Source of the DNA: a virus
Reading direction: 5' to 3' (one strand)
Length of the DNA: 45,244 nt
Virus record (IMG/VR): IMGVR_UViG_3300016457_000999
Location: 1 to 45,244 of that record
Both the position numbers and the translations under genes were made by a program. Below the pieces are notes generated by a model. It had not been told where the DNA came from and made no database searches. It saw only the letters and a list, made by a program, of their open reading frames with translations. Shown piece by piece: positions 1 through 45,244 of this stretch; position 1 is the stretch's first letter; every line of letters begins with the position of its first letter.

Positions 1-15
1 GGGGGGGGGGGGGGG
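1..15. other. Poly-G run at contig edge
   Basis: Fifteen consecutive G open the window, followed directly by ordinary sequence. Such a run at an extreme end is typical of a sequencing or assembly artefact. It is more likely a technical end than a biological terminus. Confidence 0.6.
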
Positions 16-40
16 AGGAGAAACTTTCAGGAGGAAAAGA

Positions 41-79
41 ATGGCGAAGAAAGTACACGTATTGTCGGAGCGGAGGTAG
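41..79 (+). CDS. 12-codon mini-ORF with strong RBS (doubtful)
   Basis: An ATG follows AGGAGG-type sequence (CAGGAGGAAAAGA) at good spacing and encodes MAKKVHVLSERR before TAG. It may be the start of a gene truncated at the attachment region, or a leader peptide. The strong ribosome binding site is the only support. The stop codon lies just before the first GGGTTAAA repeat pair. Confidence 0.2.
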   Translation: MAKKVHVLSERR

Positions 80-97
80 GGTTAAAAACGGGTTAAA
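79..97 (+). repeat. GGGTTAAA pair, left of tRNA fragment
   Basis: GGGTTAAA at 79-86 and again at 90-97, an 11-base period. A matching pair lies on the other side of the tRNA-Val fragment at 279-297. The paired, equally spaced layout flanking a core resembles arm-type integrase binding sites. That role is inferred. Confidence 0.5.
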
Positions 98-140
98 GGA
101 TAAAGTTATACGGGTAAGTCCTTGAAATGGCTTTGGTAAT

Positions 141-208
141 TCGGGTAACGTGAGAGTGCCATCCTCACACGGTGGAAGCCGAGGGTTCAAATCCCTCACC
201 GCCCACCA
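141..208 (+). other. tRNA-Val(CAC) 3' fragment, candidate attP core
   Basis: The sequence reads as the 3' two thirds of a tRNA. The anticodon stem CCATC/GGTGG encloses the loop CTCACAC, giving anticodon CAC (Val). A five-base variable region, T-stem GAGGG/CCCTC with loop TTCAAAT, acceptor strand ACCGCCC, discriminator A and an encoded CCA ending at 208 follow. The complementary 5' acceptor GGGCGGT is not present upstream and no normal D-arm can be built, so this is not a complete tRNA gene. Many integrative phages carry the 3' end of a tRNA gene as attP so that insertion restores the host tRNA. The integrase lies 6.4 kb away rather than next door, which is somewhat unusual. Confidence 0.65.
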
Positions 209-216
209 TACCAGCA

Positions 217-255
217 AAAACAGGGACTTGCCTCACTTGGGGGAGTCCCTGTTTT
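217..255 (+). terminator. Rho-independent terminator after tRNA fragment
   Basis: A perfect 12-bp stem (AAAACAGGGACT with AGTCCCTGTTTT) ends in a short T-run. It sits nine bases after the tRNA CCA, where the terminator of a tRNA gene would be, so it probably came with the host tRNA locus. Confidence 0.75.
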
Positions 256-278
256 CTTGCGAAACAGGGCGATTTTTA

Positions 279-297
279 GGGTTAAACTCGGGTCAAA
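279..297 (+). repeat. GGGTTAAA/GGGTCAAA pair, right of tRNA fragment
   Basis: GGGTTAAA at 279-286 and GGGTCAAA at 290-297 reproduce the 11-base spacing of the pair at 79-97. The two pairs are exactly 200 bases apart and flank the tRNA fragment and its terminator. Confidence 0.5.
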
Positions 298-362
298 ATC
301 CGGGACAAGAGAATAAGTCGTTTCTCCCTCGCCTCAAAACTTGTCGATAGGAGGATCGGCTT

Positions 363-1163
363 ATGCAGGTTATCTATGAGCCCAAGGGGAGGGCGCTTGA
401 GTATAGTCCCTTAGCTGTAAATCTTTATACGGGATGTACGCACGGGTGCCTTTATTGCTACGGACCCGCAACACTCCGAAAAAAACCAGGCGAATTTCAT
501 TCCAACGTCCAGCCAAGAAAAGACATCCTCAAAAAACTCGAAAGTGATTGTAAGAAAATGGAGGGGGATCCCCGGCAGATCCTTCTATGCTTTTTGTGTG
601 ATCCCTATCAACCAAGAGGGCTTTTTGACTATCGGAATCCCAGCCCTGACAGTCCTGTGGTTGAAGATATCACGCGGGAAGCGCTTCTTATCCTCGAAAA
701 ATATCATATGAATGTGACGGTCCTGACCAAAGGGGGAATGCGGGCAGGTCGGGACTTCGACATCCTGGCACGAAACGGGTGGTGGTTTGGGACGTCATTA
801 TCGTTCGTAAATGATGATGAGTTGCGTTTATGGGAGCCTGGACCCTCCGCAAATTGCTTTATGAGATGTGCGGCTATTAGGCGGGCGAAACTTATGGGGA
901 TTAAGACGTGGGTATCAGTTGAGCCGGTACTTCATTTCTCCGAAGCGCTGGATTGTATTTCGCTGTTATCAGGGAAACCCCCAGAATTGCCAGATATCGT
1001 TGATCACTGGAAAATAGGAAAGATTAACCATATGCCGAAGATCGAGAAACAGATTAATTGGGGACTATTCCTGCAGGAAGCCGAAGAGATTCTGAAGGGT
1101 AAATCGTATTACATCAAAAAGGATTTGGAAGATTGGAGATGGAAGTCAACTACCCACAGATGA
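363..1163 (+). CDS. Radical SAM protein, SPL-like
   Basis: A 266-residue protein with the radical SAM cluster motif C25-x3-C29-x2-C32 in the context TGCTHGCLYCY, near the N-terminus as in the spore photoproduct lyase-like branch. The three cysteines bind a [4Fe-4S] cluster that cleaves S-adenosylmethionine. Phages carry related proteins but substrates are mostly unknown; DNA base repair or modification is a reasonable guess. The start follows AGGAGG at about 350. The stop codon overlaps the next start (ATGA at 1160-1163), so the two are translationally coupled and the gene leads the rightward replication cluster. Family placement is secure; function is open. Confidence 0.8.
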   Translation: MQVIYEPKGRALEYSPLAVNLYTGCTHGCLYCYGPATLRKKPGEFHSNVQPRKDILKKLESDCKKMEGDPRQILLCFLCDPYQPRGLFDYRNPSPDSPVVEDITREALLILEKYHMNVTVLTKGGMRAGRDFDILARNGWWFGTSLSFVNDDELRLWEPGPSANCFMRCAAIRRAKLMGIKTWVSVEPVLHFSEALDCISLLSGKPPELPDIVDHWKIGKINHMPKIEKQINWGLFLQEAEEILKGKSYYIKKDLEDWRWKSTTHR

Positions 1164-1276
1164 ATCAGTGGGCTTCCTTGGCATATGATCGTGAAAATCG
1201 GAATGGTTATTTTTGGGAATGTGTTTGTGATTGTGGGGAATATGTAAATGGGGTTTTTTTTGGGGGAAAAAAATGA
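1160..1276 (+). CDS. 38-aa W-x-C-x-C-D-C-G mini-protein
   Basis: A short reading frame bounded by two ATGA overlaps: its ATG uses the last bases of the radical SAM gene and its TGA overlaps the ATG of the replisome organiser at 1273. Such tight coupling on both sides argues that it is real. The product carries YFWECVCDCGEY, a Cys-rich motif seen in small zinc-binding phage proteins. No enzymatic domain fits in 38 residues; a zinc-binding role is inferred. Confidence 0.55.
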   Translation: MNQWASLAYDRENRNGYFWECVCDCGEYVNGVFFGGKK

Positions 1277-2103
1277 AATGGTACAAACATCTTGCTGGTT
1301 CCCTAAATAATAGCATTATTGCTGAAGCCATTGAACGATTCGGGGGGGATGGATACCTTGTTTTCTTTGGTATTTTAGAGTTGATTTCTGATGAATTTGA
1401 CATATATCACCCCGGAGAAAAGACTTTAAGAATGGCAAAAGTTAAGCAAAATCTGCAACTTTCTCGGCAGAAAATTGTCAAAATTCTGTCGTTTTTTGAT
1501 CAAAAAGCAAAAATAAATCAGAAAAAAAATGTCAGCTTTTTTGCCACAGTTGAGGGAAATAGTATTCATATAAAATGTAATAGATTGGCGGAGTTATGCG
1601 ATAATCACACACAAAAACTATTGAAAGATACTTCGAAGTTACTTCAAAGTGAAAACGAAGTTACTTCGTCCCATAGAAGTAAGAAGAAAGAAGTAGAAGA
1701 AGAAGAAAGACTAACTACAAATACCCCCCCTATATCCCCCCACGGAAACAATCTTCCGCCTTACCAAAAAATTATTGAACACCTGAACGAAAAAACCGGG
1801 AAAAAATTTCGGGTTAATTCTAAAGAAACAAAAGCTCTAATTAAAGCCCGATGGAACAGTGGGTTCACATTAGAGGATTTTAAAAAAGTCATAGACAATA
1901 AAACTGCCAAATGGCTGACGGACCCAAAAATGATTGATTATCTCCGGCCTCAAACTCTATTCGGAACAAAATTTGAATCCTACTTACAGGAAAGAGGACA
2001 CCCCATGCAAGGCAGGGTATCGGATAAAAGCATTAAAAATATTGAGGCATTAAATATATGGGAAAGGGAGGAAATAGAAAATGAAAAACAGGACCAAGTT
2101 TAA
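1273..2103 (+). CDS. Phage replisome organiser (Phg_2220_C-type)
   Basis: A protein of 276 residues from the ATG at 1273, chosen because it overlaps the upstream stop in ATGA and follows a GGGGG-rich RBS; a start 42 bases further upstream is possible. The N-terminal ~100 residues (MKWYKHLAGSLNN..., FGGDGYLVFFGILELI) resemble the winged-helix domain of phage replisome organisers. A charged, low-complexity Glu/Lys linker follows. The C-terminal ~80 residues match the conserved phage C-terminal domain PF09524, with NEKTGKKFRVNSKETKALI, ARWNSGFTLEDF, and TDPKMIDYLRPQTLFGTKFE. Proteins of this type bind the phage origin and recruit the helicase loader. The next gene overlaps by 23 bases. Confidence 0.8.
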   Translation: MKWYKHLAGSLNNSIIAEAIERFGGDGYLVFFGILELISDEFDIYHPGEKTLRMAKVKQNLQLSRQKIVKILSFFDQKAKINQKKNVSFFATVEGNSIHIKCNRLAELCDNHTQKLLKDTSKLLQSENEVTSSHRSKKKEVEEEERLTTNTPPISPHGNNLPPYQKIIEHLNEKTGKKFRVNSKETKALIKARWNSGFTLEDFKKVIDNKTAKWLTDPKMIDYLRPQTLFGTKFESYLQERGHPMQGRVSDKSIKNIEALNIWEREEIENEKQDQV

Positions 2104-2638
2104 GGAATTCATGGCCGGATTGGGGGAATTATATGACAAGGAAATAACCCCTATACTCAGTAAAATTTATTGGAAAAGTTTATTACCTTTCTCTGATTCA
2201 GAATGTGAAAAAGTATTTAACCAGATAATCTCTACATCTAAGTTTTGGCCTAAACCGTCAGAGTTTCTTGAGATATTAAAGGGTTCGGAAGAAGATCAAG
2301 CAACTTTAGCTTGGCTGGAAGTGGATAGGGCTGTTAGACGTATCGGGCCCCTGGCCTCAGTGCAGTTTGACGACCCGGTTATTCATAGCACCATAGAGGC
2401 ACTTGGAGGGTGGGAAGTCCTGGGAAATGTGTCAGAATATGATTGGAAATGGACAAGGAAAGATTTTATTGCGTTATACCCCGTTATGGCAAAAAAAGAT
2501 AAGCACCCCAAAAGGCTGATAGGTCAGACCGAGAGGGAAAATTTAGGCCGGAATTACAAAGACTTTATTCCTGATACCGTGATGGTCGGGGGCGCTAAAA
2601 GGATGAAATTATTAAAAAAAGTGAGCAGTATAAGATAG
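2081..2638 (+). CDS. Probable replication partner/helicase loader
   Basis: A 185-residue protein that overlaps the replisome organiser by 23 bases. It contains an aromatic segment (FWPKPSEFLEIL) and a central region resembling small phage proteins annotated near replication initiators (DUF6475-like; tentative). No Walker A is present, so it is not a DnaC-type ATPase. By position it most likely links the initiator to the replicative helicase, as lambda P or SPP1 G39P do. Function rests mainly on gene order. Confidence 0.5.
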   Translation: MKNRTKFKEFMAGLGELYDKEITPILSKIYWKSLLPFSDSECEKVFNQIISTSKFWPKPSEFLEILKGSEEDQATLAWLEVDRAVRRIGPLASVQFDDPVIHSTIEALGGWEVLGNVSEYDWKWTRKDFIALYPVMAKKDKHPKRLIGQTERENLGRNYKDFIPDTVMVGGAKRMKLLKKVSSIR

Positions 2639-2652
2639 GAGGTGGGCGCTTA

Positions 2653-3231
2653 ATGAAAAGTAAAATTGCATGGATTGATACGGAAACAGGCGGGGTAGAT
2701 TCTAATAAACACGCTTTACTCCAAACAGCTATTGAAGTTTTTATAGATCAGGAGAAAGCCGAATCCGAAATTTTTTACTCTGCCCCGTTTGAAGGAGATA
2801 TTGTTGAAGATGAGGCCTTGGAGGTAAATGGTTTTACCCGGGAGGAGGTCGATCGTTTCCCTGCGCCAATTATTACTCATATAAAAATTGTAAAGATGCT
2901 TGAAAAATATGTGGATAGGTATAACCCGCTCGATAAATTCATATTCGCGGGTTATGGGGCCAGGTTCGACATGGATTTTCTTAGGGCCTTTTTCGGAAAA
3001 AGCGGAGATGATTATTTTGGGAGTTATTTTTATTCTCTTCCAATGGATGTCATATCATTTGTGGCGGAGGGGGTGCTTTTGGGCGTGGTAAAGCCCATGA
3101 AGAGCTTTAGGTTGGCGAAGGTCTGCGAACAGATGGGGGTTGGACTTGGGGAAAAGGCCCATGATGCGATGGAGGATATCCGAGCAACAAGGGAACTTTA
3201 TGGCAAACTGAAGGGGTTACATGAGGGTTAA
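2653..3231 (+). CDS. DnaQ-like 3'-5' exonuclease (DEDDh)
   Basis: A 192-residue exonuclease of the DnaQ/RNase T superfamily. The metal ligands are visible: D9 and E11 in WIDTETGG, D106 in YGARFDMDFL, and H170/D175 in the EKAHDAMEDIRA motif that defines the DEDDh subgroup. Likely roles are proofreading for a host or phage polymerase or trimming of 3' ends. It starts after GGAGGTG at good spacing. Its stop codon lies inside the left arm of a degenerate attC-like element, as is common for genes carried in integron cassettes. Confidence 0.85.
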   Translation: MKSKIAWIDTETGGVDSNKHALLQTAIEVFIDQEKAESEIFYSAPFEGDIVEDEALEVNGFTREEVDRFPAPIITHIKIVKMLEKYVDRYNPLDKFIFAGYGARFDMDFLRAFFGKSGDDYFGSYFYSLPMDVISFVAEGVLLGVVKPMKSFRLAKVCEQMGVGLGEKAHDAMEDIRATRELYGKLKGLHEG

Positions 3232-3276
3232 GCTGAGCGGATGCAAAAAACCACACCGCTGATTAGAACGTTGGAG
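3225..3276 (+). repeat. Degenerate attC-like site A
   Basis: AGCGG-A-TG (3236-3243) pairs with CACCGCT (3254-3260) leaving one extrahelical A, around an A-rich loop. The right end carries AACGTTGGAG with an imperfect GTTRRRY box at 3270. The left RYYYAAC box is not recognisable. The layout is that of the three better sites at 3526, 4167 and 5026, so this may be a decayed attC or the landing site of the array. Confidence 0.4.
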
Positions 3277-3281
3277 AGACT

Positions 3282-3467
3282 ATGGACCCACGGAACTGTT
3301 TAGAGTGTAATACTGCAATTTGTCATTATGACTCTAATGGATATGAAAGTGTAGAATGCCTCCACCCTGACCGACCAGGAGACCCATGTTTCGTAGATGA
3401 TGGGCAAGGTATTCCTATCTGGTGCCCCAAAGGCAAAATAAATAATCTCGAAGCTGAAAACATGTAG
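3282..3467 (+). CDS. Cys-rich 61-aa cassette protein
   Basis: A 61-residue protein with six cysteines (NCLECNTAIC, ECLHPD, DPCFVDD, WCPKG), probably a small zinc-binding or disulfide-stabilised fold. It starts 6 bases past the right box of attC-like site A, and the next site begins 58 bases after its stop. That is the one-gene-per-cassette layout of integrons. GGAGAG precedes the ATG. No function can be assigned. Confidence 0.6.
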   Translation: MDPRNCLECNTAICHYDSNGYESVECLHPDRPGDPCFVDDGQGIPIWCPKGKINNLEAENM

Positions 3468-3525
3468 TTACAGAAGCGAATTAAGGCACTGGAACAGGGG
3501 TGATCCCGCTTTTAGCAAAAACGCA

Positions 3526-3584
3526 ATATAACCATACACTGGAGCGAACGCAAAAAGCTGCGCCGCTCAGCTTAGACGTTATAA
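3526..3584 (+). repeat. attC-like recombination site B
   Basis: The left box ATATAAC (3526-3532) and right box GTTATAA (3578-3584) are near complementary. The inner arms CTG-G-AGCGAACGC and GCGCCGCTCAG fold with an extrahelical G and an extra A on the left arm, around an AAAAAGCT apex. Unpaired bases on one arm are the structural signature that integron integrases read in folded single-stranded attC. Length (59 bp) is in the normal attC range. Confidence 0.75.
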
Positions 3585-3597
3585 TGCTTGAGGTCAT

Positions 3598-4218
3598 ATG
3601 AAAAAGTATCAAATAATTTATGCAGATCCTCCTTGGCGACAATCAAAAGGCGGCAAAAAAAATGCAAGGCCATTGTCTTCAGGCGAAAAATTAGACTATC
3701 AAGTCATATCTCTTGAAGAGATAAAATTTCATCTTTCCAGCGTAAAGACTGAGACAAACAGCATATTATTTTTATGGACTATAGACAAATACTTGTTTGA
3801 AGCAGAGCAGCTTGCTAAAAGCCTTGGCTATAAACTACATGCAAGAATGATATGGAACAAAGTAACTGGTATTCCAGCGGCTTTTACTGTTAGATATGGG
3901 CATGAATATCTATTATATATGTATTCAGGGAAATTGCTACCGATCGCAAAAGCTGAAAGAGGCAAAATTCATACTGTTTTTACAGAACAGGTTAAAAAAC
4001 ATAGCCAAAAACCTTTAATAGCACGACAAATAATTAATCGATTATATCCCAATGCCACTAAACTTGAAATGTATGCAAGAATAAAAAAAGAGATTATACA
4101 AGATCCTGCTTTAGACGGATGGGATTTTTGGGGCAATGAAGTTGATAGCGATATTGACATTATGCAATATAACAAGACGCTGGACTCTGACGGCAAAAAG
4201 CCGCCGCAGGTCAGCTAA
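3598..4218 (+). CDS. MT-A70 family N6-adenine methyltransferase
   Basis: A 206-residue methyltransferase of the MT-A70 family. The catalytic DPPW motif is at residues 10-13 (IIYADPPWR), close to the N-terminus as is usual for the bacterial and phage branch. WTIDKYLFEA, ARMIWNKVTG and KLEMYARI match later conserved segments. It should transfer methyl from AdoMet to adenine N6 in DNA. No restriction partner is adjacent, so it may act as an orphan protective enzyme. The start follows TGAGG 13 bases past attC-like site B. Its TAA lies inside attC-like site D, as expected when gene and attC travel together. It is more AT-rich than the flanking genes, consistent with separate acquisition. Confidence 0.85.
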   Translation: MKKYQIIYADPPWRQSKGGKKNARPLSSGEKLDYQVISLEEIKFHLSSVKTETNSILFLWTIDKYLFEAEQLAKSLGYKLHARMIWNKVTGIPAAFTVRYGHEYLLYMYSGKLLPIAKAERGKIHTVFTEQVKKHSQKPLIARQIINRLYPNATKLEMYARIKKEIIQDPALDGWDFWGNEVDSDIDIMQYNKTLDSDGKKPPQVS

Positions 4219-4229
4219 AATCGTGTAGG
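4167..4229 (+). repeat. attC-like recombination site D
   Basis: The left box ATATAAC (4167-4173) is identical to that of site B. The arm at 4179-4194 (GCTG-G-AC-T-CTG-A-CGGC) pairs in all 13 positions with GCCGCAGGTCAGC at 4203-4215, leaving exactly three extrahelical bases G, T and A on one side. The right box GTGTAGG (4223-4229) departs from GTTRRRY, so activity may be reduced. The methyltransferase stop codon is at 4216-4218, immediately after the stem. Confidence 0.8.
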
Positions 4230-4238
4230 AGGATAATA

Positions 4239-4343
4239 ATGAAAGATAACAAGCTAATGCAAATGAAATGCGAAATATCAATTATCTGTCCTACTTGTAA
4301 GGGGCGGGGTTTTTTAAAAAAAATAAGGATCGGTAAGGTGTGA
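4239..4343 (+). CDS. 34-aa zinc-knuckle peptide upstream of RuvC
   Basis: A short gene preceded by TAGGAGGA at ideal spacing. The product contains CPTCKGRG, a half zinc-finger like those in DnaJ. Its stop TGA is followed one base later by the ATG of the RuvC-like gene, so translation of the two is probably coupled. Lying between attC-like sites D and C, it is part of the same putative cassette as the resolvase. Confidence 0.55.
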   Translation: MKDNKLMQMKCEISIICPTCKGRGFLKKIRIGKV

Positions 4344-4344
4344 C

Positions 4345-4929
4345 ATGATTCTCTGCCTTGATATTGCATTTGAGCACATTGGCTATTCAATGTTCCACGA
4401 TAAACATCCGGTTGCCTTAGGCATGATCCATGTGCCGAAATCCGGCAAAAAAAATGTTAGGGTATCAGATGAACGGGCGGACCGGTGCGCGGCCATGGTG
4501 GGGCACCTCATAAACCTGATCTTTAAGCATAAGGCACAGGGAGTTATCGGGGAGCTTCCTTCTGGATCCCAAAATGCGAGGGCGGCGAACCTGTTGGGCT
4601 GGGCAGGGGGCCTGGTTGTAACGACATGCAGGATATTGGAGCTGCCGGCAGAGTGGGTCAGCCAGAACGATGTTAAAATAGCGGTGGCCGGGAAAAAGAA
4701 TGCCACAAAACCGGAGATTATGGATAAGGTCGCGGAATTTTACGGTTGGAATAGAAAAGAGAAGGTGATAAAGATCAAGAAAGGGAAGCGGGCGGGAAAG
4801 ACCACTAAACAGGTGACCTATGATGCATTGGGCGGGAAATATCCGGCTGGAAAATTCGAGCATGTTGCAGATTCGATAGGGGTTTACTGGGCATCGAGGG
4901 ATAGGAATTTGGTGAGGATGTATGGATGA
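4345..4929 (+). CDS. RuvC-like Holliday junction resolvase
   Basis: A 194-residue protein of the RNase H-fold resolvase family. The first acidic ligand is D6 in ILCLDIAFEHIGYS. The second lies in GVIGELPSGSQNARAA. VKIAVAGKKNATKPEIMDKV corresponds to the family's lysine-rich DNA-binding segment, and EHVADSIGVYWA supplies the C-terminal acidic pair. Expected to cut four-way junctions during replication, recombination or packaging. It is preceded by the zinc-knuckle peptide and followed by attC-like site C. A resolvase as cassette cargo would be notable. Confidence 0.8.
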   Translation: MILCLDIAFEHIGYSMFHDKHPVALGMIHVPKSGKKNVRVSDERADRCAAMVGHLINLIFKHKAQGVIGELPSGSQNARAANLLGWAGGLVVTTCRILELPAEWVSQNDVKIAVAGKKNATKPEIMDKVAEFYGWNRKEKVIKIKKGKRAGKTTKQVTYDALGGKYPAGKFEHVADSIGVYWASRDRNLVRMYG

Positions 4930-5194
4930 GAAAAAAAGGGATGCGACTAATTCGGTCTTATGGTGGAAGCCTGGGACTAATAATGTTTTTATCCGACCAC
5001 TTTTGGTAGGCAAATCAATGGGTTGGGCTAACCAGCGCATAGAGCGGACGCCAAAAGCTGCGCCGCTCATGCTAAATCGTTATAATTATTTCTTAGAATT
5101 TTTTTGCCGCATATTTGTAGCCCATGCCAGCCATTTCCGAATATGGGACGGTATCCGGAATAGCCTCGTCGGGGAACTCCGGATCTGGAATTAA
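4922..5194 (+). CDS. Possible 90-aa ORF reading through attC C (doubtful)
   Basis: The frame overlaps the end of the RuvC gene by 8 bases and could be translationally coupled to it. The first ~38 residues look plausible, then the frame runs through attC-like site C and into antisense of the leftward gene ending at 5093. Read-through of attC into a C-terminal tail is common in cassette ORFs. The late part is probably accidental. Confidence 0.3.
   Translation: MDEKKRDATNSVLWWKPGTNNVFIRPLLVGKSMGWANQRIERTPKAAPLMLNRYNYFLEFFCRIFVAHASHFRIWDGIRNSLVGELRIWN
5026..5085 (+). repeat. attC-like recombination site C
   Basis: The clearest of the set. The left box GGCTAAC (5026-5032) faces the right box GTTATAA (5079-5085). 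The arm GCAT-A-GAGCGG-A-CGC (5037-5051) pairs perfectly over 13 positions with GCGCCGCTCATGC (5060-5072), leaving two extrahelical A on one side and a CAAAAGCT apex like that of site B. The site closes the + strand cluster; the leftward gene block begins 8 bases later. Confidence 0.8.
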
Positions 5195-5926
5195 ATTCAT
5201 ATCGGCATCTTTTACCCTGCCCTTTATGTTGATATACCAATCCCGGATATTGACAGGTATGAGCAGGTTTTCAATGGCCACACATATCGCTTCCATTGTT
5301 TGCCTGCTTATGTACTCTTTAGGTAAAGATCTCCATTTCCACAAATCCAACCTTCGATAGTGCCCTTCTATTCTCGAATATTCCGCTCTCAACTTGTCAC
5401 ATTGCATCCGCTTGTATTCGTAAAAAGATTCAACTTCTTCTTTCGTTGGCTTTCCATTGACATGATGATTCACCCCCATCCAGGCAGAAGCCGCGGCATT
5501 AATTTCTCTGTTTGTTGTGCCGACATAAAACATGTCAAACGGTATGACGCGATATTGTTCAGCCGCCCACTGTTTAAATTTCTTTTTCCAGTAATATAGA
5601 GGCCGGAATTGTTCAAAAAGACATTTTTTCTCAATGTTATTGCGAAGCATATATCCGAATGATGTTTTAGTGGATGTGCCAGGGGCTACCGTCAAGATGA
5701 CACCATCCATAGGCGTTGTTATGTGATAGCGCACCAGTTGCTTGTAATCATCCCATCCGTACTCGGGATATCCGAAGCGCCGGAAGAGATATGCAAAGGC
5801 TTCGCCATAGTTTATATCACCTAAAATTCTATATGCTTCTGTGGGCACATCAAATATGCCCATAGAAGCACCACGATATTTTTCATCATCAAGATTTGCT
5901 GGTTTACATCGAAATATTTCCTTCAC
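5093..5926 (-). CDS. Hypothetical phage protein, 277 aa
   Basis: A 277-residue soluble protein with many aromatic and charged residues (YYWKKKFKQWAAEQYR, DLWKWRSLPKEY) and no motif I recognise. The start is a GTG that overlaps the stop of the upstream gene as GTGA, so it is coupled to the zinc-ribbon protein at 5923-6264. It is the last gene of the leftward block and its stop comes 8 bases from attC-like site C. No function is proposed. Confidence 0.7.
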   Translation of the reverse strand: MKEIFRCKPANLDDEKYRGASMGIFDVPTEAYRILGDINYGEAFAYLFRRFGYPEYGWDDYKQLVRYHITTPMDGVILTVAPGTSTKTSFGYMLRNNIEKKCLFEQFRPLYYWKKKFKQWAAEQYRVIPFDMFYVGTTNREINAAASAWMGVNHHVNGKPTKEEVESFYEYKRMQCDKLRAEYSRIEGHYRRLDLWKWRSLPKEYISRQTMEAICVAIENLLIPVNIRDWYINIKGRVKDADMNLIPDPEFPDEAIPDTVPYSEMAGMGYKYAAKKF

Positions 5927-6264
5927 GGTTTATACCCTTTCGGCCATGGTAACTTCCATTGATCAATTACCGTGTCCCAATTGATTTCGTCAGCAGATAA
6001 TTCTAATCTTCCGACTTTTAATATTTCAGCAAATTGTTTTTGTATCTCCGGGACTCTCAAAACTTCGATACCGTTTCTCAGTAATCCAATTCGCAGGGCT
6101 TCAAGGTCATCACAAAGTAAAAATTGAGTCACTGCACAATTTTCACATAAACCTTTTTGCGCTCTCCGAAAGGGCCTTGCCTCTGGGTTTGTATTTTCCC
6201 CCGGCAGGCAGGGTTTACCGCATCAGACACATGATGTCATGGCTTGTTCTGTTAGACCTTTCAT
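5923..6264 (-). CDS. Zinc-ribbon protein interrupted by in-frame TGA
   Basis: The ATG at 6264 has a good AAGGAG site 8 bases upstream and directly follows the membrane-protein gene. The frame has TGA as codon 14 (6223-6225), then continues open to 5923. Cysteines fall on both sides of the TGA: C12-V-stop-C15-G-K-P-C19 and C40-E-N-C43, which together make a zinc-ribbon-like pattern. A GTG at 6132 would give only the last 69 residues (TQFLLCDDLEALRIG...) and has no clear RBS. Read as a whole the gene looks like one protein with a nonsense change, a sequencing error, or a recoded TGA. Other genes here use TGA as stop, so a global code change is excluded. Confidence 0.55.
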
Positions 6265-6276
6265 GGGGCATTCTCC

Positions 6277-6591
6277 TTAATAGATAGTTGCGGGTTTTTC
6301 TGGTGTTTCTGGTGTTTTTGAGTCAGCCTCTTCGTCTACATCTTTTCCCCACCTCAATATTGAAACATTATCCACAATCGATGCAAAACCATAAAAAATT
6401 GCCCATGTGCAAAGTCCGACAAGGATACCAGATGCCACATAAACAAATATTTCCCCTTTATTTAGGATAAAGCCATATTTGTAATTCGCAATTTTAACCC
6501 CCAATGAGATCCCGGTTATGCCTTCGCAGAGCAGTAAAAACCATGCTAAAAATCTCAACCATCCCACAACAAGTCTATCTTTTTCTCTCAT
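6277..6591 (-). CDS. Small two-TM membrane protein
   Basis: A 104-residue protein with two hydrophobic segments (about 10-30, FLAWFLLLCEGITGISLG, and 47-72, IFVYVASGILVGLCTWAIF) and a charged, proline-rich C-terminal tail. It is probably an inner-membrane protein with both ends on the same side. A lysis or superinfection role is possible but unsupported. The next gene's RBS follows its stop directly. Confidence 0.65.
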   Translation of the reverse strand: MREKDRLVVGWLRFLAWFLLLCEGITGISLGVKIANYKYGFILNKGEIFVYVASGILVGLCTWAIFYGFASIVDNVSILRWGKDVDEEADSKTPETPEKPATIY

Positions 6592-6628
6592 AATAATCCT
6601 CCTTATTAATTATAATTTTCAGGGTATC

Positions 6629-7516
6629 CTAATCCCACCCCATCGCGGCCGCCACCCTTTTCCTGAGCATCTGAGGGGTGGGATGCAGGTATCTTTCTCG
6701 TATGGTTTCCACCTTGTCCCCCAGGAGGAAAGCCAGATCTTCGATGCGCATGTTGCCCTCATAAAACAGATATGTCGCGGTGTAATGTCGGAAGGTATGC
6801 GGGCCTCGACCATCCTTTCCGTTTTTGAGGCCTAGGTCTTTGAGCATTTGGGTGATCGTGGCCTTAATCCTGGAGACATCGGGGAAAAGGCGGTTATGGT
6901 GATTGAATAGGGTATCCGAAAGCCTGCCTGAAATCTGTTTAAGTAACTCCCGTGTTTTTTCTGAGAAAAAGACAGGCCTTGGCTCGGTTTTCCCCTGGAT
7001 AAAAACATGTTTTTCTTTCAAGTGGATGTCCTCCGGCTGAATGTCTGAGATCTCCCCTACCCTGGCACCGGTCTCGATCAGGAGACGAACGATTACCTTG
7101 TATTTGAGGCTATCACCATTCACATTGGCGAACCGGTATTCCAGACATTTTTCGATTTCATCTTCTGTAAACCACCGGTCCAGGTGTTTCTTTTTATTCT
7201 CCTGCCGGGCCTTATTAGATATTTTGTAGGTGAAATCTACAGGGTGACCAGCCCATTTAAGAAAAATCTTGGTGCAGGTGAGATATTGTTGGATGGATTT
7301 TTCCGATAATTTTTGTTGCTCAAGATAATGGGAAAATGCCTTAAATTCTTCGGATAATACCAGCAGGGGGTTTTCTGTGGTAATTGGAACACTTTGGGTT
7401 CTGTTTATTTCGATAAATGTTTTGCAGTGATTTAAAGCATGCCTGTAAAGCTCCCGTGTCGCCTTTGCCAAGCCCTTTACCTCGGGCGATTCCAGGTACT
7501 TCTGGATTGTGTTCAT
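6629..7516 (-). CDS. int: Tyrosine recombinase/phage integrase
   Basis: A 295-residue integrase from the ATG at 7516, which has AAAGGAG at proper spacing; a longer frame from 7576 lacks one. The N-terminal SAM-like core-binding domain covers ~1-130. The catalytic domain shows the first Arg in LLIETGARVGEISDI, the HxxR box in PHTFRHYTATYLF, and the nucleophile Tyr in LLGDKVETIRERYLHP. It lacks the extra segment of integron integrases, so it is a phage-type enzyme and not IntI. It should integrate the element, plausibly at the tRNA-Val fragment near 150-208. Confidence 0.9.
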   Translation of the reverse strand: MNTIQKYLESPEVKGLAKATRELYRHALNHCKTFIEINRTQSVPITTENPLLVLSEEFKAFSHYLEQQKLSEKSIQQYLTCTKIFLKWAGHPVDFTYKISNKARQENKKKHLDRWFTEDEIEKCLEYRFANVNGDSLKYKVIVRLLIETGARVGEISDIQPEDIHLKEKHVFIQGKTEPRPVFFSEKTRELLKQISGRLSDTLFNHHNRLFPDVSRIKATITQMLKDLGLKNGKDGRGPHTFRHYTATYLFYEGNMRIEDLAFLLGDKVETIRERYLHPTPQMLRKRVAAAMGWD

Positions 7517-7517
7517 G

Positions 7518-7739
7518 CTACGCTCCTTTCTCAATAAAATATGCCTTCCCACTACGACTTTTATAGCCTTTTGCATTCAATTGACCTTGTAGCTTTTTCC
7601 AAAGAGAATTAAACCCGTAGGGGACATAAGCTATCCACTGCAGGCCCGATTCTGTTAAAGCCATCTCTTCTTCTCTCTTTAAGGGTGGTTCTTCAAGACA
7701 CTGGTAGCGTAAGGATACGTCTTCCAGTTCCCAGACCAC
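7518..7739 (-). CDS. Small protein upstream of integrase
   Basis: 73 residues from a GTG start, with the integrase RBS lying in its 3' end. Adjacent small genes upstream of phage integrases are often excisionases, but no helix-turn-helix or Xis motif can be recognised. The segment LQWIAYVPYGFNSLWKKLQGQL could form a short DNA-binding helix. Function unknown. Confidence 0.5.
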   Translation of the reverse strand: MVWELEDVSLRYQCLEEPPLKREEEMALTESGLQWIAYVPYGFNSLWKKLQGQLNAKGYKSRSGKAYFIEKGA

Positions 7740-7792
7740 CAGGTTTTTTTATTAAACCGCAGCCCCTCAAATTGATCAGCGAGCTTACTCAT

Positions 7793-8254
7793 TCAGTGCT
7801 TCACCGCCTTTCTGGATTGAGCTAAATCCTCCTGAACATTCTCATAAATCTCGAAAATAACCCCCTGCACTTTCTTCCTATCACCTATCCCGGGAAAGAT
7901 GCAGTTGGGATCGATCCCGAAGGCCACAAGCAGGTTGGCCACCTTGGCCATGCAGGACATGCAAATTTTGGTTTTGTTCGGATAGTCAAAGGGTTCCGCA
8001 TTACCATCAATGGACCGGTCACAGAAATAGCACCCCTTGGGCTGGGCCTCGTCGTACATCCGGTCGATCAGTTCAAAAAATGGGGCGTCCTTGTAGTCAA
8101 GCTCCCCGTCCAGGCCCTGCTCAATTTCTTTAGCGAATTGTCCGGCGATAAACTTCATGATACTGCCCACCTGTTCGTCGGGCAGATTCGCTAAGACCTG
8201 TTTGGCCTCTTCAATGTATTTCGGGGTGAGTTTTGTTACTTTTTCATTGGGCAT
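7793..8254 (-). CDS. Zinc-binding hypothetical protein
   Basis: 153 residues. A helical N-terminal half (EEAKQVLANLPDEQVGSIMKFIAG) leads to a four-Cys site, CYFCDRS...KICMSCMAKV, about 20 residues apart, suggesting a zinc ribbon. The start follows AAGGAGG. A (TTA)n microsatellite lies just upstream at 8267-8283. Function unknown. Confidence 0.7.
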   Translation of the reverse strand: MPNEKVTKLTPKYIEEAKQVLANLPDEQVGSIMKFIAGQFAKEIEQGLDGELDYKDAPFFELIDRMYDEAQPKGCYFCDRSIDGNAEPFDYPNKTKICMSCMAKVANLLVAFGIDPNCIFPGIGDRKKVQGVIFEIYENVQEDLAQSRKAVKH

Positions 8255-8279
8255 TTGGACCTCCTTATTATTATTATTA

Positions 8280-8601
8280 TTATTTATTTTTTTCCCATGC
8301 TTTCAGGCAAGGGATTTTGGCAACCCGCCTGTATTTTAGAGCCCGGGTAAATTGAAGGCCAGCTTGCGTCCAGACGGCGAAAGTCCAGTCACCTACACCA
8401 TCCGGTAGCATGTCGCATTGTTCGATAGTGAGATGCATGGCAAATGGGGCGTCGGAAAAATCCTCGAAAAGAATTTCTGGTGTGTGTTGGTGGATTTTCG
8501 GTCAGATAGGTAAGGCTATCTAACAAATCCTGTCCAACAAAGAGCCAGCTTTTGTTATATTTTTTCATTATTCTTTCAATTGCATTTCTGTAACGTTCCA
8601 T
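8280..8601 (-). pseudogene. Hypothetical gene with frameshift in GT run
   Basis: The ATG at 8601 (behind a GGGGGGAAAG RBS) encodes MERYRNAIERIMKKYNKSWLFVGQ... and reaches about 8490. From there the coding signal continues in another frame as PEILFEDFSDAPFAMHL...DGVGDWTFAVW to TAA at 8280-8282. In the original frame the sequence degenerates and stops at 8389. The switch falls in the short GT-rich run GGTGTGTGTTGGTGG (8479-8493), so a one-base slip in sequencing, a real mutation or phase variation would each explain it. Function unknown. Confidence 0.6.
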
Positions 8602-8640
8602 CTTTCCCCCCTCCCTTCCCGCCGTGGCGGGGTAACAGTG

Positions 8641-9108
8641 TTAATCTCGTGTCCTCCTAACCTCCCCACTGTCAAAAACAAATCTACCGCCAGTAATCTC
8701 GTAAAGCATCACGGAGACCTTTGCGGCACTCAGTGCCCAGTAGCACCAATGTGCCCCTTGACTTGTATCGCCCATCTCTATATCAAGCTGGTTTTCGCAT
8801 TGTTTTCTGCGCAACTCCAAGTCATATGGCAAAGTAAACCGTCTTTGCGGATCTTGAGACAAATACAGTCTGATAAAATCTATCTCAGCGTCAGACATTA
8901 TTTTTTTACTTGCCCAGGCTACAACAAACTCACCTGCCAGCATCGGCGGCAGGTCATCGCCAAAAACTTCGCATGCCTCTTTGGATGCAGGTAATGCGTC
9001 CGATGGCATGTAATCGCCGGTTGGACCGGTTAAAATACCCAGCCCATAGCTACTAAGCGGGTGCTCAGTCGTCAACATGTAGTCTGTTCCGTTGAACTTA
9101 ATTTCCAT
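8641..9108 (-). CDS. Hypothetical phage protein, 155 aa
   Basis: An acidic 155-residue protein with no recognised domain (YGLGILTGPTGDYMPSDALPAS, then KKIMSDAEIDFIRLYLSQDPQRRF). The start ATG follows GAAGGAG, which is part of a 21-bp intergenic repeat shared with the gene starting at 9352. Function unknown. Confidence 0.65.
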   Translation of the reverse strand: MEIKFNGTDYMLTTEHPLSSYGLGILTGPTGDYMPSDALPASKEACEVFGDDLPPMLAGEFVVAWASKKIMSDAEIDFIRLYLSQDPQRRFTLPYDLELRRKQCENQLDIEMGDTSQGAHWCYWALSAAKVSVMLYEITGGRFVFDSGEVRRTRD

Positions 9109-9115
9109 AGTTTCA

Positions 9116-9170
9116 CTCCTTCGCCCTTCCGGACTGTGATTCGAGTTCCCGGGATGCGCCGGTACACTAA
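9116..9170 (-). repeat. Intergenic repeat copy 1
   Basis: Two shared parts meet here. Bases 9116-9136 (CTCCTTCGCCCTTCCGGACTG on +) recur exactly at 9359-9379. Bases 9129-9170, with GTGATTCGAGTTCCC and GCGCCGGT, recur with about five differences at 9751-9790. On the - strand the block spans the stop codon of one gene and the RBS of the next. Confidence 0.7.
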
Positions 9171-9352
9171 CTGATAATGTTGGCGACCTCTACTTGCTCG
9201 CCATTCGACAGGATGATGAAATCATCATCCCCGTCTTGGATCTCGATAGTTAGGGCGGGGTCTTTATCCGCCTCCGCCCAACCTCTGTTTTTTGGTAGGT
9301 TGAAGAGGATTTTCTCCCCCTCAACCTCGTGAAAGAATTGGTATGTTTTCAT
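9167..9352 (-). CDS. Hypothetical protein, 61 aa
   Basis: A 61-residue acidic protein (ALTIEIQDGDDDFIILSNGEQ) with alternating hydrophobic residues suggestive of a small beta fold. Its stop codon lies within one intergenic repeat and its RBS within another (9359-9379). Function unknown. Confidence 0.6.
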   Translation of the reverse strand: MKTYQFFHEVEGEKILFNLPKNRGWAEADKDPALTIEIQDGDDDFIILSNGEQVEVANIIS

Positions 9353-9358
9353 TTCCCT

Positions 9359-9379
9359 CTCCTTCGCCCTTCCGGACTG
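9359..9379 (-). repeat. Intergenic repeat copy 2 (21 bp)
   Basis: Exact copy of 9116-9136. On the - strand it ends in the RBS GAAGGAG of the 61-aa gene. Confidence 0.7.
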
Positions 9380-9381
9380 GC

Positions 9382-9720
9382 TTAGACTATTTTGACCCCT
9401 TTGACCCCTCGATTTGCGATTTCCACCAGTAAATCATCGGTCGAAAAACTGGCGAGCGGATTTTCGGTTGTTTTGACCGGCACACTATCTGGCACGGCAA
9501 TCCGCTTCCCTTTATTTTCCGCGATATCCGCGGCTAATTTGTAGCGGTCTTCCCTCTGTGCCCTGGGATCGCCCGATTTCTCCCACTGCTCGACCAACCA
9601 GCAAGCCATGCAGTCCATCCCGGCGGCGCGGGCTACCTGAGCATCCCTCCCGCTTTGTTTGCCGTATAACTGCATTGACCCTACATGTCCACATGCCCAT
9701 TTTGTTTCTGTCCATGCCAT
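9382..9720 (-). CDS. Zinc-binding phage protein, 112 aa
   Basis: 112 residues beginning MAWTETKWACGHVGSMQLYGK, a pattern common in small phage proteins with an N-terminal CGH and a second pair in MDCMACW, which would make a zinc site. A strong AAGGAGG site precedes the ATG. Function unknown. Confidence 0.65.
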   Translation of the reverse strand: MAWTETKWACGHVGSMQLYGKQSGRDAQVARAAGMDCMACWLVEQWEKSGDPRAQREDRYKLAADIAENKGKRIAVPDSVPVKTTENPLASFSTDDLLVEIANRGVKGVKIV

Positions 9721-9750
9721 AATTTTTCCTCCTTTTTTTACCGGTGTTAG

Positions 9751-9790
9751 CCGGCTGTGATTCGAGTTCCCCGGTTGCGCCGGTGCGCTA
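9751..9790 (-). repeat. Intergenic repeat copy 3
   Basis: Imperfect copy of 9129-9170. It contains an inverted repeat (TTAGCCGGC against GCCGGTGCGCTAA) and again sits between the stop of one leftward gene and the RBS of the next. Confidence 0.6.
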
Positions 9791-9795
9791 ATTAT

Positions 9796-9930
9796 TTACC
9801 ATTTTCTCTTCATCTCGTATTTGCGGGCGTATTCATTCCTGGCCGCAATTTGCTCCGCGTCATACGCCCTTTCGATCTCCCTAATCTGTGCTTGGGTATA
9901 TCCCAAGCGGGAGAGGTTCCCTTGTCGGGT
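9796..9930 (-). pseudogene. 5'-truncated gene remnant next to omega-RNA
   Basis: The - strand frame encodes a helical C-terminal piece, LGYTQAQIREIERAYDAEQI then AARNEYARKYEMKRKW, and ends in TAA at 9796-9798. Upstream it runs into TGA at 9931-9933 inside the omega-RNA-like element, with no ATG or GTG and no RBS. The simplest reading is a gene whose 5' end was lost when the element inserted. Confidence 0.5.
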
Positions 9931-10036
9931 TCAGGGACTGAAACCTACGCTAAGCAAAAAAGAGGTAAGGCGTCTGTTAGTAATCAGAGTCTATGACCCT
10001 CGAAGCCCACGCACTTTAGTCGTGGGTAGTTCACAC
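9920..10036 (+). ncRNA. HEARO/IscB omega-RNA-like element, standalone
   Basis: The + strand carries a block that I recognise as resembling the conserved 3' part of IscB-associated HEARO RNAs: CTGAAACCTACGCTAAGC, then TTAGTAATCAGAGTCTATGA, then CCCTCGAAGCCCACG. The terminal hairpin pairs CCCACG (10006-10011) with CGTGGG (10021-10026) and is followed by TAGTTCAC. It is antisense to the surrounding leftward genes and no iscB or transposase is in the window, so it would be a standalone copy acting in trans or a relic. In IscB systems the guide lies just 5' of the scaffold, here within about 9900-9920. Identification is from motif memory and needs a covariance search. Confidence 0.5.
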
Positions 10037-10044
10037 CCCCATGT

Positions 10045-10212
10045 TTAAAGTTCAACGTTTTTCCTAATGTCTTTGTAGTGGAAGCATACGATATGCCCAT
10101 ACTTTAAGTGGAGAATGCAGAACCCTTTTTTCATGCCCTTGGGATGACGCTCGATCCTAACGACATCAACTTTTTCAGGGTTTCCATTGTGGTCACAAGT
10201 GCATAATTTCAT
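10045..10212 (-). CDS. 55-aa hypothetical protein
   Basis: A complete small gene with AAGGAG seven bases upstream of its ATG. The product starts MKLCTCDHNGNPEKVDVVRI and has a CTCDH motif plus a second Cys/His pair near the end (YGHIVCFHYKD), possibly one zinc site. Its stop is nine bases from the omega-RNA-like element. The 167 bases upstream hold no gene, only a weak AT-rich hairpin at 10255-10272. Confidence 0.6.
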   Translation of the reverse strand: MKLCTCDHNGNPEKVDVVRIERHPKGMKKGFCILHLKYGHIVCFHYKDIRKNVEL

Positions 10213-10379
10213 CTATCTTCTCCTTATCTTACGTTTATAAACAAAAAAGTTGGTAAAAATCTAATGATTTTTCATCCCCCCACCCTATTACACATCAGGC
10301 ACGCAAAAATACAACCACAGCCTTAAAAAAGTTTGATATAGTTTCTTCCGATACGACACATCGGTTTTGGCAGGCTCTT

Positions 10380-12071
10380 TCAAAAAAGTTCTTGTTGGGA
10401 CATCTTTTCCTCTTCTGGTTCTGGCGCGTCGGTTCCGGCCATATATTCCTCAATCAGCGGTACCGTTGTTGTTTTTCCGAATAAAGGCTGTCTCAGGTTT
10501 GCGTTATAAGACTTTTGGCCCTCAAAAGACTCGACCACAGCCTGTTCTTCCATGGGAAGATCATGATAGGGCGTTTGCCCATAATCGCATGGAAGCCAAT
10601 TTTTCCCGACGCAAGCGGCCACATTGAAGCGTCTTAGAATATTCTCATCGTTGAAGGTGAAGTGGATGGTCCCCTTCTTGTAGCAGTCCATCTTGAAGTA
10701 GGTGCTCTCAATCCCGGTGTTGCCCTCACCCTGTTCAAAGGCATGGGTAATGGCCTCGGCTATGGAATAGTACCCGTTCATCCCATCGAAATAGTTCATA
10801 ACTTTGTCAATGTCATTGAGCAGGGGGACTGCATCCCAAGCCAATTTCCACCCTTCATTGAAGGAGTCCATGAAAGGTCCCCAATATCCCGCATGAATTG
10901 GAATAATTACTTTCTTGTTTACTTTAAATGCTTTATTCGTTCTCCACCCGTTGTAGTAATGGATATTCTGCTCATCAGGTTTATCCGGGTCCCAGGCGTG
11001 TTTTTCTGTGAATACCTTGAAAATTTCAAGCACCGCCTCCATCAACGTTTGTTCATAGCTACCGATTAGATTTAATATGAATGTCCGAATGTTATTCTCT
11101 GTGAAGTCCATAGCGGATTGATGCGCTACCTTGTGGTCAAACTCTTTTTGTTTCGATGTGGTCATCCGTTTTGTAACCTCTGGTAGCTCAAGACATTTTC
11201 GCCAGAAGGTTTTACGGACGGCTTTCAGCATAGCATTTGAATGATATTGCATCCTTGCTGTGAGGTCCGTGCCAGATGATGCATATTTGTCTGCTTCTTG
11301 ATTAAGGCCAATCCATTGACCGATCTTCCGGTAATTCCGGAAGTATCCGACAATGGTTTCCGTGCCGATCCGCACGACCTCATTATATTCTGCAACCATT
11401 TCTTCGACTTTCCGGCCGGTGGAAACCTCATATTTTTCCTCGAATCTTTCCCCAGGAGCCTCTGCCTTGTCGTCACATCCGGCGAAAAGGTCAGCCTCCA
11501 CTTTACGCGCGACTTTTATATTGACAAGCGCCACCTCCACCCCGGTCGGTCTCTCAGCATCTTTGAATGCCCCTGGGATATACTCAATCTCAGCGCCAAG
11601 CTCCTCCAGCTTTTGCACAAGCTCTTTTCTGGTATTTGTATATGGGTTTCGGAGGGTCTCAGCATTCAGCAGAAAAATGATCTGCCCGCGGTAAAGGATT
11701 TCAATTGCTTTCAGGAGATGCTTATGCCCTGCATCGAACGGGGGATTTGCAATGATAAGATCGAACTTGTCCGGCCCCGAATAGGCCAGAAAATCAGAGT
11801 CGATAACCTTGACACCTTTCCCGCGAAGGGTGGCGCGAAGGTCGGGATCAATTTCGATAGCAGAGATGTTCCGGAAGGTGCCATTGCCGGAAAAACCATC
11901 ATATCGACCCTTATTTAGTGCCTCAATAAGATCTCCCTTCCCAGCGGACGGTTCCAATATCGTCATATCGTAAATGGAAACATCCTTATCTTCAAGGTCA
12001 ATCTTGGCAACCATCCGGGTTGCCAGGTCCGGAGGAGTTGGGTAAAAGGTTTTGTTCTTCAGCATGGTCAT
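10380..12071 (-). CDS. DNA adenine methyltransferase with DUF4942-like C-terminus
   Basis: A 563-residue two-part protein. The N-terminal half is a class I AdoMet methyltransferase: motif I is LEPSAGKG (39-46), the acidic AdoMet-ribose contact is AIEIDPDL, and the catalytic NPPF is at 109-112, indicating N6-adenine methylation. The C-terminal half (LTARMQYHSN..., HYYNGWRTNKAFKVNKKVII, NEGWKLAWDAV) resembles DUF4942, often fused to such enzymes in phages. The last residues are QQELF, matching the QxxLF pattern of sliding-clamp-binding peptides, and a clamp gene lies at 22230-23522. It overlaps the upstream gene by 74 bases. Confidence 0.8.
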   Translation of the reverse strand: MTMLKNKTFYPTPPDLATRMVAKIDLEDKDVSIYDMTILEPSAGKGDLIEALNKGRYDGFSGNGTFRNISAIEIDPDLRATLRGKGVKVIDSDFLAYSGPDKFDLIIANPPFDAGHKHLLKAIEILYRGQIIFLLNAETLRNPYTNTRKELVQKLEELGAEIEYIPGAFKDAERPTGVEVALVNIKVARKVEADLFAGCDDKAEAPGERFEEKYEVSTGRKVEEMVAEYNEVVRIGTETIVGYFRNYRKIGQWIGLNQEADKYASSGTDLTARMQYHSNAMLKAVRKTFWRKCLELPEVTKRMTTSKQKEFDHKVAHQSAMDFTENNIRTFILNLIGSYEQTLMEAVLEIFKVFTEKHAWDPDKPDEQNIHYYNGWRTNKAFKVNKKVIIPIHAGYWGPFMDSFNEGWKLAWDAVPLLNDIDKVMNYFDGMNGYYSIAEAITHAFEQGEGNTGIESTYFKMDCYKKGTIHFTFNDENILRRFNVAACVGKNWLPCDYGQTPYHDLPMEEQAVVESFEGQKSYNANLRQPLFGKTTTVPLIEEYMAGTDAPEPEEEKMSQQELF

Positions 12072-12528
12072 TGTGAAGCCCCCTTAATAGGTAATTGGGT
12101 TGATGCCCCTGGAAAACTGCGATAACCTTAAATTCTTCAGGGTCAATGTTGCCATGGTTTGCATTGGAAGCCTTTTTCTGGACATTTTCTATGGCTTCGC
12201 CAGCATCCTTAGCCATGGTATGCTCAAAATAGATTTCGGGACTTTCGATAGGCCATTCCCCTGGAGGGTAAAGCAGGATCACGGAATAGGGTAGGATCTC
12301 AACCACTGCCTCCACCTCTTCCCCGGTTTCGACATTGATATTGCATCCGCATTCAGCACATCTTGCGTTTCCGTGCCAGTCTGTTCCTCCGCAATAGTCT
12401 TTGAGCGATTGGATTGTGCTAATACTTCCATCATCATCAATTACGGACAGGTACTTGCATTGGTCATGTGCATCACACAGGACCTCGAATTCTTTGCAAC
12501 CACACTTAGGGCATAATCGTTTCATCAC
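11998..12528 (-). CDS. Zinc-ribbon hypothetical protein, 176 aa
   Basis: 176 residues with CPKCGCKEFEVLC at the N-terminus and CAECGCNI about 45 residues later, a typical two-CxxC zinc ribbon. The middle and C-terminal parts (AVVEILPYSVILLYPP, EEFKVIAVFQGH) are unknown. The tail overlaps the methyltransferase start by 74 bases, so the two are co-translated. Confidence 0.65.
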   Translation of the reverse strand: MMKRLCPKCGCKEFEVLCDAHDQCKYLSVIDDDGSISTIQSLKDYCGGTDWHGNARCAECGCNINVETGEEVEAVVEILPYSVILLYPPGEWPIESPEIYFEHTMAKDAGEAIENVQKKASNANHGNIDPEEFKVIAVFQGHQPNYLLRGLHNDHAEEQNLLPNSSGPGNPDGCQD

Positions 12529-12548
12529 GTTCTCCTTCCATTACAGAT

Positions 12549-12779
12549 TTAATCTCTCAGCAAAGCATACTGAAAGCGTTCATGTTTTCTAATTGCCCGC
12601 TCCTCATTGAGCACGATTACAGGCATAACGAGTGTCGCGGCGGTCAGATATTTATGGGCGGTGCTTCGGCTGATCGCGCATTCATCCATTACATCATATG
12701 CCGTTATTGATTTCCGCCCCTGCAACATGTTGACAATTGTAAAAGCCTTTTCCATGACGCCCGATACAGGATGTGGCAT
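12549..12779 (-). CDS. Small winged-helix/HTH protein
   Basis: 76 residues with a recognisable helix-turn-helix, KSITAYDVMDECAISRSTAH followed by KYLTAATL. The spacing fits a winged-helix DNA-binding domain (recognition helix SRSTAHKYL). A role as a local transcription regulator is likely. The target is unknown. Confidence 0.6.
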   Translation of the reverse strand: MPHPVSGVMEKAFTIVNMLQGRKSITAYDVMDECAISRSTAHKYLTAATLVMPVIVLNEERAIRKHERFQYALLRD

Positions 12780-12790
12780 TGCGTTTCCTC

Positions 12791-13111
12791 CTATTCAAAT
12801 AAGCTAAATTGTGTAGGGCTTTTCGCCCTGGCCTTTTTCGCATCTCCTTTGATTGCCCGGTGGGTTTCCATGGTGCCTTCAGGAACGGGGGCCTTTGGTT
12901 CCCAAAAAAGTCTTTCCCGAGGATCTGCATTCATGCACGTTTTGCACGGCTGCACTTTCCCGTAATGCTTGCAGTCAAGACAGTGCCTCGATTGTTCTTT
13001 CAGTGCTGTCCTTGCGGCCTCGCATTGTTCGTCAGTGTAAGTACATTTTTTGCAGGTTGATGGATAGACCATCGTTTCTTTGATAGGGCAGAGGATCAGT
13101 GGTTCATCCAT
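12791..13111 (-). CDS. Cys-rich protein with C-terminal clamp-binding-like motif
   Basis: 106 residues with eight cysteines in CxxC-like pairs (CKKC, CLDC, CKTC and singles), suggesting two zinc sites. The C-terminus ends ...SPTQFSLFE. QFSLF is one residue from the bacterial beta-clamp-binding consensus QL(S/D)LF and sits at the extreme terminus, as in many clamp partners. It may bring a zinc protein to the replication fork. Confidence 0.65.
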   Translation of the reverse strand: MDEPLILCPIKETMVYPSTCKKCTYTDEQCEAARTALKEQSRHCLDCKHYGKVQPCKTCMNADPRERLFWEPKAPVPEGTMETHRAIKGDAKKARAKSPTQFSLFE

Positions 13112-13117
13112 GGTTCT

Positions 13118-13330
13118 TTACTCCTCATAAACGAATGGGTTTATCTTTCCTTCGGCATAAAGCTTTTCCATGCGTTCTTGCTGTATTTTGACCGGACAGT
13201 TTTTCGTGTGTTTAGGCAAAGTTTCCCCACAAGCCCCGCATTTATAGATCCCGGTATCTTCTTCCATGATTTTTTTCATGCGCAGGATGTCCGCCTTCGG
13301 GTCAGAATCTTTGTCATTCCATGTTACCAT
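13118..13330 (-). CDS. Zinc-finger hypothetical protein, 70 aa
   Basis: 70 residues with YKCGACGETLPKHTKNCPVK, a compact C-x2-C...H-x3-C site. Charged helices surround it. It sits in the same closely packed leftward run, seven bases from the next gene. Function unknown. Confidence 0.6.
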   Translation of the reverse strand: MVTWNDKDSDPKADILRMKKIMEEDTGIYKCGACGETLPKHTKNCPVKIQQERMEKLYAEGKINPFVYEE

Positions 13331-13331
13331 A

Positions 13332-13721
13332 TTACAACCTCTTGTTAGAGCAGGAAGTCACCCTCATCATATGCGTTTTTTCTTTTCTTGCCCTAAGCCC
13401 CGCCGCGGCCTTTCTCTTTAGCTCAGGGGAAAGAGACGCAAAGTCGTATTCTTTTCCGTCCTTGAAGGCCCGGGCTTTTATGCAGCAGCCGGTGCCGATA
13501 CCAAAAAGCTTTCTTCGTAGATCCGGAGCCAGGAGCTTTCCCCTATCAAAAGGATCATACTTAAAAGATGCGACAAGCGTGCATGTGGCTTCATCACCAT
13601 CAAAGAATAAAGCCAGGCAGGGGTCAGCTTTTGATATCTCAAAATAACTCATACCAACCGGGCATGTTTCCGTAAGACAGCAAAACCCGCACCGACAGCA
13701 TGGATTAGGATATGTTTCCAT
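13332..13721 (-). CDS. YkgJ-like Cys-cluster protein
   Basis: 129 residues from the ATG at 13721, which has a GGGAGG site; a longer frame to 13790 lacks one and would overlap the upstream gene more deeply. The N-terminal CCRCGFCC motif, CPVG, and later cysteines resemble the YkgJ/UPF0153 zinc- or iron-binding cluster family. Function in phages is unknown. It overlaps the upstream gene by 17 bases. Confidence 0.6.
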   Translation of the reverse strand: METYPNPCCRCGFCCLTETCPVGMSYFEISKADPCLALFFDGDEATCTLVASFKYDPFDRGKLLAPDLRRKLFGIGTGCCIKARAFKDGKEYDFASLSPELKRKAAAGLRARKEKTHMMRVTSCSNKRL

Positions 13722-13911
13722 TATTATCCCTCCCAAACACTTCCTTTTCAGAATGCCCGCAAGCAATCGCATCGCCCTGTATCTCATCAATCAAGAAGAT
13801 CAGGCCATGCAGTATAGGGAACCTGTCAGCGCATTCCATGAGGCTACGTTTTTGCTCTTGAAGTGTGGCGTAGTCTGTTGCTTTAAGATCGGAATTGATT
13901 TTACTGTTCAT
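13705..13911 (-). CDS. Hypothetical protein, 68 aa
   Basis: 68 residues, helical and acidic (ATDYATLQEQKRSLMECADR). Overlaps both neighbours (11 bases upstream, 17 downstream), typical of coupled phage genes. Function unknown. Confidence 0.5.
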   Translation of the reverse strand: MNSKINSDLKATDYATLQEQKRSLMECADRFPILHGLIFLIDEIQGDAIACGHSEKEVFGRDNNGNIS

Positions 13912-14143
13912 CAGTTATAGCCTCCAAATGAATAGCTTCTGTGACCTGGACTGTTCCGGGCCCATTGCCCTCTTGGTCTCTCAATATCCACACAACTTTT
14001 TCTTTTCTATCGGGCAGCTTGACTTTAAAGCCACAATCTATCTCGCCGAAATCATTTACAGGTGCCTTCACGAGGCCCGTTATTGTGCCCCCAACAAGCT
14101 TACCCAATTCCATCAAGGTGTATTTGCTATCAATGCTCATCAC
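13901..14143 (-). CDS. Hypothetical protein, 80 aa
   Basis: 80 residues, beta-rich (GLVKAPVNDFGEIDCGFKVK, EKVVWILRDQEGNGPGTVQV), possibly a small OB- or SH3-like barrel. Overlaps the preceding and following genes. Function unknown. Confidence 0.5.
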   Translation of the reverse strand: MMSIDSKYTLMELGKLVGGTITGLVKAPVNDFGEIDCGFKVKLPDRKEKVVWILRDQEGNGPGTVQVTEAIHLEAITDEQ

Positions 14144-14843
14144 AAGCCCCCGTTACGCCATTGCAGGGTTTGTCCTGGATTTTCCGCTTCTGTATGGCCT
14201 TGTGGATGGCAAGAACATTTCTGACATCAGGAAATTCTATCGAATGTATGCCGTCCCATCCTATTTTGTCCACACAGGTCGGGTTTATAAAAGCGCCATC
14301 TTTATGTTTATTCCACCATCTTTTTTTCAGATATGTAGCTACCCTTGCTATTCTGACATTTTCGTTATGCAAATTAATATCAACCATCATAAGCCCCCCT
14401 TCCGGCTTGGAACATCGAGGCAGAAAACAGTTTTTAAGTTCGCTCGTTTTCCTATCGATACAGTTTGCAATTCCGTTCATATCGTGCTCAAAGTTAAAGT
14501 TGTCGGCATCTAAAAGCTTTTGGAGATCCAAAGGGCACCCGTTCAGGCGTATTGCCGTTACGTCCATGTTTACATTTATCAAATCAGCTTCAGGCCATAA
14601 CTTAACTGCCCGTTTGGAAATAGCCGTGATTAATTTTCTCTCCTCTTTTTCAGGACAACCCCATCCTTTACGAAATAACTTCCAATCATAAAACCCAACA
14701 GCAGGCGTACCGTTAATCAACGTCAGCACATTAACAAAAACAAAAACGCGCGTGGGTTTATCCGCCGCATTTGGCGCAAGGGTATGAGCAGGATTGCAAC
14801 CAGGGCCAACGCAAGCAACTTTAGTGCATGGAGAGACTTGCAT
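14130..14843 (-). CDS. Two-part hypothetical protein (DUF6874-like C-terminus)
   Basis: 237 residues from the ATG at 14843, chosen because it overlaps the upstream stop as TAATG. The N-terminal part (RVFVFVNVLTLINGTPAVGF, RLNGCPLDLQKLLDADNFNF) is unknown. The C-terminal ~75 residues starting MMVDINLHNENVRIARVATY resemble a small phage domain I associate with DUF6874. The whole looks like a fusion of two phage domains. Confidence 0.5.
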   Translation of the reverse strand: MQVSPCTKVACVGPGCNPAHTLAPNAADKPTRVFVFVNVLTLINGTPAVGFYDWKLFRKGWGCPEKEERKLITAISKRAVKLWPEADLINVNMDVTAIRLNGCPLDLQKLLDADNFNFEHDMNGIANCIDRKTSELKNCFLPRCSKPEGGLMMVDINLHNENVRIARVATYLKKRWWNKHKDGAFINPTCVDKIGWDGIHSIEFPDVRNVLAIHKAIQKRKIQDKPCNGVTGACDEH

Positions 14844-15250
14844 TATGGCGTCCCCCCTTCTGCCTTTGAGAGAGCCGCCCTGATCTTTTTGCAGGGGCAA
14901 AGATCATGGTAGGGAAGCGCGGCCCCATTCCCGCCACACATCTCACACGTACCGTCAATGTCCCCCATATGCTCTATTGCTATTTTACAAGCCTCTATCA
15001 GCTCGTCGTGTGCATTGCACGCCTGACAGATAAACTCGGCATTTTCCTCTGTTAAGACTCTATTCCAAGGCTGACAGTTTTCATGCCCAATAATGGTATG
15101 ATATCCCCCGCAAGACCCATCTTTGTTTATCAATTCTTGCAGGATTTCAATGCCGGAATCCCCGAATTCTGTCCCATCTTTTCGGGTTTCTGTATATCGG
15201 AGAGACCTTCTTTTCTTATGCACTATCCATTTCCCGACGTCTGTTTTCAT
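14843..15250 (-). CDS. Zinc-binding hypothetical protein, 135 aa
   Basis: 135 residues with a central CQACNAH and a C-terminal DGTCEMCGGNGAALPYHDLC, the latter much like a DnaJ-type zinc centre. The N-terminal half (KWIVHKKRRSLRYTET) may contact nucleic acid. Ends in a TAATG overlap with the next gene. Confidence 0.6.
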   Translation of the reverse strand: MKTDVGKWIVHKKRRSLRYTETRKDGTEFGDSGIEILQELINKDGSCGGYHTIIGHENCQPWNRVLTEENAEFICQACNAHDELIEACKIAIEHMGDIDGTCEMCGGNGAALPYHDLCPCKKIRAALSKAEGGTP

Positions 15251-15264
15251 GCGAGTCTCCTTTT

Positions 15265-16182
15265 CTATGCCGCCTTTCTGACCACCCTCTTAACCGTCCC
15301 ATCGCTGGACAGGCCAGACAGATCCCCGATGTTTTCGGCCATGGCTTGCATTGTATCTGCAAAACCCTGCGCGAACTCCCAATCATCCCGGAGTTCCCGT
15401 GCCTCCGTAGCCTCAAGTTCAGCACGAAGCTTACTGACTTCCGCCTTTACATCTTCCAGGTCAAAGATTTCCGCGATATTCTGATAATCCTCGATAACAC
15501 GCTTTGGCTTTTTCAGGGCATGCTCCGTGATCTTTTGTCCTTCCTCAATCTTCTTAGCAATTCCATGGCAGGCGTCAATGATTGCGATTTTTGCCTGCAT
15601 AAGGATTTGCTCTTTGTATTCCTCATAGCTCTCGGTAAGTTGCTTCTGAAATTCAATCTTGGCCGCAACCAGCTCCTTAGGATCTGCCTCATTGATTTCG
15701 GCACCATGAATTTCGCACACTTCCCACTTGACGCTGAATCGATTCTGGATCTGCTTGTCAGTAGGCCATACAGCATTCTTGAGGAGGGGATATTTTTCGA
15801 TCATCTCCTCCTTGATTTCCGGCATATTTGCTACTAGGTCTTCAACGATAACGGCCTGGTTCTCCCGGATTTTTTCAAGCCCGTTTTTAGCCAGCAGGAA
15901 GTGATTGTTCGGGACATACCACGCCCCCCGGATAAAAAATCTTTTTCCCAAGGCTGACATCAAAGATGTGATTTGGCTGCTCGGCCTCATAAGCTTTACC
16001 CTCTGATCTTCAGGAACAATCTTCTTTCTTCCCAGCTCAATGATATCCAGGATGTCCTCCGGTCTTTTCCCTATGTCGGCAGCAGTCAACTTGTCTTTAC
16101 CTGACCAACTGCTAACGGAGGTGATCCAGACGGTGCCATTACCGTAAAACTGTTGCTGTGCATTGCTGTTGTCATCATCCAT
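15265..16182 (-). CDS. DUF3150-like protein
   Basis: 305 residues. After a low-complexity N-terminus the protein has DIIELGRKKIVPEDQRVKLM, then a segment on a positional FIRGAWYVPNNHF, then a long coiled-coil-prone region (~190-280). This arrangement resembles DUF3150 proteins that accompany AAA+ ATPases. Its presence in the same leftward run as the Ycf46-like AAA+ protein supports that, but family assignment is tentative. Confidence 0.5.
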   Translation of the reverse strand: MDDDNSNAQQQFYGNGTVWITSVSSWSGKDKLTAADIGKRPEDILDIIELGRKKIVPEDQRVKLMRPSSQITSLMSALGKRFFIRGAWYVPNNHFLLAKNGLEKIRENQAVIVEDLVANMPEIKEEMIEKYPLLKNAVWPTDKQIQNRFSVKWEVCEIHGAEINEADPKELVAAKIEFQKQLTESYEEYKEQILMQAKIAIIDACHGIAKKIEEGQKITEHALKKPKRVIEDYQNIAEIFDLEDVKAEVSKLRAELEATEARELRDDWEFAQGFADTMQAMAENIGDLSGLSSDGTVKRVVRKAA

Positions 16183-16186
16183 GACT

Positions 16187-16435
16187 TTATTTTTCCCCCT
16201 TTGTTTGATTTAGCTTTTCGATGAATTCATCCAGCTTTTCAATCGGAACTTCCATAAAACATTTTCCATCGTTGCCCTTTGATGTTCTCGGATATACCCG
16301 AATCACCTGCCCTTGTTTGAATCTCATAAATGTGAATCCCCGGCATTTCATATAGCCGTTGCGCCCTAATGCTTCGGGGCCATCAGGATACTCGGGCCCC
16401 CAGTCATTATTGTACTCAAAGTTCATTTGTTGCAT
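16187..16435 (-). CDS. Hypothetical protein, 82 aa
   Basis: 82 residues from the ATG at 16435, which has GAGGAG upstream (a longer frame to 16468 does not). The sequence is mostly beta-like (RGFTFMRFKQGQVIRVYPRT) with a basic C-terminal helix. Function unknown; located between the DUF3150-like and DUF1257-like genes. Confidence 0.55.
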   Translation of the reverse strand: MQQMNFEYNNDWGPEYPDGPEALGRNGYMKCRGFTFMRFKQGQVIRVYPRTSKGNDGKCFMEVPIEKLDEFIEKLNQTKGEK

Positions 16436-16446
16436 GTTTATTCTCC

Positions 16447-16932
16447 TCACCAGCTTGCAGAATCCCAACCATCCCCACCGCTGAAATCATCATTGACATA
16501 GACGATCAGCTTTCGGGATGTCTCAGTGGATGATGGAGCCTCTTCCCAGTCAAAGTTTTTCTCTTCCGCCCACATTATGTCGGAAGTCTGCAAGTAGATT
16601 TGCTTGAATTTTTCTCCCTGCTTACCCAGGGCGTCATCCAGGCCGCCATCACACCAGAAGTCGGCAAGAATATGGTAGCCTTCTCCCCTGAACTTGCTTT
16701 TGACAACGCCCAGCTCATACGAGCAACCGGGAAGCCTTATCGCATGGTCACATTTCCCATAATCTTCGGGAGAATATCCCTCTGGAACGGGGGAATCTCC
16801 TATGAAGCGGCCAAACCATGCAAAGGTTTTTTGCCCTTCCATGAACTCCCATCCCTGGCGCGTGCACATTTCCCTGATAACGTCCAGGTCGAATTCAAGC
16901 CCCTCTGTTGATATGTCGCTAACGTGGGACAT
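16447..16932 (-). CDS. DUF1257 (Ycf35-like) protein
   Basis: 161 residues beginning MSHVSDISTEGLEFD, close to the MSHFT start of DUF1257/Ycf35 proteins. Later segments, DHAIRLPGCSYELGVVKSK, GYHILADFW and KFKQIYL, fit the conserved A-hai-lp/y-iGlv/aDfw pattern of that family. Ycf35 relatives commonly neighbour DUF2997 and Ycf46-like AAA+ genes, and both are present within 5 kb here. Biochemical role unknown. Confidence 0.65.
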   Translation of the reverse strand: MSHVSDISTEGLEFDLDVIREMCTRQGWEFMEGQKTFAWFGRFIGDSPVPEGYSPEDYGKCDHAIRLPGCSYELGVVKSKFRGEGYHILADFWCDGGLDDALGKQGEKFKQIYLQTSDIMWAEEKNFDWEEAPSSTETSRKLIVYVNDDFSGGDGWDSASW

Positions 16933-17011
16933 GTTATTCCTCCTCCTTTTTATGCTTTAATATTCAACATGGAAAAGCGTTCCGTCTGTTGTTTGGATAA
17001 TGTAATAGTTG

Positions 17012-17108
17012 TCAAGCAGGTCTTTAAAGCAATCCGATTTAAAAACCTGCTTGATTTTACGATCATCCAGCAAGAAAGCCCACGTGCTTTAGCCGTGGGA
17101 GTATGTCA
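17012..17108 (+). ncRNA. IS200/IS605 (TnpB-type) end hairpin relic
   Basis: AAGCCCACG-TGCTTTAGC-CGTGGGAGTATGTCA (hairpin 17079-17099) closely matches the right-end hairpin and omega-RNA 3' end typical of TnpB elements. A perfect 10-bp inverted repeat (TCAAGCAGGT 17012-17021, ACCTGCTTGA 17045-17054) lies just upstream. No transposase or TnpB gene is present, so this is a relic or a non-autonomous copy. The + strand is assumed from the motif orientation. The remaining bases of the 16933-17133 gap hold nothing recognised. Confidence 0.45.
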
Positions 17109-17133
17109 GAGCAAGCTGATCCCAAGCCTGGTT

Positions 17134-17595
17134 TTAAAATTCCAAAAGAGCAACCTTCACCCGCTTCTTTCCGAACTTCTTTGCTTTAACTTTGTCCCAC
17201 ATAAAGACGTCTATCCTGGCCCGGAACCTTTTATTCATAAGGTCATTGATCTCAAATATTCCGTGTCCCTCGATACGGACCTTCCGCCCGAAAACCCACC
17301 CCTGATCAAACAGGTCCCTGGAGACAGCGACCGTTCCCAGTCGAACCTTTCTCATGCTGGCAGCTATCAGGGGATCTTTGTCACATTCTTCTTCTGTTGG
17401 GGTGTAAGCAGTCAGGGTTACTTCATGGACATGTTTTGTTTTCAGGCGCTCTATCAGAATTTCGATATAGCGGGCTTGAAGTATGACTATATCGTTTTGC
17501 ATGGAGGTGAGATTCTTAAGATTTCTCACCCGCTCGAAATGGTAGTTCGCCAAGGTGAAAGCGACTACGAAAAAAATAAGCCATATCTTTTTCAT
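17134..17595 (-). CDS. 3D-domain protein with N-terminal membrane anchor
   Basis: 153 residues from the ATG at 17595 (GAGGT upstream). A single transmembrane helix or uncleaved signal (KKIWLIFFVVAFTLANYHF) is followed by a short coiled segment. The C-terminal 3D domain has VTLTAYTPTEEECDKDP, LGTVAVSRDLFDQGWVFG, and RIDVFMWDKVKAKKFGKK. The 3D domain shares the double-psi barrel fold of MltA/RlpA lytic transglycosylases, so a cell-wall role, perhaps at lysis or entry, is plausible. The three-Asp signature is only partly conserved here. Confidence 0.7.
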   Translation of the reverse strand: MKKIWLIFFVVAFTLANYHFERVRNLKNLTSMQNDIVILQARYIEILIERLKTKHVHEVTLTAYTPTEEECDKDPLIAASMRKVRLGTVAVSRDLFDQGWVFGRKVRIEGHGIFEINDLMNKRFRARIDVFMWDKVKAKKFGKKRVKVALLEF

Positions 17596-17630
17596 GGTGA
17601 CCTCATGCAATTGTCCGGCTTAATCCTCCT

Positions 17631-17822
17631 CTATCCACAGAGCTTTGTTGCATCACAAAGAACCCCTGTTTCATAGAACTCCGGTTTATGCTCTATGGTT
17701 TGGACTGTTCCATGGCGTTCCTCGATTTCCTTGGTAGCTTCTATACAGGACGCCCCCTCGAAGCCGAAAGCCTCCACTTTAGTTGATCCGTCCTCAAAAT
17801 ATTCAATCTCTATTCTTTTCAT
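17631..17822 (-). CDS. DUF2997 protein
   Basis: 63 residues from the ATG at 17822 with AGAGGT upstream. The sequence MKRIEIEYFEDGSTKVEAFG then FEGASCIEATKEIEE follows the DUF2997 pattern (I-v-I-DG-tkvea-GF-G-sC-tk-lE). In other genomes DUF2997 accompanies DUF1257 and Ycf46 AAA+ proteins, as here. A longer frame to 18071 overlaps the tRNA-like element and is not used. Confidence 0.7.
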   Translation of the reverse strand: MKRIEIEYFEDGSTKVEAFGFEGASCIEATKEIEERHGTVQTIEHKPEFYETGVLCDATKLCG

Positions 17823-17929
17823 GACGACCTCTCGAATTTCTTTAATTTGATGGCTCAGGGCGTGGCCGATCTCATGTAGTCCTCGGCCCACACGAAACCG
17901 TACAAGCAATGCCATGCCCCGAACCGGAT

Positions 17930-18192
17930 TGCTGACGGCAGGATTTGAACCTACAACGGTTACCTTGCAACCAAGTTCCTTCCCTTTCTTCTGTCCCAAC
18001 ACCCACTCAGCTATACCTCTATCGTGAGTTTCACCCTCTTGGTTACAGAGAGCAAGATAATCAGCCTGCATTTACCCTCAATGCTGCGTCTAAACTCCAA
18101 TAGTGAGCAAGTCCCCTATGCTACTTCCCGATAGCTAAAGCTACCACCTGGACTCGATCCCACCTTTCCCTCACCAATTCCGCCACGTCAGC
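17930..18192 (-). tRNA. Split tRNA-Leu-like element with ~180-nt insert
   Basis: On the - strand the 5' end GCTGACGTGGCGGAATTGGT reads like the acceptor and D-arm start of a tRNA-Leu. The 3' end has a Leu-type variable arm (GGTT-GCAAGGT-AACC), a T-arm GTAGG-TTCAAAT-CCTGC and acceptor CGTCAGC plus A. The acceptor halves are fully complementary (7/7) yet 263 nt apart, versus ~86 nt for a normal tRNA-Leu. No CCA is encoded. The insert contains GAGGTATAGCTGAG, faintly like the group I intron S element, and a GCAGC/GCTG pairing. A small intron or a disrupted tRNA are both possible; the anticodon cannot be placed. Confidence 0.4.
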
Positions 18193-18211
18193 ATAAGTCT
18201 TTTTCATTCTT

Positions 18212-18394
18212 TTAACTGTCCGACTGAAACAACTTTTCCAATCTGACAAATTCATCTTTGGACAATAATTCTTCCCATTGAAACTTGGTCGAGCACTTCT
18301 CGCAAACGGGGGTTACTGTCCAGGTATACCAGTCAACATTTTCAGCCCTGCAATGTGGGCATATCCATTTCACCTCATCGTCTATTTCATGCAT
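18212..18394 (-). CDS. Zinc-ribbon protein, 60 aa
   Basis: 60 residues with WICPHCRAEN and VCEKCSTKFQWEEL, a minimal two-CxxC ribbon as in many small phage proteins. Its ATG overlaps the upstream stop as TAATG, so translation is coupled. Confidence 0.65.
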   Translation of the reverse strand: MHEIDDEVKWICPHCRAENVDWYTWTVTPVCEKCSTKFQWEELLSKDEFVRLEKLFQSDS

Positions 18395-18564
18395 TAGCCT
18401 TTCCCCTCTACCGCCTGCTTTGCCACATCTTCGACCAGGCTGATGTATTCCGCCATGTCCATTTCGTCTGAATTATATATAATTAACAGTGCGTCCAGGT
18501 AGCGGTCACGTTCAGCCGTTAATTTTCGGATTCTTTTTTTGAGATTTTTGATTTCGTCCTTCAT
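18394..18564 (-). CDS. 56-aa coiled-coil protein
   Basis: A small gene with GGGAGG upstream of its ATG. The product begins MKDEIKNLKKRIRKLTAERD, a clear coiled-coil heptad start, followed by an acidic helix. It overlaps the nuclease gene by 53 bases on one side and the zinc-ribbon gene (TAATG) on the other. Function unknown. Confidence 0.55.
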   Translation of the reverse strand: MKDEIKNLKKRIRKLTAERDRYLDALLIIYNSDEMDMAEYISLVEDVAKQAVEGKG

Positions 18565-19003
18565 AGGTAAATCCTCCCGATTTTTTCAATCTCCGTGCGC
18601 AAGACAAAAGCAATGCAACCTCGCTTTCTCTGCTACTTTCAAATGGTGGGACAGCCGCGTTTCGGTATTCGGTTCCCATAGCATACCGAACCCGTCTATT
18701 TGTGACCTCATACAGGCCCCAGCCATCCGGAATAGATTTTAATATCCCCGGCCCTGTCAGATAAAACCGCCATGCGCCCAGCGCTGGGTATCCCGGATAA
18801 CGCGCCTTTTTTCGTTTCTCTGCGTAAAAATCGGATAATGAGGTTTTGCATTCCACCAGAATTGCCCGATTATTTACCCATCCAATAGCATCTGGAATTT
18901 CGCATGATCTCGTATAGGCGCTCAACTCTGAAATAATAACGCTGCAATGGCAATAATTTTTTAACCATAAGATCGCGCGGGATACCAATTCATCGTGTGT
19001 CAT
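18512..19003 (-). CDS. PD-(D/E)XK nuclease
   Basis: 163 residues from the ATG at 19003, which follows AAGGAG; a longer frame to 19156 overlaps the AAA+ gene in a wasteful way. The core shows EIPDAIGWVNNRAILVECKT: PD followed 12 residues later by E-C-K, the metal-binding signature of the PD-(D/E)XK fold. The family includes Holliday junction resolvases, VRR-NUC and restriction-like nucleases. The substrate is unknown. It overlaps the AAA+ ATPase gene by 14 bases, so both may act together. Confidence 0.65.
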   Translation of the reverse strand: MTHDELVSRAILWLKNYCHCSVIISELSAYTRSCEIPDAIGWVNNRAILVECKTSLSDFYAEKRKKARYPGYPALGAWRFYLTGPGILKSIPDGWGLYEVTNRRVRYAMGTEYRNAAVPPFESSRESEVALLLSCARRLKKSGGFTYEGRNQKSQKKNPKING

Positions 19004-21485
19004 TTTCGATCTCCTTAAGTGGCTCTTTCTTTCGCACTTTCCGGCTGGATTCGGCAATGACGGTACCGCTTTCACCTTCCCGTTTCCCGGCCCATATACA
19101 GACGCCTTCGGCCTTCCTGCGGATATCTTCCAGTTCATTGGCGTGGGCCTTGCCATAAGGCAGGATGTATTGGCCGGCCTCTTCAGCGCTACATTCCATC
19201 ATGGACATGGTTTCCGCTAATTTGGCAATGTCAGCGCCGCTATACCCATCCAAAGGGTAATCATTGGGGATTTTCACGCCCTCTTTCTTGCTCCATATGT
19301 CAGCAATCCCCCGGGCTTCATCCGGCAGGGGCATATCGGCGAAAAAAATTCCATTAAACCTTCTCAGTATGGCCCCGCCCGACTCATGGATGAGGGGTTC
19401 TAAAGCATTACAGGTTCCGATCCAATATGCCCCGCACCCTCGAGAGTCTTCCAACTCAACAAGCAGATCTTTGAATAAGGCCTGCCCTACCCCATTGTCT
19501 CCTCCGGATGAAATGCCACTGGCAATCGCTTCGATTTCATCCATGAAGACCACACATTTTCCTACGGCCCGAATGGTCTTAAAGGCATCCCTCAGGCGAC
19601 CTTCGGCCACGCCTTGATATTTGTCTTTCAGTGCGGAGAACCGTAATATCAGGCACGGCCACCCCATTTCATTGGCCACAGCCTTGGCCGTATGGCTATT
19701 ATGAGTAACCGTGAAATCACCCAATAGAAATAAATGGTCTCCGTCTAATTCAAACCCGTAATATTTCCCCTCCCCTATTGGCTGAACAGTAATCCCAGTC
19801 TTCAAAACATCTTTAACTTGTTTCCTTGGTTTGGCTTTCCGTCTTGGTATGCGGACGGGGAGTTTAGAGAGGTCTCCACTTATGAATACCCTATGGTATC
19901 TAAGTCTTTTTCCGTTGGTCCTGACTATTTTTTGCGATACATATGCTGCAAAACCTAAAGATCTTGCCAAAAAGAGGATATTATTCGATAATTTTTTAAA
20001 TTTGGTGACGATTTCATATCCGCCATTATTAAGGTGGCCATCCGTGTCAATCAAGCCCGCAAGCAATTCCAACCGATTTTTACGGTCATTAATTCTGTAA
20101 ACACTTGGGATATGTTTATTGTGAAGCACCTTTAAAGCCCTCAAATGGTCCAGAAAAAGATTTTTTGGCCTCCCCCCCCTTCCGACTTGACTGACCACTC
20201 GATATCGAGTTGCACCGCGGTGATCAGTTTTATCTTTTTGCAATATGAGATTAGAATCTCGAACATATTGAGTGATTTCTTCCAATATCACCCGGTCGGT
20301 GTTATTTATGGTGAAAGCTGTTCGATCACTATCGCCGTCCCCTAACCAAGCTCCTAAAATATACGGTGGGATAAGAAGATCCTTCTTTTCCCACTCCACC
20401 CCAGTTCTCCATCCTTTCCATCGAGGAGATATCCCGGTTAAATATTTTTTAATCGGGATATTTCTAATGCGATTCCCCCCCGTTTTCTTAAGAGATAATA
20501 CATGTCGTTCATTTACAATGTATGGAGCGCCTTTTACGGGAGTGACCCTATAAAGAGGCCCAAAACCTTGGACGGTTTCTAAAACCTTTCGGGGGTTTGA
20601 ATCAGGCCCCATTAAGAGGTCTCCAACTCGAATGTTTTCTACCAGACACCTGCTCCCGTTATATTTAAGGATAAGCGTCCCTTTACCCAAACATTTTCCT
20701 GTCCCCGGAATCCCGTAAATCAAGATTCCCCTGGCTTTAGCATTCCCAATGGTTCTCATGATGTATTTTTTCATAACTTCCAAGCCGTAGAGATCCGAAA
20801 GTCTTTCATCGAAAGTTCCGAATTCAAGGATTCCCCCAGCCTTAAGCTGTGCGGCTTTCTGTTTGAGGATATTTTTAACATCGAAATTTCCATTTATAAC
20901 AAGAGACAGGGCCAGGGCGTTCTCCGCCCCCTCCCATGTCAGGCCCCGCATGGCATTGACAATGGTGTCGGCTTCTTTGGATTTAGGCGCCGGTATCTGG
21001 TTATCCTCCGCCATCTTATCAACAATCTTCATGAGCGCCTTTTCATCCGGATATGAATAATCGTACATCGTAATATCATTGGCCAGTTCAGGCGGAATCT
21101 TATTCTCCGCCGATAGGAAGCAAATGGTCTTTGCGTTTAATTTTAGGTTTTCTTTCAGGTTCAGGGCCGCGCGGCTTATGGTGATCTTCTCAAAGTATTT
21201 ATGGAAATCTTTCATGAAGATCATAGAGTTTTCAGGCAAAGTTGATACCGTTTCAAGGGCCGCCCCGGGATCCGAAACAATCTTCTTTTTATCTGTGGTG
21301 AAGGGCTGCCAGGCCCAACTATCCGCACTCCCATTTTGAATGAGGCCCTGGAATCCAGCAACGATATCCCAGGAAAAGAATTGAACCTCATTCCCAAACT
21401 TGGTGCGGTTTTCCCTGATGATCCGTTCCTCTTCGGTCGTTTGGACCCAAAGGAACGGATACCGGGCGTCGTGACGGTGATGCAT
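18990..21485 (-). CDS. Ycf46-like AAA+ ATPase carrying an intein
   Basis: 831 residues as encoded. Residues 1-~220 form an N-terminal domain starting RYPFLWVQTTEEERIIRENR, like the start of Ycf46-family ATPases. The AAA+ module follows: Walker A GIPGTGK is cut after K264 by a 332-residue intein (265-596) and resumes SHTAKA. Walker B is VVFMDEIEA (~645-653); the sensor/arginine region is GAILRRFNGIFF. Spliced length would be about 499 residues. Neighbouring DUF1257, DUF2997, DUF3150-like and PD-(D/E)XK genes suggest a conserved but uncharacterised ATPase system. Activity should depend on intein removal. Confidence 0.85.
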   Translation of the reverse strand: MHHRHDARYPFLWVQTTEEERIIRENRTKFGNEVQFFSWDIVAGFQGLIQNGSADSWAWQPFTTDKKKIVSDPGAALETVSTLPENSMIFMKDFHKYFEKITISRAALNLKENLKLNAKTICFLSAENKIPPELANDITMYDYSYPDEKALMKIVDKMAEDNQIPAPKSKEADTIVNAMRGLTWEGAENALALSLVINGNFDVKNILKQKAAQLKAGGILEFGTFDERLSDLYGLEVMKKYIMRTIGNAKARGILIYGIPGTGKCLGKGTLILKYNGSRCLVENIRVGDLLMGPDSNPRKVLETVQGFGPLYRVTPVKGAPYIVNERHVLSLKKTGGNRIRNIPIKKYLTGISPRWKGWRTGVEWEKKDLLIPPYILGAWLGDGDSDRTAFTINNTDRVILEEITQYVRDSNLILQKDKTDHRGATRYRVVSQVGRGGRPKNLFLDHLRALKVLHNKHIPSVYRINDRKNRLELLAGLIDTDGHLNNGGYEIVTKFKKLSNNILFLARSLGFAAYVSQKIVRTNGKRLRYHRVFISGDLSKLPVRIPRRKAKPRKQVKDVLKTGITVQPIGEGKYYGFELDGDHLFLLGDFTVTHNSHTAKAVANEMGWPCLILRFSALKDKYQGVAEGRLRDAFKTIRAVGKCVVFMDEIEAIASGISSGGDNGVGQALFKDLLVELEDSRGCGAYWIGTCNALEPLIHESGGAILRRFNGIFFADMPLPDEARGIADIWSKKEGVKIPNDYPLDGYSGADIAKLAETMSMMECSAEEAGQYILPYGKAHANELEDIRRKAEGVCIWAGKREGESGTVIAESSRKVRKKEPLKEIENDTR
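19698..20693 (-). mobile_element. LAGLIDADG intein in Walker A
   Basis: The intein starts with C1 (CLGKGTLILKYNG) and ends FLLGDFTVTHN before extein S+1, the canonical C...HN/S junctions. Block B-like NERHVLSLKK and the C-terminal YYGFELDGDHLFLLGD are present. The central endonuclease has both LAGLIDADG helices, PPYILGAWLGDGDSD and RLELLAGLIDTDGHL, with their acidic residues intact, so homing is likely still possible. The insertion point, inside GTGK/S, is a favoured site because it is invariant in P-loop ATPases. Confidence 0.9.
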
Positions 21486-21531
21486 AACCGAATTCCTCCA
21501 TTAATCCCTCTTGGTCGCTTCGCTGGTGCAA

Positions 21532-21729
21532 TTAGGAATCATGCACGGAATTTCCTGTGGTAATGACGATAGTGAGCTTTTTGGCCGGGTCGCCGCCACC
21601 ATTCCTGGAAACTGACTGGGGAATATAAATTGCCCAAGGTTTTGCTTCTCCCTCGACAGGGGTTTCGTATCTGTCACCGCCTTGGGACTTCGCGGGACGC
21701 TTGAGTTCTAAATCAAAAGTCTTTTCCAT
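21532..21729 (-). CDS. Hypothetical protein, first gene of leftward operon
   Basis: 65 residues, beta-rich (WAIYIPQSVSRN, KKLTIVITTG), 46 bases upstream of the AAA+ gene and the first gene after the promoter at 21801-21829. GGAGAG precedes the ATG. Function unknown. Confidence 0.6.
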   Translation of the reverse strand: MEKTFDLELKRPAKSQGGDRYETPVEGEAKPWAIYIPQSVSRNGGGDPAKKLTIVITTGNSVHDS

Positions 21730-21762
21730 GATGTTTCTCTCCTTTTTGGTTGATGGTTAATG

Positions 21763-21776
21763 GTTCCACGTGGAAC
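21763..21776. promoter_or_regulatory. parS-like palindrome GTTCCACGTGGAAC
   Basis: A perfect 14-bp palindrome, GTTCCACGTGGAAC. It matches the core of the bacterial parS consensus TGTTCCACGTGGAACA used in several proteobacteria; only the two outermost bases differ. It lies in the 5' leader of the leftward operon, and a ParB-like gene is 3 kb away. Confidence 0.6.
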
Positions 21777-21800
21777 GTTTAACGGTTCTCTGTAGGCACA

Positions 21801-21829
21801 TATTAACAATTTACAAAATTCTTTGTCAA
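21801..21829 (-). promoter_or_regulatory. Sigma70-type promoter for leftward operon
   Basis: On the - strand a perfect TTGACA -35 (21824-21829) and TTAATA -10 (21801-21806) are 17 bases apart. Transcription would start near 21794, pass the parS-like palindrome, and read the AAA+ operon. Confidence 0.75.
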
Positions 21830-21898
21830 GCTTTTTGTTCCTTACAGGCACTTTTTACTTCCCATAATTTACTCATTTAAGCCTCTCAACGTTGAGAT

Positions 21899-22105
21899 CA
21901 GCCGCTCTACTTTTTAGAGTCGGCTGGATTGAGCTTGTTAGTCCTTTACTGTGCATATAGGATTGGCGTGACCCGACGCCTTCGTTTTATGCTTCCCCTC
22001 CGACGTGCTCGTGACTTGGTGTGGTCAGTCCGTCCGTCACCTTTCGGTGGGGTTTCCCCAGCGGCACCCTGAAGAAGCCTCCTATATGCACAACAAAAGA
22101 CTAAC
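21899..22105. ncRNA. Structured RNA candidate
   Basis: A 500-bp gene-free gap holds an elaborate fold. GTTAGTC (21937-21943) and GTGCATATAGGA (21951-21962) pair perfectly with TCCTATATGCAC (22080-22091) and GACTAAC (22099-22105), closing ~117 nt. Inside are GGCGT/ACGCC, CACC/GGTG with a GAAA loop on the - strand, GGGG/CCCC and GCTTC/GAAGC helices. A separate 11-bp hairpin is at 21899-21926. I do not recognise a known class. The remainder of the gap (22106-22229) shows nothing clear. Confidence 0.5.
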
Positions 22106-22229
22106 AGTGGCAATAGATGGAAAACCGATATTTGTTGTATGGTTTTTGTAAAAAACCCATGGGGGCGGAGGGTAGTTATCCCCCATGGGCTCGGGATGCC
22201 CTTGTTCTTGCGGATGATGGTGATGGATT

Positions 22230-23522
22230 TTACAGTCTCATCGGCATTACAAGGGCGTTGAAATTTTCGTGTTTAAAGAACATCGCCTCACTTTGATCAG
22301 TGAAGCCTATCTCCAGGTTTTCTGACTCAATGGGTTTCATGGCATCCAGCAGGAACCTTCCGTTAATCCCGATCAAGGTTTCATCATCCTTGTAGGACTT
22401 GGATTGTATGGGAATGGAAACTTTCTGGTACTCGCCCTTATGGGGGTTCGTAAATTCCACATCCATGCCACCATTGAACCGTATCCTGACACCGTTAAAA
22501 TCACTTCCTGAAATCGAAAGTGCTTGCAGCAAGGGCGTTTCTATCGCGGCCTTCGCAACCGTTACATTCTTTTGAGGCTGTCTTTTGACAACAGCCTGCC
22601 AATCCGGGAAAGAACCTTCCATTACTCTGGTCTGAAGGACCCCATTTTCACCAAGGGGGGACTGGACAAGCTTTTTTTCATTATCATACTTGAAGGATAA
22701 GCTGTCCCCCTTCCTGGATTCCGACAACAGTATTTTCATGGGTCCCAAAGGAAGCCCGAAGCTCATGGCATTTTCTGGCGGTTTTTCTAAAGGCACCCAG
22801 TGCAGGCGATGTCCGTCCGTGGCCACCAAGGAATTCTCCTTGCAGTCAAAATATGCCATGCTCAAATTAAACCCACCTGTTTTGTCATTACATGCAGCCA
22901 TGGCAACATTCGACAGGTTTTCACGGCATACGCTTATGGCCGGAACTTCATCAAGATTTTCTTTCTCGACAACAGGAAAATCATCCACCGAGAAAGCGGC
23001 CAAATTATGGAAATTTTCTCCGATCCGGACGTATGGATTTTCTGTGTCCATGAAGGATAGCGTGTCCGCATCTTCTCCCTTGGCCAGAGCAATTTCCACT
23101 GTATCATCTTCTATGGTGGAAATAATGTTCTGCAGGCTTTTACCATGGAGGCAGAATTTTTCCTGCCATTCTTTTTCTTCTCCAGCCGCATTCTGGCACG
23201 CCGTCATGATGGTTTCCCGGGTAACTGTAACCGTAGGTTTCCCCTTCGGCAATGTAATGCCATAATCCTCGGCAAGCTGCTTAAGCTGAGGACCTTTCAG
23301 GCCTTCCAGCAAGTCTTCCTCGACCGTTTCAGTAGACATGGTTCTCGTATAGTCGGAGATTTCCAGCGGCAGGATCACGGCGGTTTCCAGGTCAGTTGCA
23401 ACAATCTGTTGCCCCGGCCCGTCAATAAGCACGCAACTGAGAATCGGAAAGGTATTTTTCCCGGTTGTGACCTTTAAGGCGGCTTTCAAGGCCGTCAACA
23501 ATGCTTTTCTCTCAATTTTCAT
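22230..23522 (-). CDS. dnaN: DNA polymerase III beta clamp with inserted domain
   Basis: 430 residues, longer than the usual ~370. It has the sliding clamp hallmarks: MKIERKALLTALKAALKVTT start, VATDLETAVILPLE, DGHRLHWVPLEKP, VMEGSFPDWQAV and the C-terminal VMPMRL. The extra length sits at about residues 59-123, within the first clamp domain. The insert, LEGLKGPQLKQLAEDYGITL and onward, resembles a SAP/HeH-type helix-extended-loop-helix. A phage clamp would tether polymerase and partners. It follows a strong ATG on its own transcript, with a bidirectional terminator upstream. Confidence 0.85.
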   Translation of the reverse strand: MKIERKALLTALKAALKVTTGKNTFPILSCVLIDGPGQQIVATDLETAVILPLEISDYTRTMSTETVEEDLLEGLKGPQLKQLAEDYGITLPKGKPTVTVTRETIMTACQNAAGEEKEWQEKFCLHGKSLQNIISTIEDDTVEIALAKGEDADTLSFMDTENPYVRIGENFHNLAAFSVDDFPVVEKENLDEVPAISVCRENLSNVAMAACNDKTGGFNLSMAYFDCKENSLVATDGHRLHWVPLEKPPENAMSFGLPLGPMKILLSESRKGDSLSFKYDNEKKLVQSPLGENGVLQTRVMEGSFPDWQAVVKRQPQKNVTVAKAAIETPLLQALSISGSDFNGVRIRFNGGMDVEFTNPHKGEYQKVSIPIQSKSYKDDETLIGINGRFLLDAMKPIESENLEIGFTDQSEAMFFKHENFNALVMPMRL

Positions 23523-23600
23523 AGATTTTTCCCTCCTCTATGGTCTAAAGTTGAACCCTCCATTTTGCACACGATTTCCCGTGCGCAAAGTGCAAGGCAT

Positions 23601-23629
23601 AAAAAAGCCCCCAAAAAGGAGGCTTTTTT
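23601..23629. terminator. Bidirectional terminator
   Basis: AAAAAAGCC/GGCTTTTTT stem (9 bp plus two inner pairs) with U-runs in both directions, between the gene ending at 23643 and the clamp gene. Confidence 0.8.
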
Positions 23630-23642
23630 ATAAGTAAACTTT

Positions 23643-23927
23643 TTATGCGTCTTCAGGTGGTTCTCCAAAAGCTTCTTCATACCCCATATCTTTTTCTGGC
23701 AAAGATTCATATTCCCAACGAGCTTCTTCGGGAGATATGGCTTGGATATTGTCCCGCTCTCCCTGCCAAAGGGTCGTGTGATGCAGGAAGAAATTACCCT
23801 TTGCCGTTTTGTAAAGATAAGTATTCCTCCCGTGTCGTTCAAAATTAGAGCCGTCCCAATAGCGATTTGACGCAACAATCTCCGCTGTTTCCGTGTCATA
23901 CCTTTTTCCATTAATAATTTCTTCCAT
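23643..23927 (-). CDS. Small phage protein with GKRYDTETA motif
   Basis: 94 residues from the ATG at 23927 behind AAGGGGG; a longer frame to 23996 is less likely. The order INGKRYDTETAEIVASN, LYKTAKGNFFLHH, QAISPEEARWEYE matches a common small phage/plasmid family seen near replication or partition genes. No function is known for it. Confidence 0.7.
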   Translation of the reverse strand: MEEIINGKRYDTETAEIVASNRYWDGSNFERHGRNTYLYKTAKGNFFLHHTTLWQGERDNIQAISPEEARWEYESLPEKDMGYEEAFGEPPEDA

Positions 23928-23992
23928 TACATGTACCCCCTTCAATTTATTTATTTTATAAAATTTTCTTGAACTATAATATGTTTTCCCGT

Positions 23993-24187
23993 TCATGCTG
24001 TTGAATTTTGCATTTCTGGCAAATATCCATGAGAGAATGCTCCTTTTTCAAATAGTTTCATTTGATTTCCCGATATTTTCCCGCACCGGAGACATTCCAG
24101 GCAGTTATTATCGGTTTTATGGTGGGTAGTTTTTCTCCGGCATTTCTTACATTGCCGCCGGACATATTTCTCGGAGATTTTTTCCAT
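23993..24187 (-). CDS. Zinc-ribbon protein, 64 aa
   Basis: 64 residues with RRQCKKCRRKTTHH and NCLECLRCGKI, a Cys/His-rich ribbon. GGAGGT precedes the ATG. One GATATTTTC repeat lies within the coding region. The terminator at 24211-24246 isolates it from upstream sequence. Confidence 0.6.
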   Translation of the reverse strand: MEKISEKYVRRQCKKCRRKTTHHKTDNNCLECLRCGKISGNQMKLFEKGAFSHGYLPEMQNSTA

Positions 24188-24210
24188 ATTGAGGCACCTC
24201 CTGTAACCAT

Positions 24211-24246
24211 AAAAAAAGGGGAGTCCGGTTTCCCGGAACTCCCCTT
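24211..24246 (-). terminator. Rho-independent terminator (leftward)
   Basis: On the - strand GGGGAGTTCCGG/CCGGACTCCCC (one bulge) is followed by seven T. It ends transcription coming from the parB side. Confidence 0.8.
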
Positions 24247-24916
24247 CCTACGGCGGGAGGTTTGGAGTATGCATAATAATGCAAAAGATTTTCCTCCCAG
24301 AGATTTCGTGATAAAAAATCCGGGCTATATAGCTCTCCAACGAGCGTCGCTTCCCACACACCCGGCGATGTGGGGGCCAAGCCTGTATTTTTTCGTACGG
24401 AGTCAGGCTTCTCCGCCGCAGCTCATCCCTGCGGGACATACCTTCCCGCCGGCTGCCTTATTTCCGGCTGGGCTCATGGCACGGTTCGTTACTGGCAGGG
24501 CCATGATTTTCCAGTGGGTGATTTCTCGGTATCGGGACCGCCACTGGCCGGTAATCCCGACTTACTACCCAGGTGCTATCTTAGCCAAAAAATTCCAGTG
24601 AACTACTGCCACCTCATATCGAGGGGTTCGCCCTGGATTTTTAAGGCACAGACAGGATGCACCGCCCTGCCTGCCAGCCATACTACCATATGGCTATTTT
24701 CCCGGTTGGTATCCCAGGCCGGGGCTGGGCTGGTTTTTCTGAAGGGAAATTTTGGCCTCCCCCTGGCATATAGCGGACTCTCACCAGAAAACGGTACCGC
24801 TATATTTTCCCGTCCCTGCTCATCAGGCCCACGAGGACAGGTTTTTTGTGGGCGACCGGGAAACATTTTCGATATTATTTCCCGGTTTCGCAGATATATC
24901 AATAATTGCAACATTG
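24247..24916. other. Hairpin-rich non-coding stretch downstream of parB
   Basis: 670 bp without a convincing gene on either strand. It holds successive inverted repeats: 24353-24374 (CCCACA), 24380-24409 (AGCCTG), 24475-24505 (CATGGC), 24532-24560 (TCGGGA plus CCG), 24768-24805 (9 bp, ATATAGCGG) and 24856-24885 (CCGGGAAA). TATTTTCCC motifs occur at 24696 and 24803. A - strand frame of ~90 codons exists at 24603-24872 but lacks an RBS. Structured RNA or a centromere-like region are possible. Confidence 0.45.
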
Positions 24917-25810
24917 CTAAGCGACAGCAACTTCCTTTTTGGGCGCATCTATTTCTTTCTGTGCCCTGAAGGCCGTGATCTGATCCAGCAATTTCGCAGC
25001 TATACGAGTCATGCTTTTCGCAGTTTGCTCCAGGTGGGCGACATCCCGCTTGCGGGCATTGACGACATTCGGGTCGCCGGCCCAATTTTTCTCATAATCA
25101 GCCACGATCTTTTCAAGTTTCTCGGAAGCTTTTCGTGCCTTCTTCAGACCGCCATTTTCCCCGGCCTCTTTCTGGGCCTGAGCAAAGATGTTGTTCTGGT
25201 TCTGCTTGTCTACGTACGCCTGAATAGCGGCCAGCATGGTACTGGCAGTATTCTTACCTTTTACCGCATTGTTAAAAACGTGGATTTGCTGTTTTGGACT
25301 CTCAAAAGATGTTGCCAATTTTCTCGCAACTTCTTTAGGAATTTTCCCGTTATCCACAAAATCGTGAAGTTCCTCTGCCAGGTCGCACAGCTCCAGGTCC
25401 GATTTCAAGGTTTGAACGGAGATGCCAAATATTTTCGCCATTCGGCCCTCGGATATTCCCCTGTCAAGACCTTTCTGGATTGCTCTGGCCCGGTTCATGG
25501 TCGGCAGGTCTTCCCTATGCTCATTTTCCATGAGCTGGAATTCATACCGATCTTTCTCGGACCGGTTGGCGGAAACAAAGCAGTCAATTTCCAGGATTCT
25601 GGCTTTTTTCGCAGCCAGGGACCGGCGATGTCCTGCTTCAACCATGAATTCATCCTTAATTTCAGGATGAGGCCGTACCGCAATGGCAAATTCAGGGATA
25701 AACCCCTTGGCCTTCATGGATTCCACGAGCCCTTCCAAGCCGTCATATGTTTCTCTTGGCTGGTCAGGGTCCAGGTGGATCTTTTCCACCTCGATCTTTT
25801 CCGTGTTCAT
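24917..25810 (-). CDS. parB: ParB-like partition/nuclease-fold protein
   Basis: 297 residues of the ParB/Spo0J superfamily. The N-terminal domain has IHLDPDQPRETYDGLEGLVE, the GxxRR box FMVEAGHRRSLAAKKA, and MENEHREDLPTMNRARAIQK. A helix-turn-helix follows (SEGRMAKIFGISVQTLKSDL). The C-terminal third is helical, coiled-coil-like and Lys/Glu-rich. No ParA is present, so it could act as an orphan ParB, a CTP-dependent clamp on parS, or a regulator. A parS-like site is at 21763-21776 and a separate repeat family (GATATTTTC) clusters around the gene. Confidence 0.8.
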   Translation of the reverse strand: MNTEKIEVEKIHLDPDQPRETYDGLEGLVESMKAKGFIPEFAIAVRPHPEIKDEFMVEAGHRRSLAAKKARILEIDCFVSANRSEKDRYEFQLMENEHREDLPTMNRARAIQKGLDRGISEGRMAKIFGISVQTLKSDLELCDLAEELHDFVDNGKIPKEVARKLATSFESPKQQIHVFNNAVKGKNTASTMLAAIQAYVDKQNQNNIFAQAQKEAGENGGLKKARKASEKLEKIVADYEKNWAGDPNVVNARKRDVAHLEQTAKSMTRIAAKLLDQITAFRAQKEIDAPKKEVAVA

Positions 25811-25836
25811 ATTATACCCTCCGTAGGTTAAGGTTT

Positions 25837-25855
25837 CGGTGATATTTTCTCACCG
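25837..25855. repeat. GATATTTTC palindrome upstream of parB
   Basis: CGGTGA-TATTTTC-TCACCG, 6-bp perfect arms around a seven-base centre, 26 bases before the parB start codon. The same centre with different complementary arms (CCCGA/TCGGG) recurs at 26371-26387. Further GATATTTTC copies are at 24072-24080, 26249-26257 and 26280-26288. Two more hairpins follow at 25862-25883 and 25890-25905. Confidence 0.7.
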
Positions 25856-25921
25856 GCAGGAGGCAGAACGGATATGCTCTGCCCCGTGACGATAGGAAAT
25901 TATCGGGGATATGGGGTAAGA

Positions 25922-26020
25922 TTATCGAATAATTTTCCAGGCCGTTCCCATCATGGCGATCACTATACAGGCAAAAACAAGCCAGGGCGCACCAAACAGG
26001 AACATTAAGATGTTTTCCAT
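25922..26020 (-). CDS. 32-aa single-TM membrane peptide
   Basis: A tiny gene with an excellent GGAGGT site seven bases before ATG. The product MENILMFLFGAPWLVFACIV plus IAMMGTAWKIIR is one transmembrane helix with a basic C-terminus. Holin-like or regulatory membrane peptides look like this, but no function can be assigned. It sits upstream of parB in the same orientation. Confidence 0.55.
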   Translation of the reverse strand: MENILMFLFGAPWLVFACIVIAMMGTAWKIIR

Positions 26021-26040
26021 AAGCAATACCTCCGTTTTTT

Positions 26041-27000
26041 TAACCACAGAAAGCCGACCCCGGGAATTTCCCGGCAGTCGGCTCATGTGTCTTCAGGAGG
26101 ATGTTTTTTACTGTTTTCTCGGTTTGTTTCATTACTGCCTACGACCCCCTTCATACAGACAGGCTCTTCAAAATGTCATAGGCAGAGTGAAACACCGACC
26201 TGCTATAAAAGCCAGGTCGGGGAGTTTCGGAGGGATCTTTCATGTCCCGATATTTTCTCAGGTAACAGCCATCAACTATGATATTTTCTCGTTCAGAGTC
26301 AGCAAGCATCAACACGCAGGAAATATTCCCAGGATTTTCTCGGCAGTCCCCGCCCAAGCTGGCAAGACCTCCCGATATTTTCTCGGGCAGATCCTTCGCT
26401 CCGCAAACCGATCCTTACAACAAGTACTTTATCACAGTATTTCAACTGCTATGGCTCCCGATCAATACAAGGACCGAAAGAGCTTAGATTTACGCCCTAA
26501 GCAGACGCCCCGTAAGGTGGTAGAACCCTGCCTATTAGGGACAGGCAGATCCCGCCATTATTTACTTGCTCCAGGCTAAAGGAGCATCAAGGGCTTTACA
26601 GACTGCCCTGAAAGTCCACCGGCCTAAGATTTACCGAAATACAGGCCATAACCGGTTGATACTTCGACCTGTATCCCTGCCGACTTACACTTATAGCCAT
26701 ACTAACCTATCCGGTCTTCAGGCCAAGCGGGCAGTCAGCGCCCAGCACAGGTGCCTGCTGTGCTATCATGTCGCATGTATTGTTGGTATAAATGAAACAG
26801 TCAGGCCGTAACACACGCACTCCGGCCCCAAGCCTGCTAAAGTGGCGGTCAGGAGTAAAACAGGATCATGGCCGTAAGGAACCAGGCTGGCTTTACCTGT
26901 CAATTCAGATCAGGAGTCCAGTCACTACATACAGCTCACCTCTCCAAAACTACCTACATCACGACAGCACAGGCCATGCCGTGAGGTGACTAATAGTGCC
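26041..27000. other. Hairpin-array non-coding region
   Basis: About 960 bp with no good gene but a chain of perfect stems: 26052-26083 (AGCCGAC plus CCGGGAA), 26195-26220 (CCGACCTG), 26371-26387, 26482-26502 (GCTTAG), 26528-26548 (CTGCCT), 26590-26609 (AGGGC), 26639-26674 (ATACAGG), 26744-26764 (AGCACAG), 26804-26827 (GGCCG) and 26936-26989 (TCACCTC). Loops are mostly 7-15 nt. A 68-codon - strand frame at 26151-26357 lacks support. A large structured RNA or partition/packaging region is possible. Confidence 0.45.
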
Positions 27001-27125
27001 CGTAATGACAGGGATCGAGCAGGCGGAAAATAGCCAGAACTCAAAGTCTGTCAGGCACCAAAAGCCTAATCAGTGCGGATATATCAGAAAAGATACAACA
27101 GAGTTATATCCACATGGACATAACC

Positions 27126-27178
27126 ATATGTCACAAAAAACATATAGATATGTCCAGAATGATATAAGCATATATGTC
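27126..27178. repeat. ATATGTC direct repeats
   Basis: ATATGTC at 27126, 27148 and 27172 (spacing 22 and 24), with an inverted GACATAA at 27117. AT-rich, roughly two helical turns apart: operator or iteron-like. Confidence 0.4.
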
Positions 27179-27339
27179 TAAATGGATATATAACCGGCTA
27201 AACGCCGATACAGAAGTGTCTCATATTGAGTACACAAAAAGCGTGCCCTAATACGAGACATCCCCAAATTTATTAACCTACAATAAACATGAAGGGGATT
27301 AAAAATATGATTGAGCTGTGATCTAATATAATGTCTCAT
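27178..27339 (-). CDS. 53-aa NPLHVYCRL-type small protein
   Basis: The ATG at 27339 follows a very strong GGGAGGTGA, which is why it is preferred over a longer frame to 27468. The 53-residue basic product contains FNPLHVYCRLINLGMSRIRA and YETLLYRRLAG, a pattern I associate with a recurring small protein family of unknown function in proteobacterial genomes and phages. Confidence 0.55.
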   Translation of the reverse strand: MRHYIRSQLNHIFNPLHVYCRLINLGMSRIRARFLCTQYETLLYRRLAGYISI

Positions 27340-27455
27340 CAAATCACCTCCCAAAAAATCAAAATCAAAATCAACAACCTCTAATCTATAACACCTGTCA
27401 GCACACAAAATATAACCATAGGCACAAAAAAAACAAAAATAATTAAAAATAATGC

Positions 27456-27480
27456 TTGACAAGCACATACCTTATATATT
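27456..27480 (+). promoter_or_regulatory. Possible promoter upstream of sigma-like gene
   Basis: TTGACA at 27456-27461 and TATATT at 27475-27480. The 13-base spacing is too short for an ideal sigma70 promoter, so this is weak. It precedes the two-gene + strand unit 27563-28569. Confidence 0.25.
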
Positions 27481-27562
27481 AGTGATAGTAGTTAAGTAGA
27501 CAAGGCACCACCAAAAACGGGATAAACGCAACAAAAACCAACACTTAAAGGGAGGGAATAAA

Positions 27563-27724
27563 ATGACAAGATTAGAGGAGCACGATTTGAAAATGGCAAG
27601 GGATAAAGCGGAAAACAGGCAAGCAAGAATCGACTTACTGCTAAACCTGATAAACAAAAACTTGAAACCAACACAAGCTATTGACATAATAGCGGAATAT
27701 CGGGAAAAGGCAAGAAACCTATAA
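27563..27724 (+). CDS. 53-aa helical protein
   Basis: A small + strand gene with GGGAGG upstream. The product MTRLEEHDLKMARDKAENRQ...NKNLKPTQAIDIIAEY is highly charged and helical. A sigma-like gene follows 20 bases later and the two probably share a transcript. A - strand frame covering the same bases (27472-27687) is hydrophobic and lacks an RBS, so it is not used. Confidence 0.55.
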   Translation: MTRLEEHDLKMARDKAENRQARIDLLLNLINKNLKPTQAIDIIAEYREKARNL

Positions 27725-27744
27725 AAGCACTTACGGAGGGAACA

Positions 27745-28569
27745 ATGGAAAAACGGCTTTTAGTAGAGTATCAAACGGCAATGGCAAGCCAGAGTCAGAA
27801 TAATGACTTTGATGCAGAGGACATTATTAATAATCGTATGCTGTACTTGCTCGAAAATCCGGAAAAGCAAGACGGGTATATAGAGCAAGGGCATTTTGAA
27901 AAATCCCTGAAATGGTATGTCAGAAAAAGACAAATCAGGGTAAGGCAACAAAGGGAAAATCTTATATCTTTAAGTGATACGGAAAAGGGCACAAGTGACT
28001 TGCCCGTTATGGTCTCTATTCCTAAAGACTTCCATCTTTATAAGCATCTGCTTAACCAGTTTAACAGTGACGGTTCCCGTATCTGGACTACCCGCCAAAT
28101 GAAAGTTATCGCAAAAAGATACCTAAGCGGCAAAACACAAACAGAAATAGCAACAGAATTAAATGTGTCTCAACCTGCAATCAAATACATCTATAATAGG
28201 ATTGACAAAAAAATCCTTAAACTTGACCTCAAAAACAATGTTAGCAGGTATTACAACGGAAGCGGCGCGACCCGGTCGGACACCTGGACCGTGCAGTACG
28301 ATACTAATCCGGGACCAGTTAACACCGACCCGGACCCACTCCCAGACCGGCCACAAGTCCCAGTGTCACCCATGCCGGATATGGGGGATTATGTCCCGCC
28401 TGTCAATTACACAGAGCGTCAAGCAAGGCGGGATGTTCAAATTAATAGGTTGCGCCGTATGCGCCGCAATGCAATGGCAAACATGTTTAAACACAATATT
28501 GACGGTGTATGTGATGCTGATCCGTATCATGTTGATACCGTACTCAATATTGAGATAGTCACCTACTAA
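27745..28569 (+). CDS. Sigma factor-like/HTH regulator
   Basis: 274 residues with ACGGAGGG upstream. The central segment IWTTRQMKVIAKRYLSGKTQ then TEIATELNVSQPAIKYIYNR matches the region 4 helix-turn-helix of sigma70-type factors, including the paired helices that contact -35 DNA. The N-terminal ~100 residues are helical and charged. The C-terminal part is proline-rich (VNTDPDPLPDRPQVPVSP) and then basic (RLRRMRRNAMAN). Likely a phage transcription factor switching late or middle genes. It is followed by a terminator. Confidence 0.65.
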   Translation: MEKRLLVEYQTAMASQSQNNDFDAEDIINNRMLYLLENPEKQDGYIEQGHFEKSLKWYVRKRQIRVRQQRENLISLSDTEKGTSDLPVMVSIPKDFHLYKHLLNQFNSDGSRIWTTRQMKVIAKRYLSGKTQTEIATELNVSQPAIKYIYNRIDKKILKLDLKNNVSRYYNGSGATRSDTWTVQYDTNPGPVNTDPDPLPDRPQVPVSPMPDMGDYVPPVNYTERQARRDVQINRLRRMRRNAMANMFKHNIDGVCDADPYHVDTVLNIEIVTY

Positions 28570-28585
28570 CATAACCACCACCATT

Positions 28586-28619
28586 AAAGCCTTTGTCATT
28601 CATTTGGCAAGGGCTTTTT
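28586..28619 (+). terminator. Terminator after sigma-like gene
   Basis: AAAGCC...GGGCTTTTT with one bulged G and a T-run, 17 bases after the stop codon. Confidence 0.7.
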
Positions 28620-28834
28620 AATGTCCTGTTCCCTGTTCCTTCCCTGTACCTCAATACTCCAATACTCCAATACATTATATATGTACCTATATCCCGCTTT
28701 TAGTCCTTTAGTGAGATTTTGATCTTTGGGCCGATCACGGTCGGCAGTAACCATGCCTATTTATTACCGATGCACTTAACCAGCCTCGCTTACCTTAATG
28801 CATACTATGTCTAATTAACCCTAAGCGGTCAAAC

Positions 28835-28872
28835 TGTAAAAAAACTTTACAATAGTGTAAAGAAATCTTACA
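28835..28872. repeat. TGTAAA/TTTACA double palindrome, copy 1
   Basis: TGTAAA (28835) N5 TTTACA (28846) N4 TGTAAA (28856) and TTACA (28868): two dyads side by side. The same layout recurs 205 bases later. Likely operator or origin boxes. Confidence 0.6.
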
Positions 28873-28954
28873 CCTCAGAATAGGATTAATCAATCCTAAC
28901 TATACCACATATCCCACTAATTACAATATCGTAATCAATCTATGTCAAAGCATG

Positions 28955-29168
28955 TATCAACCCTATCAAAGACCCTTAATTATGGTAACAAAGGGCATAA
29001 TGCAGTGTATCAACCCTGTATCATGCTAATAGGGCGAACTGTAAACTTTTTTTACAGTAGTGTAAACTTTCTTTACAGTTAGGGGTGACGGGCGCCGATT
29101 ATGGCCGTACATTAGCAGAAACGCTACCCTTTGGGTTAGAGTAGCAAAAATGCAACCATATCAACCCT
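28955..29168 (+). repeat. TATCAACCCT iteron-like repeats
   Basis: TATCAACCCT at 28955-28964, 29008-29017 and 29159-29168 on the same strand. With the TGTAAA/TTTACA boxes they fill a gene-free 28.6-29.8 kb spacer that may hold a replication origin or control region. Confidence 0.5.
29040..29077. repeat. TGTAAA/TTTACA double palindrome, copy 2
   Basis: TGTAAA (29040) N5 TTTACA (29051) N4 TGTAAA (29061) N5 TTTACA (29072). This copy is fully symmetrical. Confidence 0.65.
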
Positions 29169-29356
29169 GTCTTTATGGCCTATAAAGACCGATGATTAAC
29201 CAGTTATATCAACAATATCAATAGGATAACACCCCCTTGACCTATCCCAAACACCCCCCTACCCTTTTGAGCGAATCGGGTACTAACCTCAATTTTTTTC
29301 AAAGAAAAGCAAGCTTTTAAGGGCTGAAATAATTTCGGTTAAGATAGAGAAAGATC

Positions 29357-29386
29357 TTGACTAAGCACTTTTTATGTGCTTATAAT
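29357..29386 (+). promoter_or_regulatory. Sigma70-type promoter with palindromic spacer
   Basis: TTGACT (29357-29362), 18-base spacer, TATAAT (29381-29386). The spacer contains AAGCAC/GTGCTT, an operator-like dyad placed where a repressor would block polymerase. It reads toward the 29.8 kb early genes. Confidence 0.65.
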
Positions 29387-29450
29387 TCACATTCTTTTTC
29401 ATACCTCCTGAATCTGGGCACCTGGTTTTAGGTATAATTGGAAGGAGGAA

Positions 29451-29651
29451 GTGCTTTTTTTATTTTTTAGTACTTTTTCTGTGAGGGCGCGGATGTTCCG
29501 GGCTCGTACTTGGAACCGGGTGTCTAAGATTTATTTTTTTATTTTAGGTTTATTCTGGGGGTGGGGTATGTGGGGAAGGACTTTTTCGGACGTTTTTTGG
29601 GGTTGCTTGAGGAAATGGGTTATCTTACTGCCAATAGTAGATAGTATATAG
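29451..29651 (+). CDS. Possible 66-aa membrane protein (doubtful)
   Basis: A GTG frame just behind AAGGAGGAA, but spaced only two to three bases. The product is hydrophobic and aromatic (LFLFFSTFSV, KIYFFILGLFWGWGMWG). It could be a small membrane protein or a chance frame in T-rich DNA. Confidence 0.25.
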   Translation: MLFLFFSTFSVRARMFRARTWNRVSKIYFFILGLFWGWGMWGRTFSDVFWGCLRKWVILLPIVDSI

Positions 29652-29670
29652 TATATAGGGGGGTGCGTTT

Positions 29671-29758
29671 ATAGTGCAAAATTCTTTCACTATGGAGCGT
29701 TTTATAGTGCAAAATTCTTTCACTATGGAGCGTTTATAGTGCAAAATTCTTTCACTAT
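29671..29758. repeat. Three tandem ATAGTG-N11-CACTAT operators
   Basis: Three near-identical copies, each with 6-bp dyad arms, at 29671-29693, 29704-29726 and 29736-29758 (period 33 and 32 bp, three helical turns). They lie directly upstream of the start of the small + strand gene at 29781. A repressor or activator binding array is the natural reading. Confidence 0.75.
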
Positions 29759-29780
29759 CAGTTTTGACATAAGGGTGTTT

Positions 29781-29918
29781 ATGCTTGGGAACACGAAAAA
29801 AGGGCTTTCTTCCACAATATGTAGTGTAGTGAAATGTTGGAAGCCACAATTTAATGGGGAAATAAATCTTATTGGAGGCTGCTACGATAGTGCACCTCTT
29901 ATTAGCTCATATGACTAA
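29781..29918 (+). CDS. 45-aa hypothetical protein
   Basis: ATG follows AAGGGTG. The product (MLGNTKKGLSSTICSVVKCW, ending GGCYDSAPLISSYD) has four cysteines and ends just before the RBS of the next gene, so a polycistronic early unit under the tandem operators is plausible. Function unknown. Confidence 0.45.
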   Translation: MLGNTKKGLSSTICSVVKCWKPQFNGEINLIGGCYDSAPLISSYD

Positions 29919-29929
29919 AAAGGTGACTT

Positions 29930-30181
29930 ATGGACTTTAACAAAGATTATAGGGAGTTTCTTGAGCATATAACGGTTAAGTGTGGCACAAGCGGTCCGCT
30001 TAAACTCTCGACCGAGGAAAAGGCCGCCGTAAGGCTATTCGCAGCATATCTCAATTGTAGGTATGCACAAAGAGTCACCCAACAAGCCCGTTCAAGCGCT
30101 AAACTTTGCGGTTGTGAAAAGCCAATGATTTTAGAGAAATCTTACTGTACTAAATGTGGGCGGGATATATATTTCTTCTAA
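29930..30181 (+). CDS. Hypothetical protein with C-terminal zinc motif
   Basis: 83 residues behind AAGGTGA. A helical part (TEEKAAVRLFAAYLNCRYAQ) precedes CGCEKPMILEKSYCTKCGRD, a zinc site. Likely a small nucleic-acid-associated early protein. Function unknown. Confidence 0.6.
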   Translation: MDFNKDYREFLEHITVKCGTSGPLKLSTEEKAAVRLFAAYLNCRYAQRVTQQARSSAKLCGCEKPMILEKSYCTKCGRDIYFF

Positions 30182-30230
30182 CAAGCCCGCTTTACCAGAT
30201 CAGCAACCATTAGGTAAATAGGAGAAAACC

Positions 30231-30455
30231 ATGAAACTGGTCAAATGTAAATGGAGACCAATAACAACAGCGCCAAAAGATGGGGGGCATCTTTTATTAT
30301 TTAGGCCTGGAATACAATTTACAGGGTATTGGGGTGGTGGCGATTCAGGGTGGAGAATAAATGCTCCTGGGATGCCTGCTATGTGGCCTCTGCCAACCCA
30401 CTGGATGCCATTACCAAAAGCGCCTCCAAGCGGACGAAAATCCCGCACTGCTTAA
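30231..30455 (+). CDS. DUF551 protein
   Basis: 74 residues: WRPITTAPKDGGHLLLFRPG, FTGYWGGGDSGW and THWMPLPKAPPS. This is the signature order of DUF551 (PF04448), a small domain frequent in phages and prophages with unknown role. TAGGAGA precedes the start. Confidence 0.8.
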   Translation: MKLVKCKWRPITTAPKDGGHLLLFRPGIQFTGYWGGGDSGWRINAPGMPAMWPLPTHWMPLPKAPPSGRKSRTA

Positions 30456-30505
30456 CTCAACATGGTTTATCCCAAGCAACGGACGCCAACTAATAAATAT
30501 TTATT

Positions 30506-30973
30506 ATGGTAAAAGACCTGAAAAAGATAAAAGGGGAGTCTTTTATTCTTTTTGAATGCCTGAAAATTAAAGGCTGCTTTCTTACCAGGCGCGCATGTGG
30601 ATTGAGGTTCCGCAGGGCCAATTTATTTAATGAAGTGGGTTGCTATATCCAAACCTCAAACAGTGTAGAACGGGTTAATTCTTTTGAGAAATGTATGGGC
30701 TGCCCGGTGGGAGAGGTGAATTTTGGGAATTTATCTCCCAAAGAAAAAAGGATTCCGGTAAATCAGCATAGGATTAAAAAGGGTTTTAAGAAAAAATATG
30801 ATTTTACAGAATATGCATTAAAACATGGTTTTGAGACTGAAGGCGAATTGTTTTACGATTTATTCCGGATCCAAAGGCTTTCATATTCGCAGGCGGCAAA
30901 GAGGTTGGGGTGCCCGCGCCACATTATTGCGGCAAGAGTGAGGGAATATGGAGTTGGGATAGGTAGGCATTAG
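30506..30973 (+). CDS. Zinc/HTH phage regulator-like protein
   Basis: 155 residues. The N-terminal half has CFLTRRACGLRFRRAN and later CMGCPVGE, a four-Cys site. The C-terminal half holds a helix-turn-helix, RIQRLSYSQAAKRLGCPRHI. This combination occurs in small phage regulators. The target is unknown. Confidence 0.55.
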   Translation: MVKDLKKIKGESFILFECLKIKGCFLTRRACGLRFRRANLFNEVGCYIQTSNSVERVNSFEKCMGCPVGEVNFGNLSPKEKRIPVNQHRIKKGFKKKYDFTEYALKHGFETEGELFYDLFRIQRLSYSQAAKRLGCPRHIIAARVREYGVGIGRH

Positions 30974-30997
30974 GTGTGACCGAAAGACGGGGGATCT

Positions 30998-31183
30998 ATG
31001 GACCATGAAGATATGAGCGTTAAAATGCTTAGGGAAAAGAAAAGGCTGATGGAGGAGCGCATAGTGCATGCACTTAACGATTTTTATGATGTGACGGGCG
31101 TTCGCGTAACAGCCCTTGTGGTAGAGAATTTCCGACATTTCGCTGGTGACATGACGAATATGGATAAATGGTATTTGCCTTAA
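30998..31183 (+). CDS. Hypothetical protein, 61 aa
   Basis: 61 residues (MDHEDMSVKMLREKKRLMEE, helical start) with GGGGGA upstream. The reading frame after its TAA continues open for 73 more codons to 31405, so the two could once have been one gene. Function unknown. Confidence 0.55.
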   Translation: MDHEDMSVKMLREKKRLMEERIVHALNDFYDVTGVRVTALVVENFRHFAGDMTNMDKWYLP

Positions 31184-31225
31184 CTGTCTTTCCAAACTCG
31201 ACATCTAAGAAAGGAAATCGATTTC

Positions 31226-31405
31226 TTGTACCGGCTAACAATTTACGAAAATAATGAAAAAAGCATTGATGAATTCGAGGATGAGGATGATCTCCGGGAA
31301 GCCGTAGAGACTGCCTTGGATGATATCGAACGAAAAGCAATTAAGACATTCTCGGTATCATGGTTAAGCGAGGGAATATATCGAAAACCATTTTGGGAGA
31401 AGTGA
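31226..31405 (+). CDS. 59-aa acidic protein from TTG start
   Basis: A TTG at 31226 lies nine to ten bases after AAAGGA. The product YRLTIYENNEKSIDEFEDED, then DIERKAIKTFSVSWLSEG, is acidic. Its TGA overlaps the ATG of the C5 methyltransferase, suggesting translational coupling. It shares frame with the 61-aa gene upstream. Confidence 0.45.
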   Translation: MYRLTIYENNEKSIDEFEDEDDLREAVETALDDIERKAIKTFSVSWLSEGIYRKPFWEK

Positions 31406-32553
31406 TGAAAGATAATGTCGTATATGCGGCTGATCTGTTTTGCGGGGCAGGCGGCACATCCACCGGATTGATTCAGGCGTGTCGTGCGCTCGGGCGTGAC
31501 ATAAAGCTCCTTGCCATTAATCACTGGGACGTGGCCATAATGAGTCACAAGGCGAATCATCCTGAAGCCAGGCATATGTGCGAATCATTAGACAACGTGG
31601 ACCCCAGGAAGGCCATGCCTTCAGGAAGGCTTGATATCCTCGTAGCCAGCCCTGAATGCACGCATCACAGCATTGCCCGTGGAGGCCGTCCCGTCTCTGA
31701 TCAGAGCCGGACATCGGCCTGGCATATATTGAGATGGGCCGAGGCCCTGTATATCGACAACATCTTAGTGGAAAACGTTAGGGAATTTGTCAACTGGGGA
31801 CCTATCGGAGCCAACGGGCAACCCCTGAAATCAAAAAGGGGCACCACGTTTCGGGCTTTTATCACAGCCCTTGAATCATTGGATTACAAGGTGGAATGGA
31901 AGATTTTGAATGCCGCAAACTACGGTGACCCTACGACACGGCACAGGTTTTTTCTCCTTGCCCGGCGGGGCAACCGGCGTGTTATCTGGCCCGAGATTAC
32001 ACATTGCGTTAACGGTGACCCGGCCCTGTTCAACCCCGGTCTTAAGCCCTGGGTGCCGGCCAGGGATATCATAGACTGGCATATCAAGGGCAAGAGCATT
32101 TTCACACGCAAGCGGCCCCTGGCAGATGCGACCATCAACCGCATTGCAGCGGGCCTGAAGAAATTCGGGGGCAAAAGTGCGGAGCCCTTCCTTGCGATGC
32201 TCTACAGCAGCAGCAATGTCCGTTCTGTTGGCAAAACCCTGCCCACAATCACAACAAACGCGCATCTGTATTTATGCGAACCTTTTTTAGTCAAATACAA
32301 CGGCAAGTCAAAGGTAGGAAGTATAAACAAGCCATTGGACACAATAGTAACAAAAGACCGATTCGGCCTCGTGGAGATTTTTAATCTGGATATCCGTTTC
32401 AGGATGCTGCAACCCCACGAACTGGCCGCTGCCATGTCATTTGATCGAGGCTATACATTCAAGGGTACAAAGGCGGACCGTGTCCGCCAAATCGGAAACG
32501 CCGTGCCCGTGCGCACGGCCAGAGCACTATGCGAAACCTTGTTGGCGGCATGA
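31405..32553 (+). CDS. C5-cytosine DNA methyltransferase
   Basis: 382 residues from the ATG at 31405, chosen over a longer frame to 31360 because it overlaps the upstream stop (TGATG). Motif I LFCGAGG (11-17), motif IV with the catalytic cysteine C85 in ASPECTHHS (PxC variant), motif VI ENV (123-125) and C-terminal motif X QIGNAVPV are all visible. It methylates cytosine C5 in an unknown sequence. No endonuclease is adjacent. Such orphan phage enzymes usually protect against host restriction. Confidence 0.85.
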   Translation: MKDNVVYAADLFCGAGGTSTGLIQACRALGRDIKLLAINHWDVAIMSHKANHPEARHMCESLDNVDPRKAMPSGRLDILVASPECTHHSIARGGRPVSDQSRTSAWHILRWAEALYIDNILVENVREFVNWGPIGANGQPLKSKRGTTFRAFITALESLDYKVEWKILNAANYGDPTTRHRFFLLARRGNRRVIWPEITHCVNGDPALFNPGLKPWVPARDIIDWHIKGKSIFTRKRPLADATINRIAAGLKKFGGKSAEPFLAMLYSSSNVRSVGKTLPTITTNAHLYLCEPFLVKYNGKSKVGSINKPLDTIVTKDRFGLVEIFNLDIRFRMLQPHELAAAMSFDRGYTFKGTKADRVRQIGNAVPVRTARALCETLLAA

Positions 32554-32560
32554 ATTTAAC

Positions 32561-32773
32561 ATGAGCAAATCAAAGCTTTCCATTGCACAGCAATTCAGGA
32601 TTAACGCCATGCCCGGTCAGGAGGAGGTGGATCGGAGATTTTGCGCGAAACACTGTTGCGCCTGGCACGGATCATGGTGCGGGACAATGTGGGCCCCGGA
32701 ATATAGAAGGGGAAAATGCCTTTGGACCTGGGAAGAGATCGAATCGAAAATGAACAAAAAGGGCAAAATGTGA
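32561..32773 (+). CDS. Small Cys/Trp-rich protein
   Basis: 70 residues from ATG 32561: RRFCAKHCCAWHGSWCGTMW, a dense Cys/His/Trp cluster likely to bind a metal. The stop TGA overlaps the GTG start of the ASCH gene. Function unknown. Confidence 0.55.
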   Translation: MSKSKLSIAQQFRINAMPGQEEVDRRFCAKHCCAWHGSWCGTMWAPEYRRGKCLWTWEEIESKMNKKGKM

Positions 32774-33204
32774 ACACAATCTCAGTAAGAAATCCCTGGG
32801 CGCTATGGATTAGTTGGGGATGGAAATCGGTTGTAACGAGAACAAGAAAAGATTTTAGGTCTCTGGTTGGAAAGAGAATCGCAATCCATGCCGGAAAGCT
32901 GCTTGACCCTAAAGCTTTTTCTCTCGCGGATCCCTGCCTCCTTACATATCAGAAAGAAAGGACCCTGATAGACATGAAACTTGCCATGTCTCAGCATAGG
33001 CGGAAAATCACTGATCCAAGATTTGGATCGGTCATTTGCACTGCTTTTGCCGAAAAGCACCGAATATTGACCGTTGCAGATGAACCCCTGGCCCTTTGTG
33101 ATTGTGCGGGGCTCTGGGGTCTCTTCCTCAGGGATGTTCAGGTTTTGTCAAAACCGATACCATGGCAAGGCAGATTATTCGCTTTGATGTTCCGGACGGA
33201 TTGA
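32770..33204 (+). CDS. ASCH-domain protein
   Basis: 144 residues from a GTG that overlaps the upstream stop as GTGA. The N-terminal VRNPWALWISWGWKSVVTRT, then GKRIAIHAGK, is the ASCH/PUA-like pattern (i-rPW-i-G-K-e-R, G-r-aIHa). ASCH domains bind RNA or modified bases and occur next to methyltransferases. Here it may read a modified base or RNA in the same DNA-modification cluster. Confidence 0.7.
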   Translation: MNTISVRNPWALWISWGWKSVVTRTRKDFRSLVGKRIAIHAGKLLDPKAFSLADPCLLTYQKERTLIDMKLAMSQHRRKITDPRFGSVICTAFAEKHRILTVADEPLALCDCAGLWGLFLRDVQVLSKPIPWQGRLFALMFRTD

Positions 33205-33221
33205 TAGAGGCGGCGATATAA

Positions 33222-33320
33222 GTGAAACCATATTTCGAAACGAAGCTTGGACAGCTTTATTACGGCGATTGTACGGTCGATTATGTCTTATGGCGGGCGG
33301 CAAATCTGGGCTGGATATAA
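33222..33320 (+). pseudogene. Methyltransferase N-terminal remnant
   Basis: A 32-codon frame starting GTG: KPYFETKLGQLYYGDCTVDY then a stop after LGWI. The opening closely matches the start of phage N4/N6 DNA methyltransferases (KPYYET..G.LY.GDCLE). The rest of such a gene, including DPPY, is absent. It is a truncated relic overlapping the next gene. Confidence 0.5.
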
Positions 33321-33724
33321 AAAGTGTGGTTAAATTCCATCCGAAACAATTTGTTTCGCTGGACTATGAATTTCTTTACAGCTATTCAAGGAAAGCACTT
33401 TCCTTGCCGGCAAGAGAAATTTACACGCAAATATGCGCCGCAAGGTATATCAAGAATCCCCGGGGAAAGGTCATTAACCGTGATGACTCCGCAATCGAAT
33501 TCGGGTTTTCTGATTCAAACGGTATGTCAAAACCGACCTACAGAAAAGCAATTTCGGAACTCGTGGAACATGGATTCATGGCCATTGTGGAAAAAGGACG
33601 CTTCCCGCGTAAGAAGGCCGTATATGCCATTATTGATGATTGGAAAGAATGGGAACATTTGGCTTGCACATCGAAACCATGGAAAGAAAAGGTTGTTCCC
33701 AAAGGAAAAACCGAGAAAGTTTGA
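33290..33724 (+). CDS. Winged-helix-like protein before terminase
   Basis: 144 residues from ATG 33290; a TTG at 33269 and GTG at 33325 are alternatives. The segment REIYTQICAARYIKNPRGKV, GMSKPTYRKAISELVEHGFM fits a winged-helix DNA-binding domain like those of replication initiators or terminase small subunits. It sits directly before the packaging genes. Its role is unclear. Confidence 0.55.
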   Translation: MAGGKSGLDIKSVVKFHPKQFVSLDYEFLYSYSRKALSLPAREIYTQICAARYIKNPRGKVINRDDSAIEFGFSDSNGMSKPTYRKAISELVEHGFMAIVEKGRFPRKKAVYAIIDDWKEWEHLACTSKPWKEKVVPKGKTEKV

Positions 33725-33745
33725 GATTAATATCGGAGATTAACA

Positions 33746-34294
33746 TTGCCTTTAAGCGATACTAAATTGGGGAAAATACGGACGCAGGTTGGGACTATCA
33801 AGGGCAAACAATTAAGATTCCTTGGACAGGTCCAGGCTTGCCGAGGAGAAGCATGCCCGCTCAAAGATGTTTGCAGATTTAAACCAAAAGGAAAATGCAC
33901 AGTCATCTATAATTTCTTAAGCTCTCTTTATCGGGACTGGGTAGACCCCAAGGATGGCATAGGTGACCTTTTATCTCAAATCCAGCTTGATAAGATAGGG
34001 CTACATCTCATCCCGCTTTACCATATACTCATCCGGCTTTTATTGGAAACATACGCTATCAATGAAATGACATACGTAAACAAGCAAGGGTCAAAAGCTA
34101 TGCACCCTCAATTTCAGGAAATCCCAAAAATAATCAATCAAATTCGTCTTGAATTAAAAGACATAGGATTAGAGGCCTTATGGAATAAGAAATTTGGAAC
34201 TAACAAATCGATGCCTGCCGGCAAAAATATAAAAGACATACTTCATGAGGGGCAGGGATATGAGGTCGCGCAGGGAGAGCGAGATGGAGTCTGA
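33746..34294 (+). CDS. terS: Putative terminase small subunit
   Basis: 182 residues from a TTG with GGAG upstream. The cysteine group CRGEACPLKDVCRFKPKGKC may bind zinc. The rest is helical (LDKIGLHLIPLYHILIRLLL). The gene directly precedes and overlaps the large terminase by 11 bases, which is the standard place for the small subunit; assignment is by position. Confidence 0.55.
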   Translation: MPLSDTKLGKIRTQVGTIKGKQLRFLGQVQACRGEACPLKDVCRFKPKGKCTVIYNFLSSLYRDWVDPKDGIGDLLSQIQLDKIGLHLIPLYHILIRLLLETYAINEMTYVNKQGSKAMHPQFQEIPKIINQIRLELKDIGLEALWNKKFGTNKSMPAGKNIKDILHEGQGYEVAQGERDGV

Positions 34295-36137
34295 TAACAC
34301 ATATATATATAAACCGGAATACATGGATGGCGCCGAAGGATTTATCCTATGGGCCGAGGAGAATGTCTGGATTGAGATTTCGCCTTTTGATTCTACTGCA
34401 AAGAAATGGGTCCCTATCGGTGATTTACCTGAAGATAAGCATCCTGAGACCAACAAGTCTTATAAATCGATGTGGGAAGGACAAAAAGAAATCATTCGAG
34501 AAGCACTCAAGATGGAAAACGGGCAATTCAAATATCGCCTTATAGTTTTTTGTTGGCCCCGCGGGGAGGGCAAAAGTCTTGATGTTTGTCTGATTAAGCT
34601 TTGGCGATTCATTGTCTTTCCCAGGCAGCAGATCCTTTGTGGAGCCAATTCAAGAGAGCAGACCCAATTTGTCCATTACGATATTATGCGTAATATCATA
34701 AAGCATTCGCCGAAGCTGGTAAATCTTATTGGGTTAAAAAACCTTAGAGAAAAATCAATTATAATGACGGACAAATATGGCAACATCCAATCTGAGATTA
34801 AACCAATTTCATCTCACATAGGACTTCTTTCCAACATTAACGGATATACCTTTTCTGATCTTTACAAAATGAAAAACAGCACGTTTTTTACGGAGCTTGA
34901 CGGATCAACCAGGTGGATTCCAAATGCTATGGGAGCCATTGATTCAACTGTTTCACCCAAGAATCATATCCTGCACAATTTATACAAATCATATCTCAAG
35001 GGCGAGGATCCGACACTTTTCTTCTCCTATCGTTACAACAAGAATGGGGACGTGAAGGGTTACTGGAATCCCAACGCAACGGCGTCCCAGATCCAGGGTT
35101 TCAGGGTTAAGTTTCCATTTGGAGATTTTGAGCGGTTTTTTCTGAATCTATGGGAGTCCGGAGAGGAGAAGATGTTTCCCCCGGAATCGATTGAAGCCAT
35201 GCGTTATTTAGGGGTAGACAAAACGATTAACACCCATAACGCAGTCATTGAAATGATCAAGCAACGAAATAAATGTTACGAACAGAAGATCGAATTCGAG
35301 GAGCAGGGGTTGCCGGTTTCCACTACTACCGTGGATGAAATTAACCGAAGGCTATGGCCGATAGATTCTGTTTTATCATTAAGCACGGCCCAACATATAC
35401 CTCAAATACCTTATCCGAATGATTTAGAAAAATTAAGCGATATTTTTGACACAAACTGGGTTTTGATCGGGGGATTGGATCGCGCGGATCCCAGTGAAAC
35501 GAAAAAATCTGCGGCCAGAACAATTGCGGGGGTTATCGCAAAAGGGCTTATCGGAAGCCGAAGCGATCCTTTCAAGACGATTGACGGTGAGGTCTCCGCA
35601 TATCTCTATATTCTTCTACACCTGGCCCACGTTCAAGATTCGATGCTGGAAAGCATTAAAAATCAATTTCAGCTCGTTCACGATAGCCTGGACGGTATAG
35701 ATATGATTGGAGGCGAAACATGGGGCGCATGGGATTTGAAAACGTGGTGTGAAGCCCGGAATATTCGCCTGGATCTTTGGGTTGCGAATTATCCCAGGCA
35801 TAAAGCTATGTTTGGAGAGCTCTTCAATTCGGTCAAATTTGGCCGATTCAAGGCACCATTGTTGGCAATTCCCGGATCTAAGAATGACGATATCTTAGAA
35901 GAGGAAATGTCTGAGTTTAGCCATATCCCCCCTGAAGCAAACAAAAAAAGCGGTTGGTTCGGAAGTCCCGAAAAACATATAGTCGGTGGCGTCCAAGATG
36001 ATGCAATGATGATGATCGGCGGGGCACTGTATGCCGGCCGCGAGCTTTCGGTAGCTGATTTCCGTGAACGAAAGGGAAAAATTGATTTCGGGACCTTCTT
36101 TCCGGCTGAGGGGTTACTGGGAGATTATAGGAAGTAA
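34284..36137 (+). CDS. terL: Terminase large subunit
   Basis: 617 residues from ATG 34284 (GGGAG upstream); start codons at 34245 and 34260 are also in frame. Walker A-like CWPRGEGKS is at residues 90-98. The nuclease half shows LIGGLDRADPSET, GGETWGAWDLKTW and GGVQDDAMMMIGGAL, the acidic triad of the RNase H-like packaging nuclease. It pumps and cuts concatemeric phage DNA at the portal. Order terS-terL-(36183)-portal is standard. Confidence 0.85.
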   Translation: MESDNTYIYKPEYMDGAEGFILWAEENVWIEISPFDSTAKKWVPIGDLPEDKHPETNKSYKSMWEGQKEIIREALKMENGQFKYRLIVFCWPRGEGKSLDVCLIKLWRFIVFPRQQILCGANSREQTQFVHYDIMRNIIKHSPKLVNLIGLKNLREKSIIMTDKYGNIQSEIKPISSHIGLLSNINGYTFSDLYKMKNSTFFTELDGSTRWIPNAMGAIDSTVSPKNHILHNLYKSYLKGEDPTLFFSYRYNKNGDVKGYWNPNATASQIQGFRVKFPFGDFERFFLNLWESGEEKMFPPESIEAMRYLGVDKTINTHNAVIEMIKQRNKCYEQKIEFEEQGLPVSTTTVDEINRRLWPIDSVLSLSTAQHIPQIPYPNDLEKLSDIFDTNWVLIGGLDRADPSETKKSAARTIAGVIAKGLIGSRSDPFKTIDGEVSAYLYILLHLAHVQDSMLESIKNQFQLVHDSLDGIDMIGGETWGAWDLKTWCEARNIRLDLWVANYPRHKAMFGELFNSVKFGRFKAPLLAIPGSKNDDILEEEMSEFSHIPPEANKKSGWFGSPEKHIVGGVQDDAMMMIGGALYAGRELSVADFRERKGKIDFGTFFPAEGLLGDYRK

Positions 36138-36182
36138 ACAAAGACCCACTGGAATTTCACTCAGAAAGCGAGAGTTTTTGCC

Positions 36183-36575
36183 ATGAAAATTGAAGTCACA
36201 CAAGAAATCCGCGGCTATATGAGCCTTATTGATCGTAAATATGCGGAGGCCAAAGCAAAGCGCATATCCCGGCTGGATATGGAATGGGGAAAATGGTCAA
36301 CTAAAATGAACAGGGAAACGAAGGCCAAAATCGAGACCGGGACCCATCCCCAGAAGGACCTCCTGAAATATATCTTTAATTATTGGGTGAATAGGTCCCA
36401 GCTCCTGGAACTGCATCACAAAAGCAGGTTCTTGAAGAGAGCACATAAGGTCCGATTGGCAAGGGAAGGCCGAAAAATTAAGAGATTAATCCTGTCAGGC
36501 GATATTCCCGATGCCACCTCTTTTGATCGAATGCAATCCGTTTTAGGCCCACTATCCAACAAAAAGTGCCTGTAA
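36183..36575 (+). CDS. Hypothetical protein between terminase and portal
   Basis: 130 very basic, helical residues (SLIDRKYAEAKAKRISRLDM). It occupies the place where head-joining or DNA-binding morphogenesis proteins are found in lambda-like modules. No family recognised. Confidence 0.6.
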   Translation: MKIEVTQEIRGYMSLIDRKYAEAKAKRISRLDMEWGKWSTKMNRETKAKIETGTHPQKDLLKYIFNYWVNRSQLLELHHKSRFLKRAHKVRLAREGRKIKRLILSGDIPDATSFDRMQSVLGPLSNKKCL

Positions 36576-36670
36576 TTGACGTTTTTTGACCCTCACAATC
36601 GCTTTTTCCTTGACGACCCTGCCATAGGTTGTTTTAAACTGTCACAAACAACAACATATTGTGGTTTGTG

Positions 36671-38251
36671 ATGGCTAAAACTTCTCCTACTCCAAACATA
36701 GAGATTACGGAAGAAAATTACAGGGAATTCCAGTTCTCTGCCCCATGGCAATATGGTGCCGGAATATCTATAGGCCAGGATTCCGATGGTTTTCCTTTGA
36801 GCCCTAACACCACCAAGGAAGGAACCCCTATTGCCAGAGAAATCCTTCACGCCCAAATCTGGAACAAATTCCATTCAAACCCCCACGTAAACACCAGCGT
36901 TCGCGGACTGACCGGTCGTCTGGTGGGCAATGGTTTTGCCACGGTATCCGATATCCCTAAGATTGATGAGGCGATTGAAGAGATCGAAACCGATTACCGC
37001 AACCGCCTTTTTGATTACTGGCCCAAATTCCTTACCCGGGCAGTTATCAGCGGGGAATTGCCCTTATGCTTTACCTGTCACGATAATGGGTTTATCGAAA
37101 TTGATTTCATTGATCCGGATGTTATCGATGGGGAACCCGAGCACGGCATTATTTTCCATCCCCGGAAAACCCGAATGCCTTTGGTTTATTGTATCAACGA
37201 TACTGACAACGACATCGAGGAACACGTCCCGTCAATTTATCTTGCAAGATATCCCGAACTTTATAGCGTGGCCAAACAGCAGAAAGGCTTCAGTGCCAGC
37301 ATGATGAATCCGAGCAGGACTCGCAAGAAGGCGTTTAAATCAGTCGGAGGATTTTATCGGTTTGTCGTGTCCTGGGACCTTGGATTGATGACCAGGAGAA
37401 GTACTTCCCATTTGCAAACCATCTTGCAATGGTTGGAATATTGGGAAAATCTAAAAAAATATGAGATTGATCATAAAAAATCTTCAGGGTCCTATGTTCA
37501 TATTGTGAGATTTACAGATGCTAAGAGTTGGGTGGCATGGCTAAGTTTAACCGATGAACAGCGCCGAAACACTGGAATCGGGGCCAAAAAAACCCCGGGA
37601 TCCACATTGGTACTTGGCCCTAACATGGAACATAAAATCGAGTCCCCAAATCTCCCAAGAATTAGTGGTGGGGATTCGGATATCATGCAAATGGTGTCTT
37701 CCGGTCTTAACGAAGCTCAAGATGTGACGACCGGTGAATCCAAGGGGACATTCGCAAGCGTTAAGGCTTCGAGGGGGCCCATGAGTGATCGGGTCTCCGA
37801 TGAAATGACATATTTTGAGCGATGGCTAAGGTGGGATTTTTGGGGGAATATCTTTTTCCTTAAATCGAAAATAGCTGATTTCCCTGAGACGTTCGACGTC
37901 GAAGAGGCGATTGATTTTGATAAAGATCAGAAGCCGATTTTTGCTATCAAAAAGAAAAAACCCGAGAGGTGTATCGACATTATATTCCCTGTCTCTGAGA
38001 TCGAGAACATGGAAAGTCACGCCAAAGGGTTGTTGGGAGTTAAGCATGGTTCCCTGAACGATACTGCCGGAATGCCGAATGAAGAACTGATGAAAAAGAT
38101 GGGGTTCAGGGGATACAAGAGGCTAAGGTTACAAAAGGCAACAGAGGATAAGAAGTATCCCCCGACTATATTGGCAGTAGATCAGGAAAGTCATCAAGAA
38201 ACAACGGAAACCGAGCCCGCCAAAAAGGGCAAGGGGTTAAATCAGCAGTGA
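36671..38251 (+). CDS. Portal protein
   Basis: 526 residues from ATG 36671 (ATG 36659 is an alternative). The N-terminal half has HAQIWNKFHSNPHVNTSVRG then LTGRLVGNGF, matching the NPyv...i..r.vG.G segment of phage portals. The middle and C-terminal parts (VSSGLNEAQDVTTGES, FERWLRWDFWGNIFF) fit the stem and crown helices. The ring at the capsid vertex docks the terminase. Confidence 0.75.
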   Translation: MAKTSPTPNIEITEENYREFQFSAPWQYGAGISIGQDSDGFPLSPNTTKEGTPIAREILHAQIWNKFHSNPHVNTSVRGLTGRLVGNGFATVSDIPKIDEAIEEIETDYRNRLFDYWPKFLTRAVISGELPLCFTCHDNGFIEIDFIDPDVIDGEPEHGIIFHPRKTRMPLVYCINDTDNDIEEHVPSIYLARYPELYSVAKQQKGFSASMMNPSRTRKKAFKSVGGFYRFVVSWDLGLMTRRSTSHLQTILQWLEYWENLKKYEIDHKKSSGSYVHIVRFTDAKSWVAWLSLTDEQRRNTGIGAKKTPGSTLVLGPNMEHKIESPNLPRISGGDSDIMQMVSSGLNEAQDVTTGESKGTFASVKASRGPMSDRVSDEMTYFERWLRWDFWGNIFFLKSKIADFPETFDVEEAIDFDKDQKPIFAIKKKKPERCIDIIFPVSEIENMESHAKGLLGVKHGSLNDTAGMPNEELMKKMGFRGYKRLRLQKATEDKKYPPTILAVDQESHQETTETEPAKKGKGLNQQ

Positions 38252-38484
38252 CTATTCCCAAGGCTAAAGCGCTTGGGTTTTACGGCCTAAAGGCCAATAT
38301 TATAAAAGACGTTCCTCCTGAAAACCGGATTGTTTCAAAGATTAGCTATCGGAGAAACAAGGCAAGTAGCAAAAAGCGGCATGGGCAGCCCACCTGTGCC
38401 GCTTTTTGCTTTCCGGGGGGAAAGGGATTTGAAAATGCCAGAAGACAAACCAAAGCAAAAAGAAGGTTTTCCTTATCGTGTTGA
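38248..38484 (+). CDS. Possible small ORF across portal-protease junction (doubtful)
   Basis: A GTG overlaps the portal stop as GTGA. The product begins MTIPKAKALGFYGLKANIIK. The frame runs into the strong hairpin at 38368-38410 and overlaps the protease start. It may be real for its first ~40 residues. Confidence 0.25.
   Translation: MTIPKAKALGFYGLKANIIKDVPPENRIVSKISYRRNKASSKKRHGQPTCAAFCFPGGKGFENARRQTKAKRRFSLSC
38368..38410 (+). terminator. Strong hairpin between portal and protease genes
   Basis: A perfect 14-bp stem (AGCAAAAAGCGGCA / TGCCGCTTTTTGCT) with an inner TGGG/CCCA pairing. U-rich 3' arm but no following T-run. A weak terminator or an mRNA processing/attenuation site tuning head-gene levels. 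Confidence 0.6.
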
Positions 38485-39964
38485 AACGGCAGCGCCAGGC
38501 AATTTTTTGCCTCATATTGCAATGCAGATCTACAACACGCCGCTGATGATCTTACCACAAAAGCTGGAAGTGATTACGCGGGTCTTGGGACCCCGAATCG
38601 GCCTCGATGAGGGTGAGGTCCAGGCTACGGAGATGGTAAAGGCCAGGCCTCCGGCAAAAACCAACCAGGTGGAAATAGCGGTTATTCCCATTATTGGGTC
38701 ATTGGTACACCGTACTTCCGGATTAGGCGCCATGTCGGGGATGAGATCATATACCGGGATTCGAAGTGAGTACCGCGAAGCCATGAACGATTCAAAGATT
38801 AATGCGATTCTATTGGACATTGATACTTCCGGAGGTGCCGTGGCCGGTGTTTTTGATCTTGTAGATGAATTTTACGCAGGAAATCAGGCCAAACCTCTCT
38901 ATGCATATGTAAATGAACATGCGTATTCAGCGGGTTATGCTTTGGCATCCCCGGCAAGAAAAATATTTTTACCTCGTACTGGAGGCGTGGGCTCCATCGG
39001 AGTCCGCATGATGCACGTAGATCAAAGTGAGTTCAACAAAAAAGAAGGTATCACCGTTACGAATTTATTTGTTGGAGAGAGGAAGGTCGATTTCGATCCG
39101 CACTCCCCTCTTTCAAAGGAAGCATATGAATCCGCGATGAAGGAATTGAGAGATATTTATGATCTCTTCGCAGAAATAACTGCACGAAACCGCGGGTTGT
39201 CCGTGGCAGAAGTGAAGGGAACTGAGGCGGCCCTGTATATGGGCCAACATGCTGTCAGGATTGGCCTGGCGGATGAGGTAATGACGTTTGACGAGGCCAT
39301 CGAATTCATTGTGGATGATGTGGCCGCAAACAAAAATTCGAACGCGGCCCAAGGAATGGCCAATAAAAAGGAGGTGAAGCACACAATGCCGAATTTAGCG
39401 GAATTTAAGGCAGAGAGCCCCGATCTTTATAAGGAGCTTATGGCCCTGGCAAGGACCGAGGCGGAAGGTGCCCTTCAGTCTAAGTTTAAGGCTGAAAGGG
39501 AGGGTCTGCAAGAGCAGATTACCACCCTGAAGGGGGATTTGAAGTCTCAAGGCGAAATCGTCCTGAAACTCAAAGAGGATAGTTATATCCGTTCAGTACA
39601 GGAGCAAAACTCCAACAATGAGCGTGATGCGGAAACCATCTGGGTAAAGGCACTCAGCACGAGTGATATCCCGGAAGGAATGCATCCGGAAATCCAAAAG
39701 ATGGTCAGGATAGAAGATCACCTAAAGGATAAAGCCCTGGACGGCGAATCTTTCCAGGCCGCAGTTGAGGCAAAGATCGCTCAATGGGAAGGCAAGGGTA
39801 TGACCACAAAGGTTCTTGGAACCGGTTTTGGCGGAAGCAAGGTCGGAACCGAAACTAACATCGAAGACCTGGAAGCCCAGAACCAGGAAAAAGACGATGA
39901 TGAATGGGTCGACAGCATGTTGGCCCTGGGCGGACAGAAGATAGAGAAAGGAGGTGAAAAGTAA
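38435..39964 (+). CDS. S49 head maturation protease with C-terminal scaffold
   Basis: 509 residues from ATG 38435 behind GGGGGGAAAGGG. The N-terminal ~310 residues are a ClpP-fold S49 (SppA-like) peptidase: EVEIAVIPIIGSLVHRTSG, LLDIDTSGGAVAG, the Ser165 nucleophile in NEHAYSAGYAL, and a Lys-containing NKKEGITV segment after GGVGSIGVR. The C-terminal ~190 residues are acidic and coiled-coil (EQITTLKGDLKSQ), like scaffolds. The protease cleaves scaffold and itself during prohead maturation. Confidence 0.85.
   Translation: MPEDKPKQKEGFPYRVETAAPGNFLPHIAMQIYNTPLMILPQKLEVITRVLGPRIGLDEGEVQATEMVKARPPAKTNQVEIAVIPIIGSLVHRTSGLGAMSGMRSYTGIRSEYREAMNDSKINAILLDIDTSGGAVAGVFDLVDEFYAGNQAKPLYAYVNEHAYSAGYALASPARKIFLPRTGGVGSIGVRMMHVDQSEFNKKEGITVTNLFVGERKVDFDPHSPLSKEAYESAMKELRDIYDLFAEITARNRGLSVAEVKGTEAALYMGQHAVRIGLADEVMTFDEAIEFIVDDVAANKNSNAAQGMANKKEVKHTMPNLAEFKAESPDLYKELMALARTEAEGALQSKFKAEREGLQEQITTLKGDLKSQGEIVLKLKEDSYIRSVQEQNSNNERDAETIWVKALSTSDIPEGMHPEIQKMVRIEDHLKDKALDGESFQAAVEAKIAQWEGKGMTTKVLGTGFGGSKVGTETNIEDLEAQNQEKDDDEWVDSMLALGGQKIEKGGEK
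39386..39964 (+). CDS. Nested in-frame scaffold protein
   Basis: An in-frame ATG at 39386 is preceded by AAGGAGGTGA, as strong an RBS as any in the window, inside the protease gene. It would make a separate 192-residue scaffold identical to the protease C-terminus (MPNLAEFKAESPDLYKELMA). Lambda C/Nu3 and many relatives use the same nested start. Confidence 0.75.
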   Translation: MPNLAEFKAESPDLYKELMALARTEAEGALQSKFKAEREGLQEQITTLKGDLKSQGEIVLKLKEDSYIRSVQEQNSNNERDAETIWVKALSTSDIPEGMHPEIQKMVRIEDHLKDKALDGESFQAAVEAKIAQWEGKGMTTKVLGTGFGGSKVGTETNIEDLEAQNQEKDDDEWVDSMLALGGQKIEKGGEK

Positions 39965-40659
39965 TGTATGGAACTCAGCCTTATGGGGTTGTCCGGACAG
40001 GACAATCAGATCTTAGAGCACTTTTTAAGAGTAGGCCTGAAAACGCTGCCATTAAAGACGTTTCCATCCCCGCTGGCTATGGGGTGATTCCGGCCGGAAC
40101 TGTGATGGGAATTATTACGGAGAGTACAAGTCGTAAGGGCATGTATGTTCCGTATGTTTGCGCTGATAATGGTCTTTCGGCAGGGCTTACGACCTATCCC
40201 GGGCTTGCGTATTTGACTCAGGATGGTGCGGCGAACGCTTATGTATATGTGACCATGAATGATTCGTATAAATTCGCAGTGGGGGATCATTTGGCGACAG
40301 GGGATAGTGATACTGACGGTGGCTCTTGCATCGATCTGGGTGCCATTACGGCTATTGACCGGACCACCTATTCGCATGTTGGCAAAATTACAGTCACCAA
40401 TAATGTAACCACGGCGATTACCATGGCAAACGGCGGGTGTGTATGGATCCAGTCCAAAACGGCCGCTCCTCATGTGGAAGCCAAAGGTATTCTTGCCGGT
40501 GGTGTGGATACCGGCGAGGGAGAGAACTCTAAGGGGGGACAGGGCAACCTGATTTTTGGTAATGCTGTCCTCTATAAGGGTGCACTTTATGGCTATGATG
40601 ATGAAGCCAAAACCGATCTCGGTAATACCGAGGACGGCAACCTGATTTACCTAAAGTAG
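39964..40659 (+). CDS. Head decoration protein
   Basis: 231 residues after AAAGGAGGTGA. A beta-rich protein with an N-terminal arm (DVSIPAGYGVIPAGTVMGII) as in lambda gpD-type or larger HDPD decoration proteins, placed between protease and major capsid gene as usual. It stabilises the expanded capsid. Confidence 0.7.
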   Translation: MYGTQPYGVVRTGQSDLRALFKSRPENAAIKDVSIPAGYGVIPAGTVMGIITESTSRKGMYVPYVCADNGLSAGLTTYPGLAYLTQDGAANAYVYVTMNDSYKFAVGDHLATGDSDTDGGSCIDLGAITAIDRTTYSHVGKITVTNNVTTAITMANGGCVWIQSKTAAPHVEAKGILAGGVDTGEGENSKGGQGNLIFGNAVLYKGALYGYDDEAKTDLGNTEDGNLIYLK

Positions 40660-40676
40660 AAGGAGGTGAAAAGCAA

Positions 40677-41900
40677 ATGACTATTCGAGCAAGTGACTAC
40701 CCGGATCTCCGACTGTCCAAACTTCAAAAGTTGATCGAGAGGTGGAAAACACCTCCTTCTTTGCGGCTTATGAATCTGTTTGGCCAGGACAATTGGGAAT
40801 CCGATAATATTAAATGGGAGACTCAAATTGGCAACAGGGGTTTGACGCCCTTCGTGTCTCCCGGTTCTCCCGCTCCCACTACCACGCCACAGGGTGTTGG
40901 GAAAGGCGCGGCTTTTGCAGCGTTCTGGAAAGAAAAGATTTTCTTCGGCGAAGAGTTTTTGAATAATCTTCGTGAACCGGGAACCTCGGCAAAATATCTT
41001 TCTGCCAAGAAGCGGCTCGCCAAAGAGACCCAAAGCCTCAAGAACCGCTGTGAACGCAGAAAGGAATGGATGTTCGGGAAAATGCTGACCGGGGCAAGCT
41101 TTACTTATCTGGTCCAGAACGGCTTGAAGTATACCATCGACTATGATGTGCCGTCCGATCAGGTGGTGACTCTTGCGGATTCCAGGAAATGGGATACTGG
41201 TGCATCACGGGATATTGTCGAGGATATCTTTGATTCGAAGAACACTATGAGGCAGGCAAATGGTGGGGAGATCGATTATGCTCTCTTTACTACTGATGTC
41301 TTGAAGCTCATGATCTTCGATCCAACCATCCAGAACCTGCTTTCAAAATCAAGCTTTGGGGACGGAGATCTCTTTGCCAGACCTAAAGAGGTCCTCAGCT
41401 CACTTCTCGGCATCTTGAATATGATGCTTTACGACGAAGTGTACCAGCTTAAGGCCTGGTTGACGGCGGCAGTTACCGCGGATTCCACCACGGTTGTCTA
41501 TGTGGACGATCCTACGGACTTTGAAGTTGGCGATACCCTCTATTTTTACGATGTGTCAGCAAGATCGAAAGAGGGGGAAACCATTTCCAGCATTGATGTT
41601 AATGCGGGAACCATTACGGTCTCCACGGCGCCGTCCACTTCCTATAAGTCCCAGGAAGATTATGTTTATGTCAACAAAAATTATATCCCGACCGATAAGT
41701 TCACGATGTTCTGCTCTACGGTGGAAGATGAGAAAATTGCGGAATTTGCCAATGCACCCTTTGATCTGGACCGGCATTACGGCCTGAAGGTGGACACCCA
41801 CGAAGAATGGGATCCGGATGGCATTGCAACGCGCGTGCAGAATAAAGGCATACCGGTGCTTTACCAGGAAGATGGTATTTACTCTTTGAAGGTGACATAG
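40677..41900 (+). CDS. Major capsid protein, lambda gpE-like
   Basis: 407 residues after AAGGAGGTGA. Features of the gpE family: KIFFGEEFLNNLREPGTSAK, RRKEWMFGKMLTGASFTYLV, and a C-terminal RVQNKGIPVLYQEDGIYSLK. An extra beta segment at about 262-335 (TADSTTVVYVDDPTDFEVGD) looks like an inserted Ig-like or beta-tandem domain exposed on the capsid. Confidence 0.8.
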   Translation: MTIRASDYPDLRLSKLQKLIERWKTPPSLRLMNLFGQDNWESDNIKWETQIGNRGLTPFVSPGSPAPTTTPQGVGKGAAFAAFWKEKIFFGEEFLNNLREPGTSAKYLSAKKRLAKETQSLKNRCERRKEWMFGKMLTGASFTYLVQNGLKYTIDYDVPSDQVVTLADSRKWDTGASRDIVEDIFDSKNTMRQANGGEIDYALFTTDVLKLMIFDPTIQNLLSKSSFGDGDLFARPKEVLSSLLGILNMMLYDEVYQLKAWLTAAVTADSTTVVYVDDPTDFEVGDTLYFYDVSARSKEGETISSIDVNAGTITVSTAPSTSYKSQEDYVYVNKNYIPTDKFTMFCSTVEDEKIAEFANAPFDLDRHYGLKVDTHEEWDPDGIATRVQNKGIPVLYQEDGIYSLKVT

Positions 41901-41926
41901 CCTATCAAGGGAAAGGAGGTTATATC

Positions 41927-42400
41927 ATGGCAAGGAGACATCATCCTTATCCTGCCGTGAATTTTTCACAGCAGGTTAATGAGGTAACAGAACCTTCCTT
42001 GATGGCAGTGGTCTCGGGAGAAATAACGGCAAGCAAAACCGGCGTGCCCATTGGTGCGGCAAAAGGTGAAGGGCAAGTCGTCGATGCCTGGTTGTCTGTA
42101 GGCGGTAGCGGTAAGGACGATAGTGAAGACCTTTCACTTGCACTGGACGTAATGATCAATGGTACAACGTGCCTGTCCACAAATCCCGCGATAGCGCATG
42201 TAAGCGGGGAAGCTGCCACCAACAAGACAACTAAGGTAACCGGAGATACCGGCATTACTCAGGCGGTGATCGACAGTGATGCCAATGACTACGTGGCGGG
42301 AGATGTGTTCAGCTATAATCTTACGCTTACGCGGACGGCTTCTCCTACAACCGAAATGTCAAATAGTGTTGTGGTTGTAGAACTTGAACCCAACAACTGA
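41927..42400 (+). CDS. Putative virion structural protein
   Basis: 157 residues after AAAGGAGG. Beta-rich and threonine/serine-rich (TKVTGDTGITQAVIDSDAND), with no Cys beyond one. Such proteins after the capsid gene are often head fibres or accessory capsid proteins. Exact role unknown. Confidence 0.6.
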   Translation: MARRHHPYPAVNFSQQVNEVTEPSLMAVVSGEITASKTGVPIGAAKGEGQVVDAWLSVGGSGKDDSEDLSLALDVMINGTTCLSTNPAIAHVSGEAATNKTTKVTGDTGITQAVIDSDANDYVAGDVFSYNLTLTRTASPTTEMSNSVVVVELEPNN

Positions 42401-42441
42401 TCTAAACAATCCTTTTCGTATTTATAATGAGGAAATGACAA

Positions 42442-42678
42442 ATGGCTATTCGATTAAATTTGTTTTGCAATGGACAGATAGCGGTTAATTCACATTATCT
42501 GGATAATTTTGATCAAATGAAATGGGGCCCGGGAGGTATCAAGCGAGATGCCCTCGGGCTTCCTGTTTTTAAGGGAGAGAACGGTCAGGCCCCCTCGAAG
42601 GAAAAGGTTGACAAAAAGGCTGTGCAGTTAACGAAAGTTAAGAAAAAAGGATCGGAAAATGCCAACTTACAGAAATGA
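42442..42678 (+). CDS. Hypothetical protein, 78 aa
   Basis: 78 residues; the N-terminal part (LNLFCNGQIAVNSHYLDNFD) looks folded and the C-terminus is Lys-rich. Overlaps the next gene by 20 bases. Located where head-tail connector or capsid accessory genes occur. Confidence 0.55.
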   Translation: MAIRLNLFCNGQIAVNSHYLDNFDQMKWGPGGIKRDALGLPVFKGENGQAPSKEKVDKKAVQLTKVKKKGSENANLQK

Positions 42679-43084
42679 TGGCGATGTAGCCTATCGCATC
42701 GAAAATACAGATAACAAGGTTGAAAATGTAATTCCAGGACACACGGTCCAGACTTATGACAGGACAGTCCCGGATGATTTTACAGAAACCCTTGCGACCC
42801 CGGCCAACAAGGTCGCAATCTCGGGGGAAGATGTGTGGACGAATGATGTTTTGGTAAATGCAAAGAGTTATTTGAATGTCAGCATTTCGGGCGAAGCTGG
42901 TTGGGAGGCTACCGTAACATTGCAGCGGCGTTTTGATACCACTGAAGCGCATCGTGATATCAGGACATTTATCTCTGATAGCGAAAAAGCCTTCACGGAT
43001 GAGGGCAATGATGTTCTGTATAGGATCGGGATTAAAGCGGGCGAACATACTTCAGGGACCATTGTTGTGGAACTAAATAAATAA
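42659..43084 (+). CDS. Putative virion structural protein, 141 aa
   Basis: 141 residues, beta-rich (NVSISGEAGWEATVTLQRRF, ISGEDVWTND), resembling small jelly-roll or Ig-like virion proteins. Overlaps the preceding gene. Role unknown. Confidence 0.6.
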   Translation: MPTYRNDGDVAYRIENTDNKVENVIPGHTVQTYDRTVPDDFTETLATPANKVAISGEDVWTNDVLVNAKSYLNVSISGEAGWEATVTLQRRFDTTEAHRDIRTFISDSEKAFTDEGNDVLYRIGIKAGEHTSGTIVVELNK

Positions 43085-43102
43085 GTGAACAAAACGGCAC
43101 TA

Positions 43103-43201
43103 TCATGAAAAAACAAATCCTTTTATTGATAATGATTTTTTTATTGGGGACATCTTCTTTCTGTATACCGGGAGACCTCGGGCTATTAGATTTTGATGTT
43201 G
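43103..43201 (+). repeat. 99-bp direct repeat, copy 1
   Basis: Identical to 45146-45244 over the full 99 bases that remain before the contig ends. It covers two bases upstream of the start codon and the signal peptide region of the beta-helix gene. Confidence 0.95.
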
Positions 43202-45081
43202 TTTCGGATGCCGTCTATTCGTCTTCCTGGAATGGGAAAGACGAGATTGCTCCAAGCCAGAATGCCGTTTACGATAAGATTGAAGCCATTGACCCGACAA
43301 ACAGCGCCATATCTTACCCAGATTACAACGAAGCCGACCAAGGGCTAAACGGAAACAGCAAATCAGCAAAAGCCTATATTGATAATATCAGTACTGATTC
43401 AGCTACTTTAGTTTTCCGGCATAATTCAGGTGGGGCAACTACCACTTATACTTTCTCCACAGACGAAACAATCCCATCTAATATCAATGTCATAATTGAG
43501 AAAGGTGCTATAATATCTATAGCTGCAGGAGTAACCCTTACCATCAACGGCCCTTTCGATGCTGGACTTTATCAGGTGTTTAGTGGGGGTGGAAGTGTAA
43601 GCTTTGGAGATGGATTTGTAGAAGCTGTATATCCCGAATGGTGGGGAGCAAAATCAGATGGCAGTACAGACGATACAGATGCGATCCAAGCCGCACTTGA
43701 TGCCGTTCCAAAAGGAGGGAAGATTGTATTTAATAGGGGAAGCTCTTATTATGCAGTAAGTGATACTTTAGATGTAGACCAGCAAGATGACGTTACCTTA
43801 GAGTTTCAGAGAGGTGCTGAGATAAAATGGACTGCTTCAGGTGTCGATGGTATCAGTATAACAAAAGATCATGTGACTATTGCGGGTGCAACTATGGAGG
43901 GGGAAGGGACTTATGTTACAAGTGGCATTTTTTCTACCAGAGGAGCTGTGCTTATATTTTCTTCGGGAGATTTTACTATAATTAAAGATTGTCATTTGAA
44001 GGAACCTGAACAGGGGGGTATATTAATAACTGGAAACGAGGCAATTATTAAGCATAATACTATTGAAGGGGGGCCTTACTTTGCTGACAATGCAGCAATA
44101 GGGACAGATAGACAACATTATGGTATCTGGTTTAGGGGAAGTAAAAATAACAGATGTAATTTTAATATAGTTAAGCCAAATAGCAATGCAGATCCTGGAG
44201 TTTGCATACAAGGAATTTGTTCTGCCGGTGGTGATAACTTAATAATAAATTCAGAGTTCATAGGGAATAAATTAACAAATTGTTGGGATCATAGTATGTA
44301 TTTAACTGCTGCGAGATGTATAATCGCTAACAATATTGCTATCGGTGGAGGGCTTAAAGTTAATATGCGACCAAGCGAAACTCTTATTGGTAATGTAATT
44401 TCAGATAATAATATTCATTTAGCCGGTTCATCCACTCCGCTATGTGGAGATTCAGGGCTGCATTTAAGAAACTTAGTGCGAAGCACTATCACAGGTAATA
44501 ATATTTATAATGCATCAGATTCCGGAATTACTATTCAATCAGATTCTCCGTATGAAGTCATAGATAATATCATTTCTGGTAATTCAATAATAGGTGTTAG
44601 GACGGGAAATAGTGCTGATGCTATAGGTATTGACGTAGGTAATGTTAGCGCCTTTGCGAATAATATAATATCTGGAAATATAATCAGAGACACCAGTTCT
44701 TCAGCTATATATCTGCACTTAGATGATACTGATAACCACTGTAATAATTTAATATCAAACAATGTATTCGAGAAAATAGATAAGTATGGAATGTATTTGT
44801 ATCACTTAACGAATGCTGTAATATCTGGAAATATAATACGAGATATTGGACGTGCTACAGGATATTCTGGAATAAGACTTAAGGGTTGTATTAGATGTGT
44901 TATTGCAAATAACACAATGTATGGAATTGGTACTCAGATGAGTTATGGATATAGAGAGAGCGATGGAAGTGATTGGAACTGGCTTAGAGATAATCTTATC
45001 TACAATGCGGCTACCGCTCTGTGGTATGTAAGTACTTTAGGGGCTAATTCTAAAACAGATAATAATTGGAGTGGATCTTAA
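43105..45081 (+). CDS. Signal-peptide beta-helix (pectate-lyase-like) protein
   Basis: 658 residues. It starts with a clear signal peptide (KKQILLLIMIFLLGTSSFC), unusual for a virion protein. A short linker (SSWNGKDEIAPSQNAVYDKI) occurs in phage tail-fibre N-termini. Then YPEWWGAKSDGSTDDTDAIQ marks the start of a right-handed beta-helix of the pectate lyase superfamily (PF12708), followed by many NxI/GNxI coils (ISGNIIRD). The gene is AT-richer than the head genes. A secreted or envelope-anchored polysaccharide enzyme or tail spike are both possible. Confidence 0.75.
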   Translation: MKKQILLLIMIFLLGTSSFCIPGDLGLLDFDVVSDAVYSSSWNGKDEIAPSQNAVYDKIEAIDPTNSAISYPDYNEADQGLNGNSKSAKAYIDNISTDSATLVFRHNSGGATTTYTFSTDETIPSNINVIIEKGAIISIAAGVTLTINGPFDAGLYQVFSGGGSVSFGDGFVEAVYPEWWGAKSDGSTDDTDAIQAALDAVPKGGKIVFNRGSSYYAVSDTLDVDQQDDVTLEFQRGAEIKWTASGVDGISITKDHVTIAGATMEGEGTYVTSGIFSTRGAVLIFSSGDFTIIKDCHLKEPEQGGILITGNEAIIKHNTIEGGPYFADNAAIGTDRQHYGIWFRGSKNNRCNFNIVKPNSNADPGVCIQGICSAGGDNLIINSEFIGNKLTNCWDHSMYLTAARCIIANNIAIGGGLKVNMRPSETLIGNVISDNNIHLAGSSTPLCGDSGLHLRNLVRSTITGNNIYNASDSGITIQSDSPYEVIDNIISGNSIIGVRTGNSADAIGIDVGNVSAFANNIISGNIIRDTSSSAIYLHLDDTDNHCNNLISNNVFEKIDKYGMYLYHLTNAVISGNIIRDIGRATGYSGIRLKGCIRCVIANNTMYGIGTQMSYGYRESDGSDWNWLRDNLIYNAATALWYVSTLGANSKTDNNWSGS

Positions 45082-45145
45082 TCGGGCAAGAACAATGATT
45101 ACCCTTCAAGTTTTAAAGGAAAAGATATTTTGTAAAGGAGCTATG

Positions 45146-45244
45146 TCATGAAAAAACAAATCCTTTTATTGATAATGATTTTTTTATTGGGGACATCTTC
45201 TTTCTGTATACCGGGAGACCTCGGGCTATTAGATTTTGATGTTG
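45146..45244 (+). repeat. 99-bp direct repeat, copy 2
   Basis: Second copy of the repeat, ending at the contig edge. Bases upstream differ from those at copy 1, so this is either a second gene with the same N-terminus or an assembly loop. Confidence 0.95.
45148..45244 (+). CDS. Second beta-helix gene, 5' part only
   Basis: A new ATG behind AAAGGAG encodes the same signal peptide and first 32 residues as the gene at 43105, cut by the end of the window. It may start a paralogue with a different C-terminal part, forming a tandem family, or reflect a repeat the assembler could not resolve. Confidence 0.6.
   Translation, partial: MKKQILLLIMIFLLGTSSFCIPGDLGLLDFDV

Follow-up and report, generated by a model that had tools for sequence, protein, structure and literature searches.

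A cluster of attC sites without an integron integrase at the end of a phage replication operon

The window, by which is meant the whole stretch of DNA that was analysed (45,244 bases, the entire IMG/VR virus record, which is a metagenomic contig), carries at the end of a phage replication operon (initiator, DUF6475 gene, exonuclease) a CALIN, that is, a cluster of attC sites without an integron integrase (IntI), made up of three cassettes. The initial annotation had proposed an integron-like array of this kind, and the three attCs in one orientation, the cassette layout and the lack of IntI at the end of the operon agree with it. It is very probable that we are dealing with a CALIN of a tailed, probably temperate phage, the cassettes of which would have been captured, or could be exchanged, by the IntI of a host acting in trans. 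The phage is assigned to this type because of its replication, integrase, terminase, head and tail genes: the replication initiator (phrog_428), the DUF6475 gene and a DnaQ-like exonuclease are followed by the attC stretch and by a block of convergent genes that includes a phage tyrosine integrase, and elsewhere in the window there are genes for a sliding clamp, ParB, terminase, a head-maturation protease, the major head protein and a tail spike. Two further features of the contig are a perfect 99-base direct repeat (43103-43201 and 45146-45244), which places a second copy of the tail-spike gene start at the contig end and is either a duplicated spike gene cut by that end or an assembly artefact, and an AAA ATPase/helicase-like gene (18990-21485, minus strand) that contains an intein, whose homing endonuclease is of the LAGLIDADG type (Hom_end_hint, Hom_end).

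A custom stem scan proved so permissive that attCs and chance stems were not separable, and it was dropped in favour of covariance models. The first (R1) comes from only 14 attCs, taken from the neighbourhood of integron integrases, both in class 1 integrons of plasmids and in the chromosomal integrons of gammaproteobacterial genomes, and was run over the entire window, on both strands, with the filters off; the second (R2) comes from 86 attCs, bacterial ones and those of three other phages (G001-G003), with the window left out. On the plus strand both models match at 3526, 4167 and 5026, the second place only weakly with R1 (Table 1), and, after these and the lone attC on the minus strand, the next-best R2 match in the window has 11.2 bits. 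As regards specificity, the R2 matches in bacterial arrays lie almost all in one orientation, as expected; sites were found in three of four published CALIN phages (TJE1, H101 and MW202573, with P12002L missed); five unrelated phages gave zero attC matches; and no match at E<=0.02 occurred in 23 of the 24 virus records related by their terminase, of which several are 43-89 kb long. The three sites are thus confirmed as real attCs, far above chance. The initial annotation, which had called for such a search, expected matches at four places in one orientation: those at 3526, 4167 and 5026 were obtained, all on the plus strand, and the one at 3225 (site 0) was missed by the full model over the window. 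At least two close attCs recognised by a covariance model make a CALIN, and here there are three within 1.6 kb, all on the plus strand and each with a gene ahead of it. A fourth match, a lone attC in the opposite orientation, had been overlooked earlier and is the strongest of R1.

Table 1. Features of the attC stretch and related features of the window, with the matches of the two covariance models given as positions, bits and, in brackets, E
Feature	Position	Strand	Content	R1 match	R2 match
Phage exonuclease gene, not a cassette	2653-3231	+	phrog_192, E 1e-23; adjoins the array upstream		
Site 0, decayed attC	3222-3276	+	L''-L' stem 3235-3260; R' GTTGGAG 3270-3276; R'' absent		
Cassette 1	3271-3578	+	61-aa Cys-containing ORF 3282-3467 and attC 1		
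attC 1	3526-3584	+	R'' ATATAAC 3526-3532; R' GTTATAA 3578-3584	3526-3584, 27.3	3526-3584, 48.5 (1e-8)
Cassette 2	3579-4223	+	MT-A70 / type II-like DNA methyltransferase 3598-4218		
attC 2	4167-4230	+	Three extrahelical bases; R' broken (GTgTAGGA)	4172-4224, 7.3 (7.7)	4167-4230, 26.6 (7e-4)
Cassette 3	4224-5079	+	34-aa CxxC ORF 4240-4344; RuvC-like Holliday junction resolvase 4345-4929		
attC 3	5026-5085	+	R'' GGCTAAC 5026-5032; R' GTTATAA 5079-5085	5026-5083, 13.1	5027-5085, 33.9 (2e-5)
Phage tyrosine integrase, not IntI	6629-7576	-	Phage_integrase E 2e-17; phrog_1		
Lone attC, opposite orientation	21884-21942	-	Between sliding-clamp and AAA ATPase genes	21887-21940, 29.8 (9e-6)	21884-21942, 36.1

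The canonical boxes of an attC are RYYYAAC (R'') and GTTRRRY (R'), and the cut falls at G^TT. In sites 1 and 3 the AAC and GTT cores are preserved, in boxes (xTAAC/GTTATAA) that are only partly canonical, the R' of site 2 is broken and site 0 is without R'', so that the boxes of canonical type described at first hold in part. The folded bottom strands are imperfect hairpins of the attC type, with arms of about 12-13 pairs, and the 5' (L'') arm alone has unpaired bases. This bears out the earlier description of 13-bp inner arms and of extrahelical bases confined to one arm; in sites 1 and 3 the two main unpaired bases of L'' stand 6 bp apart, like those of the class 1 training attCs. The stems are GC-rich and lie at gene ends, and one terminator pattern match does occur (3555-3573, on the minus strand), as would be expected if ordinary phage genes were separated here by intrinsic terminators or RNA structures; but no site has a terminator-like match on the plus strand, where no U-tract follows the hairpins, the count of terminator matches equals that of shuffles, no Rfam family matches the sites, and the one-arm unpaired bases at fixed attC positions, the R'/R'' boxes and the covariance scores are all proper to attCs. 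Such an explanation is next to impossible, and the case of mere terminators, which the initial annotation had considered as its contrary, is not what was found.

Two of the sites are damaged. The R' of attC 2 reads GTGTAGGA, with a 1-base insertion with respect to GTTAGG, the form that homologous attCs have in two other virus contigs, where the next gene follows it; through this insertion, which emerges from the alignment, the box is probably inactive and the site disabled. A 5-base deletion, taken before as the cause of the broken box, was replaced by the insertion once more relatives had been aligned. The degenerate attC claimed at 3225 stands as regards L''-L'-R', which matches sites 1 and 3 in alignment more closely than any of 2000 shuffles does, and its central or inner stem gives 6.9 bits when the search is limited to 111 bases; it does not stand as regards R'', the place of which is occupied by the 3' end of the exonuclease gene. 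Beside the lone attC, a perfect 13-base inverted repeat (TGTGCATATAGGA/TCCTATATGCACA, 21951-21963 and 22079-22091), with no match in Rfam, flanks a GC-rich stretch.

Right after the R' box, each unit opens with a ribosome-binding site and a start codon (GTTGGAGAGACTATG; GTTATAATGCTTGAGGTCATATG; TAGGAGGATAATAATG), that of cassette 3 being TAGGAGG..ATG, and the units are short, with one or two plus-strand genes each, as had been noted. The small protein of cassette 1 belongs to no known family. The methyltransferase of cassette 2, with the motif DPPW, matches MT-A70 of Pfam (E 8e-15), phrog_359 (E 3e-38) and MTase_II of PADLOC (E 5e-30), and its role is probably anti-restriction; its last 17 codons fall within attC 2, and ORFs that end inside an attC are also frequent among the cassettes of other viral arrays. 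The resolvase of cassette 3 matches phrog_159 (E 2e-17) and, weakly, the RuvC equivalog (E 0.0015); a tblastn search with it in 50,697 phage records found nothing, and a single-sequence search of viral contigs found no close relatives of the exonuclease and RuvC. Because a resolvase is typical of phage replication regions, that gene of unit 3 could be native to the phage and carry an attC without having been captured. Codon use and base composition do not separate the cassette genes from the phage genes, and the cargo, a DNA methyltransferase and a junction resolvase, is useful to a phage.

The TIGR02249 profile finds no integron integrase in the window, a record that may be incomplete, and hence no intI with an adjacent attI, in other words no complete integron; the window's recombinase scores 20-28 bits, far below the cut-off of 265, and the absence of IntI first noted holds. 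The other virus records with attCs, which may be fragments, all stay below the cut-off. It could also be thought that the attCs are the attachment sites of the phage itself, through which a host IntI would integrate it into a host integron, as XerCD does for dif phages: phage attCs could pair with the attI or attC of a host, and attC sites stand on both sides of a prophage of Vibrio anguillarum (PMC9892861). For the window phage this is very unlikely, since it encodes its own tyrosine integrase, since its attCs are part of an operon and have cargo between one site and the next, and since no integrated copy was seen.

The patchy occurrence of the arrays appears when related phages are compared, as the initial annotation had proposed; their proteins are 33-60% identical to those of the window, a distance at which the exact empty site is not alignable at base level. 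A true relative is G246 (terminase 42%, portal 46%, integrase 41% and exonuclease 34% identical), in which the gap between exonuclease and integrase, of about 550 bases, is occupied by a single nuclease-like gene and a further small ORF, with no attC array; a supposed attC remnant there (41214) was discarded, as equal scores arise elsewhere by chance. G246 has a larger array of its own, on the minus strand at 24-35 kb, with nine sites at E<0.03 and with 17 of the 19 loose matches on the array strand. This array includes an MT-A70 cassette, 34% identical to that of the window, and, two ORFs on, another with a 63-base segment in its coding end that is 90.5% identical to the 3' part of cassette 1 (3435-3497), an order that is the reverse of that in the window. 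In a second relative (G268), convergent genes and the integrase come straight after the exonuclease, and an attC array is lacking; in a third (G248) two attCs lie in the terminase-portal interval, where the window has none; and the closest long relative (G249) has no attCs, the vicinity of the clamp gene included. The units thus vary from relative to relative, the arrays being absent from the interval (G246, G268), relocated and reordered (G246) or composed of other cassettes (G248), as seen at a resolution coarser than the single base at the breakpoints. The contrary outcome, genes that never vary as units, did not occur, and the comparison supports the notion of mobile units. The pair G002 and G243, considered as further evidence of cassette variation, turned out to be the same phage and is uninformative.

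A search of viral contigs with the attC core of the window and looser forms of it gave six further attC-bearing virus records, and another, for attCs like site 2, added four contigs, in three of which the sites have covariance support. Phages G001 and G003 have almost no protein similarity to the window, and their attCs show 83-98% DNA identity to sites 1 and 3; attC 1 is 84% identical to an attC of the largely unrelated G001, and attC 2 is 84% identical to a G001 attC and 90-93% identical to those of three further virus contigs. The methyltransferase cassettes of these other arrays include the N6/N4, C5, Dam and, again, MT-A70 types, and further cassettes encode an RNA ligase, a dATP/dGTP diphosphohydrolase, a PAPS-reductase-like protein and many small Cys-rich proteins. 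Phage G002 (IMGVR_UViG_3300022682_000033, loci L017-L020) has 17 attC matches in three groups and both orientations, some of which flank the terminase gene, and its array is far larger than that of the window; the contig of G1053 (IMGVR_UViG_3300033153_004456, locus L191) begins with eight attCs (bases 140-3582), all oriented alike. The T4-like portal protein of G001 (L002 4675-7446) is split by an intein.

These distributions bear on another possibility, namely that the stretch is a fossil: part of a bacterial integron array would have entered on a single occasion, by homologous or illegitimate recombination, and only decayed thereafter, and in the phage IntI would never act on it. The phage has no IntI, illegitimate recombination was suggested as an entry route by Qi et al. 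(PMC9892861), and the damage to sites 0 and 2 would fit decay and, like the fact that neither a host nor a host IntI came to light, counts against active exchange in the window phage. However, arrays at three different places in related phages, with cassettes that differ and are partly shared, would need several independent entries; moreover, the boxes and extrahelical bases of sites 1 and 3 are retained, and several otherwise dissimilar phages carry attCs similar at the DNA level, and a fossil is for these reasons improbable.

As to the source of the sites, the exact attC core is absent from 84,980 bacterial and archaeal species genomes, which, for an exact and narrow pattern, is weak evidence; six bacterial genome matches to a looser pattern were due to chance, without the attC fold, and a terminase-based host search of 793 bacterial genomes of two phyla gave nothing, a result that is uninformative without a positive control. 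The missing core may point to an unsampled host lineage, or to a pool of cassettes resident chiefly in phages. A phage-adapted pool of this sort, in which unrelated phages would share phage-type cargo (four DNA methyltransferase families, RNA ligase, dNTP hydrolase, resolvase) and an attC family unseen in sequenced bacteria, and would exchange cassettes via integrases supplied by their hosts, is a tentative and rather unlikely proposal.

In this CALIN, which we propose to be served by the IntI of the host, the apparently promoterless cassettes are placed head to tail, each with a Shine-Dalgarno-like sequence, a start codon and a 3' attC, and could be expressed by read-through from the upstream replication operon. 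During infection or lysogeny, the host IntI would act in trans on the single-stranded, folded bottom strand of the attCs and in this way capture or exchange cassettes; for other phage attCs, Qi et al. (PMC9892861) found that IntI1 recombined five of the six tested, at a frequency equal to that of the bacterial control. Because no intI/attI platform is seen in the phage, the first entry would have been at a non-attI site such as attG, one of the non-classical sites attributed to Loot et al. 2024 as cited in PMC12901181. The insertion in the R' of site 2 would tie cassettes 2 and 3 together.

This is a genuine phage CALIN, of a kind first described in 2023, when 17 CALINs were reported in 10,705 phage genomes, several of them with DNA methyltransferases (Qi et al. 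2023; PMC9892861). The initial remark that such arrays are not common in phages is correct in degree, given those numbers, but the phenomenon had already been published. As in the published CALINs of virulent and temperate phages (Tetrasphaera phage TJE1, Pseudoalteromonas phage H101, Polaribacter phage P12002L and MW202573), attCs are clustered without IntI, and as in the published set (PMC9892861) the cassettes are small, mostly in one orientation, and include a DNA methyltransferase; unlike them, the window array stands at the end of a replication operon and includes a RuvC-like resolvase, several other phages have attCs related to its own at the DNA level, and within the phage group the array is not always present nor always in the same place. 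With bacterial sedentary chromosomal integrons and CALINs it shares the attC architecture, the cassette layout and the ORFs that run into the attC, and it differs from them in being viral, in lacking IntI and attI, and in a core unmatched in the species genomes searched. From mobile class 1 integrons, phage P1 derivatives included, which resemble it in the two extrahelical L'' bases 6 bp apart, it differs in having no intI1, attI1, resistance genes or Tn402 parts. The comparison within a phage group, the RuvC-like cassette gene and the attC families common to unrelated phages go somewhat beyond the published record as searched.

In one group of phages, integron cassettes behave as accessory modules, present in some relatives, absent from others and relocated in still others. 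If the IntI of the host does move cassettes between phages, integrons would be a route of gene exchange for viruses as well as for bacteria, and anti-restriction methyltransferases would be a main currency of it.
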